Below are positions 1 to 64,000 of a stretch of DNA of 64,000 nucleotides, piece by piece. Source of the stretch: Nitrospirota bacterium (GTDB lineage Bacteria; Nitrospirota; Nitrospiria; Nitrospirales; Nitrospiraceae); assembly GCA_040757595.1 (NCBI GenBank), contig JBFLWP010000019.1, forward strand, positions 1 to 64,000, read 5' to 3'. The position numbers and the translations under genes were made by a program. How positions within the stretch are numbered: the stretch's first letter is position 1; the number at the start of each line of letters is the position of its first letter. A model generated the notes under the pieces. It had not been told where the DNA came from. It did no database searches and saw only the letters and a list, made by a program, of their open reading frames with translations.

Positions 1-870
1 GCCTACGAGGAAGTCACGGTGACGGACGGCGGCACGCTGACGGGTACGGTCACATTGGTCGGCCAGGTCCCGAAGCCCAAGGGCTACAACCTCACGACGT
101 TGCCGGACCCGGTGTATTGCGGGCGCATTTCTGACGGGCAAGGCTGGCGCATCCTCCAACCGTTCCAGGTCGGGCCGGCCGGCGAGTTTCGCGAGGTGGT
201 GGTCTATCTGGAAGGCGTTGCCAAAGGCAAACCCTTCGAGGAAAAGAGCGTCCCGCAAATCGAAGCGAAAGATTGCCTCTTCATCCCGTTCACGACCGTC
301 GTGCGGGACGATCAATCGGTGACGGTGGTCAACATGGACCCCGTCATGCACGACATTCAGGCCTATGAAACCTCCGAGCTGGGTGCGCGCGTGCTGTTCA
401 ACGTGCCGCTGCCGATGAATCCGCAGCACCCCCGGAACTTCAAGGATCGCAGCGAGGCCGCGCTGTACCACAAGCACATGGCCGGGGCGCCGTCGAAGCA
501 ATTGGTCAATCTCAGCAAGGGCCGCCGGGTCTTCGTCATGCAATGCGGCTTCCACGCCTACATGGAGAGCTGGGGCGTGGCCGTCACCAGTCCCTACTTT
601 GCCAAGACGGATGGGCAGGGCCGGTTCACCATCACCGACGTGCCGCCTGGCACCTACAAGCTGGTCGTCTGGCATCCCTACATCCGAACGAGAATCGAGC
701 AAACGGTCACGATCGGCCCGAAGGGCGCAGTGAAGGCCAATGTCGCGGTCCCGGCCCCGACCGGGCGGCTCTACGCGAACGAGGTGTTGGAGCATGACTA
801 CGTTCGCTACAACGTGCTCGAGGAAACGAAGAGGGAAATCGAGCCGATGATCCAAAAACAGGATCGCTGA
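1..870 (+). CDS. Secreted cupredoxin-like protein with C-terminal regulatory-type beta domain (5' partial)
   Basis: The reading frame is open from the first base, and the first codons (AYEEVTV, then DGGTLTGTV) match the mature N-terminus of the protein at 11207-12046, so the start and signal peptide lie upstream. 289 residues are visible. A cupredoxin-like core carries a His near codon 117 (DPVMHD) and a Cys-x2-His-x2-Met motif (codons 182-188), a typical type-1 copper ligand spacing. A transthyretin-like segment with DVPPGTYKLVVWHP follows. It is probably periplasmic; copper binding is inferred from residues only. It opens a run of secreted proteins and lies 59 bp before an FGE-like gene. 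A GTG at 19 is in frame but is unlikely to be the real start. Confidence 0.75.
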   Translation, partial: AYEEVTVTDGGTLTGTVTLVGQVPKPKGYNLTTLPDPVYCGRISDGQGWRILQPFQVGPAGEFREVVVYLEGVAKGKPFEEKSVPQIEAKDCLFIPFTTVVRDDQSVTVVNMDPVMHDIQAYETSELGARVLFNVPLPMNPQHPRNFKDRSEAALYHKHMAGAPSKQLVNLSKGRRVFVMQCGFHAYMESWGVAVTSPYFAKTDGQGRFTITDVPPGTYKLVVWHPYIRTRIEQTVTIGPKGAVKANVAVPAPTGRLYANEVLEHDYVRYNVLEETKREIEPMIQKQDR

Positions 871-929
871 ACACGGAATGACAAGGGTGCGAAGCATCCG
901 GCTCCAATTGATTGCGCGATGGGGGACAT

Positions 930-1910
930 GTGAGGCGCCCTCCGACGAGACGGGGCGACGCGGGGACCGGAAGACGGAGGGGGCGGCGCATCGTCGGCCG
1001 CCTTGCGCTGGGGCTCCTGCTCATCTGTGCGGCGGCGGGCGAGGCGCGGGCCGACCACGAGAAGATCGTCCGCGAGCCCTGGGCCCCGACGCTTGAGGCC
1101 GAGCGGCTGGCCGCCATGGAAGCGCCCGAGGGAATGGTGCCGATCCCGGCTGGCCGGTTCCTGATGGGAAGCGACCCGCACCAGGACCCGGACGCCGGTC
1201 CGCAGGAGCAGCCCCAGCGCTGGGTCTACCTGGATGCCTTCGCGCTGGACCGCTATGAGGTCAGCAACGTCCACTACCTGCGTTTCGTCCTGGCGACCGG
1301 GGCGTCCTGGCCGCCCTACTGGCGGGCCGATCCCTTCCCGGAGAAGATGGCCTGGCATCCGGTCATCGGAGTGAGCTGGCTGGAAGCGGACGCGTACTGC
1401 CGTTGGGCGGGCAAGCGCCTGCCGACCGAGGCGGAATGGGAAAAGGCGGCGCGCGGCGCGGACAGCCGGATCTTTCCCTGGGGCAACGAGCCGGCCGGGT
1501 GGCTCAAGAGCAACATCGCGCATTCCGGCTCCAAGCGGGGCACGAAGTATCCGCCGCTCGCCAACGTGAACCGCTACGACCGAGGGGTCAGCCCCTACGG
1601 CGTCTACCAGATGGCCGGGAACGCGGCCGAGTGGGTGGCCGACTGGTTTGATCCGGAATACTACCGGCAGGGGCCGGCCGTGAACCCGCCGGGCCCCGCC
1701 CGGGGAGAAGATCGGGTCTTTCGCGGCGGCTCCTGGAACGAAGACCCGGAGGTCGCCCGTTCCGCCGGGCGCGGCGCGCACGCGCCAGATCACCGAAGTT
1801 ATTTGATCGGATTCCGTTGCGCGAGCGATGCGCGTGAAGCGGGGCACCCATTGCATTCTGCAGAGCAATGGGTCCCGGTAACGCGTGAAGCGCGAGCCGA
1901 ATCGCGGTGA
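930..1910 (+). CDS. Secreted FGE/SUMF1-fold protein (paralog 1 of 4)
   Basis: The protein has an FGE-sulfatase (SUMF1) fold: [15 protein letters not shown], then [35 protein letters not shown] and a closing GFRC. The GTG at 930 is preferred because GGGGGA lies 5 bp upstream and it gives an Arg-rich n-region plus hydrophobic stretch ([17 protein letters not shown]), so it is exported. A TTG at 912 is the alternative. The paired catalytic cysteines of true formylglycine-generating enzymes, found near the C-terminus, are absent; only the structural GFRC Cys remains. It is probably a binding or scaffolding member of the fold rather than a sulfatase activator. It lies 59 bp ahead of paralog 2. Confidence 0.85.
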
Positions 1911-1969
1911 CTCTGGCGCCCGCGCGCGACGTTTCACGAGCGACGAGATCCCCACGAAGGAGGTCGGAC

Positions 1970-2941
1970 ATGGAACCCCGGCAGGTGAATGGGACAACGA
2001 AGCTCAACAGGCTGGTAGATATCCTGCTGGCCGGCGCGATCGCGCTGGCCCTGGCCAGCACGGTGTGGGGCCTGGACGTGGCGGACGTGATCACGTCGGA
2101 GTGGACGCCGGCGGGCAAACAACTCGCGATGGAGCGTGCCAAGACCTGGCCCGTGAAGGACGAGATGGTCCGCGTGCCGGCCGGCTGGTTTCTCATGGGC
2201 AGCGACAAAAAAGTGGATCGCAACGCATATGAGTCCGAGCGCCCGCGGCGGAGGGTCTATCTCGACGCCTTTGAGATCGACAAGTACGAGGTGTCGGCCC
2301 TGCAATACCTACGATTCGTGCTGGCGACCGACCGTTTGCCTCTGGTGGACTGGCGCTACGACGGCGGCAATTTCCAGGAGACGATGGCGCATCACCCGAT
2401 CATGCACGTGTCCTGGTACGACGCCGACGCCTACTGTAAGTGGGCCGGGAAGCGGCTGCCGACGGAGGCCGAGTGGGAGAAGGCAGCGCGAGGTGAGGAC
2501 GGACGGATCAATCCGTGGGGCAACCAGACGGCCGGTCTGAGCCGGGCGAATTTCGGCCGTTCGGGACTGTCCGGACCCGTGCGGGACCGGCCCGAGCGGC
2601 TGATGCTCTATCCCCCGATCATTTCCGTGGACAAGTATGAGAACGCCGTCAGCCCGTACGGAGTCTATCAGATGATGGGCAACGTCGCGGAGTGGGTAGC
2701 CGACTGGTACGACAAGGATTATTACAAGACGGCGCCAGACCGCAATCCGAAAGGGCCCGAACAGGGGACACAGCGGGCCTTCCGCGGCGGGGGTTGGATC
2801 GACAGCACCACCACGATGCGGGCGGCGATGCGGAACGGGACCGACCCGACCACGAAGATGAACTGGCTCGGGTTCCGCTGCGCCCGCGACGCGCAGGAGC
2901 CGGCAGGCCAGCAGGTCTCGTTGGCGGCCCCGGCGCCGTAG
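1970..2941 (+). CDS. Secreted FGE/SUMF1-fold protein (paralog 2 of 4)
   Basis: The ATG at 1970 has a strong AAGGAGGT site 6 bp upstream. A GTG at 1907 overlapping the previous stop is in frame but lacks such a site. An N-terminal hydrophobic segment ([17 protein letters not shown]) serves as signal or anchor. The FGE-type domain follows: [52 protein letters not shown] and GFRC. As in the other three paralogs, the C-terminal segment has no Cys-x4-Cys pair, so formylglycine synthesis is not expected. The spacing and shared architecture suggest it is co-transcribed with 930-1910 and arose by duplication. Confidence 0.87.
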
Positions 2942-3003
2942 CTGGCCCCCCTACGACTTGATAAGTGACCGCTGTTGACGACCCGCTCGCAACGGGGTGA
3001 GGC

Positions 3004-3507
3004 ATGCATCTGACCGTCAGGATTCCGGAGTCCGATGCCGCTGAGATCTCCACTGCACGCATCCTGGCCCGGCTCGCCCCTGAATTCCACACCGAAGGCA
3101 AGGGACCGGCGCTGGCCCACGTGGCCACCTTTGCCAACCTGCCCGATGATCTGGATCCGGCAGTGCGGCTCATCGGGGAAGCGATCAATCTTCCGGGTGT
3201 CCAGGTCGCGGTCAACTCGCGGCCCGTCGTCAGCCTGTCCAAGTTCTGGAGCGCCCTGCTCTGCTATCGCGACAGCCTCAGAGAGCCCGACCCGGGGGCC
3301 TTCTGTGCCCGCCTCTCGTCCCGGCTGAGCGGTCTTTCCGGCTGCCCGGACCGGACCTGCGTCTCCCACTGCCAATTCATCTGCACCCGCTGCCTCGGCG
3401 TGGCCCGGGAAACCGGCGCGCCGCCGCTCGCAGCCCAGCTCCGGGCGATCGCGGTCCAAGCCGAAGTGGAGTGGTGCCCCAATCTCAACCTGCCGCCCGT
3501 GAAGTGA
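3004..3507 (+). CDS. Cysteine-rich hypothetical protein
   Basis: A 167-residue protein without signal peptide or membrane segment; I do not recognise the family. A GGGGTGAGG site lies just before the ATG. The N-terminal two thirds is mixed alpha/beta. The C-terminal part holds a Cys cluster (CPDRTCVSHCQFICTRC, about residues 115-133) followed by a further Cys, suggesting Zn or Fe-S binding. It lies about 60 bp after the second FGE-like gene, so it may be the last gene of that unit. A composite operator for the next gene begins about 95 bp downstream. Confidence 0.6.
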   Translation: MHLTVRIPESDAAEISTARILARLAPEFHTEGKGPALAHVATFANLPDDLDPAVRLIGEAINLPGVQVAVNSRPVVSLSKFWSALLCYRDSLREPDPGAFCARLSSRLSGLSGCPDRTCVSHCQFICTRCLGVARETGAPPLAAQLRAIAVQAEVEWCPNLNLPPVK

Positions 3508-3601
3508 CCGACGCGGCGATCTCCGCGTCTCCGTGTCCCCGCGTCCTCGTGTCCTCTTGAACGGCGTCTCACGTCTAACGTCTCCCCTCTCACGTCTTTA
3601 G

Positions 3602-3641
3602 ATAGGCCAAAGGCCCTATCCCGATCCTTGACTACAATCAC
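3602..3641 (+). promoter_or_regulatory. Composite operator 1: palindrome plus FNR-like box
   Basis: ATAGGCC and GCCCTAT form an 18-bp inverted repeat at 3602-3619. After 8 bp comes TTGAC-TACA-ATCAC at 3628-3641, close to the FNR/CRP-type consensus TTGAT-N4-ATCAA. The same arrangement recurs at 7334, 28108 and 31472. It lies 90-129 bp before the ATG at 3731, so it probably controls the outer-membrane barrel gene. A possible -10 (TACAGT) is at 3686-3691. Confidence 0.65.
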
Positions 3642-3730
3642 GTTGACGACCGAATCCCGTCAAGGTGTCTGACGCCGCCCCCCGCTACAGTGCCCCCATC
3701 AATCTTTCACTCGCCTTGAAGGGGGGCATC

Positions 3731-4405
3731 ATGAGCGGTCATCGAACAAGAAACGCGGGTTTGGGGGCAGCGGCGCTTTTGCTCGCGGCGGCGATAGTGG
3801 GAACCGTCCAACCGTCACCGGCAACGGCCGAAGAGAACCAGGTGTTCTTCCGGGGCGGCTTCGCAGCGGCGGCCAGCGACCGGCAGAACGAGCTTTTCAC
3901 CGACACGTTCAACATTCTGGGGCGCGGGAACAACGCCGGACAGACAGGCTGGTACATCGGCGCTGGCTTGGACCAGGGAATGCACAAGAACTTCCTCGGG
4001 TTCCAGGGCATGTCCCTCATGGGCGAGATCGGGATCGAATTCAAACGGTTCGCCTCCAACACCGTGACCTCTGCAACGGCCCTGACCCCGGTCAGCAGGA
4101 CTACGCCGGCGACCGTCCAGATCACGATGTTGACCGTGGACGTGGCGCCGAAGCTGAAATTCCGGGAGGGGGAGAGGCTCCGTCCCTGGGTCATTCCGAT
4201 CGGGCTGGACTTCCACGTGATCAGCCCTCCCTCGAACCAGGCCGGGTATTTGGACATCGGCGCGCAGATGGGCGCCGGCGTCGAGTACAACATCTGGGGG
4301 CCGGTCAACCTCGGTGTTGACGGACGCTATCACTTCACCGCGAACATGACCAACACCGTGAACAACTACGGCTCAGTCGGCATGTACGTCGGCATCCTGT
4401 ACTGA
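3731..4405 (+). CDS. Outer-membrane beta-barrel protein
   Basis: The ATG at 3731 follows GAAGGGGGG with good spacing. A signal peptide (residues 1 to about 35, ending SPATAEE) precedes a 190-residue mature part of alternating amphipathic strands. Repeated GAGLDQG, GEIGIEF, GAQMGAGVEY and GVDGRYHF turns and a C-terminal VGMYVGILY give a small OmpW/porin-type eight-strand barrel. It lies downstream of composite operator 1 and is followed by a 158-bp gap without recognisable genes. An OmpW-like role in small-molecule passage is possible; the substrate is unknown. An in-frame upstream start at 3665 would spoil the signal peptide. Confidence 0.75.
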   Translation: MSGHRTRNAGLGAAALLLAAAIVGTVQPSPATAEENQVFFRGGFAAAASDRQNELFTDTFNILGRGNNAGQTGWYIGAGLDQGMHKNFLGFQGMSLMGEIGIEFKRFASNTVTSATALTPVSRTTPATVQITMLTVDVAPKLKFREGERLRPWVIPIGLDFHVISPPSNQAGYLDIGAQMGAGVEYNIWGPVNLGVDGRYHFTANMTNTVNNYGSVGMYVGILY

Positions 4406-4635
4406 CGGCGTAATGGGCAAGAACCGGCGGCGCGCCATTCGCTGGCGGCTGTCAGCCGAGTGGGCTGGACCACGGGACGGGGGGTTGTGCCGCCCTCGGG
4501 GCGAGGTGGTGCCACCTCCCACTACCTCGCCCGTCCCTCCCTGTCAACATAGGCAAGTGGCGTGTGGCGAAGAGGTTAGAGACGAACCCACCCCTTAGCC
4601 ACGCGCCTCTCGCGCCCCTAGCCGGGACGGTGGTG

Positions 4636-5754
4636 ATGTTCCCCCCGCCACGATTGGTCTATTGGGAAACCACCAAACGCTGCAACCTTCGGTGCGCGCA
4701 CTGTCGCGCCGTTCCCCAGACCTGCGTGCCAGAGAACGAGTTGTCACTGGCTGAGGGATTTAGGCTGATAGATGCCATCGCGGAGGTTGGCCGGCCGATC
4801 CTCGTGCTCACCGGCGGAGAGCCTTTACTCCGCCGCGACCTGTTCGACCTGACCGCCTATGCGACGTGGCGTGGGCTGCCGCTGGCGCTCGCGACGAACG
4901 GAACGTTGGTCACGCGCGAGACGGCCCGGCTCATCGCCGACGTCCCGTTCAAGCGAATCTCCATCAGCCTCGACGGCCCTGACGCGGAGCCCCATGACAG
5001 CTTTCGCCGGGTTCCCGGGGCGTTCGACGGCGCAGTGGACGGGTTTATCCATCTAAAAGAGCTGGGGATGTCCATGCAGGTCAATACGACCGTGACCGCC
5101 CACAACCGCGACCAGCTCGAAGCCATCCACGAGTTGGTGCGGAAGTTGGGGGCCGATGCCTGGCACCTCTTTCTCCTCGTGCCGGTCGGGTGCGGGTTGG
5201 ACATCGCCCCGGACGCTCAGCTCACGCCCCGCGAATATGAAGCCGTCCTCTACTGGATTGACGAGCTGAGCCAGAGCGGGACGATGGAGATCCGCGCCAC
5301 TTGCGCGCCGCACATTCAGCGGGTTCGCCTTCAAAAGCAAGTGCTTGCAGGCGGATACGCTGAGGCTGAGGCAAAGGCCAAGGTTGAGGAGGACGAGGAT
5401 TTGAAGAAGCAGTTGTTCGCTCAACCTCAGCCTAAGCCTGATCCGCAGACTCGTCGCGGGTGCCTGGCGGGAACGGGCATCGCCTTCGTCTCTCATCGCG
5501 GCGAAGTGTTCCCATGCGGGTATCTGCCGGTGAAAGCTGGCGACATCAGAACGCGGAGCTTCGCCGATGTCTGGGAATCGGCGGAGGTGTTCGCCGCGCT
5601 CCGGAATGCCGACCGCCTGGCGGGGAAATGCGGCGCGTGCGAGTACCGGATCGTCTGCGGAGGGTGTCGGGCCCGCGCGTACGGGTCCACAGGACGATAC
5701 CTCGACGAAGAACCATTCTGCACCTACCTTCCCAAACCTTCTGGACCGCGATGA
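4636..5754 (+). CDS. Radical SAM/SPASM protein, AhbD/NirJ-like heme-pathway type
   Basis: A TKRCNLRCAHC motif near the N-terminus is the CxxxCxxC radical-SAM cluster, followed by TGGEPLLR (SAM binding) and ISISLDGP. The C-terminus has a SPASM-type Cys set (RGCLAGTGIAF, CGYL, CGACEYRIVCGGCRARAY) ending in EEPFC. This pattern and FPPPRLVYWETT resemble AhbD (Fe-coproporphyrin decarboxylase) and NirJ. A charged insert (EAEAKAKVEEDEDLKKQ) sits before the SPASM part. ATG 4636 is chosen because the upstream in-frame stretch from GTG 4564 looks like intergenic repeat; the longer start cannot be excluded. Its stop overlaps the ATG of the receiver gene (ATGA), so the two are translationally coupled. 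Confidence 0.75.
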   Translation: MFPPPRLVYWETTKRCNLRCAHCRAVPQTCVPENELSLAEGFRLIDAIAEVGRPILVLTGGEPLLRRDLFDLTAYATWRGLPLALATNGTLVTRETARLIADVPFKRISISLDGPDAEPHDSFRRVPGAFDGAVDGFIHLKELGMSMQVNTTVTAHNRDQLEAIHELVRKLGADAWHLFLLVPVGCGLDIAPDAQLTPREYEAVLYWIDELSQSGTMEIRATCAPHIQRVRLQKQVLAGGYAEAEAKAKVEEDEDLKKQLFAQPQPKPDPQTRRGCLAGTGIAFVSHRGEVFPCGYLPVKAGDIRTRSFADVWESAEVFAALRNADRLAGKCGACEYRIVCGGCRARAYGSTGRYLDEEPFCTYLPKPSGPR

Positions 5755-6242
5755 CGCCCATTCAGTCAACCGCTGCGCACAAAGCGCCTCCCCCGGATTT
5801 TCCAACAGAGGAGGCGAAGACCGTGCTGGTCGTGGACGACGAGCGGCAGGTTCGGGATCTGGTCGGCGAAATCCTGAACGCGCAAGGCTATACCGTGCTG
5901 AGCGCCAGTGATGGGCGGGATGCCTTGCGCGTGTGTGCGTGCCACGAGAGCCCGATTCACCTTCTCCTGACCGAAGTTCTCATGCCGGACATGAGCGGGT
6001 TCCAACTCGCTGAGCGCGTGATTGCCCTGCGCCCGCAGACAGGGGTGCTCTTCATGTGCGGCGACACGGGCGACGTCCCTCTCGCCGAGACCCGCCTCAA
6101 GACAGGGATGTCATTCGTCCGCAAGCCATTCTCGCTCGACGCACTGGCAGACAAGGTCGGCGACGCGCTCGTGGAAGACCCTGCCGCATTACCCAAAACC
6201 GCGGCTCCTACCCCGGTGACTCAGCCGGTAGCCAGGCTTTGA
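5751..6242 (+). CDS. Stand-alone receiver (REC) protein with Asp-to-Glu phosphoacceptor change
   Basis: A 163-residue CheY-like receiver: VLVVDDERQVRDLVGEIL provides the acidic pair, VRKPFSLDALADKV the conserved Lys, and LLLTEVLMPDMSGFQ the phosphoacceptor loop. The usual Asp of that loop (LLTDVxMP) is Glu here, which in known receivers prevents normal phosphorylation and can mimic the active state. There is no output domain; about 20 leader residues and a Pro/Thr-rich tail flank the REC. It overlaps the radical SAM stop by 4 bp (ATGA), so the two are coupled and may share a function. The sequence is clear; the signalling consequence is inferred. Confidence 0.85.
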   Translation: MTPIQSTAAHKAPPPDFPTEEAKTVLVVDDERQVRDLVGEILNAQGYTVLSASDGRDALRVCACHESPIHLLLTEVLMPDMSGFQLAERVIALRPQTGVLFMCGDTGDVPLAETRLKTGMSFVRKPFSLDALADKVGDALVEDPAALPKTAAPTPVTQPVARL

Positions 6243-6377
6243 CACCCATCCCGTTTCCGCTTCAAGTCCTGCAGCCTGGAACCAGGCCATTCCTCTCTTG
6301 TAGCAATCGGCTACGGTCAACCCTGGCTCTGTAGCGCAATGACTCACTCATGCACCCCTTCGCCTAGGACATGAAAT

Positions 6378-6415
6378 GATTTATGCTGAAAAATCAAATT
6401 GTTATGATTTATAAT
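6378..6415 (+). promoter_or_regulatory. AT-rich promoter region upstream of the FNR-like gene
   Basis: In the 270-bp gap 6243-6512 the base composition turns AT-rich, unlike its surroundings. TATAAT is present at 6410-6415 with a weak -35 (TGAAAA, 6387-6392) 17 bp upstream. TGATTT and AAATCA (6378-6383 and 6391-6396) form an inverted repeat overlapping the -35 and could be an operator, possibly autoregulatory. Nothing else in the gap was recognised. Confidence 0.45.
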
Positions 6416-6512
6416 TGGATGTCTATCACGAGCAAATCGGTGGTGCATGGCTTGCATAAAACATCAAGGTTTCGAGAATATCCCTTGGTTTCATTTAACC
6501 CACTGAGGCGCG

Positions 6513-7223
6513 ATGAAACAGAAATCCGGTCCCCTCCTGAACTGCGATACCTGCACGCTCCGGGCTCAATCCGTCGTCTGCGACTTCGAGGGCGACGAAC
6601 TGTGTGCCTTCCAACGGATCAAACACTCCTTTTTCTACGAGCCCCGACGAACCGTCTTCTATGAAGGCCATGCCTGCCTCGGCCTCTACTTGCTCTGCAC
6701 CGGGAAGGTGAAGCTGACCCGCTCCTCGGCGCGCGGCCAGCGGCAGATCGTGCATATCCTGGACGCTGGCCAACTGATCGAGAAGCATGCCTTCCGACCG
6801 GGTGCCGTCCACGAAGTCACGTGCGAGACCATGGAGCCGTCCCAGATCTGCCTGATTGAGCGGGACGCGTACCATGCGCTCATCCAGCGCAACCCTCGCG
6901 TGGCCATCAAGCTGATTCACCTCTTGAGCGAAGAAATCGGGAAAACTATGGACCAGCTTGATGAGTTCACCTTCAAGTCCGCCCGCGAGCGGCTGGCGAG
7001 CCTGCTCCTGGAACTGGTGGATCGGTTCGGCCGGACGGCGGAGCGCGGCGTCCAGGTTGACCTCGCCCTGAAACGCGAGGAAGTCGCCGAAATGGCCGGC
7101 GTCACGGCCGAAACCGTCTGCCGTCTCCTTAGTGCGTTTCAGAACGAAGGACTGGTCTGCCTCAATGGACGCTCAATCACGGTGTTGAAGCCGGATCGCC
7201 TGGCCCGTATCGCCAGGCTCTAA
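6513..7223 (+). CDS. CRP/FNR-family regulator, FNR-like with N-terminal cysteines (copy 1)
   Basis: A 236-residue CRP/FNR regulator. The N-terminus carries C11-x2-C14-x8-C23 and C31, resembling the FNR Fe-S ligand set, then a cyclic-nucleotide-type beta roll and a C-terminal winged helix (KREEVAEMAGVTAETVCRLL). The recognition helix has E-x2-C-R in place of the FNR E-x2-S-R, which reads TTGA half-sites. It is a close paralog of 27310-28020. Both genes are followed by a composite operator containing an FNR-like box, at 7334 and 28108. O2 or NO sensing through a cluster is inferred from the cysteines. Confidence 0.87.
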   Translation: MKQKSGPLLNCDTCTLRAQSVVCDFEGDELCAFQRIKHSFFYEPRRTVFYEGHACLGLYLLCTGKVKLTRSSARGQRQIVHILDAGQLIEKHAFRPGAVHEVTCETMEPSQICLIERDAYHALIQRNPRVAIKLIHLLSEEIGKTMDQLDEFTFKSARERLASLLLELVDRFGRTAERGVQVDLALKREEVAEMAGVTAETVCRLLSAFQNEGLVCLNGRSITVLKPDRLARIARL

Positions 7224-7333
7224 CAGACTCCCTCCAGACTTTTCCCAGCCTTCCGAGCACTTCCGCGCAGGGCCCGCTTGGTCTCTGGTGCCGCCCGTGT
7301 GCGGATCGTGGTCGTCCGCCTGCCGAAATCCGC

Positions 7334-7374
7334 ATAGGCCTGAAGACCTATGCCGCTCCGTTGAGATGCATCAT
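7334..7374 (+). promoter_or_regulatory. Composite operator 2: palindrome plus FNR-like box
   Basis: ATAGGCC-TGAA-GACCTAT at 7334-7351 is the best palindrome of the four. After 9 bp comes TTGAG-ATGC-ATCAT at 7361-7374, followed by AGGCCGGG as at site 3. It lies between the FNR-like gene and the hemerythrin gene and points toward the latter. Confidence 0.65.
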
Positions 7375-7457
7375 AGGCCGGGCTGGTTGATTACAGGGCG
7401 GCTCCCCAGGCCCCCGCGCTAGGGTTGCGTACGTGCCATGGGGGGCCATTTTTCCGC

Positions 7458-8027
7458 ATGGTCGCTCGTTCCGATCAGAAGTGGGTACCGGCGCATCGAG
7501 GAAACGGACGGACAGGCCTCCTGCTTGATCCTATCGCCCTCTTGACGCGTGAGCACGAGATGATCCGGGAGCAGCTCCGCATGATTGAAGCGATCGTTGG
7601 CCCACGGGGCGCTAATCCGCATGGATCCGGCATGCACGGGCTCGCGGAGTCGGACCGGGATACGCTCCGCCAGCTCTTCCGGTTCTTTACCAGCCGAGTC
7701 GGAGTCCACTTCAAGCGTGAGTCGTTGCTGATCGCCGCCCTCACTCGGACACGTGGGCAGAAGCGCGGAGAACGGGAGCAATTTGACACCCTGCTGCTCG
7801 AGCACCGGGCGCTGAAGGCCGGCGCAGCCGGGATACTCAGAAAGCTGAATCAGAAGCCGGCACATGCGGCCGATGACGGCGGTGCGGACCCCTTTGGCAT
7901 TCTGACCTTCGTGAAACGGTACCGCGGGCACCTCGCATGCGAGGAACGCATCCTCTACGTGCTAGCCGAGATGCGATTGACCGCCCAACAGAAGCAATGG
8001 ATCAGCCAACGGATGCTGCATGTCTGA
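7458..8027 (+). CDS. Hemerythrin HHE-domain protein
   Basis: The four-helix hemerythrin ligand pattern is complete: LTREHEMIREQ (His), VGVHFKRES (His and nearby Glu), LLLEHRALK (His) and YRGHLACEER (His and Glu). 189 residues from ATG 7458; a TTG at 7425 is in frame but would add an unconserved leader. Hemerythrin-like diiron proteins bind O2, NO or iron or act as sensors, which fits a gene behind an FNR-like box and beside an FNR-like regulator. There is no signal peptide, so it is cytoplasmic. Confidence 0.82.
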   Translation: MVARSDQKWVPAHRGNGRTGLLLDPIALLTREHEMIREQLRMIEAIVGPRGANPHGSGMHGLAESDRDTLRQLFRFFTSRVGVHFKRESLLIAALTRTRGQKRGEREQFDTLLLEHRALKAGAAGILRKLNQKPAHAADDGGADPFGILTFVKRYRGHLACEERILYVLAEMRLTAQQKQWISQRMLHV

Positions 8028-8174
8028 AGCGTCAAGAAACAAGAGGCTCGGGGCTTGCGACACGAAGCGAAAAGGATTGAGGAAGGAGGTGACGGAACAC
8101 CCGTAGACGGAACGGAAGCACGGCAACACGGGCAGTAGCATCAACGCGGGACCGTAGAGAGAGGAGGAACGAGT

Positions 8175-9377
8175 ATGAGACGGACAAGAGGATTGGTCGC
8201 GGTCATCATGGCGCTCGCGCTGTGCGCGTCCACGGCCGGGATCGCGCTGGCCGCGGACCCGGAAGTCAAGACGCATAAGCAGCCGTATCCGGATCGGTGG
8301 AACTCGATCAAGAACCCCCCGGTCAACAAGTTCTCCTACCCGCCCGATATCTGGTCGGCCGAGAACATGTCGTTCCGGGCAACGGGCAAAATCGTCGAGT
8401 ATTACCTGACCATCGAGCAGATCAAGTGGAACATCGTGGGCGACGTGTATGTGACGCAATGGGCATTCAACGGCCAGGTGCCGGGCCCGCTGCTCACGGC
8501 GACGGAAGGCGACATCGTGCGGATCACCGTCAAGAACAATACCACGATTGACCATACGATCCACCCGCACGGACAGTGGGTCCCGGTCAACATGGACGGG
8601 GTGCCGAACGTCACCCAGCTCTCGATCCAGCCGGGCGAGACGTTCGTGTACGAGTTCATGGCGAAGCCGTCCGGACATCACTTCTATCACTGCCACGTGA
8701 ACGCGGCCACGCACATGGACATGGGGCTGTACGGGTCCTTCGTCGTGTATCCGGGACCCGAAGTGGCGGTGGGCACCACGGACAAACAGGCTGCGGATCC
8801 TGCGCTCAAGATTGATCGCGACTATGTGATGATCCTGGATGAAGTGGACACCCGCATTGACGACGGCGAGAGCGGCGGCATGGAGCTCGGCCATCCGCGC
8901 AAGATCGCCAATTTCAATTACTTCACGATCAACGGGAAGTCGTTCCCCGAGAGCCCGATGATCTTTGTGCGGGAAGGCGACATCGTCCGGGTCCGGTTCC
9001 TGAATTTCGGCTACTGGTCGCACGCGATGCACCTGCACGGCCATGCGTTCGCGCAGGCCAGCGCGGAGTGCGATCGGTGCCCCAGGATATGGGAATTCCG
9101 CGACGCCATGAACCTCAATGCGGCACAGCGGACCGACGTCGTCTTCAAAGCCAACAACCCAGGCCGGTGGGTGTTTCACTGTCACCGGGTGCCGCATGCG
9201 ACCAACGACGGCGCCTATCCGGGGGGCCTGTTGACCATCGTCGAGTATGAGAACAACCCGTACCTCCCGGTGATTCCGCCGTTGCCGCTGCCGGGCTTCA
9301 AGACGATGGACGATCCGAAGACCATGAACATGTCGCTGTCGCATAAGGCGGTGAGGAAGCAGGTCCTTGGCGAATAG
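8175..9377 (+). CDS. Periplasmic two-domain multicopper oxidase
   Basis: A signal peptide (residues 1-27, ending GIALAADP) and two cupredoxin domains of about 170 residues, total 400. Domain 1 has HPHG (130-133) and YHCHVNAATHMDMGL (171-185); domain 2 has HAMHLHGH (283-290) and FHCHRVPHATND (334-345). The four His-x-His motifs needed for a trinuclear copper site are present. Cys-His type-1-like elements occur in both domains, although domain 2 lacks an obvious Met/Leu axial ligand. It could be laccase-like or related to copper nitrite reductases; the substrate is not predictable. An AGGAGGAACG site precedes the ATG. Small periplasmic genes and a plastocyanin-like gene follow and could be electron partners. 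Confidence 0.85.
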   Translation: MRRTRGLVAVIMALALCASTAGIALAADPEVKTHKQPYPDRWNSIKNPPVNKFSYPPDIWSAENMSFRATGKIVEYYLTIEQIKWNIVGDVYVTQWAFNGQVPGPLLTATEGDIVRITVKNNTTIDHTIHPHGQWVPVNMDGVPNVTQLSIQPGETFVYEFMAKPSGHHFYHCHVNAATHMDMGLYGSFVVYPGPEVAVGTTDKQAADPALKIDRDYVMILDEVDTRIDDGESGGMELGHPRKIANFNYFTINGKSFPESPMIFVREGDIVRVRFLNFGYWSHAMHLHGHAFAQASAECDRCPRIWEFRDAMNLNAAQRTDVVFKANNPGRWVFHCHRVPHATNDGAYPGGLLTIVEYENNPYLPVIPPLPLPGFKTMDDPKTMNMSLSHKAVRKQVLGE

Positions 9378-9421
9378 CGACACAGCGAGGAGGCCCGCTG
9401 GGTTGAGTGACGCAGGCGGGA

Positions 9422-9444
9422 GCCGCCTCGGGAACCGAGGCGGC
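9422..9444 (+). terminator. Perfect 10-bp hairpin after the multicopper oxidase gene
   Basis: GCCGCCTCGG and CCGAGGCGGC flank a GAA loop. No T-tract follows; instead AAGGAGGG, the ribosome site of the next gene, begins 12 bp later. It is therefore more likely an mRNA-stability or processing hairpin, or a partial attenuator, than a full terminator. Confidence 0.6.
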
Positions 9445-9468
9445 CTCCTGCCGAAGGAGGGATGACTC

Positions 9469-9810
9469 ATGAGAACCGGGACACCGAGATTGTGGGCGGT
9501 CCTCGGCTTGGCGGTGGGCCTGATGCTCCTGGCGACCACCGGCTGGGCCGATGTCGTCGTCGAGTCGGGAAACGTGCTGAAGATCGACAAGGCCGCCGGG
9601 ACGCTTGAGATTGAATTGCGGAACGGAGGCAAGAAGTCCTTTACGATAACCGACAAGGACATTCTTGCCAGCCCGGTCTGGAAAAAACGGCTGAACGTTG
9701 GCGACGGCGTTGACCTCAAGGTGGACGGAGACAAAGTGTTGACGGTGCTCCGCCGAAACCTTCCGGTCACGATCCGGCCGCCGGAGACCGCAGCGGCGCC
9801 GACGAAATGA
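9469..9810 (+). CDS. Small periplasmic beta-rich protein
   Basis: 113 residues with a clear signal peptide (LWAVLGLAVGLMLLATTGWAD). The mature part is about 85 residues of alternating strands (VLKIDKAAGTLEIELRNGG, KSFTITDKDIL, VGDGVDLKVDGDKVLTVL) resembling a small OB or SH3-like barrel. The next gene encodes a protein of the same layout, and the two may be distant paralogs. The family is not recognised. An AAGGAGGG site precedes the ATG. The position behind the oxidase suggests an accessory role. Confidence 0.65.
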   Translation: MRTGTPRLWAVLGLAVGLMLLATTGWADVVVESGNVLKIDKAAGTLEIELRNGGKKSFTITDKDILASPVWKKRLNVGDGVDLKVDGDKVLTVLRRNLPVTIRPPETAAAPTK

Positions 9811-9918
9811 CGCGCGCGTCGGCTCACACGAGTCCGGGAGCCTGGAATGGGACTGGGCTCCCCAATCTCCGCGTCTCCGCGCGGGCGCGGACCCGTCGGA
9901 AGGAATTCGGAGAAGAAC

Positions 9919-10254
9919 ATGAAGAACATGAATGGCAGACATGATGCGGCTCGAGCGTTGGGCGTTCTGCTGCTGGGCGGCTCGGTGCTGGCCACCACGG
10001 CCCTTGCGCAAATCCCAGCGCAAAAAGGGGCTCTTCACGCTCCGGTGAAGATCGTGCAAGGGACGATCAAAGCGGTTGACGAAAAAGCCGGCAGCGTCAC
10101 TGTGGAGATCGTACCGGGGCAAACGGTCACGCTGAAAGTGGACAAGGCAGCCATGGAGCAGCTTCACCGTGTGGGCAAGAAAGGCGAACGGGTGGAACTC
10201 CGCCTCTCGGCCAAGGACGTGGTGGAAACGGTGGCGGTGGGGACGGGACCGTAA
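9919..10254 (+). CDS. Small periplasmic beta-rich protein
   Basis: ATG 9919 is preceded by CGGAG; upstream in-frame codons from 9847 look like repeat-derived spacer. The 111-residue product has a signal peptide ending TTALAQ. The mature domain (IVQGTIKAVDEKAGSVTVEI, GQTVTLKVDKAAM, KGERVELRLSAKDVV) parallels the preceding gene in strand order. Function unknown; probably periplasmic and co-expressed with the multicopper oxidase and plastocyanin-like genes. Confidence 0.65.
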   Translation: MKNMNGRHDAARALGVLLLGGSVLATTALAQIPAQKGALHAPVKIVQGTIKAVDEKAGSVTVEIVPGQTVTLKVDKAAMEQLHRVGKKGERVELRLSAKDVVETVAVGTGP

Positions 10255-10306
10255 CCAGAGCCGCGAGGCATCAGGGGCGAGGCGAAACCGAGGTGACGGA
10301 CATCCT

Positions 10307-10696
10307 ATGAAGATCTCGGGCGTGATCGTCGCGCTGCTCCTCATCCTATGGAGCGGCGCACAGGTGAAAGCGGAGACCTATACGGTCTTCATGAAAAATC
10401 GCGCGTTCAACCCGGCCCAGCTCCCGATCAAGGTCGGGGATACGGTCCAGTGGATCAACGACGACGAGGACGTGCACCTTGTGATCAGCGGCAAGGACTT
10501 GAACGATCCCGCCAAGGGCAAGCCGCTGGACTCCGGCACGCTGTTGCCCAAGCAAACGTTCTCCTACACATTCTCCACGCCCGGCGTGTACCCGTACATG
10601 TGCGTGATCCACTGGTCTCTTCAGTCCATTACCGGCATGGCCGGCATGATCGGAGAAGTCGTGGTGGAGACGGACGATCGAGCGGAAAGGAGGTGA
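10307..10696 (+). CDS. Plastocyanin-like periplasmic cupredoxin
   Basis: 129 residues: signal peptide (IVALLLILWSGAQVKAE) then one blue-copper domain. Ligand candidates are His in EDVHLVISG and Cys, His and Met in YMCVIHWSLQSITGM, the usual cupredoxin order H...C-x2-H...M, although the Cys-His spacing and long Met loop are not classical. The fold markers FNPAQLPIKVGDTVQWIN and FSYTFSTPGVYPYMC are clear. A likely soluble electron carrier or copper chaperone for the neighbouring oxidase. The next gene starts 5 bp after the stop, with its ribosome site inside this gene. Confidence 0.85.
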   Translation: MKISGVIVALLLILWSGAQVKAETYTVFMKNRAFNPAQLPIKVGDTVQWINDDEDVHLVISGKDLNDPAKGKPLDSGTLLPKQTFSYTFSTPGVYPYMCVIHWSLQSITGMAGMIGEVVVETDDRAERR

Positions 10697-10701
10697 GCGA
10701 C

Positions 10702-11145
10702 GTGCGAGGCGCGATGCTGGCCGCGGCGGTGCTGCTGACCATAGGGAACGGGCAGGCATGGGCCGGCGCCCCCTCGACGGAAACGGGCAACCGGAGCCAA
10801 GAATCCTCGGCCGGCCAGCGCGCAGGCTTCGATATCTTCCTGATGGGGATTGTGACCCAAACCAACTACGAGGCCAGTCCGGTGACCATCACGATGAAGG
10901 TGATCGAGGGGGCTCTGGAGCGGCTGGGGCAGAACATCGAAGTAGTCATCGAGACAGAGGAGGCGGTTAAGCATTTCAAGCGACGGGTGAAAGTCGGGAT
11001 GGAGCTAGATACGCGCGTGCGGGTGGGCGCCGACGGCAAATTTTATATGGTGACGTCGCAGCGCCGCGGCATCCCTTCCCGTGAGTTTAAAGGCGGCCCG
11101 ACCATTGACGAAAGCGTCAAGCGCCTGTTGGAGAGCGGCGGATAG
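10702..11145 (+). CDS. Periplasmic hypothetical protein
   Basis: Start GTG 10702 is placed by an AAAGGAGGT site 8 bp upstream; GTG 10693 and ATG 10714 are in frame. The 147-residue product has a signal peptide (MLAAAVLLTIGNGQAWAG) and a mature domain of mixed strands (FDIFLMGIVTQTNYEASPV, ITMKVIEGALERLG, VKVGMELDTRVRVGADGKFY). The strand layout echoes the two small periplasmic proteins upstream. Family not recognised. It lies within the oxidase-cupredoxin run. Confidence 0.65.
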   Translation: MRGAMLAAAVLLTIGNGQAWAGAPSTETGNRSQESSAGQRAGFDIFLMGIVTQTNYEASPVTITMKVIEGALERLGQNIEVVIETEEAVKHFKRRVKVGMELDTRVRVGADGKFYMVTSQRRGIPSREFKGGPTIDESVKRLLESGG

Positions 11146-11206
11146 AGCCGGTGAGCGCAGGAAGTTGATGGTCCATTGGTCATTCGAGCTAGGAGGAGAA
11201 GACGAC

Positions 11207-12046
11207 ATGGACAAGGGACATGGCTGGAAATTGATCGGGATGGGAATCTGCGGGATGACGGCAGCGGCCTGGCTGGGCGTGTCGGTGCCCGAGGCCTACG
11301 CCGACGGGACAATCACCGGCACGGTCTCGTTCTCCGGAAACGCGCCGGCCAATCCGAAAATGCGGGTGGCGAAAAACGCGGACTATTGCGGAAGCGAGGT
11401 GGAGATTCCGGTCTTGGTCGTGAATCCCAAGAACAAGGGCGTGCGCTGGACGGTCGTCTATCTGGAAGGGGGCAGCGGCGGGCCGACCCAGCCGAAGTAT
11501 ACGCTGGAAATGGGTGATCCAGGAAAGAAATGCGACTTCGTCCAGCACGTCACGGCGATGGTGAAGAACAAGGACATCTCGATGAAGAACACCGATCCGA
11601 TCCTGCACAACCCGCACACCTTCAACGACAAGCATGCGACTCAGTTCAACGTCGCGCTGTCCGAGAAGGGACAGACCGTGGATCGGAAGGTTCGTGCGGG
11701 CGGCCTCGTGAAGTTGGTGTGCGATTCGCACGTGCACATGAACGGATGGATCATGGTCCTCGATCATGGGTACTTCGCCGTGACCGACGGCGACGGGAAC
11801 TTCAAGATCGAAGGTGTGCCGCCGGGCAAATACAAACTGACGGCCTGGCACGAAAACTGGAAGGCGAAGAACTGGGAGGAAGTTGACAAGTCCATCAAGG
11901 AAGCGGACGCCAAGATCAAAGCGGGGCAGATCAAGCCGGAAGACGCACAGCTCGAGCGCCCGATTTATGAAGACCATATCGTGCTGACCAAGGAAATCGA
12001 GGTAAAGGACGGGGGCGAGGTCAAGGTCGCATTCGAGTTGAAATAA
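11207..12046 (+). CDS. Secreted cupredoxin-like protein with C-terminal regulatory-type domain
   Basis: A full-length relative of the first gene of the window. 279 residues with a signal peptide ending VPEAYA. The core has His134/His137 (ILHNPHTF) and Cys172-x2-His175-x2-Met178 (VCDSHVHM), matching the Cys-x2-His-x2-Met of the first gene. A transthyretin-like segment (GVPPGKYKLTAWHENW) and a charged helical insert rich in Lys and Glu follow. AGGAGGAG precedes the ATG. Copper binding is inferred from the motif. Methylamine-utilisation-type proteins share this two-part layout. Confidence 0.75.
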   Translation: MDKGHGWKLIGMGICGMTAAAWLGVSVPEAYADGTITGTVSFSGNAPANPKMRVAKNADYCGSEVEIPVLVVNPKNKGVRWTVVYLEGGSGGPTQPKYTLEMGDPGKKCDFVQHVTAMVKNKDISMKNTDPILHNPHTFNDKHATQFNVALSEKGQTVDRKVRAGGLVKLVCDSHVHMNGWIMVLDHGYFAVTDGDGNFKIEGVPPGKYKLTAWHENWKAKNWEEVDKSIKEADAKIKAGQIKPEDAQLERPIYEDHIVLTKEIEVKDGGEVKVAFELK

Positions 12047-12074
12047 GGCCCCTGCCTGAAAGGAGGAAGCGTCT

Positions 12075-12257
12075 ATGCCACGAGGCAAGGAATCCGCGTT
12101 TGTCATCCTGGCCGCCGGTTCGTTGTGGCCGACCGCGCTCTTCGCGGAGGAATCCGCCAAGGCGGCGGGATATAGCGGCGGGGATTACATCTGGTTCACG
12201 GTGATCGGTCTCATTCTGGTGTACGGAGCATACGACACGTTCTTCAAGACGCCGTGA
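12075..12257 (+). CDS. 60-aa single-pass membrane protein (copy 1)
   Basis: AAAGGAGGAAG precedes the ATG. The N-terminal hydrophobic segment (FVILAAGSLWPTALFAEE) resembles a signal peptide, and the C-terminal segment YIWFTVIGLILVYGAYDTFF is a membrane helix. The paralog at 31643-31831 is nearly identical in this region (YVWFTVIGLILVYGVYDTFF) and lies behind an FNR-like operator. Such strong conservation points to a subunit-like or assembly role in a membrane complex, but the partner is unknown. Confidence 0.75.
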   Translation: MPRGKESAFVILAAGSLWPTALFAEESAKAAGYSGGDYIWFTVIGLILVYGAYDTFFKTP

Positions 12258-12369
12258 ATTCCAGATTCACGACTGGGCAACGAGGACTGCGGGAACCTTG
12301 CGCGACGTTGTTCGCCCTCGGTCCTCAGCCCTCAGTCCTGGCCGGTTCGGTTCATCAAGGAGGCCGACA

Positions 12370-13065
12370 ATGTGCGTTGGCAGCTCCAGACATCTCCTGG
12401 CTCTCTCCCTCCTGCCCTTGACCGTTCTCCTGTTCCCCTGTTTCGGCTGGGCCCATGAGCTGAGTCAGCCTGTTCCGATCCTGTTGGAACGGATGCACGA
12501 CGCGCTCTTGCTCATCAACCGCGGAAAGCTGGATCACGCCTATACCAAAGCCGTCTCGATCCAGGAGGACTTTCCGGACAGCAGTCGGGGGCGCTTGATT
12601 CAGGAGGTCGGGCTGCGCCGCACCGCCCAGCGGCTTGACGGAGTCTATAAGACCTCGCTCGCGGAGGAAACGGCTCAGGCTCTCGAACAGAAAGACATGC
12701 CGCGTCTTCAGAAAGCTCTGTACTCGCTCTCGTTTCTCCTGATCCTCGAAAAGCTCGACCGCCTCGCACAACTGATGGCCGATCCCCAGGCCCGCCCGGA
12801 CACCAAGGCGGCGGTCCTCGCCGTGGCGCACGACTACTTCTCGCACATGTTCGAGCGGCTCCTGCGCTTCCGGGCCGCGGAGCAGATTCAGGCCCTCGAC
12901 CTGTTGCTGGACCGCATGGCGGTCGCAGTCAAGCGGGGGGACGCCCCAAGCCTTGAGGCCCTGCGGAGGCAGTTCGTCGGCGGCCTGTTCCAGGGATTCC
13001 AGGAGCAACTCGTCAGCGGGCAGCTCCGACCGACGTTGGCGTCCACCAGGGAGGTGGGACCGTGA
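12370..13065 (+). CDS. Secreted helical-repeat protein
   Basis: ATG 12370 with AAGGAGG upstream gives a 231-residue product with signal peptide ending FPCFGWAHE. The mature part is almost entirely helical with TPR-like pairs (LLLINRGKLDHAYTKAVSIQ, LEQKDMPRLQKALYSLSFLL). I do not recognise the family. Its stop overlaps the start of the next, membrane protein (GTGATG), so the two are translationally coupled and probably function together at the inner membrane. Confidence 0.68.
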   Translation: MCVGSSRHLLALSLLPLTVLLFPCFGWAHELSQPVPILLERMHDALLLINRGKLDHAYTKAVSIQEDFPDSSRGRLIQEVGLRRTAQRLDGVYKTSLAEETAQALEQKDMPRLQKALYSLSFLLILEKLDRLAQLMADPQARPDTKAAVLAVAHDYFSHMFERLLRFRAAEQIQALDLLLDRMAVAVKRGDAPSLEALRRQFVGGLFQGFQEQLVSGQLRPTLASTREVGP

Positions 13066-13619
13066 TGGCGTCCACTGTCAAGGCCCCGCCGGCCGCGTCG
13101 GTCCTCGCCTGTCTGCTCCTCTTCGGATGGGGCGAACTGACCGGCGCGCTGCAAGGGGGCTTTCGAATCCAGATCCTGGCCGCCGCGGCCGAGGCGGCCA
13201 AGGAACACCCCGCCACACATCAGCTCACAGGGCTCAGCGACGTTGACCAAAACATCGTTGAGGGGGTCGCGCAGGAAGTGCTGGCTCGGGTCCACGCGTT
13301 CCACGTCCATACGCACGGCGTGGCCCTCGTGACCCTGGTGCTGGTCACGGTTGCCTCAAACTTGGCGGTGGGCGATCGGGTTAGGGCCGCGCTCGTCGCG
13401 TGGACGTTGCTCGGGCTGGTCTATCCGTTCGGCTGGCTGTGTATCGCCCTGACCTTACCCGGTCAGGGCAAAGTCGCGGCGTACGCCTTGGCCGAGCGGT
13501 GGTTCTTTATCCCTTTCGGCGGGCTGTATCTCTCGGCCGTTGGCACACTCATTGCCCTACTGGCCTGGCAGATCCTCGTGGGAAGAGCCAACGGGGACCG
13601 CAAAGACGAGCCGCGATGA
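13065..13619 (+). CDS. Multi-pass membrane protein with His pair
   Basis: 184 residues (GTG 13062 is an alternative start) with about four hydrophobic segments: an N-terminal one, then LVTLVLVTVASNLAV, WTLLGLVYPFGWLCIALTL and FFIPFGGLYLSAVGTLIALLAW. A loop or helix edge carries VHAFHVHTHG, a His-rich motif suited to metal or heme binding. Coupled to the secreted helical protein upstream. No family recognised; copper or heme handling is a guess from context. Confidence 0.65.
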   Translation: MASTVKAPPAASVLACLLLFGWGELTGALQGGFRIQILAAAAEAAKEHPATHQLTGLSDVDQNIVEGVAQEVLARVHAFHVHTHGVALVTLVLVTVASNLAVGDRVRAALVAWTLLGLVYPFGWLCIALTLPGQGKVAAYALAERWFFIPFGGLYLSAVGTLIALLAWQILVGRANGDRKDEPR

Positions 13620-13667
13620 GAAGCGAATAGCTGAACCCTGTTCGCTGATAGCTGAGGTGCACGTACG

Positions 13668-14594
13668 ATGGCGACACCGGCGACCACAGTGATCCCGTTT
13701 TACTCCGGGGGGGAGTATCTCCGGGAGCAGTTCCCCTTTCGGGTCTTCAAGATCGCCATTGACGCGGGGTTCAATTGCCCCAACCGCGACGGCACCCTGG
13801 GATACGGAGGTTGCACCTTCTGCAGCAACGCCAGCTTCAGCCCGAACTCCCGCACGGCCCGTGCGCCGATCCAACAGCAGATCGCCGACGGGATGCGGTT
13901 TTACCGGGAACGGCTTCAGGGGGAGAAGTTCATCGTCTATTTTCAAGCCTACACGAACACGCACGGGCCGGTGGCCGGCCTGCGTCGGCTCTATGAGGAG
14001 GCCCTGGGAGTCCCGGATGTGGTGGGGCTTTCGATCGGGACCCGCCCCGATTGCGTACCCGACTCCGTACTGGACCTCCTAGCGGAGTATGCCGGGCGGA
14101 CCCACCTCTGGCTCGAACTCGGGCTTCAGAGCAGCCACGAGGTGACGTTGCGATGGCTCAACCGTCGTCATACCTATACCAATTTCGTAGACGCGGTGCG
14201 GCGGGCCCGGGATCGAGCCCTGCGGGTCTGCGCCCATGTAATCCTAGGAATTCCAGGCGAGACGCGCGCAATGATGCTCCAGACCGCGGATCGCTTGGCC
14301 CAGCTCGGCTTGGACGGATTGAAGTTGCACCATTTCTACGTGGCGAAGGGCACCGCCATGGAGCGCCTCTACCGGCGCTCGACCGTGCGGTTGCTCACGC
14401 TGCGTGAGTACGTTGGCCTCGCGTGCGATTTCCTGGAGCGCACTCCCCCGGAAGTCGTCGTGCAGCGTCTGACGGGCGAAATCGCCGACTCTTATGTGCT
14501 CGCCCCGCATTGGGGAGTCACCAAGCTGCAAGTCGTCCATTTGATTCGCGAGGAGCTGCGGCGGCGTGGGTCCCGTCAGGGCAGCCGCGTCTAA
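13668..14594 (+). CDS. Radical SAM protein, YhcC/TIGR01212 family
   Basis: 308 residues with the family-specific cluster spacing CPNRDGTLGYGGCTFC (Cys-x11-Cys-x2-Cys), FQAYTNTHGP, SIGTRPDCVPD and LELGLQSSHEVTLRWLNRRH, all hallmarks of the YhcC group of elongator-type radical SAM proteins. The exact reaction of this family is not established to my knowledge. It is cytoplasmic, unlike most neighbours. A short intergenic repeat (AGCGAATAGCTGA, 13622-13634) precedes it and recurs inverted at 28044-28056. Confidence 0.85.
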   Translation: MATPATTVIPFYSGGEYLREQFPFRVFKIAIDAGFNCPNRDGTLGYGGCTFCSNASFSPNSRTARAPIQQQIADGMRFYRERLQGEKFIVYFQAYTNTHGPVAGLRRLYEEALGVPDVVGLSIGTRPDCVPDSVLDLLAEYAGRTHLWLELGLQSSHEVTLRWLNRRHTYTNFVDAVRRARDRALRVCAHVILGIPGETRAMMLQTADRLAQLGLDGLKLHHFYVAKGTAMERLYRRSTVRLLTLREYVGLACDFLERTPPEVVVQRLTGEIADSYVLAPHWGVTKLQVVHLIREELRRRGSRQGSRV

Positions 14595-14800
14595 AGCAAG
14601 ACGCATGATGACAGCGGAACGATGAACGCGAAAAGACCATGACAATCGGAGCACTCTTGCATTCAGCGTTCCGCGTTCAGCGTTGGAGAGTGGGAAGGGG
14701 CGAATGTGCCACCTCTTCTCGGGGGAGGGAAGGTCCTTCGTCACGGCCTCCGGGCCTTCGCCTCCCCTCCTTTCCCGGCCATGAAAGGAAGGTGTGTGCC

Positions 14801-15706
14801 ATGAACGCTCTGTTCCGTGTGGGCGGCGGTCTGATCCTGTTGGCGCTCCCAGCGGTCGCAACGGCGGCCGAGCCGGTCGCCGAGCGCCCGCGCGACCATT
14901 TTGTCCAAGGCGTGCTGGCGACCGAGCGCGGGCAGCTCGATCTGGCCATCCAGGAATTCGAGGCAGCCGTGCAGAACGACCCGAGCCACGCCGATGCCCA
15001 TTACAACCTGGGACTCTTGTACGGCGAGCGCGGACGGTGGGAGGCCGCGATGGCGGCGCTCGCGAAATCGGCCGAGTTCCGGCCGAAGGACGCCGAACCG
15101 CATCTGGCGATGGGCATCGTGGCGAGCCAGGCCGGCGACGACGACCTGGCCATCCACGAGTTCATCGAGGCGATCACCCGTCAGCCCGACTCGGCCGAGG
15201 CGCACTTCCGACTCGGCCTGGTCTACCAGAAGCGCAAGCTCGACGACATGGCGGTGGGCGAATACCGCGCGACCGTCCAGGCCAACCCCCAGCACGTGCT
15301 GGCGCGGTTCGCGCTCGGATTTCTCGCGGACAAGAGAGGGGATCTGGACGAGGTCATCCGGCAGTTCCGCGAGGTCACGATCGTGGATCCCCAGAACCCC
15401 GAAGGTTATTACAACCTCGGGCTCGCCTACGGCCGCAAAAGCATGGTCGGCCTGGCGGACCTGCCGACGCCCGATCTGACGGACTACAACGCGCTGGCGC
15501 TGGAGGCGTTCCAGAAGACCCTGTCCTGGAATCCCAACCACACCGGAGCCCGCTATAACCTGGCCATTGCCTATCTCTATCAGGGACCCGGCGACGTCAA
15601 GCGCGCCCGCGAGCATTTGGAGATCCTGGCGAAGCTCGACCCGGCCCTGGCGGAGAAACTGGCCGATAAGATTGAGAGCGTGACCCAGAAGGAGGGCGCG
15701 CATTGA
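14801..15706 (+). CDS. Secreted TPR protein
   Basis: 301 residues: signal peptide (LILLALPAVATAAEP) then about six TPR units (e.g. HFVQGVLATERGQLDLAIQE, AHYNLGLLYGERGRWEAAMA, AHFRLGLVYQKRKLDDMAVG, GYYNLGLAYGRK). AAAGGAAGG precedes the ATG. It probably scaffolds a periplasmic complex. It starts a tight run of secreted genes to 18092. The 206-bp gap upstream holds a repeat with the core TTCAGCGTT-CCG-CGTTCAGCG. Confidence 0.85.
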   Translation: MNALFRVGGGLILLALPAVATAAEPVAERPRDHFVQGVLATERGQLDLAIQEFEAAVQNDPSHADAHYNLGLLYGERGRWEAAMAALAKSAEFRPKDAEPHLAMGIVASQAGDDDLAIHEFIEAITRQPDSAEAHFRLGLVYQKRKLDDMAVGEYRATVQANPQHVLARFALGFLADKRGDLDEVIRQFREVTIVDPQNPEGYYNLGLAYGRKSMVGLADLPTPDLTDYNALALEAFQKTLSWNPNHTGARYNLAIAYLYQGPGDVKRAREHLEILAKLDPALAEKLADKIESVTQKEGAH

Positions 15707-15728
15707 GGGCAATGATGGGAAGTGAGCG

Positions 15729-16160
15729 ATGAGTGACCGGTTGAGAAGGGTCCGTCAAATCGTCTGGCCGATGCTCGCGATCAGCCTGTTGTGGGCGGGA
15801 ATTGACGCCCGGGCGCAGGAGAACACTCAGCAGGCCGGAGAGTCCCTATCGAACAACGCGCCCGAGATCACCGCGATCACGCCGCGTTGGGGGCCGTCCG
15901 GCTGGGTCTTCTCGCTCACACTCGTGGGCCATAATCTGGCCGAGGTCTCGGAGGTGCAGTTCGTCCCTTCGACCGGGATCGTGGTTGAGGACGCCCCGGT
16001 CGTTAACAGCGAGGGGACCGTGGCCACGGTAAAAGTGACCATCCTGATGCACGCGCCGCTGGGGCCGAGGCTCGTGGTGGTGCGGACCCCGTCCGGACAG
16101 TCATCGCTCACGCCGACGGAGGCGAACACGTTCAAGGTGAGTTTCGCGCATCTGCACTAG
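15729..16160 (+). CDS. Secreted IPT/TIG-like single-domain protein
   Basis: 143 residues with signal peptide (IVWPMLAISLLWAGIDARAQ) and one Ig-like domain: ITAITPRWGPSGWVFSLTLVG, HNLAEVSEVQFVP, TVATVKVTILMHAPLGPRLV, VVRTPSGQSSL. The NAPEITAITPRWGPSG opening is typical of IPT/TIG folds. It lies 22 bp after the TPR gene and 47 bp before an NHL gene, so it is likely part of the same secreted assembly. Confidence 0.72.
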   Translation: MSDRLRRVRQIVWPMLAISLLWAGIDARAQENTQQAGESLSNNAPEITAITPRWGPSGWVFSLTLVGHNLAEVSEVQFVPSTGIVVEDAPVVNSEGTVATVKVTILMHAPLGPRLVVVRTPSGQSSLTPTEANTFKVSFAHLH

Positions 16161-16207
16161 ACGGGCAAGGGGCGAGATGCACGAGGCGATTCGTTGAGGA
16201 GGCCAAG

Positions 16208-17353
16208 ATGAACGGAGGAACAGGAATCCTGCTCGGTGGCGTCGTGGTGATCGCGCTGATGGCGGCCGCGCCCGGGACGGGCGCCGCCGAGAAGCCCGGC
16301 CATCACGGCGGGAAGGTCGTGATCTCCACCGTGGCGGGGAACGGGTCGGCCGATTCCAAAGGCGATGGGGGCGCGGCGCTGGCGGCGAGCTTGAGCAACC
16401 CGCGGGCCGTGACGGTGGACGCGGCCGGGAATCTCTACATCTCCGACTCCACCAACAACCGAATCAGAAAGGTGGATGCCGCCACCGGCGTCATTAGGAC
16501 CGTGGCGGGGAACGGCACCCGCGACTTCTGCGGGGACGGCGGACCGGCCGTGAAGGCCTGCCTGGCGTTCCCGATGGGGCTCGCGGTGGACCCCGAGGGG
16601 ACGCTGTTCATCGCCGACGCACGCAACCACCGGATCCGCCGGGTGGACGCCAAGACCGGGATCATCACCACCGTCGCCGGGCAAGGCATCAGAGGGCTGG
16701 CCGGAGACAACGGCCCAGCATTGAGCGCCCTCCTGTCATACCCGACCTCAGTCGCGTTGGATGAGGAAGGCAACCTGTACATCGCCGACTCCGAGAACGG
16801 CGGCATCCGGCGGGTGGACAGGAAAACCGGGATCATCTCGAGCATCGTGGGCGAGGGCACGCCGGGCGCCAAGACAGACGCCGCGGGCACGCCGACCATC
16901 CGGGGCCTCTTCGTGGCGCCGGTGGGACTGACGTACGACGGCAAGGGCAACCTATACGTCGCGGACTCCTTTCTGAATCGGGTCAAGAAGGTCGAGATCG
17001 CCACCCGCAAGGTGACCATCGTCGCCGGCAAGGGAGTCAACCAGTATTGCGGGGACGGCGGACCGGCCAAGGAGGCGTGCCTGGCTCAGCCAGCTGGCGT
17101 CGCGCTGGACGCCGCCGGGAACGTGTACATCGCCGACGCGGGCAACCATCGCGTTCGGAAAGTGGACGTCAAGAGCGGTATCGTGACCACGATCGCCGGC
17201 ACGGGGGAGCGCGGGTTTGCAGGCGATCACGGTCCCGCGACGAAGGCCAGCCTGGGATTTCCGACCGGCGTGGCCATTGATCCGAAAGGCCGCGTGGTGG
17301 TCGTGGAACCGAACAACAACCGGGTCAGACGGTTGGAGGCGAACCGTGGGTAA
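16208..17353 (+). CDS. Secreted NHL-repeat beta-propeller (paralog 1 of 2)
   Basis: 381 residues; signal peptide ending GTGAAEK then about six NHL repeats with the signature pattern AVTVDAAGNLYISDSTNNRIR, TVAGNGTRDFCGDGGPA and related copies. The GDGGPA and AGNLYIAD elements repeat almost unchanged. GAGGAGGCC precedes the ATG. It overlaps the following TPR gene by 8 bp. The second propeller at 21573-22748 has the same design. Such propellers usually bind proteins or ligands. Confidence 0.88.
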   Translation: MNGGTGILLGGVVVIALMAAAPGTGAAEKPGHHGGKVVISTVAGNGSADSKGDGGAALAASLSNPRAVTVDAAGNLYISDSTNNRIRKVDAATGVIRTVAGNGTRDFCGDGGPAVKACLAFPMGLAVDPEGTLFIADARNHRIRRVDAKTGIITTVAGQGIRGLAGDNGPALSALLSYPTSVALDEEGNLYIADSENGGIRRVDRKTGIISSIVGEGTPGAKTDAAGTPTIRGLFVAPVGLTYDGKGNLYVADSFLNRVKKVEIATRKVTIVAGKGVNQYCGDGGPAKEACLAQPAGVALDAAGNVYIADAGNHRVRKVDVKSGIVTTIAGTGERGFAGDHGPATKASLGFPTGVAIDPKGRVVVVEPNNNRVRRLEANRG

Positions 17354-18092
17354 GCGACATGGGCCTAGACGGAGCGCCCGCTTGGCCCTGCTGCTCTGCC
17401 TGCTCGGAACGCCGACTTGGGGGATCGCAGCGACGACGGCGCCGCCCCTCGACACGGCCGACGAGGCGGCCGCGCTGTTCGCCAAGGGACAGGCGGCAGC
17501 GAAAAACGGGCGGCTGCGGGCCGCCACCGAGGCCTACGTGGAAGCGATCAGGGTCAAACCGGATTTCGCGCAGGCCTACCTGGCGCTCGGCCAGATCAAT
17601 CACGAGGCCGGCCGGCCGGATAAGGCGGCGGCGCTCTACCGGCTGGCGCTCCAGCATGACCCGGAACTGGTGGAAGCCTACCAGGGGCTCGGCAATCTGC
17701 ATTTCGATCAAGGCCGGTTGGAGGAAGCGCTGGGCTTCTACCAGGAAGTCCTCGCGCGTACACCACGGTCGCCGGTCGGCTACAACAGCATCGGGAACTG
17801 CTACTACGGGCTTCAAAAGTTCCAGGAGGCGCTGGAAATGTGGCAGAAGGCCATCGAGGTGGACCCTACCTATCCCCGCGCCTATTTCAACCGGGCCATT
17901 CTGTACGACGGCGTCCATGTCAAGGACAAGGCGATCGAGAACTACCGGAAGTTTCTGGAGCTGGCGGGCCCCGACCACGCGATGCTGGTGGAAGACGCTC
18001 GCATGCGCATTGACGAGCTGGAGCGACCGGAGCCGCCTCAACCGACGGGGTCGGGCCCGCAGCCGGAACAGAGCCAGCAGCATCGTCACTAA
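17346..18092 (+). CDS. Secreted TPR protein
   Basis: Starts at GTG 17346 inside the end of the NHL gene. 248 residues: short Arg-rich n-region, hydrophobic ARLALLLCLLGTPTWGIAA, then about five TPR units (AYLALGQINHEAGRPDKAAA, AYQGLGNLHFDQGRLEEALG, GYNSIGNCYYGLQKFQEALE) and a Pro/Gln/His-rich tail ending QHRH. Translational overlap links it to the propeller. It probably acts with it in the periplasm. Confidence 0.82.
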   Translation: MGKRHGPRRSARLALLLCLLGTPTWGIAATTAPPLDTADEAAALFAKGQAAAKNGRLRAATEAYVEAIRVKPDFAQAYLALGQINHEAGRPDKAAALYRLALQHDPELVEAYQGLGNLHFDQGRLEEALGFYQEVLARTPRSPVGYNSIGNCYYGLQKFQEALEMWQKAIEVDPTYPRAYFNRAILYDGVHVKDKAIENYRKFLELAGPDHAMLVEDARMRIDELERPEPPQPTGSGPQPEQSQQHRH

Positions 18093-18106
18093 GAAGGCCG
18101 TGACGC

Positions 18107-18610
18107 GTGACGGAGTCTAAGAAAATGAGAAGGCGCATCCTGGTCATCTCGCGAAACGAACGGATGGGGAAATGGTTCCGGTTCATGTTAGGCGGTCGAA
18201 GGACGGGACTGCCGACCACCGTGGTTGCTGATCTGGAACAGGGTCTTCGGGCTCTGAAGCGCTTGCGACCGAGGGTGGTGATCTTTGTGGACGGGGGAGC
18301 CTCGAAAGTGGATGACCGGCTCATGCTGCTTCAAGCGTTGCTGCTGATCGAGAAGCAGAGTCAACAGAACACCCTTGCCCTTTTGTACGATCTCGCCGAT
18401 GGTCGGCTGACGATGTATCACAACGTTCACTTCCCGAGGGTCAGTCCGGACGACGTGGCGCAAGCGGCGGCGGAGACCGCCTCCTGCCCCCTCTTCGGGT
18501 ATGTCGAGGAGTCGGCATCGGGCTTTCCGAAGGATTGCCGCTTCCTTCCGCTCATGATCAGGGGCGCCGCGCAGGCGGCCGGGACGGCGTCCAGCGCGCC
18601 GCAGGGCTGA
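18107..18610 (+). CDS. Hypothetical protein with receiver-like N-terminus
   Basis: GTG start 15 bp after the TPR stop; 167 residues, no signal peptide. RRRILVISRNERMGKWFRFML resembles the first strand-helix of a response-regulator fold, and RLRPRVVIFVDGGASKVDDRL the third strand, but the acidic pair and phosphoacceptor Asp are not clearly conserved. A His-bearing segment (LTMYHNVHFPRV) follows. Possibly a degenerate receiver-like ligand domain; not assigned. It precedes the FAD monooxygenase by 2 bp. Confidence 0.55.
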   Translation: MTESKKMRRRILVISRNERMGKWFRFMLGGRRTGLPTTVVADLEQGLRALKRLRPRVVIFVDGGASKVDDRLMLLQALLLIEKQSQQNTLALLYDLADGRLTMYHNVHFPRVSPDDVAQAAAETASCPLFGYVEESASGFPKDCRFLPLMIRGAAQAAGTASSAPQG

Positions 18611-18612
18611 GC

Positions 18613-19863
18613 ATGGCCTACTCCAGCGATGTGCTCATCGTAGGGGCGGGGGCGGGTGGGCTCAGCCTTGGGCTTCGACTGGGGTCAAAAGGCCATCGGG
18701 TCAGGATTCTTCAGGAACAGGGCCCCGGGCTCTTGGCGCACAGGCCTGAGCTAGTGCAACCGGCTGGGCTCCAGGACTATGCGGAGCTCGGCCTCCTCGA
18801 ACGCCTGAAGGCCCGGAACGTGGCGCGGGTCGAGCAGTTTCACTTCCATCGGATAGGGGGAGAACCGCTGTGCCAGGTGGATTATCGTGCCCTGGATCAC
18901 CCCTACCCCTATGCCCTGGTGACACTTCCCCGCCAAACCCGCCGAGTGTTGCTGGAGGGGCTTCACACCTGCCCCACGGTTCACGTGCACTGGGGCACGC
19001 GCCTGACCGGCGTTCTGCGGCGGAGCGGGAGCGCCCAGGTGATCGGAGCCACGGCGACGGAAGGCGGACGCGAGCGGGATTTCTACGCCCGCGTAACCAT
19101 CGGAGCGGACGGGAGCTGGTCATGTCTCCGAGACATGCTGGGCCTCGTCTGCCGGACCAAGCGCTACCGGAACGCCTTTCTCGGCCTGCGGGCGAAACGG
19201 CCCAAGGGACTCGCCGGGGAATGGGGCGGCCGGGTTCACTACTACCTGGGACACGGGGAAATTCTGGGGTACTTTCCGGTTTCGCCGGTTGCCTGCTGCC
19301 TCTTGTTTATGGTTCCGGCCGGCGATCTCGCGGCGATAGACGGGCCAAGGCTCGCGGCGTTGAAGCACCGGATCCGCACCATTGATCCGGGGCTGGGCGA
19401 TGCCCTTGGAGAAGCCGCGCCCTGGGAACAGTTCTCTCGCCTCTTTCCGGTCCAGATCCGCACGGCCACGTGGGTGGCGGACGGCGCGGCCTTGCTCGGC
19501 GATGCGGCCCATGCGTGCCACCCCCATGTGGCTCAAGGAAGTTCCCAGGCGATGGAGGACGGCAGAGTCCTGACGGACGTGCTCGAAGGGTGCTTTGAGC
19601 GCGGGGACTTTACGGCTCGCGCGCTGGCGCCGTATGAGCGAATACGGCGACCAATGGTGGAGCGGCTTCAGCGGGTGGCCGACGAGTATGCCTGGCTGTG
19701 GGAAACCAGCAACCCCGTGCTGACGCGGCTCCGCGATCGGATCTTTCTGAATATCGGGAAGAGGCCCGCGCTGCTCCATCGGGTCGCGGCCACGGAAGCG
19801 GGTCTCGAACCCCGGCCGCTGACGTTCGTCGAGCGGTTGCGCGCGTTGGGGTTGTGCGCATGA
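18613..19863 (+). CDS. FAD-dependent monooxygenase (UbiH/PHBH fold)
   Basis: 416 residues. DVLIVGAGAGGLSLGLRLGSKG is the N-terminal dinucleotide-binding motif. GADGSWSCLRDMLG is the conserved second motif, and ALLGDAAHACHPHVAQGSSQAMEDG is the FAD-ribityl GD motif of class A flavin monooxygenases. The substrate could be a quinone precursor, an isoprenoid or an aromatic. No other quinone gene is adjacent, so the assignment stays general. It starts just after the preceding stop, so is probably co-transcribed with it. Confidence 0.82.
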   Translation: MAYSSDVLIVGAGAGGLSLGLRLGSKGHRVRILQEQGPGLLAHRPELVQPAGLQDYAELGLLERLKARNVARVEQFHFHRIGGEPLCQVDYRALDHPYPYALVTLPRQTRRVLLEGLHTCPTVHVHWGTRLTGVLRRSGSAQVIGATATEGGRERDFYARVTIGADGSWSCLRDMLGLVCRTKRYRNAFLGLRAKRPKGLAGEWGGRVHYYLGHGEILGYFPVSPVACCLLFMVPAGDLAAIDGPRLAALKHRIRTIDPGLGDALGEAAPWEQFSRLFPVQIRTATWVADGAALLGDAAHACHPHVAQGSSQAMEDGRVLTDVLEGCFERGDFTARALAPYERIRRPMVERLQRVADEYAWLWETSNPVLTRLRDRIFLNIGKRPALLHRVAATEAGLEPRPLTFVERLRALGLCA

Positions 19864-19933
19864 GCCCGTTGGCGATTCGAGGGCTCAACGACTCAGCGGA
19901 CTCCGGTTTGGGCCGCAATGGATCGGGGGGATC

Positions 19934-20758
19934 ATGAAAAGATGGCTTGCAGCGGGCCTGCTGGCCCTCTGGATGACAGCGCCGGCTCAAGCGGCGCCGG
20001 CCTGGGCGGGAGAACCGGAACCCTCCGCGCCGATGGGGATGTGGGGAAAATGGTGCTCCGGCAAGCTGTGCCTGGAAGCCCGGACCGGCGACGGCGCGGC
20101 GGCCACGGCCCAGACGGAGCCGACCGGCTCCGCGACGCACGGGCATGTCGGGCACGGACATGCCGCCGCGCCGCTCTCCGACGAGGAGGTTCAGTATTCC
20201 ATCTTCATGCACGATACGGCCGGCATATTCCTGGTCGTCATCAGCCTCTGCGCCTTTCTGGGAGGGTTCGAGTCTCGTTGGCTGGCTTGGCTGCAAGGCC
20301 TGTGGCCGGCTGTGTGGATCATCATGGGGCTCTTCCTGTTCGTGCGCGGCGACCCCGACGCCTGGCCCATGGGAGGGCCCGGGTTGTGGGAGAGCGTGAC
20401 CACCCTGCCCACCGCGCACCAGGTGATCCAGCACAAGGTTCTCACCCTTGTCGCGGTCTTCATCGGCCTGTTCGAGTGGCTCAAGGGGCGCCGGGTCCTC
20501 GCGCATCCGGTCTGGGCCTATGTGATACCGACCCTCTGGGCCGGCGCGGCCCTGGCCCTGCTCCTGCATCGGCACCTCGAACACCCGCAGATGGACCTGG
20601 CCAACATGCAGCACCTGTCCTGGGGAATTCAGGGGCTCCTGCTGGCGGTGCTCAGGCTGCTCGAGGACACGAGGGTCGTGCGGTGGCCCCACAGGGCCGG
20701 GCTCTGGACCATCGTCCTGATGGCGTTGGGAGTCCAGATTGCTCTGTACACGGAGTAA
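19934..20758 (+). CDS. Multi-pass membrane protein with His-rich periplasmic segment
   Basis: 274 residues: signal peptide (LLALWMTAPAQAAPAWAG), a loop with KWCSGKLCLEA and THGHVGHGHAAA, then about six helices (GIFLVVISLCAFLGGF, LWPAVWIIMGLFLFV, VLTLVAVFIGLFEW, VIPTLWAGAALALLL, WGIQGLLLAVLRLL, LWTIVLMALGVQIAL). Internal His residues (FMHDTAG, AHQVIQHKV, HRHLEHP) suggest metal or heme ligation; it may be a copper-handling membrane protein. Its stop TAA abuts the ATG of the next FGE-like gene. Confidence 0.68.
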   Translation: MKRWLAAGLLALWMTAPAQAAPAWAGEPEPSAPMGMWGKWCSGKLCLEARTGDGAAATAQTEPTGSATHGHVGHGHAAAPLSDEEVQYSIFMHDTAGIFLVVISLCAFLGGFESRWLAWLQGLWPAVWIIMGLFLFVRGDPDAWPMGGPGLWESVTTLPTAHQVIQHKVLTLVAVFIGLFEWLKGRRVLAHPVWAYVIPTLWAGAALALLLHRHLEHPQMDLANMQHLSWGIQGLLLAVLRLLEDTRVVRWPHRAGLWTIVLMALGVQIALYTE

Positions 20759-21547
20759 ATGCGCGCGCAGGCTTTGCCAGTTGGTTGCCTGGTCCAGGCG
20801 CTCCTCCTGCCAGTGATCGGAGGCGCCTCGGTGGCCTGGGCCCAGCCAGACCCATCGCTGGAGGAGATGGTCCTGATTCCGGCCGGCCCGTTCACGATGG
20901 GCGGCGATTTCGACGAGGAGCGACCTCGCCACCGGGTGACGGTGGATGCCTTCTGGATTGACCGGCTCGAAGCGACGAACGAGCAGTATGCGGCCTATCT
21001 GCGGGCGACCGGCGCGCCGGAGCCCCGGTACTGGAATAAGAGCGAGCGCTTTCACAGTGGGGAGAAGTTCCCGCGTTATCCGGTGGTCGGACTCTCCTGG
21101 TTCGAGGCCAAGGCGTTCTGCGAGTGGCAGGGCAAGCGCCTGCCGACGGAAGCCGAGTGGGAGAAGGCGGCGCGCGGCGGGCGGGAAGGGCTGGCCTTCC
21201 CCTGGGGGGATGAACCAGATCGGACGCGCGCCAACTACGAAGGACAGGGCACGATGCCGGTCGGAAGCTTTCCCCCCAATGGCTACGGCCTCTTCGACAT
21301 GAGCGGCAACGTCTGGGAATGGGTCGCGGACTGGTTCGAGGCGCGGTACTACGAACGCAGTCCGGAGACGAGCCCCTCTGGTCCCGAATCCGGCCAGGAG
21401 AAGGTCCTGCGCGGGGGATCATGGGTGGATGGGACCGGACCGAACCGGATCGCCCACCGCCATTGGTGTCCGCCGCAAGCGCAGTACAAGTGGCTTGGGG
21501 TACGGTGCGCGCGAGATCACGTTCTGACAACGGTTGAGATTCCCTAG
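20759..21547 (+). CDS. Secreted FGE/SUMF1-fold protein (paralog 3 of 4)
   Basis: 262 residues beginning directly after the preceding TAA. Signal peptide ending ASVAWAQ; FGE fold with [61 protein letters not shown] and WLGVRC. The catalytic Cys pair is absent, though one Cys (HRHWCPPQ) lies in the region. It is shorter than paralogs 1 and 2. It sits between a His-rich membrane protein and an NHL propeller. Confidence 0.86.
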   Translation: MRAQALPVGCLVQALLLPVIGGASVAWAQPDPSLEEMVLIPAGPFTMGGDFDEERPRHRVTVDAFWIDRLEATNEQYAAYLRATGAPEPRYWNKSERFHSGEKFPRYPVVGLSWFEAKAFCEWQGKRLPTEAEWEKAARGGREGLAFPWGDEPDRTRANYEGQGTMPVGSFPPNGYGLFDMSGNVWEWVADWFEARYYERSPETSPSGPESGQEKVLRGGSWVDGTGPNRIAHRHWCPPQAQYKWLGVRCARDHVLTTVEIP

Positions 21548-21572
21548 TTTCGACCGTTTGGCGGAGGAGACG

Positions 21573-22748
21573 ATGCGGGTCTGCACGGTTGGGGTCCTGC
21601 TGGCGCTCGGCGGCGGGCTTCTTTTGGGTCCTCATCCCCTCTCTGCGGTCGGGCCGGGAGGCGGATCGTTTGCCGGCGACGGCGGCCCCGCGGCGGAGGC
21701 GCGCCTGAACAATCCGCGCGGCGTGGCCGTGGATCGAGCCGGCAACCTCTATATCGCCGACTCGAGCAATGACCGGATTCGGCGCGTGGATCGGCAGACC
21801 GGCCTCATTACCACCGTCGCCGGTTCGGGCGAGCGCGGCTTCGCCGGCGACGGGGGGCCGGCCGTCGCGGCCAAACTGTACTTTCCCCATGGCATCGCGC
21901 TGGATGATGCCGGCAACCTCTATATCGCCGACGCCGGAAACCATCGGGTCAGGAAGGTGGAGGCGCACACTGGCCTGATTCACACCGTGACCGGAACCGG
22001 GAAACGCGGGTGGAGCGGCGACGGCGGCCCGGGCGGGCGGGCGAGACTCAATGCCCCGCGAGGGGTCGCGCTTGGTCCGGACGGCAACCTCTATATCGCC
22101 GACACGCAGAACGGCTGCATCAGAAAGGTAGATCGGGAGGGTCGGATCACCACCGTCGCCGGCTCGGACCCGAGCCGGGTGGAGCGTGGGGCTGCGCCCA
22201 GGTACCTGTGGCATCCCGTGGGGGTCGCGGTTGGGCCGGATGGGCAGGTCTATTGGGCCGACGCCACCTTGAACCGGGTCAAGAAGGCCGATCTGACCCG
22301 GACCGATCCCAAGACCAAGAGCGGCTGGATCACGATCGTGGCCGGAAGCGAGACGACGGGGTTCAGCGGCGACGGCGGCCCGGCGCGGGAGGCTGAGCTT
22401 GCGGCCCCGGCAGCCGTCGCCTTCGACAGCCAGGGGAATCTTTACATCGTGGACCATAATAACCTGCGCATCCGGCGGGTGGACGCGAAGACCGGCGTGA
22501 TCACGACGGTCGTGGGCACCGGCGAGCGCGGCTTCACTGGAGACGGCGGCCCGGCATTGGAGACGAGCACCAACGCGCCGTCCGGGATCGCGTTCGACGC
22601 GGAAGACAATCTCTATATCGCCGACGCGCAAAACCACCGGATCCGCAAGGTCTCGGCGGCGACCGGGACGATTACAACGGTGGCCGGGAGCGGCCCGATT
22701 AGCGAAGAAGGACAGCCCGAGGGGCCGGTGGATCAGTTTTTCCTGTAG
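21573..22748 (+). CDS. Secreted NHL-repeat beta-propeller (paralog 2 of 2)
   Basis: 391 residues from ATG 21573, preceded by GGAGGAG; an in-frame ATG at 21534 overlaps the previous gene and is less likely. Signal peptide then six or more repeats with GDGGPAAEARLNNPRGVAVD, AGNLYIADSSNDRIRRVD and TTVAGSGERGFAGDGGPA. Strong similarity to 16208-17353 indicates duplication. Two FGE-like genes flank it on both sides, so the unit FGE-NHL-FGE may be a functional group. Confidence 0.88.
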   Translation: MRVCTVGVLLALGGGLLLGPHPLSAVGPGGGSFAGDGGPAAEARLNNPRGVAVDRAGNLYIADSSNDRIRRVDRQTGLITTVAGSGERGFAGDGGPAVAAKLYFPHGIALDDAGNLYIADAGNHRVRKVEAHTGLIHTVTGTGKRGWSGDGGPGGRARLNAPRGVALGPDGNLYIADTQNGCIRKVDREGRITTVAGSDPSRVERGAAPRYLWHPVGVAVGPDGQVYWADATLNRVKKADLTRTDPKTKSGWITIVAGSETTGFSGDGGPAREAELAAPAAVAFDSQGNLYIVDHNNLRIRRVDAKTGVITTVVGTGERGFTGDGGPALETSTNAPSGIAFDAEDNLYIADAQNHRIRKVSAATGTITTVAGSGPISEEGQPEGPVDQFFL

Positions 22749-22762
22749 CGCGGAGATCGCCT

Positions 22763-23548
22763 GTGCGGTTCCTGATTGCGAACGGTCCGCTCGTGGCTGT
22801 CCTGCTGTGGGCCTCAACGGCCTCAGCCCAGAGCCATCCGCCCGAGATCGTCGGCCGGGACGGAGCCCCGATGCGGCTGGTCCCAGCCGGAGAGTTCACG
22901 ATGGGCCATGCCAAGTGGGACGCGGACGAGCAACCGGTCCACCGCGTGTATCTGGACGCGTTTTACATGGATCGGCACGAGGCCACGACGTCGCAGTACG
23001 CCAGATTCTTTCAGGAGACCGGTCGTGAATCGCCCACGCAGTGGAAAGACGTGAACCCGGCGACCGACGGGGAGCGTCCCGTGGTCGGCGTCACGTGGTA
23101 TGATGCGGACGCCTACTGCCGTCATTATGGAAAGCGCCTCCCGACCGAAGCGGAATGGGAAAAAGCGGCTCGGGGTACGGACGGACGGCTGTTCCCCTGG
23201 GGCAACGAAGAGCCGACCCGCCTCCGCGCGAATTTCGGCGCGGCCTGGACCGGATACGAGACCTTCGTTCCCGTCGGAAGCCTGGAGGCGGGCAAGAGTC
23301 CCTACGAGATCGCCGACCTGGCTGGCAATGTCTGGGAATGGGTGGCGGACTGGTATGATGTGCACTATTACAAGAGCAGCCCGGATCGGAACCCGACCGG
23401 CCCCGCGCGTGGCGGGAGCAAAGTGCTCCGCGGCGGCTCGTGGTATCACATGCTGTATGACCTCCGTTCGACAAACCGCAACTACCTCGCGCCGACGAGC
23501 GCGCGCTTCGACCTCGGCTTCCGGTGTGCCCAGGATGTCCCGCACTAG
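22763..23548 (+). CDS. Secreted FGE/SUMF1-fold protein (paralog 4 of 4)
   Basis: GTG start; 261 residues. Signal peptide (VAVLLWASTASAQ), then [58 protein letters not shown] and LGFRC. The segment holding the catalytic Cys pair in true FGEs reads YDLRSTNRNYLAPTSARFD, without Cys. It ends the + strand cluster; the next gene converges 30 bp away. Confidence 0.86.
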   Translation: MRFLIANGPLVAVLLWASTASAQSHPPEIVGRDGAPMRLVPAGEFTMGHAKWDADEQPVHRVYLDAFYMDRHEATTSQYARFFQETGRESPTQWKDVNPATDGERPVVGVTWYDADAYCRHYGKRLPTEAEWEKAARGTDGRLFPWGNEEPTRLRANFGAAWTGYETFVPVGSLEAGKSPYEIADLAGNVWEWVADWYDVHYYKSSPDRNPTGPARGGSKVLRGGSWYHMLYDLRSTNRNYLAPTSARFDLGFRCAQDVPH

Positions 23549-23578
23549 CCTCCATGATTTGCCCCGATGGGACCCGCC

Positions 23579-25450
23579 CTATCCCTTCTCGGCGACGAAG
23601 ACGGCCAGCGCGGGGTTCAGGCGCGTTCGAGGATGCAAGCGTAGGTGTTCGAGCAGCAATGGAAGCCGCGTGAAATCCTCCACGCCGGCGGTGTCGACCA
23701 GTCGCAGCCCATGTGCCGCGAAGGCGGGGCGGAGTTCCCTGGGCCCGGCCACGACGGCGAGGCCGGTGCGGACCAGGGCCGAGCTGACGTCCGCCACCAT
23801 TGCGCTGCACCGTTCCCGATCGCGAAAGCACGCAAACGGAATCCAGCAATAGAGCAGCTCATACTCTCGGCAATAGGCCGCTGGCCGCCCCTGGTCGGCC
23901 GGGAGGAAGCGCGTGTCTTGCACCGCCGACAACCGGCCGGCCTGGGCGGCCCGGTCCCAGAGCACCTGGGCCTGTTTTTGCGCCCATTCGGCGCTTCGGA
24001 AGAGCACGGTATGGTGCCGGGTGTAGTCCTGATCAATACACCCGGCGATCACCGCATCCAGCCCATCAATCAAGACCCGCCTGATCCAGCCGAGCCTCCC
24101 GAGAAGGTCAGAAAGCGCATTGAAGCTCGCAAAGATTTGCTCCAGGACGAAGGGCTGTGTGGATAGTTCCTCCACCTCCGTCTCATCATCCGGATAGAAG
24201 AGGGCCAGCGAGTGCGCGCGGCCGGGATCGAGAGACGGCGGGTGGCCGCAGAAGAAGACGCGCCAATCGAAGGGATATTTCTCCGGTCGGGACGGAGGCG
24301 TATCGCCAGTGATACCCCAGGCGGGATCGAGATCAAAGGACTGGACCGAGAGGCCATCCCGCAGCCGCAGGCGGTTCCCCGCGACGACCACCGCCCGATC
24401 GCACGAGACCCAGCTCCGCGTGCCGGGCGCGACATAGGGAACGCCTGCCGGGTCGTTCATCACCGTGACCTTCCTGGCCATCCCGCCTTGGACCGTGACA
24501 GCGAGGTGCCTGGACCAATCAACGTAGCGCCATGGCGGGTCGGACCTCGGCCACCAGGCGATCTGACTCGCCCGCGACGGATCCACGAACCAGTCGTGGG
24601 GATCGGCTCCATCGGGTGCCTCCGGCCGGAAGAATGACGAGAACAGCCCGTAGGCCGGCTCCGAAGGATAAGTTGGGAGACCGCGATAGTGCAGGGGTAC
24701 GGTGCCATCGGTCCGGCGCTGATCGTCACACAATCCCCAAATCAACTCGAAAACTGCGCTGCCGGTTCCGGGGAGGGTGGATTGGAACAACTCCACCACG
24801 TTGAGGAGGTTAAGCCTATGCCAAGGCATGGCCCCCATGTAGCTGAGGAAGGTTCGGCTGTCGAAGGTTCCGTCCTCCAGTAGGTAGAGCCCATCCTTCT
24901 TGAGGTGGATCGTGACCCGATCATCGCCGTCTTGCTCGAAGCTCTCGTCCGGGAAAAAGTACCGCACATCCTCGAGCGGCACACGCCAAGCCCGAGCGGC
25001 CATGCGGCGTAGGCATTCAGGCGCCTCGAACATCACGGTGGGCCGCCGACCGAGGTCCAGGGTGGTCCTGTGGACGACCGCTTCCGGCAGCAAGCCGATC
25101 CACAGGAGCGAGTCCAGACGAATACGAGCGCGAGCCAGTTTGAACCCTCCAGAGCCGTCCGGCTGCCATTCACACTCGTGCAACACAGTCCCGGAAGGGT
25201 CGGTGCAGAGCACCCGCCGCCCATGCGCACCGTAGACGATCCGGTGACCGGTGGCCCAGATCACGAAGCCCGGCCCATCCCCGCCCAGACGGTAACACAC
25301 GCCTCCGTCGAAGTCGGCCGGCAAGAGATCCGCCCGCCGCACCGTCAAGCACTCAAGAGCCTGATCGGTCGCGGGAAAGACCAGCCGGTCAATCGGCGAC
25401 GGCAGAAGAGAAAACACGTTCGCTGGCATGGGCCATTCCAACCAGACCAT
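23579..25450 (-). CDS. Large hypothetical protein, divergent from a PqqD/MBL gene
   Basis: 623 residues from the ATG at 25450; the longer frame to 25504 would run through a palindromic operator and is rejected. No signal peptide or clear motif; the protein is mixed alpha/beta with many Trp and Arg. The C-terminal 60 residues (ALVRTGLAVVAGPRELRPAF ... LNPALAVFVAEKG) loosely resemble the end of a class I methyltransferase, but no SAM motif is visible. It shares a 104-bp promoter region with 25555-27219 and so probably works with it. Function unknown. Confidence 0.7.
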   Translation of the reverse strand: MVWLEWPMPANVFSLLPSPIDRLVFPATDQALECLTVRRADLLPADFDGGVCYRLGGDGPGFVIWATGHRIVYGAHGRRVLCTDPSGTVLHECEWQPDGSGGFKLARARIRLDSLLWIGLLPEAVVHRTTLDLGRRPTVMFEAPECLRRMAARAWRVPLEDVRYFFPDESFEQDGDDRVTIHLKKDGLYLLEDGTFDSRTFLSYMGAMPWHRLNLLNVVELFQSTLPGTGSAVFELIWGLCDDQRRTDGTVPLHYRGLPTYPSEPAYGLFSSFFRPEAPDGADPHDWFVDPSRASQIAWWPRSDPPWRYVDWSRHLAVTVQGGMARKVTVMNDPAGVPYVAPGTRSWVSCDRAVVVAGNRLRLRDGLSVQSFDLDPAWGITGDTPPSRPEKYPFDWRVFFCGHPPSLDPGRAHSLALFYPDDETEVEELSTQPFVLEQIFASFNALSDLLGRLGWIRRVLIDGLDAVIAGCIDQDYTRHHTVLFRSAEWAQKQAQVLWDRAAQAGRLSAVQDTRFLPADQGRPAAYCREYELLYCWIPFACFRDRERCSAMVADVSSALVRTGLAVVAGPRELRPAFAAHGLRLVDTAGVEDFTRLPLLLEHLRLHPRTRLNPALAVFVAEKG

Positions 25451-25477
25451 AAAGGAAGACCACCCTGGATGACCACG

Positions 25478-25504
25478 ATCAATAATAATATTGATGATTG
25501 TCAT
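25478..25504. promoter_or_regulatory. Divergent-promoter operator: perfect palindrome and FNR-like box
   Basis: ATCAATA-ATAA-TATTGAT at 25478-25495 is a perfect 7-bp inverted repeat. It overlaps TTGAT-GATT-GTCAT at 25491-25504, which matches the FNR-like box of composite site 3 at every conserved position. It sits in the AT-rich region between the two divergent genes, so one regulator could control both. The ATAGGYC palindrome of the other sites is missing here. Confidence 0.6.
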
Positions 25505-25554
25505 AAGGTGGAACGCCGTCTTCTGGCATTAGTATTTGCTAAGGGTTTGATCTC

Positions 25555-27219
25555 GTGGATACTTTCTGGAGCAACTTTTCCGGCCGCCAGTACTTCGGCT
25601 TGGCTCCCTGGGTGTGGATTGAGTTCGAGAGTTCCGAGCCGCCTGGCCCGTTCCCGTTTCTCGGCGGGATCGCGCCTCGTGTCGCGGCCGGGCTCCATGA
25701 AGTCCATCAGCACCTCTCGGGCGCCATTGACATCGTGATCGGCGACGTGTTCGCCGGCCGCGCCCGAGCCGACGATCCGTTGATCCGAACGCGGCTGGAA
25801 GACGCCTATGCCGAGGTGGTTCGCTCGCGGCCCCGTTTGCGCCGGATGATTCGATGCGGGCGCAGCCCGGACGGCGCCTTTTACTGGGAGTACCCGTTGG
25901 ACGCCGGGCAGTCCGCCCCTATCCGCTATTCCGGCCTGCGCCTCTTCAACGCGGCAACCAGGCAAACCGTCTCGGTCGGCCTGGATCAGCATCCGGCCCA
26001 CGCGGTCGGACGATGGATCGGCTGTCTGGACGGAACCCAAACGGTCGGGGACCTCCAGGCGGAGTTGCGGCGGCTGGGCATGGTGTTCGGTCCCCAGTTG
26101 GCAGCCTACCTGACCCGCCTCACGGAGCGGCTTGACAGCCTCGGCGGGCTCGCCCCCTCCTCGGATTCTTCGATCCGGGAGCAATGGCTGCGGGCGACCC
26201 AGGATCGCGACATGGTGCACCTCGGCCACGCCGCCCTGCTGTATCGGCAGCGTGACCGATTCCTGCTCTTCGATCCCTGGCTCATTCCTTGGTTCGCCGA
26301 AGCTCCGGTGCCATCCCTCTGGACGACCCTGCTGCCGAAGCCGGCCGCGATTTTCCTCACGCACGACCATGACGACCATGTGGATCCCCGCACGTTGCTC
26401 GCCTTTCCGAAGGAAACCCCGGTGATCGTACCCAGCCGGGTCAATCGCCGCGCCCTGTTCTACGACTACCGGGCGCTGCTAAGCGGGCTCGGCTTTACGA
26501 ACATCGTCGAACTGGCTCACGGCGATGCGTGGCCATTCGATGGCGGGGCCGTCGTCGCGGTCCCGTTCTACGGAGAATGCGCGTGCGAACTGGGCATGCC
26601 CCGCAACTGCTATCTGATCGTGGACCGGGGGTGCAACAGCCTGATCCACGTGGACAGCGGGCCCACGAACGCCGGCGACAACGTGGTCCAAGACGGAGTC
26701 ATTGACGAACTCGTCCGGCGGCACGGGCCGATCAGCACGGTCTACGCCCAGCCTGGTCAACTGCTGGAGCTGCGGGCTTTCGCCGCCTATGCGTGCCTCT
26801 CGCCCCCAGGCCGGTGGCTGGAGGTCGGGGAAAATTGCTGCGTGGCACCGGACTATCTGTCACAGCTGGTGGCGAGCGCACGGGCGCGTCTGCTCGTCGC
26901 CTACGCTAACGGCGGAGCCGACTGGCTGCCCGACCACCCGGTGTTCGTCTTCAGCGGAAGGAACCGGGCGTTGCGCGACCTGGTCACCGCCCACTGGTGG
27001 CCATTGGAGGCACTGGAAGAACCCTTGCGCGCGCAGGGCTGCCATCTTCATCAGAGTTGCGCGCTCGACGTGGTCCGACAGGAGCCAGACGGAAGCCCAG
27101 CGGTCTGGCCTGCCGCAGCTCCCGCACCCGACCAGCTTTACCGGCTGGACCATGGCAGCCCGCCGGTCATGAGGCCGCATACGACCACCTGCTCCGCCGC
27201 GCAAGGGCCATCCTGTTGA
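25555..27219 (+). CDS. PqqD-like plus metallo-beta-lactamase-fold protein
   Basis: 554 residues from GTG 25555. The first 100 residues are unassigned. Residues about 135-200 (HAVGRWIGCLDGTQTVGDLQ and following helices) resemble a PqqD/RRE-type winged helix. A metallo-beta-lactamase fold follows, with THDHDDHVDPRTLLAFP (HxHxDH) and later IHVDSGPTNAGDN as second metal ligands. PqqD-like modules bind precursor peptides in RiPP pathways, and PqqB is also of this metallo-fold, but no precursor or radical SAM gene is adjacent. A Cys-rich C-terminal tail closes the protein. It is divergent from the unknown gene 23579-25450. Confidence 0.7.
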   Translation: MDTFWSNFSGRQYFGLAPWVWIEFESSEPPGPFPFLGGIAPRVAAGLHEVHQHLSGAIDIVIGDVFAGRARADDPLIRTRLEDAYAEVVRSRPRLRRMIRCGRSPDGAFYWEYPLDAGQSAPIRYSGLRLFNAATRQTVSVGLDQHPAHAVGRWIGCLDGTQTVGDLQAELRRLGMVFGPQLAAYLTRLTERLDSLGGLAPSSDSSIREQWLRATQDRDMVHLGHAALLYRQRDRFLLFDPWLIPWFAEAPVPSLWTTLLPKPAAIFLTHDHDDHVDPRTLLAFPKETPVIVPSRVNRRALFYDYRALLSGLGFTNIVELAHGDAWPFDGGAVVAVPFYGECACELGMPRNCYLIVDRGCNSLIHVDSGPTNAGDNVVQDGVIDELVRRHGPISTVYAQPGQLLELRAFAAYACLSPPGRWLEVGENCCVAPDYLSQLVASARARLLVAYANGGADWLPDHPVFVFSGRNRALRDLVTAHWWPLEALEEPLRAQGCHLHQSCALDVVRQEPDGSPAVWPAAAPAPDQLYRLDHGSPPVMRPHTTTCSAAQGPSC

Positions 27220-27309
27220 AAATCACGGTGATCCGAATGAGTTCACGGTCAGCGGCGAGCCGCCTGTCCTCAACCATCTAAGACGCCCGGGCGCGGGGCG
27301 CCAACGCGG

Positions 27310-28020
27310 ATGAAACGGAAACCCTGTCTCATCGAGGATTGCGGAACTTGCACCTTCCGGGCCAAATCCGTGGTGTGCGACCTCGAGGGAGACGCACTCG
27401 CCGCGTTCCAGAAAATCAAGCGCTCTCTCCAGTACGAGCCCCATCAAGTGGTCTTCTACGAAGGCCACGCCTGCCTGGGCCTGTACCTGTTATGCGCGGG
27501 CAAGGTCAAGCTCACCCGGTCCTCGAGCCGTGGGCAGCGGCAGATCGTGCGGATCCTGGAGTCCGGCGAATTGATCGAGAAGCATGCGTTCCGGGATGGG
27601 GCGATTCATGAGGTCACCTGCGAGACCCTGGAAGTGTCCCAGATCTGCCTGATTGAGAAGGAGCTATACCTGGCGCTGGTGAGGCGCCACAGCGACCTCG
27701 CCCTCAGGCTGATCCAACTCTTGAGCCGCGAGCTCGGCATGCATATCAACCAGCTCGACCAGTTCACCTTCAAGCTCGCCCGCGAGCGGCTGGCGAGCCT
27801 GCTGTTGGAGCTGGGCGAGCGGTTCGGCAGCGAGGCTCGCCAGGGAGTCCGGGTCGGCATCACCCTCAAGCGCGAGGAGGTCGCCGAAATGGCCGGCGTC
27901 ACGGTCGAAACCGTCATCCGGCTCCTCGGAGCCTTTCGGGACGAAGGCTTGATCTCCCTTGACGGCCGTTCCATCACCCTGCTGAACCCGGATCGTCTGA
28001 CCAAGATTGCCCAGCGGTAG
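27310..28020 (+). CDS. CRP/FNR-family regulator, FNR-like with N-terminal cysteines (copy 2)
   Basis: 236 residues, colinear paralog of 6513-7223. N-terminal C6, C11-x2-C14-x8-C23; shared core VVFYEGHACLGLYLLCAGKV; HTH KREEVAEMAGVTVETVIRLL, with E-x2-I-R in the recognition helix against E-x2-C-R in copy 1. The single changed residue could tune specificity between the two. A composite operator lies 88 bp downstream, before the desaturase, as for copy 1 and the hemerythrin. Confidence 0.87.
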   Translation: MKRKPCLIEDCGTCTFRAKSVVCDLEGDALAAFQKIKRSLQYEPHQVVFYEGHACLGLYLLCAGKVKLTRSSSRGQRQIVRILESGELIEKHAFRDGAIHEVTCETLEVSQICLIEKELYLALVRRHSDLALRLIQLLSRELGMHINQLDQFTFKLARERLASLLLELGERFGSEARQGVRVGITLKREEVAEMAGVTVETVIRLLGAFRDEGLISLDGRSITLLNPDRLTKIAQR

Positions 28021-28107
28021 AATCAGCGAACAGCACGAAACCGTCAGCTATTCGCTGTTAGCGCTAAGCCATTGCCTGCCCGCTCCTCGTTTCGGCGTCG
28101 TTCCCGC

Positions 28108-28147
28108 ATAGGTCCAACGGTCCACTCAAAACGTTGATCTCCGTCAT
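28108..28147 (+). promoter_or_regulatory. Composite operator 3: partial palindrome plus FNR-like box
   Basis: ATAGGTC-CAAC-GGTCCAC at 28108-28125 keeps the left half-site and a degraded right half. After 8 bp comes TTGAT-CTCC-GTCAT at 28134-28147, followed by AGGCCGGGCGGG as at site 2. The 309-bp gap 28021-28329 otherwise holds only a short repeat (inverted copy of 13622-13634) at 28044-28056. It points to the desaturase gene. Confidence 0.6.
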
Positions 28148-28329
28148 AGGCCGGGCGGGCGAACTGGAGTAAGAGTCGGCCCCAATTCCCGGGACTCCTG
28201 TGCAGTTGCCAAGGGGAGCTCGGCACACGGATCGGGGTGCGGTGCTCGGGGGGGAATCTGCGTTTTGGCTGGTGTCCGGTTGGTGACCGTTCCCTATGCC
28301 GTGCGTCTCGCGCCTTCACGACAGGTCCA

Positions 28330-29220
28330 ATGGCCAGCGAGAAGACAGTTCGACAACAAAACTCTCGGATCAATCTGAACCGGTTGGATGTTCCGGCAAG
28401 CGCACTGTTTATCCTCGTGACCGTGACCGCCCTGGTTGGGGTACCCTTGTTCGGCTCCCTGTACGGGTACACTTGGCTGGACTGGACGCTCTGTGGGATG
28501 CTTTACGCAATCAGTGGCCTCGGCATCACCGTGGGCTACCACCGTCTCATCGCGCACGGGAGCTTTCAGTGCCCAGACTGGGTCAAGGCTCTGCTGCTCG
28601 TTGCGGGAGGATGGACCATGGAAAATTCGGCGTTGAAATGGGCCGCTGACCACGCGCGCCATCATGCCCGTGTGGATACGGAGGACGATCCGTACAACGC
28701 GAGAAAAGGGTTCTGGCACAGCCACTGCGGGTGGGTCTTCTTGAAAGACACACGCTACAGCGAGCAGTACGCTCCCTGGCTACGGAAGGATCGCGTCGTG
28801 CTCTGGCAGCACCGTTGGTACCCTCTGATCGTCCTCTCCGGATTGGCCCTGCCGTTCATCGCCGGCTGGCTCGCGGGGGGCAGCTTGCGCGGACTCGGCT
28901 GCTTCCTGCTGGCCGGAGTCGCGCGGGTGTTTTTGGTCCTCAACTCCACGTTTTGCATCAATTCCGTCTGCCACCTATGGGGCCGCCAACCTTACGACCA
29001 AACCAACACCAGCCGGGACAGTTGGTGGGTCTCACTGGTCACGTTCGGGGAGGGGTATCACAACTACCACCACGCCTTTCCACGGGATTACCGTAACGGG
29101 CCCCGGTGGTACAACTTCGACCCGTCCAAGTGGATGATCTTCACCCTGTCGCGGACGGGGCTGGCCAGAAACCTCATCAGGCACGATCAGGCGTCACATG
29201 CGACGGCCGCAGGTGACTGA
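28330..29220 (+). CDS. Acyl-CoA/acyl-lipid delta-9-type fatty acid desaturase
   Basis: 296 residues with the three His boxes of membrane desaturases: HRLIAH, HARHH and HNYHH, placed between about four hydrophobic segments (ALFILVTVTALVGVPLF, GMLYAISGLGITVGY, WYPLIVLSGLALPFIAGW, LGCFLLAGVARVFLVL). The enzyme is diiron and O2-dependent, which fits an FNR-like operator upstream. The ATG at 28330 is preferred over an earlier in-frame GTG-type start. A strong hairpin lies 30 bp after the stop. Confidence 0.88.
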   Translation: MASEKTVRQQNSRINLNRLDVPASALFILVTVTALVGVPLFGSLYGYTWLDWTLCGMLYAISGLGITVGYHRLIAHGSFQCPDWVKALLLVAGGWTMENSALKWAADHARHHARVDTEDDPYNARKGFWHSHCGWVFLKDTRYSEQYAPWLRKDRVVLWQHRWYPLIVLSGLALPFIAGWLAGGSLRGLGCFLLAGVARVFLVLNSTFCINSVCHLWGRQPYDQTNTSRDSWWVSLVTFGEGYHNYHHAFPRDYRNGPRWYNFDPSKWMIFTLSRTGLARNLIRHDQASHATAAGD

Positions 29221-29249
29221 CAGTCCGACAGACACCGAATCCCATCGGG

Positions 29250-29282
29250 GCGCCCCTCCGCAAGAAGCCTGCGGAGGGGCGC
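29250..29282. terminator. Bidirectional terminator hairpin
   Basis: GCGCCCCTCCGCA and TGCGGAGGGGCGC form a perfect 13-bp stem with a 7-nt loop. It lies between the desaturase (+) and a converging small gene (-). There is no T-tract on either side, but the stability and convergent position fit a shared terminator. Confidence 0.75.
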
Positions 29283-29289
29283 GCGCCGA

Positions 29290-29547
29290 TCAGACCGGCA
29301 CAGGGGCCAGGCCCAGCCTGTGGATCGCGTTCGTGACCACCATCTTGGCGCTCGTGAACGAGACGGCTCCCCCGACGGTCTGAATCGCCAGGAGGTACCG
29401 TTTGACGTCCTCCGCCTTGGAGGCCGTATTCGACCCGTCCGGGAAGATGCTGAATCCGGCCAGTTTCTCGATCTCGGGCAGTCTGGTTTTGTAGAGCTGC
29501 GCCGCCATCTTGGTATGTTCCCTAATCGCGTCAGAGTAGTCGGCCAT
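29290..29547 (-). CDS. Small hypothetical protein
   Basis: 85 residues, no signal peptide. An N-terminal helix (YSDAIREHTKMAAQLYKTRLPEIEKL) is followed by a GSNTASKAEDVKRYLLAIQ segment and an FTSAKMVVTNAIHRLGLAP end. It has good codon-level continuity and a GAGGTGACG site before the ATG. Not recognised. It lies 42 bp after the metallo-beta-lactamase gene in the same direction, so probably forms an operon with it. Confidence 0.6.
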   Translation of the reverse strand: MADYSDAIREHTKMAAQLYKTRLPEIEKLAGFSIFPDGSNTASKAEDVKRYLLAIQTVGGAVSFTSAKMVVTNAIHRLGLAPVPV

Positions 29548-29589
29548 TCGTCACCTCGCTCCTCATCATCTGCGAGCGGCCGGCCGCCG

Positions 29590-30396
29590 CTACTGGTTCG
29601 GAAACAGGTAGTCCACTCCGCAGGGCAGCGCGCCGAGCCACTGGAGAAATTTCTGGACCTCCTCGCCTCGGAAGATCGCGCCATGCTGCGGGACGAGGGC
29701 CGTGATCGGGAGTCCCGCGACGCTGCGGATGAAGGCCGAGACCGCGCGATTGGAGCTCATGTAGCGCTGGTGAAAGCCCCGCATGGCCTTGACCTGCTGA
29801 TCCCAGTCCTCGATCACCAGCCGCGGCTTGCCGTCCGCGTACACGGCCGCCCCGATGTCGCCGGTGAAGAGGAAGCCGCTCACGCTGTCGAAGATCACCA
29901 TGTTCCCCGGAGAGTGCAGGTAGGGGGCCGAGAGACACCTGAGCTGCCCCCCGCTCTTCAGCGGCAGGGCCAGCCCGTCGTCCTTCATGAGCCGGTAGTT
30001 GACGTTGTACGCCATGTAGTGCGGCATGAACCGCTGCCAGAGGGACGGGCAGATCACTGCGATCTGGGGGTTGAACTCCAGCCAGGAGGAGATCGAGGCG
30101 CACACGTCGGGATCCTGGTGGCTGAAGAGGAGATGGGTCAAGGACTGGGCGGAGAACACCGAGTTGATCTTTTCCTGGACGGGGACAAACCGGTCGTACC
30201 CGCCCGGCTCCAGCAGGTAGCCCTCGCCCCGGTCCACCAGGAGGTAGGCGTTGCACTCCACCTCCTCTCCGCCGGTGACGGTGCCGACCCAATAGACCTG
30301 GTGCTCGGGCGTCTGATAGAGCGGAATCGCCTTGGTGTCGTCCAGGCCGACGTTGGACAGTGCCGAAAGATGATCCGCTTGCAATGTCGGTTGCAT
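29590..30396 (-). CDS. MBL-fold protein of the ODP/flavodiiron-like type
   Basis: 268 residues. LLFSHQDPDVCASI replaces the usual HxHxDH with the SHQDPDV form seen in the oxygen-binding diiron (ODP) and flavodiiron-like branch. LHSPGNMVIFDSVSGFLFTGDIGAA and LVPQHGAIFRGEEV give the further metal ligands. No flavodoxin domain, so it is a stand-alone core. ODP proteins bind O2 or sense it; hydrolase activity is not expected. It is divergent from a Cys-rich LuxR regulator, which may use it as partner. Confidence 0.78.
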   Translation of the reverse strand: MQPTLQADHLSALSNVGLDDTKAIPLYQTPEHQVYWVGTVTGGEEVECNAYLLVDRGEGYLLEPGGYDRFVPVQEKINSVFSAQSLTHLLFSHQDPDVCASISSWLEFNPQIAVICPSLWQRFMPHYMAYNVNYRLMKDDGLALPLKSGGQLRCLSAPYLHSPGNMVIFDSVSGFLFTGDIGAAVYADGKPRLVIEDWDQQVKAMRGFHQRYMSSNRAVSAFIRSVAGLPITALVPQHGAIFRGEEVQKFLQWLGALPCGVDYLFPNQ

Positions 30397-30549
30397 GATG
30401 GCCCCCTCTTGGTTGATTGTGGGTGGTATTGGGTGCGTACTTTTCTCCCCGCCTACTTGCAGTACGTATCGGGGAGCCGGCGGGAGCGCATGAGAGGGCT
30501 GGCCCCGCGATGAGCCGGGGAAATCTACTCAATTTCTACTGGTGAGCGG

Positions 30550-31290
30550 GTGGTCCCAGAGCGCGAAATGCTCCAGACGATCCTGAGCGCCTTCCTCGAC
30601 TCCACACGGGCGCTCGTTCATCCCTCGGTGCTGCAATGTATGCTGCAGCGCATCGGGGTTCAGATCGGCCGGCAGGTCAGCGAACAGCATCGGTTGACCC
30701 TCGGACTGAGCCTTCCCTTCTCCCGGAAGGAGTATGGCCGCTGCCTCTCGCAGAGTCTCCCGGAGCGCATGGGGTGGCCGTGCTCTCTCCTCGAAGAGAC
30801 TGCGGACCGGCTCCGCTTCAATATTCCGTCTTGCCCGTTCGGACGCAGCGTCGCCGGCAACTCTGATTTCTGCCGGCTCACGTCCGGAGTCTTCGGCGGA
30901 ATCGCGGCGGACCAGTTCGGCTACGCCAAAGTCTGTCTCACGCAGGGCCACGGCACGCCCCCCCGGAACTGCTGCGTCACGGTTTACATCCGGAAGACCG
31001 ACGAAAGCATGGCAGCGGAAGGCACCGTGTATCCGGAGGCCGTGACCGCGGCCGGGGATTGGGCCGAGACGCCTGCGCGCCAAGGGGCTCTCCCGCCGCT
31101 TTCGTCGCGCGAGTGCGGGCTGCTCAGGCTGGTCGGAGAGGGTCTGACCGACAAGGAGATCGCGGCGGCCTTGAATTTGAGCGTTCGGACCGTCGAAAAC
31201 CACGGTGCCCGTCTGCGCGAGAAGCTCGGGGTCTCCGGACGTGTCGGGCTCGTTCGGTTCGCGCTTCGCCATCACCTGGCCAAGCCGTAA
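30550..31290 (+). CDS. LuxR-type regulator with Cys-rich sensor domain
   Basis: 246 residues from GTG 30550 (ATG 30568 also in frame). The C-terminus is a LuxR HTH (LSSRECGLLRLVGEGLTDKEIAAALNLSVRTVENH). The N-terminal sensor contains SCPFG, DFCRLTSGVFGGIAADQFG and RNCCVTVYI, a Cys pattern like V4R/methanogen-output domains that can hold a metal or Fe-S centre. It is divergent from the ODP-like gene; the 153-bp gap between them holds the inverted repeat CTCCCCG/CGGGGAG (30445-30476). Confidence 0.72.
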   Translation: MVPEREMLQTILSAFLDSTRALVHPSVLQCMLQRIGVQIGRQVSEQHRLTLGLSLPFSRKEYGRCLSQSLPERMGWPCSLLEETADRLRFNIPSCPFGRSVAGNSDFCRLTSGVFGGIAADQFGYAKVCLTQGHGTPPRNCCVTVYIRKTDESMAAEGTVYPEAVTAAGDWAETPARQGALPPLSSRECGLLRLVGEGLTDKEIAAALNLSVRTVENHGARLREKLGVSGRVGLVRFALRHHLAKP

Positions 31291-31471
31291 TGCCAACCGC
31301 TCGCGGAACCGCCCGCCGGAACACCGGAAGTTGGTGCTTCATTCTCCTGCACCGTTGTTCGATCTCGGCGACCCACGTCTTCAGGATTCCCGGCGCTCCC
31401 ACCCTGCCACCTGTCAGACGTTCCGCGAGAGCCTGATCCAGCCGATGCACCCGCTGCGGGTTCTTCTTCCT

Positions 31472-31511
31472 ATAGGTCTAATGGCCTATTCGAGCGCTTG
31501 ACATCAATCAT
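31472..31511 (+). promoter_or_regulatory. Composite operator 4: palindrome plus FNR-like box
   Basis: ATAGGTC-TAAT-GGCCTAT at 31472-31489, then 8 bp, then TTGAC-ATCA-ATCAT at 31498-31511. A -10-like CATAGTAG starts about 26 bp after the box centre, which would put the box near -40, a class II activator position. The gap 31291-31642 (352 bp) otherwise shows nothing recognisable. The downstream gene is the small membrane protein at 31643. Confidence 0.7.
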
Positions 31512-31642
31512 GGGGCCGGCTCGGCCGACCATAGTAGGCTGTGTCACGCTTCCTCTTCCGATCGGCTCATTTCCGAACGGCGGAGGGACAGACGCGGCAG
31601 CGACACAGCGAGTTCTTCTGCGTGAAGGAAAGGGAGGATTGC

Positions 31643-31831
31643 ATGAAGCAGCCGAAAGAATCCACGTTCTCGATCATGACCGCAGGCGCCTTCTGGCCCA
31701 CGGCGGCGCTGGCTGAAGAAGCGGTCAAGGCACCTTCGGGAGGGTACGCGGCAGGCGATTACGTGTGGTTCACCGTGATCGGCCTGATCCTGGTATACGG
31801 GGTGTACGACACGTTTTTCAAAGCATCCTAG
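31643..31831 (+). CDS. 62-aa single-pass membrane protein (copy 2)
   Basis: AGGGAGGATTGC precedes ATG 31643; the in-frame ATG at 31541 is too close to the promoter elements. N-terminal FSIMTAGAFWPTAALAEEA and C-terminal YVWFTVIGLILVYGVYDTFF match the protein at 12075-12257 residue by residue, with a variable middle. It is the only gene directly behind composite operator 4, so one copy of this protein seems to be FNR-controlled and the other to belong to the copper-protein run. Confidence 0.78.
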   Translation: MKQPKESTFSIMTAGAFWPTAALAEEAVKAPSGGYAAGDYVWFTVIGLILVYGVYDTFFKAS

Positions 31832-32044
31832 ACCGCGCCAAGCAACGCCTCCGCCAACCGAGTGAAGCGCGAAGGAGCGCTGGGCGCTCGCGCTCCGGAT
31901 CTTCGCGGTGCCGGCTGGTCGCGCTCATCAGGCTGGTTGAACAGCGCCCCCGACGTGTTCCTGAACCTGTCCATTCACAAACGCCGGCGAGTTGTGTATG
32001 ATGACCCGTTTTCGGGGGACCTTGAGAACCGAGCGCTGAAGCCC

Positions 32045-32839
32045 ATGTCTCTCGCAGAGATGCAGGAAACGTTTCCCGCCACGATCCGGATCGCAGGGAT
32101 CAAGGTCCGGAACAGGGGAGACGTCAAAAAGATGGCGGTCGGCGACGCTTCGCTCCGGGCCGGCGACCGCGTGATGCTCGAGCTGGGCGGCGACCTGACC
32201 TACGGCGTGGTGTATTCGGAGCCGGCCCCGATGCCCTTCATTCCGCCGATGCGGGTCATGACGACGATCCTGCGGCCGGCCACCGACGCGGACCGGACCG
32301 AGATCGTCCGGCACGAGCGGATCGCCAAGGAAGGCATGGTTTACTGCCGCGAACGGGCGGCGGCGCTGGGCCTCCGGATGAAAATGGTGGAGGTCTACTG
32401 CTCCTTTCAGCGGCGGGAAACCACGTTCGTCTATGCGGCCGAGGAGCGGGTAGACTTCCGGCAACTGGTGCGGGACCTGGCCCGCCGATTCGGGGGGCGC
32501 ATCGAGATGCGGCACATCGGCGCGCGGGAGGAGGCCAAGCGGATCGGCGGCGTGGACTCCTGCGGGCTTACGCTCTGCTGCTCCGCCTTCATGACCGAAT
32601 TCAGACCGGTGAGCGTCAAGAAAGCCCGCAGCCAGATGCAGGAGGGCTCTCTGAGCGAGAGCCGCTTGATCGGCATCTGCGGCCGGCTCAAGTGCTGCTT
32701 GATGTTCGAAGAGATGCAGACCCAGGCCGGCCGGATGCCGGCCTCTCCGCCCCTCATCAAGCCGAACCGCCCGTCCCAGCCTCCCGCGGTCAGTCGTCAA
32801 CAATCAGCCATCGGCAGCCAGCTCCGAGCCGAGAGCTGA
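32045..32839 (+). CDS. ricT: PSP1-domain protein, RicT-like
   Basis: 264 residues from ATG 32045. The PSP1 domain is clear: DRVMLELGGDLTYGVVYSEP, KMVEVYCSFQRRETTFVYAAEERVDFRQLVRDLA. The C-terminal Cys cluster (CGLTLCCSAFM, GICGRLKCCLMFE) is the Fe-S binding motif of RicT/YaaT. RicT works in mRNA maturation and other complexes in Bacillus; the role here is unknown. A low-complexity tail (SRQQSAIGSQLRAES) looks repeat-derived. Confidence 0.85.
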   Translation: MSLAEMQETFPATIRIAGIKVRNRGDVKKMAVGDASLRAGDRVMLELGGDLTYGVVYSEPAPMPFIPPMRVMTTILRPATDADRTEIVRHERIAKEGMVYCRERAAALGLRMKMVEVYCSFQRRETTFVYAAEERVDFRQLVRDLARRFGGRIEMRHIGAREEAKRIGGVDSCGLTLCCSAFMTEFRPVSVKKARSQMQEGSLSESRLIGICGRLKCCLMFEEMQTQAGRMPASPPLIKPNRPSQPPAVSRQQSAIGSQLRAES

Positions 32840-32866
32840 CCGCCGACGGCGTTTCAGCTCTCCACC

Positions 32867-33343
32867 ATGCTGCTCCTCCTGATCTGGGTCCACCTGCTGG
32901 CTGCGGTCGCCTGGATCGGCGGGATGGTCTTCCTGTCCCTGGTCGTTGCGCCGGTTTTGAAGCACCCGCCTCTCGCCGCGCAGCGGGGGCCGCTTTTCCG
33001 AGCAGTCGGACGCCGGTTCCGCGCGGTGGTCTGGACCGCTATCGCTCTCCTGGTCGCCACCGGACCGGTCCTCCTCAGCCAGCGAGTGCCCTCGCTCCTC
33101 GATCCGGCCGCCTGGCCTCCGGCGGCCAAGGCAAAACTGTTGCTGGTGGGAGTCCTCATCGTCTTGACCGGGCTCCACGACTTCTGGCTCGGACCGAGGG
33201 TCGGACGGCTGTTGGGCGCCCCGCAGAAGCCGCGGGCCGGGCTGGATTCGTTCATGATCCGATCGGCCCCTTGGCTCGCCCGTGCCGGGCTGGTGTTGGG
33301 GCTCGCAGTGCTGTTGGCCGCCGCAGCCTTGGCGCGGAGCTAA
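32867..33343 (+). CDS. CopD-like membrane protein
   Basis: 158 residues, four hydrophobic segments: LLLIWVHLLAAVAWIGGMVF, FRAVVWTAIALLVATGPVLL, KLLLVGVLIVLTGLHDFWL and PWLARAGLVLGLAVLLAAAAL. HLLAAVAWIGG is typical of the CopD/YcnJ-type copper-resistance membrane domain, and the His in WVHL is a likely metal ligand. It follows ricT by 27 bp and converges with the MgtC gene. Confidence 0.72.
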   Translation: MLLLLIWVHLLAAVAWIGGMVFLSLVVAPVLKHPPLAAQRGPLFRAVGRRFRAVVWTAIALLVATGPVLLSQRVPSLLDPAAWPPAAKAKLLLVGVLIVLTGLHDFWLGPRVGRLLGAPQKPRAGLDSFMIRSAPWLARAGLVLGLAVLLAAAALARS

Positions 33344-33367
33344 TCCTGCGTCGCGGTGGCCGGCTCG

Positions 33368-34648
33368 CTACCGGATCAGCAGCAGCGCCAGCCAGCCGGC
33401 GCCCATCGCCGCGCCCATTCCCGACGCCACCCGGACCGCCAGCTTGCCCCCCCCGAGCCAGAAGGCCAACCCGGTCTTGACCGCCGTGTTGGTGACGGCC
33501 GCGAGCGTGATCGCGACGGCGGCGGTGCGGTCCGCCAACCCCTCAAGGTGAAACCGGGCCATCGACAGGCTGATGGCGTCCACATCGGTCGTGCCGGCCA
33601 GCAGGCTGGAAAGGTACAGTCCCGCGTCGCCGAACAGGCTTTGGGCCGCCTTGGCGACGAAGATGACCGCCGCATAGTAGGCCCCGAACTGGAGGGCCGC
33701 ACGCAACTCGAACGGGTTGCGATGGGAAACCGGTTCCGTCTCCGGCAGGGCCTGGCGCGACCGGAGGTACCAGACCAGCGCCGAGCCGTACCCGACGACC
33801 GTCATGACCCCGAGCGGCCAGAGGAGGGCCGGCAGGAGCCCGACGTCCACGATGCCGACGATCGTGAGGATCCGGGCGAACATCGTGCTGGACGCCGTCA
33901 GGATGGCCACGGCGGCGAGCGTCGTGGTGGCGGGCGCCTGCTTGACCCGCGCGGCCACGCTGACGGTCACGGCCGTCGAGGACACGAGCCCGCCCAGGAC
34001 GCCCGTGAGCGCCAAGCTCTGCGTTTCCCCTACGATGCGCGCCGCGACGTAGCCGAGGAAGCTGATGCCCGCGATCAAGACGATCATGAGGCCGATGTGA
34101 AACGGATTGAGCACGTCGTACGGGCCGAACGTCCGGTCGGGCAGCAGCGGCAGCACGACGAGCGCGAGGATGACGAACTTGACCGTGGCGTAGAGATCGT
34201 CTTCGGACACGCGCGCCACCGCGTGGTGCAGCGGCTCCTTGAACGACAGCAGCGCCATCACGACCGCCGCGCTGGCCACGATCAGCAGGTAGCGCTGGCC
34301 GGTGGCCAGCGGCAGGTCGGGGAGCAGGGCGATGACGCCGAGGAGGAACGTGATCAGAGCCGCGACCTGCGTGGTGATGCCGGGCACGACGTCCCGGCTC
34401 CATTCCTGGAAGTAGGACACGGCCAGGAACGCGCCCACGACGAGCAGTGCCCCGAGGACCGGCCAGATGCCCATGGTGTGGGAGACGAGGGCGGAGAGGG
34501 CTCCGGCGAGCGCGATCAGCGGGAACGTGCGGACGCCGCCGATGCTGAACCGTTTGTCCAGTGCGCGGGACTGCTCGCGCTCGAGCCCGATCAGCGAGCC
34601 GGCCGCGAGGGCGACAAGAACGCTCAGGAAGATCTCTTCAAAGGACAT
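33368..34648 (-). CDS. MgtC/SapB plus DUF4010 membrane protein
   Basis: 426 residues with about twelve membrane helices. The N-terminal MgtC-type part (VALAAGSLIGLEREQS, GGVRTFPLIALAGALSALV) is followed by the DUF4010 domain (GILALLPD-like loop, VVLPLLPDRTFGPYDVLNPF, SLALTGVLGGLVSSTAVTVSVA, DVDAISLSMA). Transport of Mg or another ion is possible, but the family is not characterised. Converges with the CopD-like gene; 24 bp between stops. Confidence 0.85.
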   Translation of the reverse strand: MSFEEIFLSVLVALAAGSLIGLEREQSRALDKRFSIGGVRTFPLIALAGALSALVSHTMGIWPVLGALLVVGAFLAVSYFQEWSRDVVPGITTQVAALITFLLGVIALLPDLPLATGQRYLLIVASAAVVMALLSFKEPLHHAVARVSEDDLYATVKFVILALVVLPLLPDRTFGPYDVLNPFHIGLMIVLIAGISFLGYVAARIVGETQSLALTGVLGGLVSSTAVTVSVAARVKQAPATTTLAAVAILTASSTMFARILTIVGIVDVGLLPALLWPLGVMTVVGYGSALVWYLRSRQALPETEPVSHRNPFELRAALQFGAYYAAVIFVAKAAQSLFGDAGLYLSSLLAGTTDVDAISLSMARFHLEGLADRTAAVAITLAAVTNTAVKTGLAFWLGGGKLAVRVASGMGAAMGAGWLALLLIR

Positions 34649-34672
34649 CGCCGGCCTCGGGAGGGCGTTGAC

Positions 34673-35539
34673 CTACGGCTCGCGTGATTTGGTAGCCTGC
34701 TCTTCCCGCTCCTCCTGCTCGCGCGCCTGCTTCTCGAAGAACAGCCGCCGCTCCTCCAGGAAGAGCCGGCGTTCTTCATCGGGTTGATAGCCGGTCAGGT
34801 CGGCTCGCACGAAGAGATCCATGATCATGGCCGAGGCTGCCCCGAGCAGGGAAAGGAACAGCACGAGGAGCAGCCAGATTCGGTTTCGGCGCCACCAGGT
34901 CCGCACGACGTCGTACCAGGGTCGGCGGTGGAATGCTTCCGCCGGCGCCGTCACCGAGGCACGGGCGACGGCGGACACGGGGCCTTTGAGGCCGCGCATG
35001 GCCGGCCCGGGCTGCGCGCCCCGCTCGGACGGCTGAGGGCTCGGCATCGCCGGGAGCACCGGCAGGATCTCCGGTTTCCGGCTGCTCGGCCTGAGTTGTC
35101 GCTCGAGGACGTGTCTGAGGTCCGGCCATTGATCGAACCCGAGCAGGATGACGTCGTCCATCGTGACGATCGAAACCAGCCGGCCTTCCTCGTCCACGAT
35201 CGGCAGGCGGCGGATTCCGTAGAGTCTCATCAACCCGACCGCCTGACTGATCTCCGCATTCCTGGTCACCGTGATCGGGGGTTTGGACATGACGTCCCGC
35301 ACTCGCACGCTCTTCGGATCCAGCCCCGCTCCCGTGACGCGCACCACGATGTCCCGGTCGGTCAGCACGCCGACCGGCTTTTGGTCCTGGACGACCACGA
35401 CCGTCCCCACGCCCTTGCCGGCCATCTGGCGCGCCACCTCGCTCACCTGGCTGTCCGGTGCGACCGTATAGACCGTCGCCGGGAGCCACTGATCGGCCTC
35501 CGGTTGGGTCTCGGTCTTCGCCGCAGCCGCGCCCGACAT
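34673..35539 (-). CDS. CBS-pair protein with membrane helix and coiled coil
   Basis: 288 residues from the ATG at 35539, with GAGAAGAGG upstream. Two CBS motifs (VYTVAPDSQVSEVARQMAGK to GVLTDRDIVVRVTG; DVMSKPPITVTRNAEISQAV to LVSIVTMDDV) cover residues 25-145. A Pro-rich linker, one membrane helix (IWLLLVLFLSLLGAASAMIM) and a charged coiled coil (RRLFLEERRLFFEKQAREQEE) follow. Same order as 35587-36336, so the two are tandem duplicates. CBS pairs bind adenine nucleotides; this may be a membrane-anchored energy sensor. Confidence 0.82.
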   Translation of the reverse strand: MSGAAAAKTETQPEADQWLPATVYTVAPDSQVSEVARQMAGKGVGTVVVVQDQKPVGVLTDRDIVVRVTGAGLDPKSVRVRDVMSKPPITVTRNAEISQAVGLMRLYGIRRLPIVDEEGRLVSIVTMDDVILLGFDQWPDLRHVLERQLRPSSRKPEILPVLPAMPSPQPSERGAQPGPAMRGLKGPVSAVARASVTAPAEAFHRRPWYDVVRTWWRRNRIWLLLVLFLSLLGAASAMIMDLFVRADLTGYQPDEERRLFLEERRLFFEKQAREQEEREEQATKSREP

Positions 35540-35586
35540 ACCGGTCCTCTTCTCCCCGTCCGGCTCCATCCGATCGTCTACCGCGT

Positions 35587-36336
35587 CTAGTGTCTGCCCG
35601 GCCCGCCCAAGAACTGGCTGAGAACCCACACGGCCAGCGTGACGACGAGCAGGAGCAGCAGCCAGACGAACCAAAACAGGTGCAGATCGAACCAGTTGAT
35701 GAGGGCCTCCGTTAACCGGCCCAGTGGCTTGACCTGGCCCTGGGGGACCGGCGCGCCCTTGGCGAGGGGCGCGACCGCCGAGGGCCGGGCGATCCGCGTC
35801 ACGGGGCCGGAGAGCGACGGTGGCGGCTCCGCGGCGGAGCCCACCGTGACCGGCGGCGGAGCCCGACGCCGCCGGCCTCGCCTGGGCGGTCCCTGCTCGG
35901 AGTGAAGCTGCCGCTCGATGAGCCCGCTGAGCTCCGGCCGGTCCGAGAGGCCCATCATCTGGAGATCGTCCAGCGTGAGGATGGACACGAGCGCCCCTTC
36001 GTCGTCCACGATCGGCAGCCGCCTGATCCCGTGCCGGCTCATGAGCGCCACGGCGTGGCTGATGTCGACGTCGTGCCGGATCGTAATCACGGGCTGGGAC
36101 ATGACGTCCGCCACGGTCAGGTCCCTGGCATCCAGGCCCGCCCCCGTGACGCGCACCACGATGTCCCGGTCGGTCAGGATCCCCACGGGCCTGCCCCCCT
36201 GGACCACGACGACGTTTCCCACTCCCCGCGAAGCCATCAGGTAGGCGGCCTGATCGACCGAGGTTTCGGGCGTGAGCGTGTAGACCGTGGTGGGCAGAGC
36301 GTGCTCGCGGGCTTGCGTCGTTTCCTTGATGGCCAT
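35587..36336 (-). CDS. CBS-pair protein with C-terminal membrane helix
   Basis: 249 residues; the ATG at 36336 follows GAGGTGAAGGGG, while a GTG at 36345 would lie inside that site. CBS pair at residues 15-135 (GVGNVVVVQGGRPVGILTDRD, VMSQPVITIRHDVDISHAV, ALVSILTLDDLQMMG), an Arg/Pro-rich linker, and LFWFVWLLLLLVVTLAVWVL near the C-terminus. It is 47 bp upstream of its paralog in the same direction, so likely one transcript. Confidence 0.82.
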   Translation of the reverse strand: MAIKETTQAREHALPTTVYTLTPETSVDQAAYLMASRGVGNVVVVQGGRPVGILTDRDIVVRVTGAGLDARDLTVADVMSQPVITIRHDVDISHAVALMSRHGIRRLPIVDDEGALVSILTLDDLQMMGLSDRPELSGLIERQLHSEQGPPRRGRRRRAPPPVTVGSAAEPPPSLSGPVTRIARPSAVAPLAKGAPVPQGQVKPLGRLTEALINWFDLHLFWFVWLLLLLVVTLAVWVLSQFLGGPGRH

Positions 36337-36384
36337 CCCCTTCACCTCACGCAGACGGCTCGTCCCCTGGCCTCACGGTCGCCG

Positions 36385-37248
36385 TCACCACGCCAGCCAT
36401 CCCGGCTCGAAGATCAGCACGAGCCCCAACCCGACCATGACCGCCCAGCTGACCAGCTTCAACCAGCGTCCCGCCCGCTCCTGGAGCTTGCACCGGCTCA
36501 GCGTGACGACCGCGATCGCGACCATCACGCCGTCGTCCAGGATGTAGGCCACGTTGTACAGCCCTAGATAAGCATAGTATTCCCACCAAGGCAACTTATG
36601 GAGGGTGAGGATCTGCGTGTAGACCGCCGGGAATCCGGCCGTGCAGAGCAGCTCGACCAAGTTGACCAGGACCGCCAAGACGACAACGGCCACGAGGGCG
36701 CCGGTCAGGTTGTCGGCCCGGAGGATGCGACGGACTTGCGCGTAGAGGCGCGGCTTGGCCGCCTCCGGCACGCAGGCCCCCTCCGGAGCCGGCTCCACGG
36801 ACCGCGCTGGCGGCCGGTCCAGCAGCGTCCTGAGCCGGGCCCCGGTGGTCTCGGGGCCGGCGTAGCCGATGAGCAGTTCCCCGCGCAGTGAGAAGGCCGG
36901 CACGCCGATCGTGGCGATCCCGTGGCTGGCGGCGAGCTCGTTCAATCGCGCGAGGGCGCCCGGCTCCTGCGCCACGTCGCGGAGCAGGATCCGGAGCGTC
37001 GGGCGTTCCCGTTGCAACGCCTCCAGAAAGACTTCCGCCTCGGCGCAGCGGGGACATCCGGCCCTGACGAACACTTCGATGTCGGGCGTGATGGGGAGGG
37101 GACCGGCGGCCGCCGCGCCGACCAGGCAGGCGAGACAGAACAGGCAGGAACCCAGGCTCGGCGGCAGTCGTTTCGTGCCGGGGGGCCGGGCCACGGTCGG
37201 AGCGCGGGGGAGTTTCGGACCGCGAGGCGACCGGCCGCAGATGGTCAT
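36385..37248 (-). CDS. Secreted thioredoxin-like domain fused to a DsbD-type membrane domain
   Basis: 287 residues. Signal or anchor (LGSCLFCLACLVGAAAAGPLP), then a thioredoxin/glutaredoxin-like domain with RAGCPRCAEAEVFLEALQ (CxxC) and GIATIGVPAFSLRGELL (cis-Pro). A membrane part follows with LTGALVAVVVLAVLVNLVEL, a Cys (LLCTAGFPAVYTQIL), YYAYLGLYNVAYILDDGVMVA and a last helix. The layout suggests transfer of reducing power across the inner membrane, as in CcdA/DsbD. Its ATG overlaps the cytochrome c stop (ATGA). Confidence 0.78.
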   Translation of the reverse strand: MTICGRSPRGPKLPRAPTVARPPGTKRLPPSLGSCLFCLACLVGAAAAGPLPITPDIEVFVRAGCPRCAEAEVFLEALQRERPTLRILLRDVAQEPGALARLNELAASHGIATIGVPAFSLRGELLIGYAGPETTGARLRTLLDRPPARSVEPAPEGACVPEAAKPRLYAQVRRILRADNLTGALVAVVVLAVLVNLVELLCTAGFPAVYTQILTLHKLPWWEYYAYLGLYNVAYILDDGVMVAIAVVTLSRCKLQERAGRWLKLVSWAVMVGLGLVLIFEPGWLAW

Positions 37249-37607
37249 AGGGCGGGGTTGAACGGCGCGATCTGCCGGACGTACCGGATCACCTCCAGCA
37301 GCTCTTCGTCGCTCATCCGGCCGCGCCACCCGTGCATGGGGCTGAACGCGATCCCGTAGGAGATGATCGTCAGCATCTCGAAGTCCGACTTGGAGCGGGA
37401 CCGGATGGATTGCAGGTTGGCCGGGCGCACGATCAGCTTCTCGGCCTCGGGACCGTTGCCTTCCCCGTTCATCCCGTGGCACCGGAAGCAATACTCGTCG
37501 TAGAGGGCCTGCCCGCTCCGCACCCTTCCGTCTCCTTGGGCCGAGACCCAGGAGCCTGCCAGGACGATCAGCAGCAAGCCCGCCACGCCGACAAGGTTCT
37601 TCCGCAT
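37245..37607 (-). CDS. Periplasmic monoheme cytochrome c
   Basis: 120 residues with signal peptide (VAGLLLIVLAGSWVSAQ), heme motif CFRCHG and a Met ligand in IAFSPMHGWRG. A clear paralog lies at 61707-62090 (CQQCHG, VMSSMHAWRG), sharing LIV-PPAN-type loops. It is translationally coupled to the thioredoxin-like membrane protein, which could serve in cytochrome maturation or redox exchange. GGAGAGAAAGC precedes the ATG. Confidence 0.88.
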   Translation of the reverse strand: MRKNLVGVAGLLLIVLAGSWVSAQGDGRVRSGQALYDEYCFRCHGMNGEGNGPEAEKLIVRPANLQSIRSRSKSDFEMLTIISYGIAFSPMHGWRGRMSDEELLEVIRYVRQIAPFNPAL

Positions 37608-37642
37608 GCTTTCTCTCCTTTCCCGGTCTGATACCGGCTGCG

Positions 37643-39370
37643 CTACCGCAGCGCGGTCAATCCTTCATAGTAGGCCGCCACGGTCTGTCTGAGCGCCTCC
37701 CGCAGCTCCTCTCGCGCGAGCCGTCGGTTGGACAGCTTGCGCAGGCGCGCCGCCAAGTCCGCGTCGCCGAGGGCCTCTTCCGCCCACCGCACGAAGTCCT
37801 GCCGACGGTCGTGGTACTCCAGGCTCCCAATCGGCAGCGACGGGATCATCTGCAGGAACTCATACAGGCTGGCGGCTTCCCGGCCGATCCCCCCGGCCTC
37901 GTCACGAAACCAGAAGCGCTTGCCCGGTGGAAGCGGAACGTCCAGGTACTTGTAGACGTGCCGCGCGTGCGGAACCCGCCGGATGGCCGGACGCAGTTGC
38001 ACGACCGGCCCCCCGCACAGCAGCACGGAACCGGCGGGAGTCGCGCCGACGTCGATGCTGTCCACCCCGCAGGCCCCGCAATGCTCCTTGACCCTTCGCA
38101 ACGCTTCCGGCTCGGTCAGCCGGGTGAACAGGCAATGGTGCAGCGCGTGCAGAACCGCGGGAGCCAGCCGGTCCGGCCGGTAGGAGACGAACGCCCACCC
38201 GCCCTCCCCGAGCAGCGGAGCGACCAGGTCGGTGATCTCGCTCCCCTCCCCCAAAAATTGCTGAGCTTCCTCCAGGACGATCCAGTGCGGCCGGTACTTG
38301 CGTCCCCGCAGCGGGTGCAGCACGCGGACCAGATCGGCCAGATAGGCGCCCCGCAGCGCAACGGGATAGCGGCTGAGGTCCAGGACCACCGACACCCCGG
38401 CGGATTCCAGCAAAGCCGCCACCGCGGAGGGCGACGGCATGGAGTCTCGGTCGCCCTCCAGCGCCAGAAAGCGCGGCAGGATCCGGAGGCCCCGGAAATC
38501 CCCCTCCGGATCAATGAGCAGCACCTGATACTCCTCGTGGTGCAGGCCCTCGGCCAGCAACCCGACCATCCAGGACTTGCCAGTCCCCGAGTCCCCGAAC
38601 ACGCCCAGGTTCCGACCGGCCAGACGAGAAGCCGGCAGGGACACCGGCCGGCCGGCCTCATCCTGTCCCAGCAGAACCGGCCGCTCGCGCTTCAACGGGA
38701 TGTCCAGGAACTGGCCGGCCAGCGGATAGCGACGCAACACCTCCAGCACGCCGGCCGGGCCCGGCTCGTTCGCCACCACGTCCGCGGCGTCACGGACGGC
38801 TGGGACCGCGTCGCCGACCGCGACCCCGACTTCCGCCAGCGTCATCATCGAGAGATCGTTCTCCGCATCGCCGAACGCAGCCAGATTCCTGGCCGAGAAC
38901 CCGCAGATCGTGAGCAGCCGTTCCAGGCCCGCCCCCTTGGCGGCTCCCGGCGGGATGATCATCACGTTCCCCTTGTTGTACTCGATCGAGGCGCTGCCTC
39001 CGTGCGAGCCGACCACCTGCCAGACCTGCTGGTTGTAGGGCGTCCAGGTCGCGGCGATCGCCAGCCCCCGCTCAAACGGGATCTCCGTCTCCTCCAGCGC
39101 CTTCAACAACCGCCCGCTGAGCTGGCCGAACGGAAGGTAAACTTCCCCGCTCGCCGGGTGCGCCAGGACCGCCCCGTTTTCCCAGACGATGCCGGAGAAC
39201 AGCCTGCCGGCCCGGCCCAGGGACACCGTCTCGAAGCGCCGGCCGGTGACGAGGAACAGCGAGTGGCCGGACGCGCGACATTGATCGAGCGCGGATTCCA
39301 GCTCCGGGGGGATGGTCCCGTCCTCCGCGAGCGTCCCGTCGAAATCGAATGCCATCACTCGGCGATACAC
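37643..39370 (-). CDS. HAD phosphatase fused to a HerA-like P-loop ATPase
   Basis: 575 residues. Residues 1-220 are a HAD-IIB hydrolase: MAFDFDGTLAEDGTIP, LFLVTGRRF and AAFGDAENDLSMM. Residues about 225-520 are a HerA/DUF87-type ATPase: LGVFGDSGTGKSWMVGLL (Walker A), LLIDPEGDFRG, IVLEEAQQFLGEG (Walker B with Glu). A helical C-terminus closes it. Each half is complete, so this is a real fusion, not a sequencing error. The combination of a sugar-phosphatase-type domain with a DNA-pump-type ATPase has no obvious function. Confidence 0.83.
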   Translation of the reverse strand: MYRRVMAFDFDGTLAEDGTIPPELESALDQCRASGHSLFLVTGRRFETVSLGRAGRLFSGIVWENGAVLAHPASGEVYLPFGQLSGRLLKALEETEIPFERGLAIAATWTPYNQQVWQVVGSHGGSASIEYNKGNVMIIPPGAAKGAGLERLLTICGFSARNLAAFGDAENDLSMMTLAEVGVAVGDAVPAVRDAADVVANEPGPAGVLEVLRRYPLAGQFLDIPLKRERPVLLGQDEAGRPVSLPASRLAGRNLGVFGDSGTGKSWMVGLLAEGLHHEEYQVLLIDPEGDFRGLRILPRFLALEGDRDSMPSPSAVAALLESAGVSVVLDLSRYPVALRGAYLADLVRVLHPLRGRKYRPHWIVLEEAQQFLGEGSEITDLVAPLLGEGGWAFVSYRPDRLAPAVLHALHHCLFTRLTEPEALRRVKEHCGACGVDSIDVGATPAGSVLLCGGPVVQLRPAIRRVPHARHVYKYLDVPLPPGKRFWFRDEAGGIGREAASLYEFLQMIPSLPIGSLEYHDRRQDFVRWAEEALGDADLAARLRKLSNRRLAREELREALRQTVAAYYEGLTALR

Positions 39371-39433
39371 GCCCGCCTCCTATCCCCGGAAGAGCGACCG
39401 CCCCGTCGCGCCGACGGGACCTGCGGGCCGACC

Positions 39434-39753
39434 TCAGGCCGAGACGAGAGCCCGGTGGGCGCTGATCGCCTTCAGCGCACGCATGACGTCTTCGCAGGAG
39501 AGGTCCGGGACCCGCTTGCCCCCGGTCTCCTCGGCTTGCAGCACGAGATCGTTCATGCAGAGACGGGTTTGCGCCTCGTGGCCGCCGCCATGCAAATGTC
39601 GCGGTCGGTGATCAGGCCGACGACCCTGCCCGTGGAATCGACCACCGGCAGGATTCCGCAGTCGCTGTCCCACATTTTCGTCGCCGCTTCGGCCGGATTC
39701 GTCTCGGGGGCGCAGTACTGGACGGGGCTCGTCATCACGTCCCTGACTTTCAT
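39434..39753 (-). pseudogene. CBS-domain gene with internal deletion and frameshift
   Basis: The frame from the ATG at 39753 encodes a normal first CBS (MKVRDVMTSPVQY ... VVGLITDRDICMAAAT) and stops at 39553. Directly after, in another frame, comes the usual C-terminal end of this small CBS family (MNDLVLQAEETGGKRVPDLS ... LKAISAHR), ending at 39434. The second CBS core, about 40-50 codons, is missing between them. The simplest reading is a deletion plus frameshift near 39562-39590. A ribosome site (AAAGGAGA) and coupling to the phosphoribosyltransferase stop (ATGA) are intact, so a one-CBS product may still be made. Confidence 0.65.
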
Positions 39754-40472
39754 GACGCTTCTCCTTTCCGCTCCGGCGCGGCCCCCCCTTCCCGCAAGGC
39801 GGCCGCCGCCTCGGCCATGTATCGGATGACTTTCTCGTCCTCGACTTGGCTGAAATCCGCATAGTGGTTGCCGACCGCGAAGAACGGTTCTGGAGCCATC
39901 AGGACCACCAGCTCGTCCACCCGCCGGCCGACTTCCCGCAAGGTGTCCGCCGGTCCGACCGGAATGGCCGCGACCAGCCGTTTCACGCCCAGCCCTTTCA
40001 GCGCCTCGACCGAGGCCAGAAAGGTGGCGCCGGTGGCGATCCCGTCGTCTACCAGCAAGACCGTCCGATCCGCGAGCGAGGGCAGGGGGCGGCCCTTCCG
40101 GTACAGAGCCTGCCGGCGGGCGATCTCTTCCTTCTGAATGCGCACGGCATGCTCCAGATACCCGGCCGGGGCGGAGAGCGTCTCCAGGACCTCCGGCGCG
40201 CCCGGATTCAGATGAACCGACCCCGTCTCGGTCATCGCTCCGATCGCGAACTCCGGATTTCCCGGCGCGCCGAGTTTGCGCACCAGGAAGACGTCCAGCG
40301 GCAGGCGCAGCGCCAGGCTCAACGTATATCCCACGGCCACGCCCCCGCGGGGCAGGGCCAGAATGAGCCCGTCGGAGGCCCCCCGGTACGCGCGCAGCCG
40401 GTCGGCCAGGAGCCGGCCGGCCTCCTCGCGGTCCGCGAAGAGCGCCTCCCGCCACGGTGCCCATCCGCTCAT
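39750..40472 (-). CDS. Phosphoribosyltransferase
   Basis: 240 residues from the ATG at 40472 (40511 is in frame). PRPP-binding motif TVLLVDDGIATGATFLA; also LALPRGGVAVGYTLS and LVRKLGAPGNPEFAIGA, typical of the stand-alone PRTases often found beside Hsp20, CBS and PPK genes. The substrate is unknown. Its stop overlaps the CBS start. Hsp20 lies 48-87 bp upstream, depending on the start used, in the same direction. Confidence 0.85.
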   Translation of the reverse strand: MSGWAPWREALFADREEAGRLLADRLRAYRGASDGLILALPRGGVAVGYTLSLALRLPLDVFLVRKLGAPGNPEFAIGAMTETGSVHLNPGAPEVLETLSAPAGYLEHAVRIQKEEIARRQALYRKGRPLPSLADRTVLLVDDGIATGATFLASVEALKGLGVKRLVAAIPVGPADTLREVGRRVDELVVLMAPEPFFAVGNHYADFSQVEDEKVIRYMAEAAAALREGGAAPERKGEAS

Positions 40473-40558
40473 CAGCCGATCAAGTCCCCACGACCTCGGT
40501 GCGCGCCCCATTGTATCCGACCTTCGCCCGCGCGGCAGCTTCGCACGCAGCTCGATGC

Positions 40559-41035
40559 TCAGCCGACCTTCACCTCGACGCTCTTGGGCTTCGCCTTCTC
40601 TGACTTCGGCAGGTGCACCTTCAACACCCCGTCCTTGAACTCGGCCGAGACCTTGGTCGCATCCGCGTCCTCCGGCAACGTGAAGCTGCGCGCGAAGCTC
40701 CCGTAGGCCCGCTCCACCCGATGGTACTTCTTGCCCTTCTCCTCCTTCTCGTATTTCCGCTCCCCGGAGATCGTGAGCACGTCGTCCTGCACCGTCACCT
40801 TGACCTCCTCCTTCTTCACCTCCGGCAGCTCGGCCTTGATGAGGTACTCCTTCTCGTCTTCGGAGATGTCCACGAGCGGGGCCCATTCGGCCACCGTCAA
40901 CTCTTCCTTCCCTCCGTCCTTGCGGACCGGAGCCCGGCCGAAGACGGAGGACAGCCGGCGCTGCATGTCCTCCAGATCCTTGAACAGGTCCCAACGAGTC
41001 TCCCGGAATGGATCCCAACGTGTAATGGCGCCCAT
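40559..41035 (-). CDS. Hsp20 small heat-shock protein
   Basis: 158 residues; AAGGAGGAG precedes the ATG. An alpha-crystallin domain from about residue 48: VDISEDEKEYLIKAELPEV, VTVQDDVLTISGERKYE, GSFARSFTLPEDAD, VSAEFKDGVLKVHLPK. The N-terminus (TRWDPFRETRWDLFKDLEDM) is the usual oligomerisation arm. ATP-independent holdase. It heads a stress-type cluster with PRTase and CBS genes. Confidence 0.92.
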   Translation of the reverse strand: MGAITRWDPFRETRWDLFKDLEDMQRRLSSVFGRAPVRKDGGKEELTVAEWAPLVDISEDEKEYLIKAELPEVKKEEVKVTVQDDVLTISGERKYEKEEKGKKYHRVERAYGSFARSFTLPEDADATKVSAEFKDGVLKVHLPKSEKAKPKSVEVKVG

Positions 41036-41091
41036 CGTTGCTCCTCCTTGATTGAATGGATCGAACGCGTTGTGCGGGCCGCCTCGGCGAG

Positions 41092-41538
41092 TTACCGCGG
41101 CGGCTGTCCGCTTTCTTCCCAGCGGCGCCGGAAGCCTCCTGCGTCGCCGTACTCGACAAAATCCTCGTGATGCGCCGGTTGATGAAACCCGGCCGCAGCC
41201 TGGTGCTTGATCGGGCAGAAGTAGGCCTCCGTCTCACCCGCGATTTTCACCGCATACTGGAGCAGGCCGTTCGCATAGCCGCAGTAGGCGCAGGCGATCT
41301 TCAGGACCGTCGGCAAGTATGGAAGCTTGTGTCGGTCAATCCGTATGTACTCGTTCCGCGGAACCAGCGGGACCCCGAGCAGCGGAAAGACCAGCCGGTG
41401 ATAGAGCTCCAGGCAGAGGTCCAACACGACCAGCGGGACGATCATCCCGTACAACAACGGGGAGACCGCGATCGTCGTCCACTTCGGCCTGACCTCCACG
41501 CGGGGCTCGCCCGGGGTCTCCGCCCGTACTCTACCCAT
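41092..41538 (-). CDS. Hypothetical protein with CxxC pair and membrane segment
   Basis: 148 residues from the ATG at 41538. A hydrophobic segment (TIAVSPLLYGMIVPLVVLDLCLELY) is followed by a conserved-looking core with ACAYCGYANGLLQYAVKIA and YFCPIKHQAAAGFHQPAHH. The CxxC plus Cys-Pro-x-Lys-His set suggests a metal site. Similar short proteins are widespread in Nitrospirota and Proteobacteria without known role, from memory. It overlaps the upstream zinc-ribbon gene by 8 bp. Confidence 0.65.
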   Translation of the reverse strand: MGRVRAETPGEPRVEVRPKWTTIAVSPLLYGMIVPLVVLDLCLELYHRLVFPLLGVPLVPRNEYIRIDRHKLPYLPTVLKIACAYCGYANGLLQYAVKIAGETEAYFCPIKHQAAAGFHQPAHHEDFVEYGDAGGFRRRWEESGQPPR

Positions 41539-41776
41539 GTTGGAGGATCGCTCCCCTGTGCAAAGGCTGCCGCTCCTGTCCGCAAACGCCCCCCGGCACC
41601 GGCACGGGCGGGGCATCGAGGCTCACGACCTGCTCGCAGACGAGGCAGCGCCATCCGAACCGGTCCCGCGCGCTCTCCCGTACCCGATCATCCAGCCGGA
41701 CCAGGACCATCATGTAGCCGCACCGGTCGCAACGACCCGGGCAGAGCTGCTTGACTTCGACCATCGCGCCCTTCAT
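41531..41776 (-). CDS. Small zinc-ribbon protein
   Basis: 81 residues; GGGAGGACG precedes the ATG. Four main Cys in two pairs, CDRCGYMMVLVRLDD and GWRCLVCEQVVSLD, form a zinc-ribbon. A Pro/Gly-rich tail follows. It overlaps the next gene. A related layout is seen at 52968-53189. Confidence 0.6.
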   Translation of the reverse strand: MKGAMVEVKQLCPGRCDRCGYMMVLVRLDDRVRESARDRFGWRCLVCEQVVSLDAPPVPVPGGVCGQERQPLHRGAILQHG

Positions 41777-41791
41777 GGCGTCCTCCCATTC

Positions 41792-42019
41792 TCACCGCAG
41801 GGCCAACGTTCGATGGCCGTTCGTCCGTCGGGCCCGATAGACGCCGGGGCCGTCCAGCACCAGCCGGATCTCCCCGGCCCGGCTCAACCGGTCCACTTCG
41901 AGAAAGACCTGGCTCCAACTCAGGTCCTCGCACGCACGCATGACATCTTCCAGCGAGCACCAGGGGTTCTGGTTGATCACCCCCAGGATCCGCTCAATGA
42001 CCGAGGATTTCCCGTCCAT
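41792..42019 (-). CDS. Small winged-helix-like protein
   Basis: 75 residues; AAAGGAGAGC precedes the ATG at 42019. SVIERILGVINQNPWCSLEDVMRA, LSWSQVFLEVDRLSRAGEIRL and LDGPGVYRAR follow the helix-turn-helix-wing order of a small winged-helix fold. It may be a DNA-binding regulator for the zinc-ribbon genes downstream. Divergent from the LuxR-type gene. Confidence 0.6.
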   Translation of the reverse strand: MDGKSSVIERILGVINQNPWCSLEDVMRACEDLSWSQVFLEVDRLSRAGEIRLVLDGPGVYRARRTNGHRTLALR

Positions 42020-42300
42020 GGCCTGCTCTCCTTTTCTTCGACCCCGAAACCGGCGGGGACGCCTTGGAGGAATTGCACGGAGAGTGCCACGGGATCGCAA
42101 AGCGGCCTCACAAAAACAGCTTTGACAATCAACCACTTGCGCTCCATTTCCCCTGATCTCGTTTGAAGCATGTCGAGGGTGGGGACTTTCAGGCCTGAGC
42201 AGAAATGAACGTTTGTTGCCAAATGCCCCAGGCCGCACGAGGAAGCCGCCGGCTACGCCTCCTGACGGTGTATTCCACGGAGCGCCGTTCCCTGTCTGAC

Positions 42301-42437
42301 ATCGGTTCCGAAAAGTAGCGCATATCGGTTCGGTGGACGATTCGGGGAGCGGGGGTGCCGTCCCTCGTCGGGATCTACGGCTCTGGGATCGCCTGTAGGA
42401 CAAACCCTGATACCCGCGTGCGGCCGGTTTGGGTATC
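42301..42437. promoter_or_regulatory. Candidate operators in the 485-bp divergent gap
   Basis: The gap 42020-42504 holds direct repeats of ATCGGTTC at 42301-42308 and 42324-42331, and an inverted repeat GATACCC/GGGTATC at 42409-42415 and 42431-42437. Both lie ahead of the LuxR-type gene. Nothing else was recognised. Confidence 0.35.
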
Positions 42438-42504
42438 CTGCGCCGCCATGTTCCGCCGTCGTTCGATCCCAGCACGCGAGGCGCAGAGCCCCAGGAGGCG
42501 GCGA

Positions 42505-42750
42505 ATGAGCCGAGCAGCACGGTTGACGGGACGAGAGCAACAGGTGCTGCGGGAAATCGCCAGGGGCTACTCGAATCGGGAGATCGCCGCGCGTCTGAAC
42601 ATCAGCGTGCGGACGACCGAAGTGCACCGGTACCACATCATGACCAAACTCGACACCAAGAACGTGGCGCAGCTCCTCCGGGCGGCGCTCCGCCGCCGGC
42701 TCCTGACCATGGCTGATCTGCTGCCCCCGGCGCGAGGTCGGAAGCGATGA
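42505..42750 (+). CDS. Stand-alone LuxR-type HTH protein
   Basis: 81 residues from ATG 42505, preceded by AGGAGG with 6-bp spacing; an in-frame ATG at 42448 lacks a site. Only the LuxR HTH is present: LTGREQQVLREIARGYSNREIAARLNISVRTTEVHRYHIM, then a short basic tail. Without a receiver it may act as a constitutive or partner-controlled regulator. Divergent from the small winged-helix gene. Confidence 0.78.
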   Translation: MSRAARLTGREQQVLREIARGYSNREIAARLNISVRTTEVHRYHIMTKLDTKNVAQLLRAALRRRLLTMADLLPPARGRKR

Positions 42751-42860
42751 CCGCTGCACCGAGACCGCGCACCGCCGTTGATTTACGCAAGGCCGTGGTT
42801 ACTTGAGAAACCGGGAGGTGATGTCAGGCCGTAACAGGTCGGCAGCCTTGCAGTGGGGAT

Positions 42861-43076
42861 CCGCCCTCATGCCGCCAGCGTGCAGAGGGCATCGCTCCTG
42901 CGCCAGTCGCGGGATCGTGATCCGCCAGACGCGCCACCTTCTCGGTGCCAGGAGAGGCACGCCCCGCCGTGGGGGCCGGATGAAGAGGGGTGCGGGACGG
43001 CCAGCCAGTCAGGGACCTGCTGGGTCGTCGGATCGGTCCCGGCCAGTCGACAGGCCCGATGTCCACATGAGGGCGG
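42861..43076 (+). ncRNA. Structured RNA, copy A (HEARO/omegaRNA-like candidate)
   Basis: About 216 nt closed by a perfect 11-bp stem (CCGCCCTCATG at 42861-42871 with CATGAGGGCGG at 43066-43076). Copy B at 59815-60026 aligns over the length: AGGGCATCGC, GCGGGATCGT, CTCGGTGCCAG, CCCGGC-AGT and GTCCACAT blocks are shared, and one terminal pair changes from C-G here to U-A there. Internal hairpins: GTGCC/GGCAC (42945-42960) and CCAGC/GCTGG further on. No protein frame fits. The blocks recall HEARO/omegaRNA (IscB-associated) RNAs, but no IscB gene is near. It fills the 338-bp gap 42751-43088. Confidence 0.7.
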
Positions 43077-43088
43077 GTCGGTTCGTCT

Positions 43089-43793
43089 TCAGGTCCCCGC
43101 CTCCAGGGCCTTCGTGAGGGTCTGGACGATCTTGACCCGCGCGTGGAACTTGTCGTTGGCTTCGATCACCGTCCAGGGCGCCCAAGTCGTGCTGGTTTTT
43201 TCGAGCATCTCCTCGACGGCTTCCAGATACTGGCCCCACTTGGCTCGGTTCCGCCAGTCCTCCTCGGTCAGCTTGTAGGACCGGAAGGGGTCCAACTCGC
43301 GTTCCCGGAACCGGCGCAACTGTTCGTCCTGATCGATGTGCAGCCAGAACTTGACGATGACGGTCCCGAAGTTGGTGAGCTGCCATTCGAACTCGTTGAT
43401 CTCGCGATAGGCCCGCTTCCACTCCTGTTCCCGGCAGAACCCTTCCACCCGCTCGACCATCACGCGGCCGTAGTGCGACCGGTCGAAGATCATCAACTGG
43501 CCCTCCTGGGGCAGCGCACGCCAGAACCGCCAGAGGTAGTGGTGCCGGGCCTCCGCTCCGGTGGGAGCCGCGAAGGTCTGGACGTTGAATCCCCGGGGAT
43601 CGAGCGTCTCGGTGACCCGCTTGATGCTGCCGCCCTTCCCCGCCGCGTCCCACCCTTCGAAGACGACCAGGGCGGTCCGCTTCTCGCTGTAGAGCCGCAT
43701 GGACTCGGCGCGGAGCCGCACCTGCCATTTCTTGATCTCCTTCCAGTACTGCTTCTCAGGCAACGATTTGCCGAGGTCCACCTTTTCGAGCAT
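43089..43793 (-). CDS. ppk2: Polyphosphate kinase 2 family protein (copy 1)
   Basis: 234 residues. Walker A VVFEGWDAAGKGGSIKRV, FDRSHYGRVMVERVEGF (Walker B region and lid) and the helical C-terminus identify PPK2, which moves phosphate between polyphosphate and nucleotides. It overlaps the end of the second PPK2 gene by 38 bp. GGAAGGGCG precedes the ATG. Direction (NDP or NMP phosphorylation) cannot be told by eye. Its stop lies 13 bp from the RNA copy A stem. Confidence 0.9.
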   Translation of the reverse strand: MLEKVDLGKSLPEKQYWKEIKKWQVRLRAESMRLYSEKRTALVVFEGWDAAGKGGSIKRVTETLDPRGFNVQTFAAPTGAEARHHYLWRFWRALPQEGQLMIFDRSHYGRVMVERVEGFCREQEWKRAYREINEFEWQLTNFGTVIVKFWLHIDQDEQLRRFRERELDPFRSYKLTEEDWRNRAKWGQYLEAVEEMLEKTSTTWAPWTVIEANDKFHARVKIVQTLTKALEAGT

Positions 43794-44601
43794 CGCCCTT
43801 CCTCCCGGATTGGCTCCTCGACGCCGACGCCCGCGCGCGGCGAGCTTCGCGCGCTTGCTGGCTCCGGCCGATCTCCGCGCCGTGTGCCCTGCGCCAGGCC
43901 AGCGCCTCGTCCATCGCCTTGACCAGGGTCTCGAAGACCTTGACCTCGGCCCATCGCCGGTCGGTCGCCTCGACGATCGTCCAGGGCGCGTACGGGGTGT
44001 CGGTCTTGGCCAGCATCTCTTCGATCGCGGCCACGTACTTGTCATAGTCCTTGTGGTGCTGCCAGTCCCACTTGGTCACCCGCCAGCGCTCGTACTTGTC
44101 CCCTTCCAGCTTTTCCAGCCGGCGGCGCTGCTCCTTCTTCGAGATGTGCAGGAAGAACTTGACGAGCACCGTGCCATCCTCGGCCAGTTGCCGCTCGAAC
44201 TGGCTGATCTCTTCGAAGGCCCTCCGCCAGACCTTCTTGGGGACCAACTTGGCCACGCGCTCGACGAGCACGCGGCCGTACCAGGACCGGTCGAAGAGGG
44301 CGATCTCCCCGTCCTGCGGCAGCCGGACCCAGTACCGCCAGAGAAACGGCTTGGCCTCCTCCTCGCCCGTGGGCGGCCGGGCCGGATGGACCTTGAATCC
44401 GCGCGGATCGATCCGCTCCAGCAGCCGGGAGATCATCAGCCCCTTCCCGGCCGCATCCCACCCTTCGAACACGATGACGGCGGGGATCTCCGCCTCCTTG
44501 CACCGGTACTGCAACAGCCTGAGCTGCTCGCGCAGCGCGGGGATCTGCTTCTTGTACGCCTCCTTGGTCAGCGAGCGGGTCAGGTCGACGGTCTCCAGCA
44601 T
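43756..44601 (-). CDS. ppk2: Polyphosphate kinase 2 family protein (copy 2)
   Basis: 281 residues. VIVFEGWDAAGKGLMISRLL, FDRSWYGRVLVERVAKL and the trailing VEATDRRWAEVKVFETL region match PPK2. It has a basic, low-complexity C-terminal extension (EARRARASASRSQSGRKGDA) that overlaps the next PPK2 gene. Tandem PPK2 genes downstream of the acp-pdh-acs run suggest polyphosphate-linked energy supply for acetyl-CoA metabolism; that is inference. Confidence 0.9.
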   Translation of the reverse strand: MLETVDLTRSLTKEAYKKQIPALREQLRLLQYRCKEAEIPAVIVFEGWDAAGKGLMISRLLERIDPRGFKVHPARPPTGEEEAKPFLWRYWVRLPQDGEIALFDRSWYGRVLVERVAKLVPKKVWRRAFEEISQFERQLAEDGTVLVKFFLHISKKEQRRRLEKLEGDKYERWRVTKWDWQHHKDYDKYVAAIEEMLAKTDTPYAPWTIVEATDRRWAEVKVFETLVKAMDEALAWRRAHGAEIGRSQQAREARRARASASRSQSGRKGDARKGGPRQIVA

Positions 44602-44627
44602 GGGCTCTCCGGCTTGGGCTCCGGCTC

Positions 44628-44906
44628 CTACGAGGTTGGTTTCCCCTCGGCTTTGCCGGGCGAGAGGAGGTACTCGACGCAGCCGTTGAGCGTGGCGAGC
44701 TTGGGGTAGTCCGCCTCGGGAATCTCGACGCGCAGCGTCTCGTGCAGCGCGATCACGAAATTCAGGAAGTCCATCGAATCGATGTCCAACTGGTCGCGGA
44801 AGCTCACGTCGGGCTTGAGCGAGGAGAGATCGGCCTCCGGCGCGATCTCCCCCAGGACGCGTAAAACCGTGCTCTTGATCCCCTCGGCCGTCGGCTCGGG
44901 CCTCAT
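44628..44906 (-). CDS. Acyl carrier protein
   Basis: 92 residues. [21 protein letters not shown] holds the phosphopantetheine Ser (DSM). The rest follows ACP helix order ([40 protein letters not shown]). Its ATG overlaps the E2 stop (ATGA). An ACP inside a pyruvate dehydrogenase operon is unusual and may link to lipoate or octanoate supply. Confidence 0.85.
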
Positions 44907-46090
44907 AGGCGCTGGGGCTCCTGCAGCAGGCGATCCACGGCCGCCAGGAAGAGGCCGCCTCGGTGGCCGTCGGTGACCCGGTGATCGGCCGAGAGGGTCG
45001 CGGTCATGACCGGCCGGGAAACCACCTGGCCTCCAGCCACCCAGGGTCGTTCCACGATCTTGCCGAACCCGACCAGCGCGGTCTGCGGCGGGTAGATGAC
45101 GCCGAACACGGTCTCGACCCCCTGCTCGCCCAGGCTCGTGACCGTGATCGTGGGATCGGCGAGCTCCGAGCTGCGGAGGGTGCCGGCGCGGGCCCGCTTC
45201 ACGAGATCGCGGAAGTTGCGCATCAGGTCGTCCAGACTCTGCTTGTCCGCGTCGTGCAGGGCCGGGGCCACCAGCCCGCCCTGCCGGAGCGAGATCGCGA
45301 CTCCCACGTGGACTGCCTGAGCCGGGACGGCCTGCCCCTCCCTCCAGAGCGCGTTCAGCTCCGGGACCTCGCGCAACGCCAAGGCCACGGCCTTGATCAG
45401 CAGGACCCCGTAGAGCAGCCGATCCGGAACCGGCCGTTTGCGGTTCTCCTCGGCCAGCCATGCCATGGCTTTGCCCAGGTCGATCGTCGTGCCGAGGTAA
45501 TAGTGGGGAATCTCCCGCTTGGAGCGGGCCATGGCGGCGGCGATGGCCTGCCTCATGCGAAGCAGCCTATCGGCCGCCGCTTCGGCGGCGGGGGCGAGGG
45601 GCAAGGGGCGAGAGGCGAGAGGTTCTTCACCCCGTGCCTCCCCTCGGGCCTCGGGCCTCGCGCCCCGTGCCCGCGCGGCAGCGACCTCGATGTCGCGCCG
45701 CGTGACCGCCCCGTCCGGCCCGGTGCCCTGAACCGCCGAGGGGTCAATGCCGAGCTCGGTCGCCAATTGCCTGGCCGAAGGAGAGATCCGCAGACGGCCC
45801 GGCTCGGCAGCCGCCTCTCCCCCTCGCGCCTCGGGCCCCGCGCCTCGGGGTCCCCCTTCTTCTCTGATGATCGCCAGCACGGTCCCGACCGGGACCTTTT
45901 CTCCCGGCTGCACGATCAGCTTTTCGATCACGCCGGTCGTGAAGACCTCGACCTCGATCACCGCCTTGTCGGTCTCCACCTCCGCGATGATCTCCCCCTT
46001 GGCCACGCGATCCCCCGGCCGCTTCCTCCAGGCCACCAGCGTGCCGGCGCTCATGTCCGCCCCGAGCGTGGGCATTACGAATTCAGCCAC
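44903..46090 (-). CDS. pdhC: Pyruvate/2-oxoacid dehydrogenase E2 (dihydrolipoyl acyltransferase)
   Basis: 395 residues: lipoyl domain ([16 protein letters not shown]) at 1-78, peripheral-subunit binding domain ([20 protein letters not shown]) at 100-140, and catalytic domain ending [18 protein letters not shown]. The linker ([14 protein letters not shown], then [11 protein letters not shown]) is encoded by DNA matching the intergenic GGCGAGAGGCAAGGGG-type repeat, a sign of repeat insertion. No E3 gene is in the window. Translationally coupled to acp. Confidence 0.92.
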
Positions 46091-46101
46091 GGCCGACCCA
46101 G

Positions 46102-46132
46102 CGTGAACCGTGAGACGTAAGACGTGAGACGA
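46102..46132. repeat. Degenerate GACGTGAGAC repeat
   Basis: GTGAGACGTAAGACGTGAGACG-type units between pdhB and pdhC. The same unit occurs at 3561-3598 and as both arms at 48204-48321. Confidence 0.7.
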
Positions 46133-46153
46133 AAGCGGTCCTGTTCCCTGTCA

Positions 46154-47128
46154 TCACTTACCCAGTAAACGATGAACGGCCCTTACGATCGTCTCAACGT
46201 TCGGCAGAGCCGCGTCCTCCAGGTGCTTCGGGTAGGGAACGGGGACCTCGGCGCTGCAGACCCGCTGAACCGGGCCGTCAAGGTCGTAGAAGCCCCCTTC
46301 CATGATCTGCGCGCTGACCTCGGCGGCGAAGCTCCCCGTGCGCCACGCCTCATCCACGACCAGGGCGCGATGGGTCCTGCGGACCGATTCGAGGATCGTA
46401 GCCCGGTCCAGCGGCCGGAGCAAGCGCAGATCAACCACCTCGGCCTCGATGCCGTTCGCCGCCAACCGCTCAGCCGCCTCCATCGCCTTCCACAGGGAGC
46501 CGCCGAACGTGATGAGGGACAGGTCCCGGCCAGGCCGGCGGACGGCCGCCTTGCTGAGATCCACCGGCCCAGCCTGCTCGTCCAATCCTCCCTCCATCGG
46601 GTAGAGGTAGGCATGTTCGAAGATGAAGACCGGATCCGGCTCGCGGAGCGCCGCCAGCAGCATCCCCTTCGCATCGGTCACCGTCGCGGGCGTGAGAACC
46701 TTGATGCCCGGGATGTGGGCGTACCAGCCCTCCAGGCTGTGCGAATGCTGTGCGGCCACCTGACGGCCCCCGCCCGTGGCCATCCGGACGATCAGCGGGA
46801 CGCTGAACTGCCCGCCCGACATGTGCCGGATGGTGGCGGCGTTGTTGACGATCTGATCCAGGGCCAGCAGGCTGAAGTTGACCGTCATGACCTCCACGAT
46901 CGGCCTCATCCCCCCCAGCGCCGCCCCGATGCCCGCTCCGACGAAGGTGGACTCCGAGAGGGGCGTATCGCGGATGCGCTCCGGCCCGAACTCCTCCAGG
47001 AAGCCCTTGCTGCAGGCGTAGGTGCCGCCGTACTTCCCCACGTCCTCCCCCATGAGGAACACGCGCGGGTCGCTCCGCAAGGCCTCCCGCAGCCCGGCTC
47101 TGACGGCTTCTCGGTACGTGATCTTCAT
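46154..47128 (-). CDS. pdhB: Pyruvate dehydrogenase E1 beta subunit
   Basis: 324 residues. [52 protein letters not shown] and [18 protein letters not shown] are E1 beta signatures; the C-terminal transketolase domain includes [19 protein letters not shown]. It pairs with E1 alpha 83 bp upstream, the gap carrying a GGCGAGAGGCAAGGGG repeat. GTAC-rich leader; no strong ribosome site was identified. Confidence 0.92.
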
Positions 47129-47211
47129 AGAAAAAGCATTGGCGAGAGGCAAGGGGCTAGTGGCGAGAGGGAAGATTCTAGTTCCGACCTCTGGCCCCGC
47201 GCCTCGTGCCC

Positions 47212-48195
47212 CTAACCTGCCGCCTGCGGCGGCGTGTAGACGTCCTTCGCCAGATCCTCGACCGGCTCCCAGGGGCCGGCTTCGGCGAAGGCCACAGCTT
47301 CGGCGATCTCCGCCGCCACCTCCGCCTCGATCTTCGCGAGATCCTCCGCCGTGAGGCATTTCCACTCCCGGAGAAGCCCGAGGAATCCCGCGATCGGGTC
47401 CCGTTCCTTCCACCGCTCGACTTCCTCTTTCGTCCGGTAGAGCTCTGCGTCGTACATCGAATGGGCCCGGAACCGATAGGTCCGGAACTCCAAAAGGTAG
47501 GGCCCTTCACCCCGCCGGACGCGGTCGGCGGCGTGGCGCGCGGCCTCTTCACAAGCCAGCACGTCCATGCCGTCCACGGCCTCACCCGGGACACCCTGGC
47601 CCTTCGCCTTGAGGACGACGTCGGTCTGGGCCTGGTGGCGGGCCAGCGCGGTGCCCATCGCGTAGAGGTTGTTCTCGCAGCAGAACAGCACCGGCAGCTT
47701 CCAGAGGGCCGCCAGGTTGAGCGACTCGTGGAACTCTCCCTCGGCCACGGCGCCGTCGCCGAAGAAACAGGCGGTCACGCGGGCCTTCGCCTGCATCTTG
47801 TCGGCCAGCGCGAGCCCGACCGCGACCGGGAGCCCGCCCCCGACGATCGCGAGCCCGCCGTAGAACCGGCGGGAGGCGTCGAAGAAGTGCATGGAGCCGC
47901 CCCGCCCGCGGGCGCACCCGGTCGCCTTGCCGTAGAGCTCCGCCATCAGGGGGCCGGCCGGCGTGCCGCGCACGAGCGCATGGCCGTGTTCGCGGTAGGT
48001 GGCGACGATCCCGTCGTCCGGCGTGAGCGCCTGCAGGGATCCCACCGCCACCGCCTCTTCGCCGATGTAGAGGTGGAGGAAGCCGCGGATCTTTCCGGCG
48101 CTGTACAGCTCCGCGGCCTTCTCCTCGAAGCGGCGGATGCGGAGCATCTCCCGCAGCAGGTGCAATGCGTGATCTCGGTCAACGGGCTCGGTCAT
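47212..48195 (-). CDS. pdhA: Pyruvate dehydrogenase E1 alpha subunit
   Basis: 327 residues. [20 protein letters not shown], and the thiamin-diphosphate motif [20 protein letters not shown], followed by [16 protein letters not shown], are diagnostic of E1 alpha. [20 protein letters not shown] carries the phosphorylation-loop-like region. Together with pdhB and pdhC it gives E1 and E2 of the complex; E3 must be elsewhere. acs lies upstream in the same direction, across a repeat hairpin. Confidence 0.93.
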
Positions 48196-48203
48196 CGTGC
48201 ACC

Positions 48204-48321
48204 CGTGAGACGTGAGAGGTGAAACGTGAGACGCAGGACGTCAGACGGGAAAGGCAAATCCGCCCCCATGAGCATCTCGTGCTGATCGCTGCTCCGACGT
48301 CTCACGCCTTACGTCTCACGT
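48204..48321. repeat. Inverted copies of the GACGTGAGAC repeat
   Basis: CGTGAGACGTGAGAGGTG on the left (48204 onward) and GACGTCTCACGCCTTACG on the right (48296 onward) are inverted, so the acs-pdhA transcript could fold a long imperfect hairpin. It may attenuate or process the message. Confidence 0.65.
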
Positions 48322-48323
48322 GT

Positions 48324-50084
48324 TTACGCTTCCAGCGTCGACGTATCTCCCTCCGGCAGCCCCAGCTCCCGGGCCTTGAGCAGCCGGCGCATGATCTTGC
48401 CGCTCCGGGTCTTGGGGAGCGAGGGGAGGAACTCGATCTCCTTCGGCGCGACCACGGCGCCGAGCCGCGCCCGCGCAAACCCGAGAATCTCCCGTTGCAG
48501 CTCGTGGCTCGGCTGATAGCCGTCCTTGAGCGACACGAAGGCTTTCACGACCTCCATCGCGACCGGGTCCGGTTTCCCGATCACCCCCGCCTCGGCCACC
48601 GCCTTGTGCTCGATCAACACGCTCTCCACCTCGAACGGCCCGATCAGGTGGCCGGAGGTCTTGATCACGTCGTCGGCCCGCCCCACGAACCAGAAGTACC
48701 CGTCCTTGTCCCGTCTGGCCAGGTCGCCGGTCAGATAGAACCCGCCGGCGAAACACTTCTTGTACCGCTCCGGCTCGTTCCAATAACCACGGAACATGGA
48801 GGGCCAGCCGGGACGCAGCGCCAGCTCGCCCTGCACGCCCGGCTCTTCGACCACTTCGATCCCGCCGTCCTCGGTCTTGCGAACGATCGCGGCCTCGATC
48901 CCCGGCAGGGGCCGTCCCATGGACCCGGGCCGGATGTCCATGGACGCATAGTTGGCGATCATGATGCCGCCCGTCTCGGTCTGCCACCAATTGTCGTGGA
49001 AGGGCAGGCCGAAGGCCTCCCGGCCCCAGAGGACCGCTTCGGGATTGAGCGGCTCCCCGACGCTGGCGAGAAAGCGGAGGGCGCGGAGGTCGTGCTTGCG
49101 GATCGGCTCGACGCCCGTCTTCATCATCATGCGGATCGCGGTCGGCGCCGTGTACCAGACCGTGACGCGCTGCTCCTGGAGGATGCGATACCACCGTTCG
49201 GCGTCGAACTCCGCCTCGTCCACGATGCTCGTGATTCCGTTCGTCAGCGGGGCGATAATGCCGTAGGAGGTGCCGGTGACCCAGCCGGGGTCGGCCGTGC
49301 ACCAGAACACATCCTCTTTGTGGAAATCCAGGGCGAGCTTGCCGGTCGCGTGGTGGGCGACCACCGCCCCGTGCACGTGCACCGCCCCCTTCGGCGTGCC
49401 GGTCGTCCCGCTGGTGAAGTGCAGGAGCGCCAGATCCTCCGGGTCGGTCGGCTCGATCACGAACCGATCGCCGACCTCCGCCATCAGCCAGTAATAGTCC
49501 TGGGTTTCCGGCACATCGGTCGGCCTGTGCTCCTCCCCGACCAGGAGCACGTGTTCGAGGTGCGGCAGCGAGGCGCGAATCCCGGCCACCTTCCGTTGAT
49601 AGAGGGCTTCGGTCGTGACGAGCACCCTCGCCTGTCCGATCGCCAGACGCGCGCGGAGCGGCTCCGGGCCGAATGCCGAGAAGAGCGGGCAGAAGACGCT
49701 CCGGTTCTTCAGCGTGCCGAGCGCGGCGATGTACAGTTCCGGGATCCGCCCGGCCAGAGCATAGACCCGGTCCCCCTTGCCCACTCCCAGTCTCTGCAGC
49801 ACGTTGGCGAACCGGTTGGTCTGCTCCTGCAGCCGCCCGTAGGTGTACTCTCGCTCTTCGCCGTTTTTCCCGAGCCAGCGGATGGCCAGATGATCGCGCC
49901 GCGACCCGGCGGCGTGGCGGTCCACCGCCTCATGGGCGATGTTGAGGCCGAGGCCGCCGGGCAGGCCGTCCAGCTCGCGCCGGGCCTTCTCCCAGGAAAA
50001 GGCCGCACGGTCCTTCCAGTAATCGGAGAGGTGGGGCACGATCGTCCAATCCCGCCGCGACTTGATGATCGGTTCTCCGGGCAC
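48324..50084 (-). CDS. acs: Acetyl-CoA synthetase / acyl-CoA synthetase
   Basis: 586 residues from GTG 50084, preceded by GGGAGAG; GTG 50123 is in frame. AMP-binding motif [53 protein letters not shown] and the acetyl-regulated Lys site [14 protein letters not shown] identify an acs-type enzyme. Probably converts acetate to acetyl-CoA beside the PDH genes. The 286-bp gap upstream (50085-50370) shows no gene. Confidence 0.88.
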
Positions 50085-50370
50085 CTTGGCTCTCCCATTC
50101 GCAGCAACGCGATGACCGCCCACGTTTCAGCCCCGTCACTGTGCAATGGCCAGACCAGGGCCGGTTTTCGGGAAAAGGGCCTGAAATCCTCTTCTTGAAG
50201 GAGGAAGTGGACTGAGGCTGTAGCAATATTCGCCAATCCGCCCTTGCGGCCGGGGGAGAATCGCGCCAAGCCCGGCGGTACGGGTGCGGAATCCGGCTCC
50301 AAGCGGGTTCGCCGGAAGGGCCGCTCCAAGCATGGTTCTTGCGACCGCTTCGAGAGGCCAAGGAGGAGCC

Positions 50371-51705
50371 ATGGCACGCACGAAGCTCCTGATCATGGGG
50401 GCGGCGGGACGCGACTTCCACAACTTCAATGTGGTCTTCCGCGACAACTCGCTGTACGAGGTCATCGCCTTCACCGCCGCGCAGATTCCCAACATCGAAG
50501 GCCGATGCTATCCTCCGGAGCTGGCCGGCCCGCTCTATCCCGACGGCATCCCGATTCTCGCCGAAGCCGATCTGGAGGCGCTGATCGCCCGGCACGGGAT
50601 CGACCAGGTCGTCTTCTCCTACAGCGACGTCTCGCATGAGGACGTGATGCACAAGGCCTCGCTGGTCCTCGCCCGCGGCGCGGACTTCCGGCTGCTGGGG
50701 CCACGGGCCACGATGCTGCCGGCCGGCAAGCCGGTCGTCTCCGTCTGCGCGGTCCGGACGGGGTGCGGGAAGAGCCCGGTGGCCCGCAAGATCGCCCGTC
50801 TCCTGCGGGCCGAAGGCCTGAAGGTCGGGGTCGTCCGCCATCCGATGCCCTACGGCGATCTCGCCAGACAGCAGGTCCAGCGGTTCGCGACCCTCGAGGA
50901 CCTGCGCCTCGCCGACTGCACGATCGAGGAAATGGAGGAGTACGAGCCGCACCTCGCGAACGGGGATGTCGTATACGCAGGCGTCGATTACCAGCTCATC
51001 CTGGGCCAGGCGGAGCGGGAGTGCGACGTCATTCTTTGGGACGGCGGCAACAACGACCTGCCCTTCTTCGCGCCCGATCTCGAAATCGTGCTCGTGGACC
51101 CGCTCCGGGCCGGCCACGAGCGTCGCTACTTCCCCGGCGAAACCAACTTCCTCCGCGCCGACGTCCTGGTCCTGACCAAGCTGGACACGGCCGAGGCCGA
51201 ACAGGTGGAAGCCGTGCGCGAGAACATCCGGGGCTGGAACCCCGGGGCGATCGTGATCCAGACCGCCATGCCGGTCTCGGTTGCGGAGCCGGAGAAGATC
51301 AAGGGCAAGCGCGTGCTCGTCGTCGAGGATGGACCCACGCTCACTCACGGGGGCATGGACTTGGGGGCCGGAGCGCTGGCGGCGCGGAAGTTCGGCGCCG
51401 GCGAGCTTGCGGACCCCCGTCCCTTTGCCGTCGGGAGCCTCAAGCAGACCTTCGCCGACTATCCCCACATCGGCCCGGCGCTCCCGGCCATGGGGTACGG
51501 GACGCAGCAGATCCACGAACTCGAAGAGACCATCCGCCGCATCCCCTGCGACCTCGTGCTGATCGGCACGCCGGTGGACCTGCGGCGCGTGATCCGGATC
51601 GAGCAGCCGACCTGCCGGGTGACGTACGAGGTCGAAGAAATCGGCCGGCCGACCCTCCGCGACGTGCTCCGGCGCACGATCACGAAGGCGAACGACCATG
51701 TCTGA
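50371..51705 (+). CDS. Cyclic 2,3-diphosphoglycerate synthetase
   Basis: 444 residues; AAGGAGGAG precedes the ATG. VCAVRTGCGKSPVARKIARLL is a P-loop; MGAAGRDFHNFNVVFRDN at the start, DGGNNDLPFFAPDLEIVLVD, GETNFLRADVLVLTKLD and GAGALAARKFGAGELADPRP are typical of cDPGS. It makes the compatible solute and phosphate store cyclic 2,3-DPG from 2,3-DPG, known from methanogens. It overlaps the carbamate kinase gene by 8 bp. Confidence 0.85.
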   Translation: MARTKLLIMGAAGRDFHNFNVVFRDNSLYEVIAFTAAQIPNIEGRCYPPELAGPLYPDGIPILAEADLEALIARHGIDQVVFSYSDVSHEDVMHKASLVLARGADFRLLGPRATMLPAGKPVVSVCAVRTGCGKSPVARKIARLLRAEGLKVGVVRHPMPYGDLARQQVQRFATLEDLRLADCTIEEMEEYEPHLANGDVVYAGVDYQLILGQAERECDVILWDGGNNDLPFFAPDLEIVLVDPLRAGHERRYFPGETNFLRADVLVLTKLDTAEAEQVEAVRENIRGWNPGAIVIQTAMPVSVAEPEKIKGKRVLVVEDGPTLTHGGMDLGAGALAARKFGAGELADPRPFAVGSLKQTFADYPHIGPALPAMGYGTQQIHELEETIRRIPCDLVLIGTPVDLRRVIRIEQPTCRVTYEVEEIGRPTLRDVLRRTITKANDHV

Positions 51706-52711
51706 GACGCTCCTGATCGCCCTGGGCGGCAACGCGCTCGTGCAGGGCGGCCAGCGTGACACGATCGCCGACCAAGTCGAGACCCTGCGCGAGGCCCTGG
51801 CCGGGGTCGTGGAGCTGATCCGGCGCGGGTACAAGGTCGTCTTCACCCACGGCAACGGCCCGCAGGTCGGGCACATCCTGCTGCGGGCGGAGGCGGCGCG
51901 CGGCCGGGCCTACGACCTGCCCTTGGACGTCTGCGTGGCCCAGTCCCAGGGGGAGATCGGCTACCTGATCCAGCAGACCCTCCAGAACCTGCTCCTCCGG
52001 AACGGGCTCGGTCACCGCCCAGTCGCGACGGTGATCACCAGGGCCGTCGTGGACGAAGCGGACCCCCGGATGGGCCACCCGACCAAGCCCATCGGCCCCT
52101 TCTACACGAAGGACCAGGCGGACCGGCTGCGGGAGTCGGGCTGGACGATGATCGAGGACGCGCACCGGGGGTACCGGCGGGTGGTCCCTTCGCCCATGCC
52201 GGTGCGGATCGTCGAGGCCGACGTCATCGGGCGGCTGTGCGACCAGGGGACCGTCGTGATCGCCTGCGGCGGCGGCGGGGTGCCGGTCCGGGTCGCGGAA
52301 GACGGAACCCTGGCCGGAATCGAAGCCGTGGTGGACAAGGACCTGGCCTCGTCGGTCCTGGCCGAGGCCATCGGGATCGAGACGATCCTCAACCTCACGG
52401 CGGTGGAGCACGTCAAGCTCAACTTTGGCGGGCCCGACGAGCGCGACCTCCCCACCTTGACGGTTGCAGAGGCCAGAACCTACCTGGCCCAGGGCCACTT
52501 CGCCCCGGGCAGCATGGGCTCCAAGATCGAGGCAGCGCTCCGGTTCCTCGATCACGGGGGCCGGCGCTTCATCGTCACCAGGCCGGAGAAGGCGGTGGAC
52601 GCCCTGGAGGGGCGGACCGGCACGTCCCTGGCCGCAGACGGCCCCGCCCGTCGGCGAATCCTTTCCCCCGACCGTGCCTCTAAAATGACCAGGAAGACCA
52701 GAAGGAGGTGA
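51698..52711 (+). CDS. arcC: Carbamate kinase
   Basis: 337 residues. LIALGGNALVQGGQRD, VFTHGNGPQVGHILLRAEAA, VIACGGGGVPVRV, AVVDKDLASSVLAEAIG and PGSMGSKIEAALRFLDHGG match carbamate kinase. Family members make ATP from carbamoyl phosphate. Translationally coupled to cDPGS, suggesting a shared phosphate or energy role. A basic tail of about 25 residues (RRRILSPDRASKMTRKTRRR) is extra. Confidence 0.9.
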   Translation: MSETLLIALGGNALVQGGQRDTIADQVETLREALAGVVELIRRGYKVVFTHGNGPQVGHILLRAEAARGRAYDLPLDVCVAQSQGEIGYLIQQTLQNLLLRNGLGHRPVATVITRAVVDEADPRMGHPTKPIGPFYTKDQADRLRESGWTMIEDAHRGYRRVVPSPMPVRIVEADVIGRLCDQGTVVIACGGGGVPVRVAEDGTLAGIEAVVDKDLASSVLAEAIGIETILNLTAVEHVKLNFGGPDERDLPTLTVAEARTYLAQGHFAPGSMGSKIEAALRFLDHGGRRFIVTRPEKAVDALEGRTGTSLAADGPARRRILSPDRASKMTRKTRRR

Positions 52712-52718
52712 CGGGGAT

Positions 52719-52880
52719 ATGAACAATCTGAGCTCGATCGTAGACGGGGCCATCGCCCTGTTCGGTTTGTTCGCCGGACTGGTGACGTTCGTCTGGGCGA
52801 TCAAGGCCGGGGAGGAGGCCGGGACCGCGGGCGCGCCGGCTTTCAGCGAGAACCGGCCGGTTGCCAAGAAAGCTGCCTAA
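52719..52880 (+). CDS. 53-aa single-pass membrane protein
   Basis: ATG at 52719 with AAGGAGGTGACGG upstream, 7 bp after the carbamate kinase stop. IVDGAIALFGLFAGLVTFVW is a membrane helix, followed by AIKAGEEAGTAGAPAF and a Lys-rich end. The one-helix layout recalls small oxidase-assembly proteins such as CcoS, but similarity is too weak to name it. Likely co-transcribed with the two genes before it. Confidence 0.65.
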   Translation: MNNLSSIVDGAIALFGLFAGLVTFVWAIKAGEEAGTAGAPAFSENRPVAKKAA

Positions 52881-52967
52881 ATCATCGAGGGCCGGGGCGC
52901 GGATCTGACCATCTCGTCAGCGCTACGCCCCTGCCCTGTTCTCGTTTTGCACACAGGAGGAGATTCG

Positions 52968-53189
52968 ATGTTCAATGTCGTGTTGAACGACCAGATGATC
53001 AACCTGGATCCCTGTCACCGCTGTAGCGGCCTGATGGTGTCCGAGTTGGTCGGTGAGACGAACTGCGTGGAACGGCGGTGTGTGATCTGCGGGGAGCGGG
53101 TGGACCCGGTGATCCTGGCCCACCGGCGCCAGAGAGCGGCTCGCGCCGAGGCCGAAAAGCTGTTCTCCGCCGCCGCGTCGCTGAACTGA
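52968..53189 (+). CDS. Small zinc-ribbon protein
   Basis: 73 residues from ATG 52968 with GGAGGAG upstream. Two Cys pairs, DPCHRCSGLMVSE and RRCVICGERVDPVI, form a zinc ribbon; a helix (RRQRAARAEAEKLFSAAAS) follows. It shares the layout, though not close sequence, of 41531-41776. Function unknown. Confidence 0.65.
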   Translation: MFNVVLNDQMINLDPCHRCSGLMVSELVGETNCVERRCVICGERVDPVILAHRRQRAARAEAEKLFSAAASLN

Positions 53190-53292
53190 CAGAGAGAGAC
53201 CTCCCTCCGCGAACGACGCGCTCCCGTTTTTTTGCTGCCTCTTCGGGACAAGCCCCGGTCCCATGCACCCGTCTGTCCACTCCGGTTCGTCC

Positions 53293-53321
53293 TTGTCGTC
53301 CGATGTTCCCCCGTCCATAAT
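53293..53321 (+). promoter_or_regulatory. Sigma-70-like promoter
   Basis: TTGTCG and CATAAT with a 17-bp spacer, start predicted near 53329, 13 bp before the ATG of the small basic protein. Confidence 0.5.
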
Positions 53322-53341
53322 AGGTCCGGGGGGACGACGCG

Positions 53342-53482
53342 ATGAAGAAGGCGCCTTTCAAGAACATGCCGAAGCGGCAGGCGAAGAAATTCGCCCGGCT
53401 GAGACGCGCCGCCACCAGACAGCGTGTCGAGCGGATGCTCGCGCGCGAGCTGCTCAGGCGATCAAGGCCACGGAGCTCTTGA
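53342..53482 (+). CDS. 46-aa basic protein
   Basis: The frame encodes MKKAPFKNMPKRQAKKFARL and a further Arg-rich helix (RQRVERMLARELLRR). It is preceded by a good promoter and a G-rich stretch and ends 3 bp before polX. It may be a nucleic-acid-binding peptide or a leader for polX. Support is moderate: no homolog check possible. Confidence 0.5.
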   Translation: MKKAPFKNMPKRQAKKFARLRRAATRQRVERMLARELLRRSRPRSS

Positions 53483-53485
53483 TCC

Positions 53486-55210
53486 ATGCCGGTGCATAAC
53501 GCCGACGTCGCCGCGAAGCTGGACGAGGTCGCCGACCTGCTGGAGATCGAGGGGGCGAACCGCTTCCGCGTGCGCGCCTACCGCAATGCGGCCCGGACCC
53601 TCCGCGACTTGAGCCGGGAAGTGGCGGAGATGCTGAAGGAAGGCGCCGACCTGACCGAGCTGCCCGGGATCGGCGAGGACCTGGCCGGCAAGATCCGGGA
53701 AATCGTCGAGACGGGCACCACTCCCGTCCTCGAAGAGCACCGGCAGGCCCTGCCGCCCACGCTCGCCGAGCTGCTCAAGATTCCCGGCCTGGGTCCCAAG
53801 CGGGTCCAGGCCCTCCATCGGCACCTGGGCATCCAGACCCTCGACGCGCTCCGGCTGGCCGCCAAGGAGGGCCGCATCCGGTCGTTGCCGGGCTTCGGGG
53901 AGAAGACCGAGCGGCAGATCCTGGAGCGGCTGGCCGCCAGGGCCGGCACCGAGGCGCGGCTCAAGCTGGCTATTGCGACCCAGTATGCCGAGGCCCTCGT
54001 GGCCTACCTCAAGGCCGCGCCGGGCGTCAAACAGGTCACGGTCGCGGGCAGCTATCGGCGCGCCAGAGAGACGATCGGCGACCTGGACATTCTGGCGACG
54101 GCCAGCCGAGGGAGTCCGGTCATGGACCGGTTCGTCGCCTACGGCGAGGTCGAGGAGGTACTGGCCCACGGCGGCACCCGCGCCACGGTGCGACTGGCCT
54201 GCAAGCTCCAGGTGGACCTGCGGGTCGTGGCCGAGGAGAGCTACGGCGCGGCACTGCAGTATTTCACCGGCAGCAAGGCCCACAACATCGTCCTCCGGCA
54301 GCTCGCGCAGCAGCGCGGCCTCAAGATCAACGAGTATGGGGTCTTTCGAAACGACCGGCGCCTGGCCGGCGAAACCGAGGAATCCGTCTATGCCGCCGTC
54401 GGCCTGCCCTGGGTACCGCCGGAGCTTCGGGAGAACCGGGGCGAGTTCGAGGCAGCCAGGGAGGGGCGGCTCCCCAAGCTGGTCGAGTTGCGCGACCTGA
54501 AGGGCGACCTCCACGCCCACACGAAGGCGACGGACGGCCGGAGCAGCCTCAAGGAGATGGCGCTCGCCGCCCGAACCCGCGGCTTCGAGTACCTGGCCAT
54601 CACCGACCATTCCCAGCGCCTGGCCATGACCCACGGGCTCGACCAGAAGCACCTGCTGGCGCAGCTCGACGAGATCGACCGGCTCAACGGGGAGCTCAAG
54701 GGTCTCACGTTGCTCAAGGGCATCGAGGTGGACATCCTGGAGGACGGCCGCCTCGACCTCCCCGACGAGGTCCTGGGCCGGCTGGATCTGGTCATCGGCG
54801 CCGTGCACAGCCATTTCTCGCTTCCTCAAGAAAAGCAGACCGAGCGGATCCTGCGCGCCATGGACCGGCCGCACTTCACGATCCTCGCCCACCCCAGCGG
54901 CCGTCTGATCCAGGAGCGGGAGCCCTACGACGTGGACCTGCCGCGGATCATCAGGCAGGCGCGGGAGCGGGAATGCTTCCTGGAAGTCAACGCCCATCCG
55001 GAGCGACTGGACCTGACCGACATCGCCTGCCAGATGGCCAAGGAGGAGGGGGTGCTCCTCAGCATCAACTCGGACGCGCACAGCGTGCTGGACTTCGACA
55101 ACCTGCGCTTCGGCGTCGGGCAGGCGCGACGGGGCTGGCTGGAGAAGGCCGACGTGGTGAACACGCGTCCCTTAAGCCAGTTGCGCCCGCTGCTCCGGAA
55201 GACAATGTGA
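53486..55210 (+). CDS. polX: Family X DNA polymerase with PHP domain (PolX)
   Basis: 574 residues. Helix-hairpin-helix elements (LPGIGEDLAGKIREIVETG, IPGLGPKRVQALHRHLG), nucleotidyltransferase site VAGSYRRARETIGDLDILAT with three carboxylates, then a PHP domain from about residue 340 (LKGDLHAHTKATDGRSSLKE, ITDHSQRLAM, LEVNAHPERLDL, NSDAHSV). This is the bacterial PolX layout for gap filling and 3'-5' exonuclease in base excision repair. Confidence 0.92.
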   Translation: MPVHNADVAAKLDEVADLLEIEGANRFRVRAYRNAARTLRDLSREVAEMLKEGADLTELPGIGEDLAGKIREIVETGTTPVLEEHRQALPPTLAELLKIPGLGPKRVQALHRHLGIQTLDALRLAAKEGRIRSLPGFGEKTERQILERLAARAGTEARLKLAIATQYAEALVAYLKAAPGVKQVTVAGSYRRARETIGDLDILATASRGSPVMDRFVAYGEVEEVLAHGGTRATVRLACKLQVDLRVVAEESYGAALQYFTGSKAHNIVLRQLAQQRGLKINEYGVFRNDRRLAGETEESVYAAVGLPWVPPELRENRGEFEAAREGRLPKLVELRDLKGDLHAHTKATDGRSSLKEMALAARTRGFEYLAITDHSQRLAMTHGLDQKHLLAQLDEIDRLNGELKGLTLLKGIEVDILEDGRLDLPDEVLGRLDLVIGAVHSHFSLPQEKQTERILRAMDRPHFTILAHPSGRLIQEREPYDVDLPRIIRQARERECFLEVNAHPERLDLTDIACQMAKEEGVLLSINSDAHSVLDFDNLRFGVGQARRGWLEKADVVNTRPLSQLRPLLRKTM

Positions 55211-55218
55211 TGGGTGAT

Positions 55219-55298
55219 CGGTGATGGGTGAGCGCATGCCAGGCTTTGCGCGTTGCCCCGTCTACAACCCATCACTTATAACCCTTCACCCATCACCG
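55219..55298. repeat. 13-bp inverted repeat between polX and rtcA
   Basis: CGGTGATGGGTGA at 55219-55231 and TCACCCATCACCG at 55286-55298, perfect over 13 bp, with extra half-copies inside. It may serve as a terminator or be a degenerate intergenic repeat; no T-tract. Confidence 0.65.
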
Positions 55299-55303
55299 CC
55301 TGT

Positions 55304-56356
55304 ATGATCGAGATCGACGGCTCGCGACATTCGGGCAGCGGCACGATCGTCCGGCAGGCGGTCCTGTTCGCCGCGCTCACCGGCCAAGCGGTCCACATCG
55401 CCAACGCTCGCCTCCGGAGGCCCAAGCCGGGCCTCCGCCCCCAGCACATCCGGGTGGTCGAGGCCATCGGCTCGCTCGTCAACGCGCGGATCGAAGGCCT
55501 CGCCCTTGGCTCCACGGAACTGGTCTTCCGGCCCGGCAAGCTGAAGGTAGAACGGGAGTATCTCTGGGACATCGGCACAGCCGGCTCCACGACCATGTTG
55601 GCGCTGGCCGTCATGCCGGTGCTGGCCTTCTCCCGGACCTCCGTAAGGGTCGAGCTGCGGGGCGGGCTGTTCCAGGACTTCGCCCCCTCCGTCTTTCACC
55701 TGCAACAAGTGATGCTGCCCCTCCTCGGACGGATGGGGCTGCAGGCCGACGTGACCATGGACCGGCCCGGGTACGTGCCGCGGGGGGACGGCATCCTGCG
55801 CCTCGCCTTGACGCCGATGCGGCACCCGCTCCGCGCCCTGACCCTCGACGAGGCCGGTCCCGTCGAGCGGCTCTGGGGCGTTGCGCTGGCCTCGCATCTC
55901 GACGAGCGGCGCGTGAGCGAGCGGATGGCCGAAGCGGCCAGGCGGGACCTCGATGGCGCCGGCTACCGGGCCGCCATCGAAGTCCGGCACGACAAGGAGT
56001 CGCTCCAGCCGGGCGCGGCGCTCGCCCTCTTCGCCGACCTCGGTGGCGGAGTCCGCCTGGGAGCGGACCGGGCCGGCGCCCTGAGACGCTCGGCCGAATC
56101 CATCGGGAAGCACGTGGTCGCGCAACTCCTCGAAGACCTCCGGACCGGCGCGACGCTCGACCGCTTCGCCGCCGACCAGATCGTTCCCTTCGCCGCCTTG
56201 GCGGAAGGAGAGAGCCGGTTCCGCATCCCCACGGTGACGGATCACGTGCTCACGAACGCCTGGCTGGCCGAGGAGTTCCTGGGAGCCGAGGTGCGGATCG
56301 AGGACCGGCTCCTCTCAGTCGTCGGGGCGGGCTTTCGACCGGTTGGAAGCCCGTGA
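55304..56356 (+). CDS. rtcA: RNA 3'-terminal phosphate cyclase
   Basis: 350 residues. IEIDGSRHSGSGTIVRQAVLFAALTG, RPKPGLRPQHIRVVEAIG, DIGTAGSTTMLAL and RGDGILRLAL fit RtcA; the catalytic His lies late (TVTDHVLTNAW). It converts RNA 3'-phosphate to 2',3'-cyclic phosphate. RtcB and the RtcR regulator are not in the window. It converges with the lipoprotein gene, the 3' ends overlapping by 42 bp. Confidence 0.9.
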   Translation: MIEIDGSRHSGSGTIVRQAVLFAALTGQAVHIANARLRRPKPGLRPQHIRVVEAIGSLVNARIEGLALGSTELVFRPGKLKVEREYLWDIGTAGSTTMLALAVMPVLAFSRTSVRVELRGGLFQDFAPSVFHLQQVMLPLLGRMGLQADVTMDRPGYVPRGDGILRLALTPMRHPLRALTLDEAGPVERLWGVALASHLDERRVSERMAEAARRDLDGAGYRAAIEVRHDKESLQPGAALALFADLGGGVRLGADRAGALRRSAESIGKHVVAQLLEDLRTGATLDRFAADQIVPFAALAEGESRFRIPTVTDHVLTNAWLAEEFLGAEVRIEDRLLSVVGAGFRPVGSP

Positions 56357-57055
56357 CGCGGCGGGCGCCGCCTCCGGCGCTGGCGATCCGTCGGCTTCTT
56401 CCGCCAGCCGGACCGCGCGGCGGAGCTGGGCGGCGAAGCTGGAGCGGCTGAAGGCCCAGGCGGGCGAGACGGGCAAGCCCGCTTCGCGCAGGGCGTTGGC
56501 CACATACTGGTGGCACTGGTGCGCGAGCAGGTTATAGGAGCGTGCCGCCGGGTAGAAGCGGCTCTCGCCGGTGACCAGGACGGGCTCGGACGAAGCGAGG
56601 GTCGTCTGAAGGTGGCGGCGCAGGCGGCCGTACCCCTCCTCGCTCAACTGAAAGGTGAACCGGTCCGAGGGCGGCTCCGGCGTGCGGTCGGCCCAGACCC
56701 GCCCGTGCTCCCCGACCTCGACCACGCCGGGCGGAAACCGGAACAGGACCCGGAGCACGCCGCCGGGCCCCTGACGGCCTTCCAGGTACCAGCCCTGCTC
56801 GGCATAGCCCCACTCCTCAAAACGCTGAATGCTGAACGCGGAAGTTTGAATGTCGGAAGCGGCCGGTTGACCACTCAGAGGAAAGGCGATCATCGCGTGC
56901 CAGGTGTCCAGCGACACGATGACCGTGCGGCTCGGCGCTCCTGGCTGCGGCGGCCAGAGCTCGCGAACCGGCCCGGCGCAGCCGCAGGTGAAGAGGAGCA
57001 AGCCGACGGCGGCCCAATCTCCCCATGCTCGGCAAGACGCGCGGAGCCTGTCCAT
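56315..57055 (-). CDS. DUF2459-like lipoprotein
   Basis: 246 residues from the ATG at 57055. Lipobox-like LLLFTCGCAG, then VSLDTWHAMIAFPLS, GYAEQGWYLEGRQG, SEPVLVTGESRFYPAARSYN and LLAHQCHQYVANALREAGLP, as in the DUF2459/TIGR02117 family. The segment SDIQTSAFSIQRFEE is encoded by DNA matching the intergenic AACGCTGAATGCTGAACGCGG-type repeat, so a repeat was absorbed in frame. Role unknown. Confidence 0.72.
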   Translation of the reverse strand: MDRLRASCRAWGDWAAVGLLLFTCGCAGPVRELWPPQPGAPSRTVIVSLDTWHAMIAFPLSGQPAASDIQTSAFSIQRFEEWGYAEQGWYLEGRQGPGGVLRVLFRFPPGVVEVGEHGRVWADRTPEPPSDRFTFQLSEEGYGRLRRHLQTTLASSEPVLVTGESRFYPAARSYNLLAHQCHQYVANALREAGLPVSPAWAFSRSSFAAQLRRAVRLAEEADGSPAPEAAPAASRASNRSKARPDD

Positions 57056-57197
57056 CCTGTCCCCGGTTCCGAGAGCGCTCTTCACGGCCCTCCCCGATTC
57101 TCACGCAAGCGGATGCCAATGGCAACCATCCGAGCCGGCCGGGCCCAAGCTCCGTGAGCTTGACGACCTTATGTATTGGTGCTATGGGTGGCGCGCC

Positions 57198-58844
57198 ATG
57201 AGGATGATGCTGTGTCACCTGACCGGCAGCCTGCGCGGTCGGACCCAGTATCTGGACACCGACTCGATCAGCTTCGGGATCGGGGAAGGGTGCGGCGTCG
57301 TCTTCGACAGCGACCAGGATTCGGCCGTCTGCCCCGTGCACGCGGAGCTGACGGTCGAGGATCACGGCCCGATCATCAGGGATCGGAGCGGGCGGGACGC
57401 TCTGTTCATCAACGGCCAGCGCCGGACGGAAGCCGATCTGAAGGACGGGGATCTCATCCAGTTCGGCGAGGACGGCCCGCTGGTCCGTTTCCGCATCCAC
57501 CCTGACGCAGCACCCGAAACCAAGCCCTGGCGCCAGATCGTCACCGATTGCCGCGACATCGTCGTCCGGACCCCCCATCCCCGCTACCTGTCGCCGCTGT
57601 ACCTGGCCCGCCACCTGCTGACCGACGTGGCCCGGTACGGCTCGCCGGCGGTCAAGCTGGCGGCGGTCACCGCGATCCTGGCCCCGGTTCTGCTCATCGC
57701 CGCGCTGACGCTGGCCCTCTATCGGCAGTACCAGGCCACGAGCGCATCCGAGCGGCAGAGGGCCGAGCTCATCCGTCAGCTTGAGACCGGGCGCCTGACC
57801 CTGATGGAGCTGGAGCGGCGCATCGAGCAGGAGCGTCTGAGCGCCGACGAGCTGCGCCGGCAGCAGGACGAGTTGGTCCAGCGACTGACCGCGGCGCTGA
57901 CGCAACAGGAAGCGGCCCGCCGCTCCCAGCAGGAGCTGCAAGCGATCCGCCGTCAGCTCGCCGAGCTGCAAGGGGCCCAGCGGTTCGCCGAGGAGCTCGC
58001 CAGCCGCTTCCAGAGCGGAGTCGGGCTGCTCCAGGGCGGATACGGATTCAAGGAGAAGGGCACCGGCCGCCCGCTGCGGTACCAGGGCTTCGATCGGCTC
58101 GGGAACCCCTACGTGGACAAGGACGGGAACACCCTGGTGACCGTGGAAGGCACGACGCCCCCGGTGGTGATTTTCTATGCCGGCACCGGATTTCTCGTGG
58201 ACCGGCAGGGCACGATCGTGACCAACCGCCACCTGGTGCGGATGTGGGAAGTCTACGAGCCGGCCAAAGAGGCCATCCGGGCCGGCTTCGAGCCGCACCT
58301 GTATTTGTTGCGCATCTTCTTCCCCGGCACGCCGGCTCCCTACGATCTCCGGCTGGTCGCGGCCTCCGAGCAGGTGGACCTCGCGGTGCTGCGGACCGAC
58401 CGGGCGCCGACCGGCTCGGCGCCGCTTCCCCTGGCTCACCATGGCGACACACCCCACGTCGGGGAGCCGGTCGTGGTGCTGAGCTACCCCGGGAGCTTCG
58501 ACAGTCTCCTGGGCCGTCTGGCGGGACCGGTCAGCGAAGAGATTCTCCGCGAAGCCGGCGCCGACCCGGCCAAACTGGCCGAGCGGCTCGCGGGCCGAAA
58601 GTTGATCCGTCCTCTGGCCACGCAAGGGCACGTGGCCGACTCCTCGTCCGAAGCCATCACGTTCGAGGCCGCGTCGGCCAGCGGGAGCAGCGGCGGTCCC
58701 GTGCTCGACCGGGCCGGCCGGGTGGTCGCGATCAACCGGGCCGTCCTGCACAAGGTCGGGCAATTGAACGTGGGGTTGCCGGTCCGCTTCGTCCACGACC
58801 TGCTGGGCGGAACGGACGCCGCCGGCCCGCGGGCCGGGTCCTGA
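57198..58844 (+). CDS. FHA domain, membrane helix, coiled coil and trypsin-like protease
   Basis: About 548 residues from ATG 57198. FHA domain (VCPVHAELTVEDHGPIIRD, GRDALFINGQ) in the first 120 residues, membrane helix (AVTAILAPVLLIAALTLALY), long coiled coil (ERQRAELIRQLETGR to QAIRRQLAELQ), then an S1C protease with TNRHLV (His), VDLAVL (Asp) and SASGSSGGPV (Ser). The FHA is cytoplasmic and the protease periplasmic, so phospho-dependent control of a periplasmic protease is plausible. The longer frame upstream is antisense to the lipoprotein. Confidence 0.8.
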   Translation: MRMMLCHLTGSLRGRTQYLDTDSISFGIGEGCGVVFDSDQDSAVCPVHAELTVEDHGPIIRDRSGRDALFINGQRRTEADLKDGDLIQFGEDGPLVRFRIHPDAAPETKPWRQIVTDCRDIVVRTPHPRYLSPLYLARHLLTDVARYGSPAVKLAAVTAILAPVLLIAALTLALYRQYQATSASERQRAELIRQLETGRLTLMELERRIEQERLSADELRRQQDELVQRLTAALTQQEAARRSQQELQAIRRQLAELQGAQRFAEELASRFQSGVGLLQGGYGFKEKGTGRPLRYQGFDRLGNPYVDKDGNTLVTVEGTTPPVVIFYAGTGFLVDRQGTIVTNRHLVRMWEVYEPAKEAIRAGFEPHLYLLRIFFPGTPAPYDLRLVAASEQVDLAVLRTDRAPTGSAPLPLAHHGDTPHVGEPVVVLSYPGSFDSLLGRLAGPVSEEILREAGADPAKLAERLAGRKLIRPLATQGHVADSSSEAITFEAASASGSSGGPVLDRAGRVVAINRAVLHKVGQLNVGLPVRFVHDLLGGTDAAGPRAGS

Positions 58845-58850
58845 AGACGC

Positions 58851-59732
58851 ATGGAGAGTCCCTTGCGCATCCTGCTCGCGGTGGACGCCTCGCCCGACTC
58901 CAGGCAGGCGGCGCAGGTGATCGCGCATCTGGCCGCGCCGCCGGAGCTCCACGTGCTGAACGTCGTGGATCTGGCCGCCCTGAAGCACGCCTATCCGTCG
59001 TTGGAGGCGGGAGCCGGCTTGCTCGAGACCTACCGCAAGGAAGTCTCGGAAGCGGCCGAGCGGATCCTCCACGAGATGAAAGCGGAGTTGACGCCCCATG
59101 CCGCCCGCATCCGGCTGATCGCCGACACGGGCGACGCAGCGGAGAGCATCATCCAGACCGCGGAAGAGACCGGCGCGGACCTGGTGGTCCTGGGGCAGCG
59201 CGGCTTGACGGCCAACCCCGCGTTTCTGCTCGGCGGGGTTTCCCAGAAGGTCGCCACCTACGCGCCCTGCTCCGTGCTGGTGGTCAAGACCCCGGTTCCC
59301 TCGCTGGATCGTCTCCTCCTGGCCGTGGATGGATCGGACGCATCGAAAAAAACGGCTCGCTTCCTGGCCGGCCATCCGTTCAGGGGCCGTCCACACCTGA
59401 CCGTCGTCACGGCCTGGCCCGTGCAGCGCCCAAACTCCTTCGGCCGGGTCACCGGCGGGCGCGACCTGTCGGACGCAGCGCGGGCGGCCAGAACGGAGGG
59501 GGAAGCCCTGCTCAAGGACGTCGCCGCGAGATTGCAGCAGGCTTATGAAGTCGAGACTGAGTGGCTCCAGGGGGACCCGGCCTTCGCGATCCTGGAAGCG
59601 GCGGCGCGCAGCCAGGCCCAGGTGATCGTGCTCGGTGCGCGCGGCCTCACCGGGATCAAACGCTTTCTGCTCGGAAGCGTCTCCCAGAAGGTCCTCGTCC
59701 ATGCCCCCTGCTCCGTCCTCATCGTCCGGTGA
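58851..59732 (+). CDS. Tandem universal stress protein
   Basis: 293 residues, two UspA domains. Domain 1: ILLAVDASPDSRQAAQVI to GQRGLTANPAFLLGGVSQKV; domain 2: LLLAVDGSDASKKTARFL to GARGLTGIKRFLLGSVSQKV. Both have the G-x2-G-x9-G(S/T) ATP-binding motif, clearer in domain 2. It lies 6 bp after the FHA-protease gene, so the two are likely co-transcribed. Confidence 0.9.
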   Translation: MESPLRILLAVDASPDSRQAAQVIAHLAAPPELHVLNVVDLAALKHAYPSLEAGAGLLETYRKEVSEAAERILHEMKAELTPHAARIRLIADTGDAAESIIQTAEETGADLVVLGQRGLTANPAFLLGGVSQKVATYAPCSVLVVKTPVPSLDRLLLAVDGSDASKKTARFLAGHPFRGRPHLTVVTAWPVQRPNSFGRVTGGRDLSDAARAARTEGEALLKDVAARLQQAYEVETEWLQGDPAFAILEAAARSQAQVIVLGARGLTGIKRFLLGSVSQKVLVHAPCSVLIVR

Positions 59733-59750
59733 GCGGGCCGCCGGCCGGAG

Positions 59751-59779
59751 TTGACCCTATCCCTAACCGTGATTAGCTA
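59751..59779 (+). promoter_or_regulatory. Promoter upstream of RNA copy B
   Basis: TTGACC and TAGCTA with a 17-bp spacer; predicted start near 59786, leaving about 29 nt before the closing stem of the RNA. It supports independent transcription of the RNA. Confidence 0.55.
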
Positions 59780-59814
59780 AACTTCAGAAAGAGGTGTGTC
59801 GTCTCGAACGGGGG

Positions 59815-60026
59815 TCCGCCCTTATGCAGGGAGCTGCAAAAGGGCATCGCGTTTACGCCCGTTGCGGGATCGTCAACCGAGGGTACGCGCCTCCAGCTCG
59901 GTGCCAGTAGGCACGGCCGTAGATGCGAGCCCGATGACAGGAGGCGCGGGGCAGCCTGGAAGGGCGTGAGGGTTGCTCAGCACGATCCCGGCTAGTTGGT
60001 AAGCCCGGTGTCCACATAAGGGCGGA
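59815..60026 (+). ncRNA. Structured RNA, copy B (HEARO/omegaRNA-like candidate)
   Basis: About 212 nt closed by a perfect 12-bp stem (TCCGCCCTTATG with CATAAGGGCGGA, 60015-60026). GTGCC-AGTA-GGCAC hairpin at 59901-59914, CCGAG/CTCGG stem around it, and a GCAGCC/GGTTGC stem further on, with blocks shared with copy A. A promoter sits directly upstream. It occupies part of the 866-bp gap 59733-60598, whose remainder (60027-60598) shows only a small CCCGG/CCGGG hairpin near 60260. HEARO-like identity is from memory of block order and is unverified. Confidence 0.72.
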
Positions 60027-60598
60027 TCAATTTATTCCCTCCCTCTCGGATCTCTCCCGGTATCCAGTTTCAGCTCAGAGTTCGACGACTGCCAACCCCT
60101 CAATATCGGCTCTGTGGCGTGTGACGTGAAGAAAAGGATACAGAAGGGATACCCGGAGGGGGTAAAGCGAACCGGAAGGCCGAAGATACAACAAGAGCGG
60201 AGGGTGGAAGTGAGAGCGTCGATCCGATGGTGGGGATCTCGGAGAGGTTTTAGGCTTCCCGGAAAGCCGGGCCTGCACACCGCCTCTACACCCGACCCCC
60301 CTTTCTGAAGGTGCTGCTCTCTCCAACACCTCCGCTCATTCATCACATAACTCTCGTTCCGCAATGATCAAGGAGTTTGGAAAGGCCTCTCTGGGGCACT
60401 TTGTCTTCCACCTGTCGCATTTTTGGACTTCGACCATTCCCTTCGCTGGCCGGGGGTAAGCTCCCCCGTTCGACCCTCCGCCAGTCCTACCGGTTTTGAT
60501 TGGTTTTCAGCGGGCGCTGCGCCCGTGATGTATGCCTGGCATGCTTGATGCTCCATCTGTTTCCTGCCGGTCATTCACTGGAAGCGATTCATCGTCCC

Positions 60599-61105
60599 AT
60601 GGGTTCAAGCCGTAGAATCGCGCGGCCCATTTTTACCGTGCAGAAGCACCAGGCCTCCCACCTGCACTATGACTTCCGGCTGGAGATCGGAGGCGTGCTC
60701 AAATCCTGGGCCATTCCCAAGGGACCGTCCCTTGATCCGTCCGTGAAACGGCTTGCGGTGGAGGTGGAAGACCACGATCTCGCCTATGCCGATTTCGAAG
60801 GGGTGATCGAGGAGGGGCGGTATGGAGCCGGCCCCGTGCTCGTCTGGGACATCGGCTGGTTCGAGCCAGCCGGCGAGGGGCAGGGCGGGGCATCGTCCGA
60901 GGCGCCGTTCCGGTCGGGAAAACTGGACTTTCGGCTGCATGGGCATCGTCTCCGAGGCCGGTTCACCCTGGTCGCCATGAAGGGCCGTCCCCGCCAGTGG
61001 CTATTGGTCAAGCAGCGTGACGAGGAGGCCCGCCCAGGCCACAAGACGACCGAAACATGGAGGACATCCGTGCTCACGGGCCGGTCTATTGAAGAGGTCA
61101 CGTGA
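60599..61105 (+). CDS. Stand-alone LigD-type 3'-phosphoesterase
   Basis: 168 residues from ATG 60599. FTVQKHQASHLHYDFRLEIG, LKSWAIPKGPSLDPSVKRLA, EVEDHDLAYADFEGVI and GRYGAGPVLVWDIG are the LigD phosphoesterase (PE) signatures, including the HxxxH and His/Asp metal ligands. It removes 3'-phosphates at break ends in NHEJ-type repair. Ku and the ligase and polymerase domains are not in the window. Confidence 0.88.
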   Translation: MGSSRRIARPIFTVQKHQASHLHYDFRLEIGGVLKSWAIPKGPSLDPSVKRLAVEVEDHDLAYADFEGVIEEGRYGAGPVLVWDIGWFEPAGEGQGGASSEAPFRSGKLDFRLHGHRLRGRFTLVAMKGRPRQWLLVKQRDEEARPGHKTTETWRTSVLTGRSIEEVT

Positions 61106-61127
61106 GTCGGCGCAACGGACCGCGACG

Positions 61128-61670
61128 ATGAAACCGGAAGGGTGGAACATCCTGGCCACCGCCAAGGACCGGGACCAACGGCACCTGGCGCGTCGGCTGA
61201 AACGCTTCGGCGACTTCCACTGGACGGCTTTTCGCGGAGTCCTGATCGGGCGGGTCGAGGACCAAGAGGCCTTCCTCGAACAGCTCCTCCGCTGCGAAGA
61301 GGCCGAACCAGGGTTTCTCGGCCCCTTGGCCAAGCTCGTGCCGATCAACCAGACCTTCGAGTTCACGGTGGAGACCTTTCCAACGCGCCTGAAAGAGGCT
61401 ATCCTGCCCTACGCGGAGCGCCTCGGCAGCGGCTCCTTCTACGTCCGCATCGAGCGGCGCGGCCATGCGGGGGAGCTCCACAGCCAGCACCTCGAACAGG
61501 AGATGGATCAAGCGCTGGGCGACGCGATCAGAGCCGGGGGCGGAATGCCCAGGATCGACTTCAAGGACCCGGACGCGATCGTCGTGGCGGAGACCCTCGG
61601 CGATCTCTGCGGAGTGGGAATGATCACGCGGGCGATGCGGAGTCGGTTTCCGTTCGTGCACGTGCCGTGA
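61128..61670 (+). CDS. THUMP-domain protein
   Basis: 180 residues, 22 bp after the phosphoesterase. LATAKDRDQRHLARRLKRFGDFH, FYVRIERRGHAGELHSQHLE and DPDAIVVAETLGDLCGVGMI follow the THUMP RNA-binding fold. No catalytic domain is attached, so it may assist a tRNA-modifying enzyme. The pairing with a repair enzyme recurs in some genomes, from memory. Confidence 0.75.
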   Translation: MKPEGWNILATAKDRDQRHLARRLKRFGDFHWTAFRGVLIGRVEDQEAFLEQLLRCEEAEPGFLGPLAKLVPINQTFEFTVETFPTRLKEAILPYAERLGSGSFYVRIERRGHAGELHSQHLEQEMDQALGDAIRAGGGMPRIDFKDPDAIVVAETLGDLCGVGMITRAMRSRFPFVHVP

Positions 61671-61706
61671 CCGACGGGCGGCTCGCGACAGAGCGTGGAG
61701 GCGGTT

Positions 61707-62090
61707 ATGCACACCGGCGGGTCCGTGAGAGCAGTCCTCGGTTTGGCCTTGCTGATCTGGATCATCGGTCCGCCGCTGGCCCCCTCGTCCCTGTGGGGCC
61801 AGGACCGGCTCGGTGACCCTTCTGCCGGAAAGGCCCTGTACGAGCATCACTGCCAGCAGTGCCATGGAGCCGCCGGGTGGGGGGACGGCCCGAAAGGCCG
61901 GGACCTGATCGTGCCGCCGGCCAACTTCCACAGCCCGGTCTTCCGGTTGAAATCGGACGAGCAGGTGCTGATGAGCATCGAGTTCGGGGTGGTAATGAGC
62001 TCCATGCACGCCTGGCGCGGCCGGCTCGGCGAACAGGAGATGCGGGACCTCGTGGCCTACGTGCGGCTGCTGTCCCAGCAGGTCCGATAG
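61707..62090 (+). CDS. Periplasmic monoheme cytochrome c
   Basis: 127 residues from ATG 61707 with GGAGG upstream (GTG 61695 also possible). Signal peptide (LGLALLIWIIGPPLAPSSLWGQ), heme motif CQQCHG and Met ligand in VMSSMHAWRG. Clear paralog of 37245-37607, sharing the DLIVPPANF and SDEQVLMSI blocks. A likely small electron carrier. Confidence 0.87.
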   Translation: MHTGGSVRAVLGLALLIWIIGPPLAPSSLWGQDRLGDPSAGKALYEHHCQQCHGAAGWGDGPKGRDLIVPPANFHSPVFRLKSDEQVLMSIEFGVVMSSMHAWRGRLGEQEMRDLVAYVRLLSQQVR

Positions 62091-62215
62091 CCGATCCAGC
62101 CCGTCTCCCGTCCGACCGCGCGCGACGACGCCGGCTCATTGACTTGCGCCGGTGGTCGTGGCAGCTTGCGGCAGAGCCGGGGCGACGGCCCCCGGGCACG
62201 CAGCGAGGACTTCCG

Positions 62216-64000
62216 ATGACTTCCTACTCCGGCTCGAGGGAATCAGCGGCCGGCCCCCATCCGGTCGGCGAATCCTTCCGCATCAAGATCGTCCAGACGC
62301 TCAAGAAGGTCCCGTACGACCTCCGCGTGGCGGCCCTCCGGGAGGCCCACTACAACGTGCTCGCCCTGCCGCGCGACCGGGTCTACCTGGATTTCGCCAC
62401 CACCCGCGGGAACTCCGGCCTCACCGACAGGCAGCTCTCCGCACTGATGATCGGGGACGAGGCCTATGCCGGGAGCGCCAACTTCTATGCGCTCGAGCGG
62501 ATCTGCCAGGAGACCTTCGGGAAGCGTTTCACCGTGCCCACCCACCAGGGACGAGGGGCCGAGCACCTGATCCTCCGCGGGCTCCTCCAGCCGGGCCAGA
62601 CCGCCGCCACGAACGGGAACCTGACGACGCTCCAGCCGCTGGCCGCCGCCCTGCGCCTGCAGGTGGCGTCTCTGCTGCCGGACGAGACGTTCGACCCGCT
62701 CACACCCAGGGAGTTCAAGGCCGATCCGCCCCTTGCGCGGCTGGAGGCCCTGCTCGCGGCCGGGTCGGTCAAGCTCGTCATGCTGGGCGCGGCCCTGCCC
62801 CAGTTCGGCGGCCAGCCCCTCTCCCTGGACAGCCTCCAGGCCTGCGCCCAGCTCGCCCGCCGGGCCGGCGTGCCCCTGGCCCTGGATGCCTCCATGCTGG
62901 CCTCCGCCGCCTTCCTCTATAAGAAGAGCCGGGCCGGGGACCAGGACCTGCATTCGCTCATCCGCCGTTACGCCGACTCCTGCGACATCCTGTACCTCAG
63001 CGGCCGCGAAGACGCAGGCTGCCACACGGGCGGGCTCATCGCCACCGACGATCAGACCTTCTATGAAACCTTCCGCAGCCTGGTGGTGGTCTACGAGGGG
63101 CTGCACACCTACGGGGGTCAGGCCGGCCGCGACATGCAGGTCCTCGCACAGGGCCTGCTGGACATGCAGGACGAGAGCTACCTGACGTTCCGCCTGCGCA
63201 AGCTGGAGTACCTGGCCCGGAACCTGGGAAAGGCCGGCTACCCCCTGTACCAGCCGCTCGGGCTCTCCGGCGTCTGTCTGGACTGCCGGCGCCTGTCCCT
63301 CCGCGGCCTGCCGGAGCTGGACGGAAGCAGCCCGCCCTCGGCCAACCTCGCCGCCCTGCTCTACCTGGTCTCCGGCATCCGCGCCAGGCCGATGCCCGCG
63401 CGGGAGCTTGGGCGGGACCTGGACCTCCTGGGGCTCTTCGTGCCCCGCCGAACCTACACCGAGCGGCAGATTGACTACCTGATCGAGAGCTGTGAGCAGC
63501 TCAAACGGTACCGGATCGTCAACCAACTCCGGCCGGCGGAGCCGGCCGCCCCTTCTCCCGAACTGATGCGCTACTCGGTGGACGGCCCCTTCATCACCGA
63601 CTACCACGGCGACTTCACGCCGACCCACCAGCCGGAGCCCTACTTCATCAAGGTCGTGGAGCCCTTCCGCCTGAAGTCCGCCCGGGAGCGGTCGCGGGCG
63701 ATCCGGGAGGCCGGCTACAACACGTTCCTGCTCAGGTCCGAAGACATCTACATCGACCTGCTCACCGATTCCGGCACCGCCGCCATGAGCAACCAGCAGT
63801 GGGCCCGTATGCTGGAGGTCCGCGAGTCCGAGTTGGGAAGCGAGGCCTTCCGCCTGTTCGCGGAGCGGTGCCGGGACGTGCTGGGCTTCCGCCACGTCCT
63901 CCCGACCCACCAGGGACGGGCCGCCGAACACCTCCTCTCCCAGGCCATGATCCAGCCGGGCCAGTACGTGATCAACAACATGTACTTCACGACGACGCGG
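62216..64000 (+). CDS. Tandem tryptophanase/tyrosine phenol-lyase-like fusion (3' partial)
   Basis: 595 codons, open at the window end. Unit 1 (residues 20-440) has GDEAYAGSANFYALE, THQGRGAEHLI, LALDASMLASAAF and GLHTYGGQAGRDMQ as in tryptophanase. At the PLP-lysine motif SxKKD it reads SGRED, with Glu at the lysine position (265), and TDSGT is replaced by TTRGN. Unit 2 starts near residue 475 and shows YIDLLTDSGTAAMS and THQGRAAEHLL before the cut. So unit 1 looks non-catalytic and unit 2 possibly active. Two complete folds in one chain are unusual; family members are single-unit tetramers. Confidence 0.83.
   Translation, partial: MTSYSGSRESAAGPHPVGESFRIKIVQTLKKVPYDLRVAALREAHYNVLALPRDRVYLDFATTRGNSGLTDRQLSALMIGDEAYAGSANFYALERICQETFGKRFTVPTHQGRGAEHLILRGLLQPGQTAATNGNLTTLQPLAAALRLQVASLLPDETFDPLTPREFKADPPLARLEALLAAGSVKLVMLGAALPQFGGQPLSLDSLQACAQLARRAGVPLALDASMLASAAFLYKKSRAGDQDLHSLIRRYADSCDILYLSGREDAGCHTGGLIATDDQTFYETFRSLVVVYEGLHTYGGQAGRDMQVLAQGLLDMQDESYLTFRLRKLEYLARNLGKAGYPLYQPLGLSGVCLDCRRLSLRGLPELDGSSPPSANLAALLYLVSGIRARPMPARELGRDLDLLGLFVPRRTYTERQIDYLIESCEQLKRYRIVNQLRPAEPAAPSPELMRYSVDGPFITDYHGDFTPTHQPEPYFIKVVEPFRLKSARERSRAIREAGYNTFLLRSEDIYIDLLTDSGTAAMSNQQWARMLEVRESELGSEAFRLFAERCRDVLGFRHVLPTHQGRAAEHLLSQAMIQPGQYVINNMYFTTTR

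Follow-up and report, generated by a model that had tools for sequence, protein, structure and literature searches.

The closest described relatives of the protein studied here are two MBL-fold diiron beta-hydroxylases: CmlA, the chloramphenicol beta-hydroxylase (PDB 4jo0, 5kik and 5kil), and FrsH, the FR900359 leucine beta-hydroxylase (PDB 8a90). In the parts of PMC7794379 that deal with these enzymes, FrsH is described as acting together with an NRPS, the substrates of both as being bound to T domains, and CmlA as the one characterised member of its type before FrsH. Our literature search found nothing tying CmlA-like enzymes to Nitrospira, and the papers containing both words were, by title and abstract, resistome papers or reviews.

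The window analysed here is a stretch of 64,000 nucleotides of the Nitrospirota contig JBFLWP010000019.1. The original prediction had placed in it a divergent pair of genes, one encoding a PqqD-like module joined to a metallo-fold and the other a protein of no recognised domain. The pair is real, with gene A at positions 25555-27219 of the + strand (554 aa, GTG start codon with AAGGG upstream) and gene B at 23579-25450 of the - strand (623 aa). The metallo-fold of A was borne out by a Pfam MBL match, an AF2 model and a fold search. The MBL-fold domain covers about residues 216-532 (26200-27150, + strand), with a Lactamase_B_2 match of 1.6e-5 that, like the other Pfam scores of A, falls under the curated cut-offs, and with fold matches within residues 205-533.

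Among sequence matches, CmlA and FrsH came at the top for A, with values against CmlA of 1e-7 by phmmer and 3.6e-12 in a profile search. The AF2 model (pLDDT 80.2, with several ligand loops below 50, at 273-275 and 342-345) had FrsH as its top match in a VIA fold search at Z 23.4, followed by CmlA at Z 22.5 and 21.0, in a span of residues 6-509, and the top MBL-only entry reached Z 19.3. In Foldseek, ranks 1 to 5 were all CmlA or FrsH, with 1.3e-16 for CmlA. The fold match with CmlA extends over the whole chain, yet identity in the fold alignments is 16-19%, and the Foldseek superposition gave a TM of 0.5 with an rmsd of 9.9, so that the likeness of the N-terminal domains is a loose one.

A and CmlA have in common the MBL fold, the HxHxDH motif (H270-D-H272-D-D274-H275 in A) and the positions of the Glu and Asp ligands. 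The putative iron ligands of A are H270, H272, D274, H275, E341, D367 and H461, and all seven stay unchanged in 37 of 37 sequences and also in 36 of 36 sequences of a second set that partly overlaps the first. E341, the Glu by which CmlA is marked out, falls in the alignment at the residue that was changed in 5kil, the CmlA E377D entry, and we take D403 and H468 to be the CmlA counterparts of the Asp and the late His of A. The predicted site would carry HxHxDH, an Asp that bridges, a His late in the chain and, in the place of the His of MBL hydrolases, a Glu. We counted E341 and the invariance of the seven ligands in favour of an oxygenase, and A, by sequence, profile and predicted fold, resembles the diiron beta-hydroxylases CmlA and FrsH and not a generic metallo-hydrolase.

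Were A instead an ordinary small-molecule hydrolase of the MBL fold, its likeness to CmlA would reflect a shared ancestor and B would be an unrelated order-specific protein. Pfam and NCBIfam indeed returned only generic MBL hydrolase models for A, and of 97 loci of canonical A, 89 have a glyoxalase-like (VOC) gene just upstream, an arrangement that would fit a glyoxalase-like pathway; the fact that A and B are mostly unlinked, as described below, points the same way. The invariant Glu at the E377 position, the first rank of CmlA and FrsH in sequence, profile and fold searches, and the fact that A and B occur together and in places in tandem all speak against a hydrolase, and we consider this explanation quite improbable.

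Regarding the N-terminal part of A, the CmlA_N profile (PF18456) gave no match at E 1, whereas a positive-control protein was matched at 6.7e-100. The same profile matched none of 97 genomes of the order, and the control genomes gave none either. Where CmlA_N would be located, about residues 111-200 of A (25885-26154, + strand) show a moderate resemblance in sequence to PqqD/RRE domains, and residues 125-195 of the model form a beta-hairpin followed by three helices, as in those domains. Against a profile built from 13 Nitrospirota PqqD-type sequences, hhalign gave this segment a probability of 57-62%, and four other stretches of A 0.1-0.4%. The match is local, over 43 columns, and the window copy has an insertion of four residues. 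The proposed PqqD-like module has its hairpin, its three helices and the hhalign score in its favour, but Pfam PqqD did not match A at E 1.

Among three relatives tested by hhalign, the closest to A were the MBL proteins of Streptomyces sp. ADI95-16 (99.2%, 2.7e-19) and of Pseudanabaena galeata plasmids, and the alignment of these RiPP-cluster proteins with A extends into the helices preceding the MBL domain. The Streptomyces gene is neighboured by lanthionine synthetase C, GrrM and lantibiotic dehydratase genes, and the Pseudanabaena one sits between Nif11 peptides, LanM and 2OG oxygenases; unlike them, A has no lanthipeptide or Nif11 genes found beside it. The peptide-modifying pathway suggested in the original prediction thus gains some support, given that the two closest of the three tested relatives sit with genes of lanthipeptide or Nif11 type, although the search for a precursor in the neighbourhood, where it had been proposed to look, yielded none at up to 900 nt from A or B.

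Following this line, A could be a RiPP tailoring oxygenase whose PqqD-like module binds a leader and whose diiron site hydroxylates the core, with B as a second maturase and the precursor encoded elsewhere. Both the PqqD-like segment and the surroundings of the Pseudanabaena relative fit this proposal, as does the fact that the lanthipeptide-side Streptomyces protein is nearer to A than a Gloeocapsa protein bearing CmlA_N (97.6%, 2.6e-12). However, no independent conserved short ORF turned up within 900 nt of either gene: when conserved short frames in that range were clustered, the 14 largest groups, judged by eye, were shadows of neighbouring genes, among them the VOC and epimerase genes. 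The tandem B-A pairs have no transporter or peptidase gene in common, the relatives searched singly gave no PqqD profile match, and A is near-universal in its order, a distribution that is unusual for a RiPP. We consider a RiPP pathway unlikely.

The distribution of both genes was followed in two samples. Among 295 genomes of the phylum Nitrospirota, 88 had both, 7 only A, 3 only B (which is thus present in 91) and 197 neither, and the co-occurrence was confined to one order, Nitrospirales. In the order sample of 97 genomes these figures were 82, 6, 4 and 5, respectively, and four of the five genomes lacking both were all the sampled members of one family. The active-site pattern of A is near-universal in this order, which contains Nitrospira, and is mostly single-copy. 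Nearly all of the best 80 of 168 related stretches in a named genome collection were titled Nitrospira, Nitrospirae, Nitrospiraceae or the like; one each of these 80 was titled Nitrospinota, Omnitrophota and Nitrosospira, which are probably matters of label or binning.

That the two genes should be neighbours elsewhere was confirmed for one family (f3), where B and A form a tandem in five of five genomes with both genes, but not outside it, where they lie far apart in 76 of 77 such genomes. Five named loci also show the B-A tandem, and of these at least one is the contig of a sampled genome. Since A and B lie well separated in most genomes, their co-occurrence could reflect two independent core functions of the order. 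The A and B of the window are diverged extra copies, both of them on long branches, and the genome also retains the usual unlinked pair.

Another possibility is that the substrate of A is an acyl or aminoacyl group borne by a carrier protein that stands alone, which A would oxidise much as CmlA does with its NRPS-bound substrate. The reaction would belong to a small pathway, specific to the order, for a metabolite or cofactor, and would also need B and perhaps the VOC protein. Such a role would be in line with the VOC gene linkage and with the whole-chain likeness of A to CmlA and FrsH, whose substrates are T-domain bound in the corresponding parts of PMC7794379. Nevertheless, the ten scanned neighbours of canonical A or B had no carrier, adenylation or thioesterase domain, CmlA_N was unmatched in A, and the Condensation domain was not found in the genome of the window or in 50 of the 97 order genomes, with a match in the other 47, and we regard the carrier-protein role as somewhat unlikely. 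A differs from CmlA in having no detectable CmlA_N, no NRPS condensation domain in its genome, and B as a companion.

Protein B has no named family, as had been predicted: it found no match in Pfam or NCBIfam, and as a single protein none in the PDB. Its frame extends open to an ATG at 25504, which would give 641 aa and an intergenic gap of 50 bp instead of 104, and both starts (25450 and 25504) are candidates because in most relatives the alignment with B sets in only at about residue 65. While the N-terminal half is without known family, the C-terminal part (residues 430-623; 23582-24163, - strand) aligned with methyltransferases of its own genome by hhalign (92.6%, E 4.5e-7), the other parts of B reaching at most 1%. 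Methyltransf_23 matched one of 33 B members (0.0012), and the glycine-rich motif I was absent from the aligned stretch in all 33, so that the C-terminal half appears methyltransferase-like without the glycine motif. An AF2 model of B from six alignment rows was poor (pLDDT 43). No B was found in plasmids or phages. Kinship of B with the unknown proteins beside RiPP-type MBLs was discarded (hhalign 0.1-0.2%). Canonical B follows proA in 19 of 27 B loci and is followed by genes of the pyrR-pyrB-pyrC-carA type; a functional tie to proline or pyrimidine synthesis was likewise set aside, and these neighbours were taken as position only, because the B-A pair of family f3 is without them.

Considering all these data, the explanation that we favour, as a fairly probable one, is an order-wide module of A and B in which an O2-dependent tailoring enzyme works with a partner on a substrate that is not NRPS-carried, the pair of the window being a diverged copy. 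In this module A would be an oxygenase akin to CmlA and FrsH, using O2 at a dinuclear iron site, and not a hydrolase, and would probably hydroxylate or otherwise oxidise a substrate, perhaps aminoacyl or peptide-like, presented by another macromolecule. Its own N-terminal domain would replace CmlA_N, with the terminal PqqD-like helix module probably docking the macromolecule, and B would be a dedicated partner whose part is to present or bind the substrate or to modify it further.

The region between both genes was predicted to hold a perfect 7-bp inverted repeat overlapped by an FNR-like box. Both are present, the repeat as ATCAATA (25478-25484) and TATTGAT (25489-25495) and the box at 25491-25504 with two mismatches; as a signal the repeat alone is not supported. 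Of the Markov shuffles of the region, 10% contain a 7-bp repeat with a spacer of at most 20, as do 108 of the 615 tiles of the window; for an FNR-like box with at most two mismatches the figures are 12% of the shuffles and 22 of the tiles, so each alone is within chance. The repeat is, however, the core of a 36-bp palindrome (25469-25504) made of two mirrored TTGAT-N4-GTCAT boxes, with 14 of 18 half-positions symmetric, which was equalled in 0.06% of shuffles and at 3 of 63,964 window centres and is beyond chance.

The motif TTGATNNNNGTCAW has three matches in the window against 0.06 expected, and the third box (28134-28147, + strand) lies beyond a Crp/Fnr-family gene and upstream of a fatty acid desaturase gene (28237-29220, + strand; FA_desaturase 7.4e-25), a candidate for co-regulation. 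Genome-wide, 14 matches were counted against one for the reversed pattern, and the 11 of them that lie elsewhere in the genome did not resolve as promoters. The Crp/Fnr-family regulator (27310-28020, + strand; HTH_Crp_2 5.1e-19), a candidate to bind the boxes, matches an Fnr subfamily model at 2e-24, under the cut-off of that model, and has cysteines at 6, 11, 14, 23, 104 and 113, with a group of them N-terminal. Judging by the motif counts, this local protein probably controls B, A and the desaturase gene through the TTGAT-N4-GTCAT boxes. The original prediction did not include the kinship with CmlA and FrsH, the joint order-wide occurrence of A and B, the other pair of this genome, the larger palindrome or the box at 28134.

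The CmlA-type oxygenases characterised so far belong to NRPS lines in the relevant parts of PMC7794379, and A occurs also where no condensation domain was found, its active site being tied to B, a protein family without known function. More tentatively, with less than even confidence, we propose an undescribed non-NRPS step of the Nitrospirales, in which an RRE-bearing CmlA-type oxygenase and a dedicated partner of new fold would make an order-specific molecule or modification that the nitrifier lifestyle needs, the genome of the window having duplicated the pair and placed the copy under an oxygen- or NO-responsive switch of Fnr type. Together, A and B give a marker of two genes by which three families of the order can be recognised. 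If A is an oxygenase, the order has an unrecognised O2-dependent step: as the pair is found in almost all the sampled relatives of Nitrospira, and A resembles an oxygen-using iron enzyme of antibiotic making, the nitrifier group around Nitrospira may share an unrecognised oxidation step.

The gene at 25555-27219 (+; gene A, 554 aa) belongs to a new subfamily of a known kind of enzyme, the CmlA/FrsH-type MBL-fold putative diiron oxygenases, and this subfamily is order-wide in Nitrospirales and paired with an orphan protein, encoded in the window at 23579-25450 (-; gene B, 623 aa). On its own, protein A gives only weak MBL matches, below the curated cut-offs of Pfam and NCBIfam. Its top PDB matches with phmmer are CmlA (1e-7) and then FrsH (4.3e-6), and a profile of 37 A sequences brought these to 3.6e-12 for CmlA and 2.6e-10 for FrsH, no other protein scoring better than 0.002. 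An AF2 model, obtained from the window sequence and relatives from a named collection (mean pLDDT 80.2), was aligned by VIA-align along residues 6-509 with both FrsH (Z 23.4 and rmsd 3.9 over 383 aligned positions) and CmlA (Z values of 22.5 and 21.0), the best MBL-only entry reaching Z 19.3 over residues 205-521. Foldseek also placed CmlA and FrsH at ranks 1-5, at a TM of just 0.5 and with an rmsd of up to 9.9, and therefore the N-terminal arrangement is loosely kept with respect to these enzymes. Seven putative ligands (H270, H272, D274, H275, E341, D367 and H461) are invariant in two partly overlapping sets of sequences (37/37 and 36/36), and E341 aligns with the residue altered in the CmlA E377D entry; D403 and H468 are among the other ligands of CmlA.

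The original prediction had a PqqD-like module in A. When compared by hhalign with 13 PqqD-type sequences from the phylum, residues 110-205 gave a probability of 62% and residues 95-205 one of 57%, and four control stretches taken from the rest of A stayed at 0.1-0.4%, but the Pfam PqqD model found no match. Residues 125-195 are predicted in the AF2 model as a hairpin and three helices, and the PqqD-like fold can be taken as a lead, not as proof. No Pfam match to CmlA_N (PF18456) was found in A; in a cyanobacterial relative the same model scores 6.7e-100.

As predicted, B has no recognised domain in Pfam or NCBIfam. The single protein had no match in the PDB, and its profile detected one chain only, named ToxA protein (E 0.93). 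Methyltransf_23 was matched by 1 of the 33 B members (0.0012), and residues 430-623 gave a probability of 92.6% in hhalign against ten methyltransferases of the same genome (three other B stretches, ≤1%), with the glycine motif absent from the aligned stretch in 33/33 members. The best-conserved part, residues 185-300, carries VVELF, GTGSA, DDQ and YRGxPxYPS, and no counterpart was found for it. The AF2 model of B was poor (pLDDT 43, six rows).

Across 295 genomes from the phylum, strong matches were found to A in 95 and to B in 91. The two occur together in 88, A by itself in 7 and B by itself in 3, and 197 have neither; one genome where A appears just as a weak fragment (G161, 3.5e-7) is left out of the A count. 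The 98 genomes with A or B are all from the order, with no strong match in the other 197. In the order sample (n=97), 82 genomes have both, 6 only A, 4 only B and 5 neither, and four of these five are every sampled member of family f40. Some of the single-gene cases are fragments at contig ends. The distribution thus suggests a single node at which both A and B were probably acquired or lost. At G135:C8:508992-510841 A is broken into two frames, perhaps through an assembly error or perhaps by a genuine interruption of the gene. Genes 55-58% identical to window A, as in Nitrospirales, were also seen in contigs titled Nitrospinota (L167), Omnitrophota (L179) and Nitrosospira (L165), probably a matter of binning or labels.

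The genome holding the window (3.37 Mb) also has the usual, unlinked pair (A at C12:21032, B at C7:124328), with which window A shares 58% and window B 44% identity. These window copies are the longest end branches in both trees, and window B groups with a sequence of family f3 (support 96/97). Because its putative ligands are retained, window A is probably a working and diverged copy, not a dead one. The two genes were confirmed as neighbours elsewhere: B immediately precedes A in the same orientation in 5/5 f3 genomes with both (G282, G306, G308, G313 and G314), and likewise at loci L114, L116 (which agrees in length and positions with the G282 contig), L129, L139 and L179, with no further neighbour common to all the tandem loci. 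Outside f3, 1 of the 77 genomes with both genes shows adjacency, the window genome.

Elsewhere, a VOC gene precedes A in 89 and an epimerase follows it in 70 of 97 loci, which count some genomes twice. This VOC/glyoxalase-like gene immediately precedes canonical A (e.g. L140:7476-7904; median gap 53 nt) but is missing at the window and f3 copies, and it is a candidate third pathway member. Canonical B follows proA, for glutamate-5-semialdehyde dehydrogenase, in 19/27 loci, as at L062:6825-8225 (median gap over the 19, 1 base), and pyr-type genes lie downstream. Near window B there are two FGE-sulfatase-type genes (20759-21547 and 22763-23548 (+)), and N. moscoviensis has a member of this Pfam family ahead of its canonical A (L140:6509-7483).

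Divergent A and B are indeed separated by a 104-bp gap (alternative start of B, 25504), and neither the 7-bp repeat first noted there nor the FNR-like box, taken singly, exceeds chance. Beyond chance (0.06% of shuffles) is a 36-bp palindrome at 25469-25504, with two mirrored TTGAT-N4-GTCAT boxes. With a third match at 28134, the window has 3 for 0.06 expected; this one is flanked by a Crp/Fnr gene (27310-28020) and a fatty acid desaturase gene (28237-29220). The pattern was picked once the first two sites were known, which leaves the third as the sole independent one. The motifs quoted from PMC1274295 are TTGATnnnnATCAA for FNR/DNR and TTGACnnnnGTCAA for HcpR, and going by these two the box belongs to this type. 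Cysteines 6, 11, 14 and 23 of the regulator could hold an iron-sulfur cluster. An ODP-family MBL protein (29590-30396 (-), PF19583 at 6.6e-63) adjoins the desaturase and makes, with the latter, A and the Fnr-type regulator, a cluster of oxygen-linked proteins.

Four plasmid records match A at 1e-5. Nearest of the three compared by hhalign is a Streptomyces protein (99.2%, 2.7e-19), adjoining lanthionine synthetase C, GrrM and lantibiotic dehydratase genes, followed by a Pseudanabaena protein next to Nif11 precursors and LanM (98.4%) and an NRPS-linked Gloeocapsa protein (97.6%). The fourth, from a Streptomyces plasmid and left out of that comparison, aligns without the Glu and has YcaO, DUF692 and LuxC/LuxE-type genes nearby. 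The Streptomyces plasmid cluster at L198:3683-12138 (nitroreductase-YcaO protein, MBL protein, short ORF, DUF692 enzyme, LuxE/LuxC-type genes) looks like an unusual RiPP cluster.

We propose that A would oxidise, by means of two irons and O2, a substrate carried on a partner macromolecule, that the N-terminal domain with its PqqD-like helices would dock this macromolecule, and that B would present the substrate or modify it further. Of this, the analysis shows the predicted fold, the ligand pattern, the co-occurrence, the linkage and the lack of a Condensation domain match, and the metal, the reaction and the interaction are inferences. The holder could be a free carrier, a peptide or B itself; an NRPS-bound substrate is unlikely in the window genome, because no Condensation domain was found there. 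The A/B pair merits a bench test.

Follow-up and report, generated by a model that had tools for sequence, protein, structure and literature searches.

Does a gene that joins two tryptophanase-fold units in one reading frame, the first of them without the PLP lysine, encode a single working enzyme, and which unit would then supply each part of its active site? Tyrosine phenol-lyase (TPL) and tryptophanase work as catalytic dimers of identical subunits, and each dimer contains two active sites. Each site is built mostly from one subunit, and the partner adds a few residues, notably Tyr71 and Tyr291 (Citrobacter freundii TPL numbering is used throughout). The window analyzed here comprises positions 1-64000 of contig C19 of a Nitrospirota genome (G000), a contig that ends at 66702. 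The tandem gene is an uninterrupted frame of 924 aa (P0001; 62216..64990, + strand) that extends beyond the window. Its features are as follows, with coordinates past 64000 referring to the contig.

62216..64000 in the window, stop at 64988-64990 on contig C19, + strand: tandem TPL-fold gene (open reading frame and homologues)
62205..62209, + strand: Shine-Dalgarno-like GAGGA, 6 bases 5' of the ATG at 62216 (read from the sequence)
62258..63541, + strand: unit 1, residues 15-442; it has lost pocket residues and keeps putative donor segments (PF01212 match, AF2, PDB match)
62399..62413, + strand: TTRGN replacing TDSGT in unit 1 (Asp50 to Thr, Ser51 to Arg; alignment)
62453..62476, + strand: unit 1 retains GDEAYAGS, the donor helix, whose Tyr84 is equivalent to TPL Tyr71 (alignment)
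62999..63013, + strand: SGRED in unit 1, with Glu265 at the position of the Schiff-base lysine (TPL Lys257; alignment)
63095..63118, + strand: unit 1 retains EGLHTYGG, the donor loop, whose Leu296 is equivalent to TPL Met288 and Tyr299 to TPL Tyr291 (alignment)
63431..63433, + strand: Gly406 of unit 1, at the position of the substrate-carboxylate arginine (TPL Arg404; alignment)
63542..63631, + strand: diverged C-terminal element of unit 1 and linker (residues 443-472; lowest conservation in the chain, 35-68% identity)
63632..64000, continuing to 64987 past the window, + strand: unit 2, TPL-type (from residue 473; relatives, tree)
63764..63778, + strand: TDSGT kept in unit 2 (alignment)
63818..63841, + strand: VRESELGS replacing GDEAYAGS in unit 2 (Tyr71 to Glu539; alignment)
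63986..63991, + strand: Phe591-Thr592 of unit 2, PLP-stacking Phe123 and TPL-type Thr124 (alignment)

The presence of two fold units in one frame, proposed in a preliminary description of this locus, was borne out by the reading frame and by two matches to Pfam PF01212 (Beta_elim_lyase), one at 62402-63484 in the window and the other at 63755-64885 on the contig. The motifs quoted in that description were all recovered (TTRGN, GDEAYAGS and SGRED in unit 1; TDSGT and RESELGSE in unit 2). No stop separates the units, an outcome that had been considered as a possible objection, and the same unbroken fusion was found in genomes G002 and G396. Extension along the contig, which had been suggested, revealed an intact SAKKD motif in unit 2 past the window edge, with Lys725 as the Schiff-base lysine, which contradicts the other objection, that unit 2 might also lack its lysine.

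As modeled, unit 1 comprises an entire fold-type-I domain. Its AF2 model had a mean pLDDT of 84 and a pTM of 0.88, and its best match in the PDB was the TPL structure 6dvx (TM 0.90, 33% identity). Unit 1 occupies a very long branch in the tree; its placement inside the TPL clade was not rejected (AU p 0.239), and an origin by duplication of a TPL is plausible from these sequence comparisons.

The distribution of active site residues was examined in an alignment of 45 single-unit relatives with three unit 1 and three unit 2 sequences, so that statements about tandems refer to three full sequences, all related. Unit 1 of all three tandems has lost 10 of the 18 cis residues that are invariant in the family: Phe36 (now Leu), Asp50 (Thr or Ala), Ser51 (Arg), Phe123 (Leu), Asn185 (Pro), Arg217 (Met or Leu), Lys256 (Arg), Lys257 (Glu), Asn262 (His) and Arg404 (Gly or Thr). 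It keeps Thr49, Gln98-Gly99-Arg100, Asp214 and, in most cases, Ser254, and its alignment is uncertain near Arg381 and Phe448 because of deletions. Unit 2 of the three tandems retains 18/18 of these cis residues, including the Schiff-base lysine. At Glu69, which we take to be a K+ ligand in TPL, units 1 and 2 alike carry Glu in G000 and G002; in G396 unit 2 keeps it and unit 1 has Gly. Tyr71 and Tyr291 are conserved in all 45 single-unit relatives, and in each of the three tandems they read Tyr and Tyr in unit 1 and Glu and Ser in unit 2. Unit 2 thus does not supply these two tyrosines, and only unit 1 retains both. In the E. coli tryptophanase EcTnaA the equivalent residues, Tyr74 and Tyr307 (numbering checked), form bonds to the phosphate of PLP in the neighboring subunit (PMC2770544). 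In the P. vulgaris enzyme the leaving group is protonated by Tyr72*, which the opposite chain of the catalytic dimer contributes (PMC11301627), and Tyr71 of TPL is the proton donor to the leaving group (PMC9262865). The remaining residues were assigned to the cis side partly from those papers and partly from the known structures of TPL. The suggestion in the preliminary description that the losses are complementary, as if the chain rebuilt one shared site, is the best-supported reading, and in the alignment it extends to Tyr291, Arg404, Arg217, Asn185 and Phe123 and to three species.

Losses were then counted over 117 near-invariant columns, 19 of them within the donor segments (60-75 and 283-300) and 98 outside; the bounds of these segments were chosen by hand, with the pattern already in view, to enclose Tyr71 and Tyr291, and the p-values are therefore indicative. 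Unit 2 has lost the near-invariant residue in 14/117 columns, with 8/19 in the donor segments against 6/98 elsewhere (Fisher p=1.9e-4), and the result held, at 7/18 against 4/96 (p=1.7e-4), once columns in which TPL itself deviates were excluded. Losses in unit 1 are depleted in the same segments (3/19 against 41/98, p=0.04), where 32/34 positions are identical in the three species, compared with 194/402 elsewhere. A crude chain-wide table asking whether all residues lost from unit 2 are kept in unit 1 gave no signal (p=0.78). The signal of complementarity sits in the donor segments and is not chain-wide.

The preliminary description had called the gene a tryptophanase fusion. The assignment of both units to the fold family stands; the tryptophanase identity of unit 2 does not, and by the tree and its specificity residues unit 2 classes as TPL. 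Among solved structures it is closest to TPLs (1c7g, E=1e-168), with identities of 55-57%, and in the tree it forms a clade with characterized TPLs (support 100/99) that leaves the Nitrospirota single copies and E. coli TnaA outside. Five residues that separate TPL from tryptophanase have been listed (PMC5805759). Unit 2 of all three tandems has the TPL-type residue at the four cis positions of this set (Thr124, Met379, Arg381 and Phe448). At the fifth position, Met288, which is presumably donated by the partner subunit, unit 2 has Thr and unit 1 has Leu, the latter an exception to the donor pattern, as are the retention of Glu69 in unit 2 and its loss from unit 1 of G396. Where a tryptophanase would have Asp137, Phe304, Val394, Ile396 and His463 (E. 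coli numbering), unit 2 reads Thr, Thr, Met, Arg and Phe. The single-unit copies of Nitrospirota carry the tryptophanase residue set; the copy on contig C4 of the same genome fell under the TPL cut-off and scored best with the tryptophanase subfamily. Note that the phylum-wide profile search with TIGR02618 used a cut-off (E<=1e-200) that was too strict.

The tandem protein is, in our judgment and with good confidence, a covalently fused asymmetric TPL, a pseudo-heterodimer with one composite site per pair, although we infer the pairing of units, the activity and the substrate from sequence. The fusion, the residue pattern and its conservation in three species, the kinship with TPL and the fold are established by the comparisons above. 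It is also probable that duplication, fusion and reciprocal loss turned the two shared sites of a TPL/tryptophanase family dimer into one composite site. Two TPL-family copies would have been fused into one chain and their roles divided. Unit 2 would hold the whole cis site, with the PLP lysine, the ligands of PLP and carboxylate and the phenol-recognizing Arg381, and would bind both PLP and substrate. Unit 1 would pack on unit 2 of its own or of another chain. Two of its tyrosines, Tyr84 and Tyr299, would then reach the PLP there, with Tyr84 serving as the acid that protonates the leaving group. Each pseudo-dimer would then have one working site, converting L-tyrosine to phenol, pyruvate and ammonia, or catalyzing the reverse reaction. 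The converse site, composed of the unit 1 pocket and Glu539 and Ser759 of unit 2, should be dead because it has lost both its own lysine and the borrowed tyrosines. A structure prediction of the full chain, proposed in the preliminary description, was run in AF2 (pLDDT 79.6, pTM 0.66); it did not settle the interface between units, as the least certain segments include the donor segments of unit 1 (77-85 and 292-302).

Contigs of these genomes are draft and the gene lies close to a contig end, so that an artefact of assembly or sequencing had to be considered, as had the decay of a duplicated gene. However, full uninterrupted tandems are present in G002 (78% identity over 5-923) and in G396, a member of another family of the same order (68% identity), and G025 carries an N-terminal fragment (85% identity) where a contig of 4150 bases ends. 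The unbroken fusion therefore occurs in three genomes of two families, with a fragment in a fourth, and is not an assembly artefact. The fragment contig matches SCVQ01000292.1 ('Nitrospirae bacterium isolate GW928_bin.19') and was the sole match when contigs were scanned for unit 1 with two patterns. No further full tandems were found in searches that covered approximately 400 genomes from the phylum, 175 from the family and 49 from the family to which G396 belongs. Single-unit copies are common among the Nitrospirota genomes searched; plasmid records held ordinary copies only, with at most about 34% identity to unit 1 among the matches listed. In G396, a second TPL/tryptophanase copy was not found at the thresholds used, and the tandem consequently need not act on a separate enzyme. 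Nei-Gojobori estimates for G000 and G002 (dN 0.205 and dS 0.84 for unit 1; dN 0.082 and dS 0.88 for unit 2) indicate that both units are under purifying selection, which is looser on unit 1, and identities between tandem proteins are 58-71% for unit 1 against 77-88% for unit 2. With the fusion conserved and selection purifying, a pseudogene or artefact is extremely improbable and was rejected.

The faster evolution of unit 1 and the loss of its pocket are also what would be expected if it were a mere scaffold for folding or oligomerization, or an allosteric pseudoenzyme, the chemistry of unit 2 having changed so that Tyr71 and Tyr291 are no longer needed; the Glu at the Tyr71 position is invariant in unit 2 and could mean a new function. 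Yet a scaffold offers no reason for keeping the donor tyrosines and their surroundings so much more strictly than the remainder of unit 1, and the TPL substrate residues are all kept in unit 2. We consider this explanation unlikely. Still less probable, though compatible with a composite site, is that unit 1 retains a second, non-covalent ligand site, through which PLP or some other phosphate compound would regulate unit 2. The residues kept in unit 1 make up part of the phosphate cup and the contact to PLP N1, and non-covalent PLP has been proposed for the lysine-less N-terminal half of glycine decarboxylase (PMC7259800). However, the stacking Phe123, Asn185, Arg217 and the carboxylate-binding Arg404 are gone from unit 1, the partner side offers Glu and Ser where tyrosines are expected, and the retained residues may be structural.

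A composite TPL site in a fused chain can be compared with several known systems. TPL itself (EC 4.1.99.2; TIGR02618; C. freundii 1TPL/2EZ1, Erwinia 1C7G) resembles unit 2 in its cis catalytic and specificity residues and in the tree, and shares the fold of unit 1. However, it is a homotetramer of identical chains of ~456 aa with one site each, whereas the tandem has 924 aa, a unit 1 without lysine and a unit 2 without the donated tyrosines. The glycine decarboxylase P-protein (GcvP/GLDC) is likewise a single chain, of >1000 aa, with two related fold-type-I halves of which the N-terminal one lacks the lysine, a layout termed unusual among fold-type-I enzymes (PMC7259800); in some bacteria it occurs as alpha-beta pairs. 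It belongs to a different fold-type-I family with a different reaction, and we claim no close sequence kinship. The tandem matches only Beta_elim_lyase in Pfam and is not a member of the P-protein family, the likeness being one of layout only. In serine palmitoyltransferase, only LCB2 carries the PLP lysine, residues of LCB1 are thought to take part, and there is a single site per heterodimer (PMC3794620), but LCB1 and LCB2 are two unfused genes of a different PLP family. The trypanosomatid pairs AdoMetDC/prozyme and DHS/dead paralogue involve an impaired subunit that needs an inactive paralogue for activity (PMC5201418, PMC3663545); these are separate genes with unrelated folds, described there as cases of allosteric activation. 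The literature searched, with subscription journals mostly outside it, yielded no paper about TPL in Nitrospira and none about a TPL/tryptophanase fusion of this kind. We regard the tandem as probably a further case of a known design principle, that of P-protein and serine palmitoyltransferase, in a variant of a known enzyme family.

The tandem would illustrate a route from a symmetric to an asymmetric enzyme, in which one copy retains the residues that act in cis and the other copy those that are lent in trans. It would also offer a natural half-of-sites TPL in which to ask whether it matters that a dimer has two sites. Since TPL is well studied, with structures and mutants of Tyr71, Phe448, Met379 and Asp214 in the PDB, the prediction is directly testable by a few point changes. 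An automatic label of 'tyrosine phenol-lyase' or 'tryptophanase' conceals the dead half.

The genes surrounding the tandem differ across G000, G002, G025 and G396, and no conserved partner gene was found. A phenol hydroxylase (PF02332) that could act as a phenol sink had no match in the four genomes, but the controls gave no match either, so that this absence carries no weight. A c-type cytochrome gene (61695-62090 in the window) precedes the tandem gene, and in G396 (L061:143-4297) the tandem adjoins a large molybdopterin oxidoreductase resembling the nitrite oxidoreductase alpha subunit and a small c-type cytochrome; the c-type cytochrome near the tandem in both genomes is probably due to chance. 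Past the window, on the opposite strand (L009:13055-14560, about 65054-66559 of contig C19), lie a DarG-like macro-domain protein and a DarT-like ADP-ribosyltransferase, the reading frame of the latter, close to where the contig ends, matching just the final portion of the DarT profile. Upstream, at 56904-59732 of the window, an open reading frame that resembles a fusion of an FHA-domain protein with a trypsin-like protease is followed by a double universal-stress protein (by eye).

Elsewhere in the same genome (L010:8979-13005), the single-unit tryptophanase adjoins a helix-turn-helix protein, and a nearby open reading frame resembles 4-hydroxyphenylpyruvate dioxygenase (by eye); the locus is possibly a cluster for aromatic amino acid breakdown. 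In-frame TAG stops were present in single-unit copies of two relatives, two in G373 (G373:C24:207157-208502) and one in G361 (L046), which suggests that single-unit tryptophanases are decaying in some relatives.
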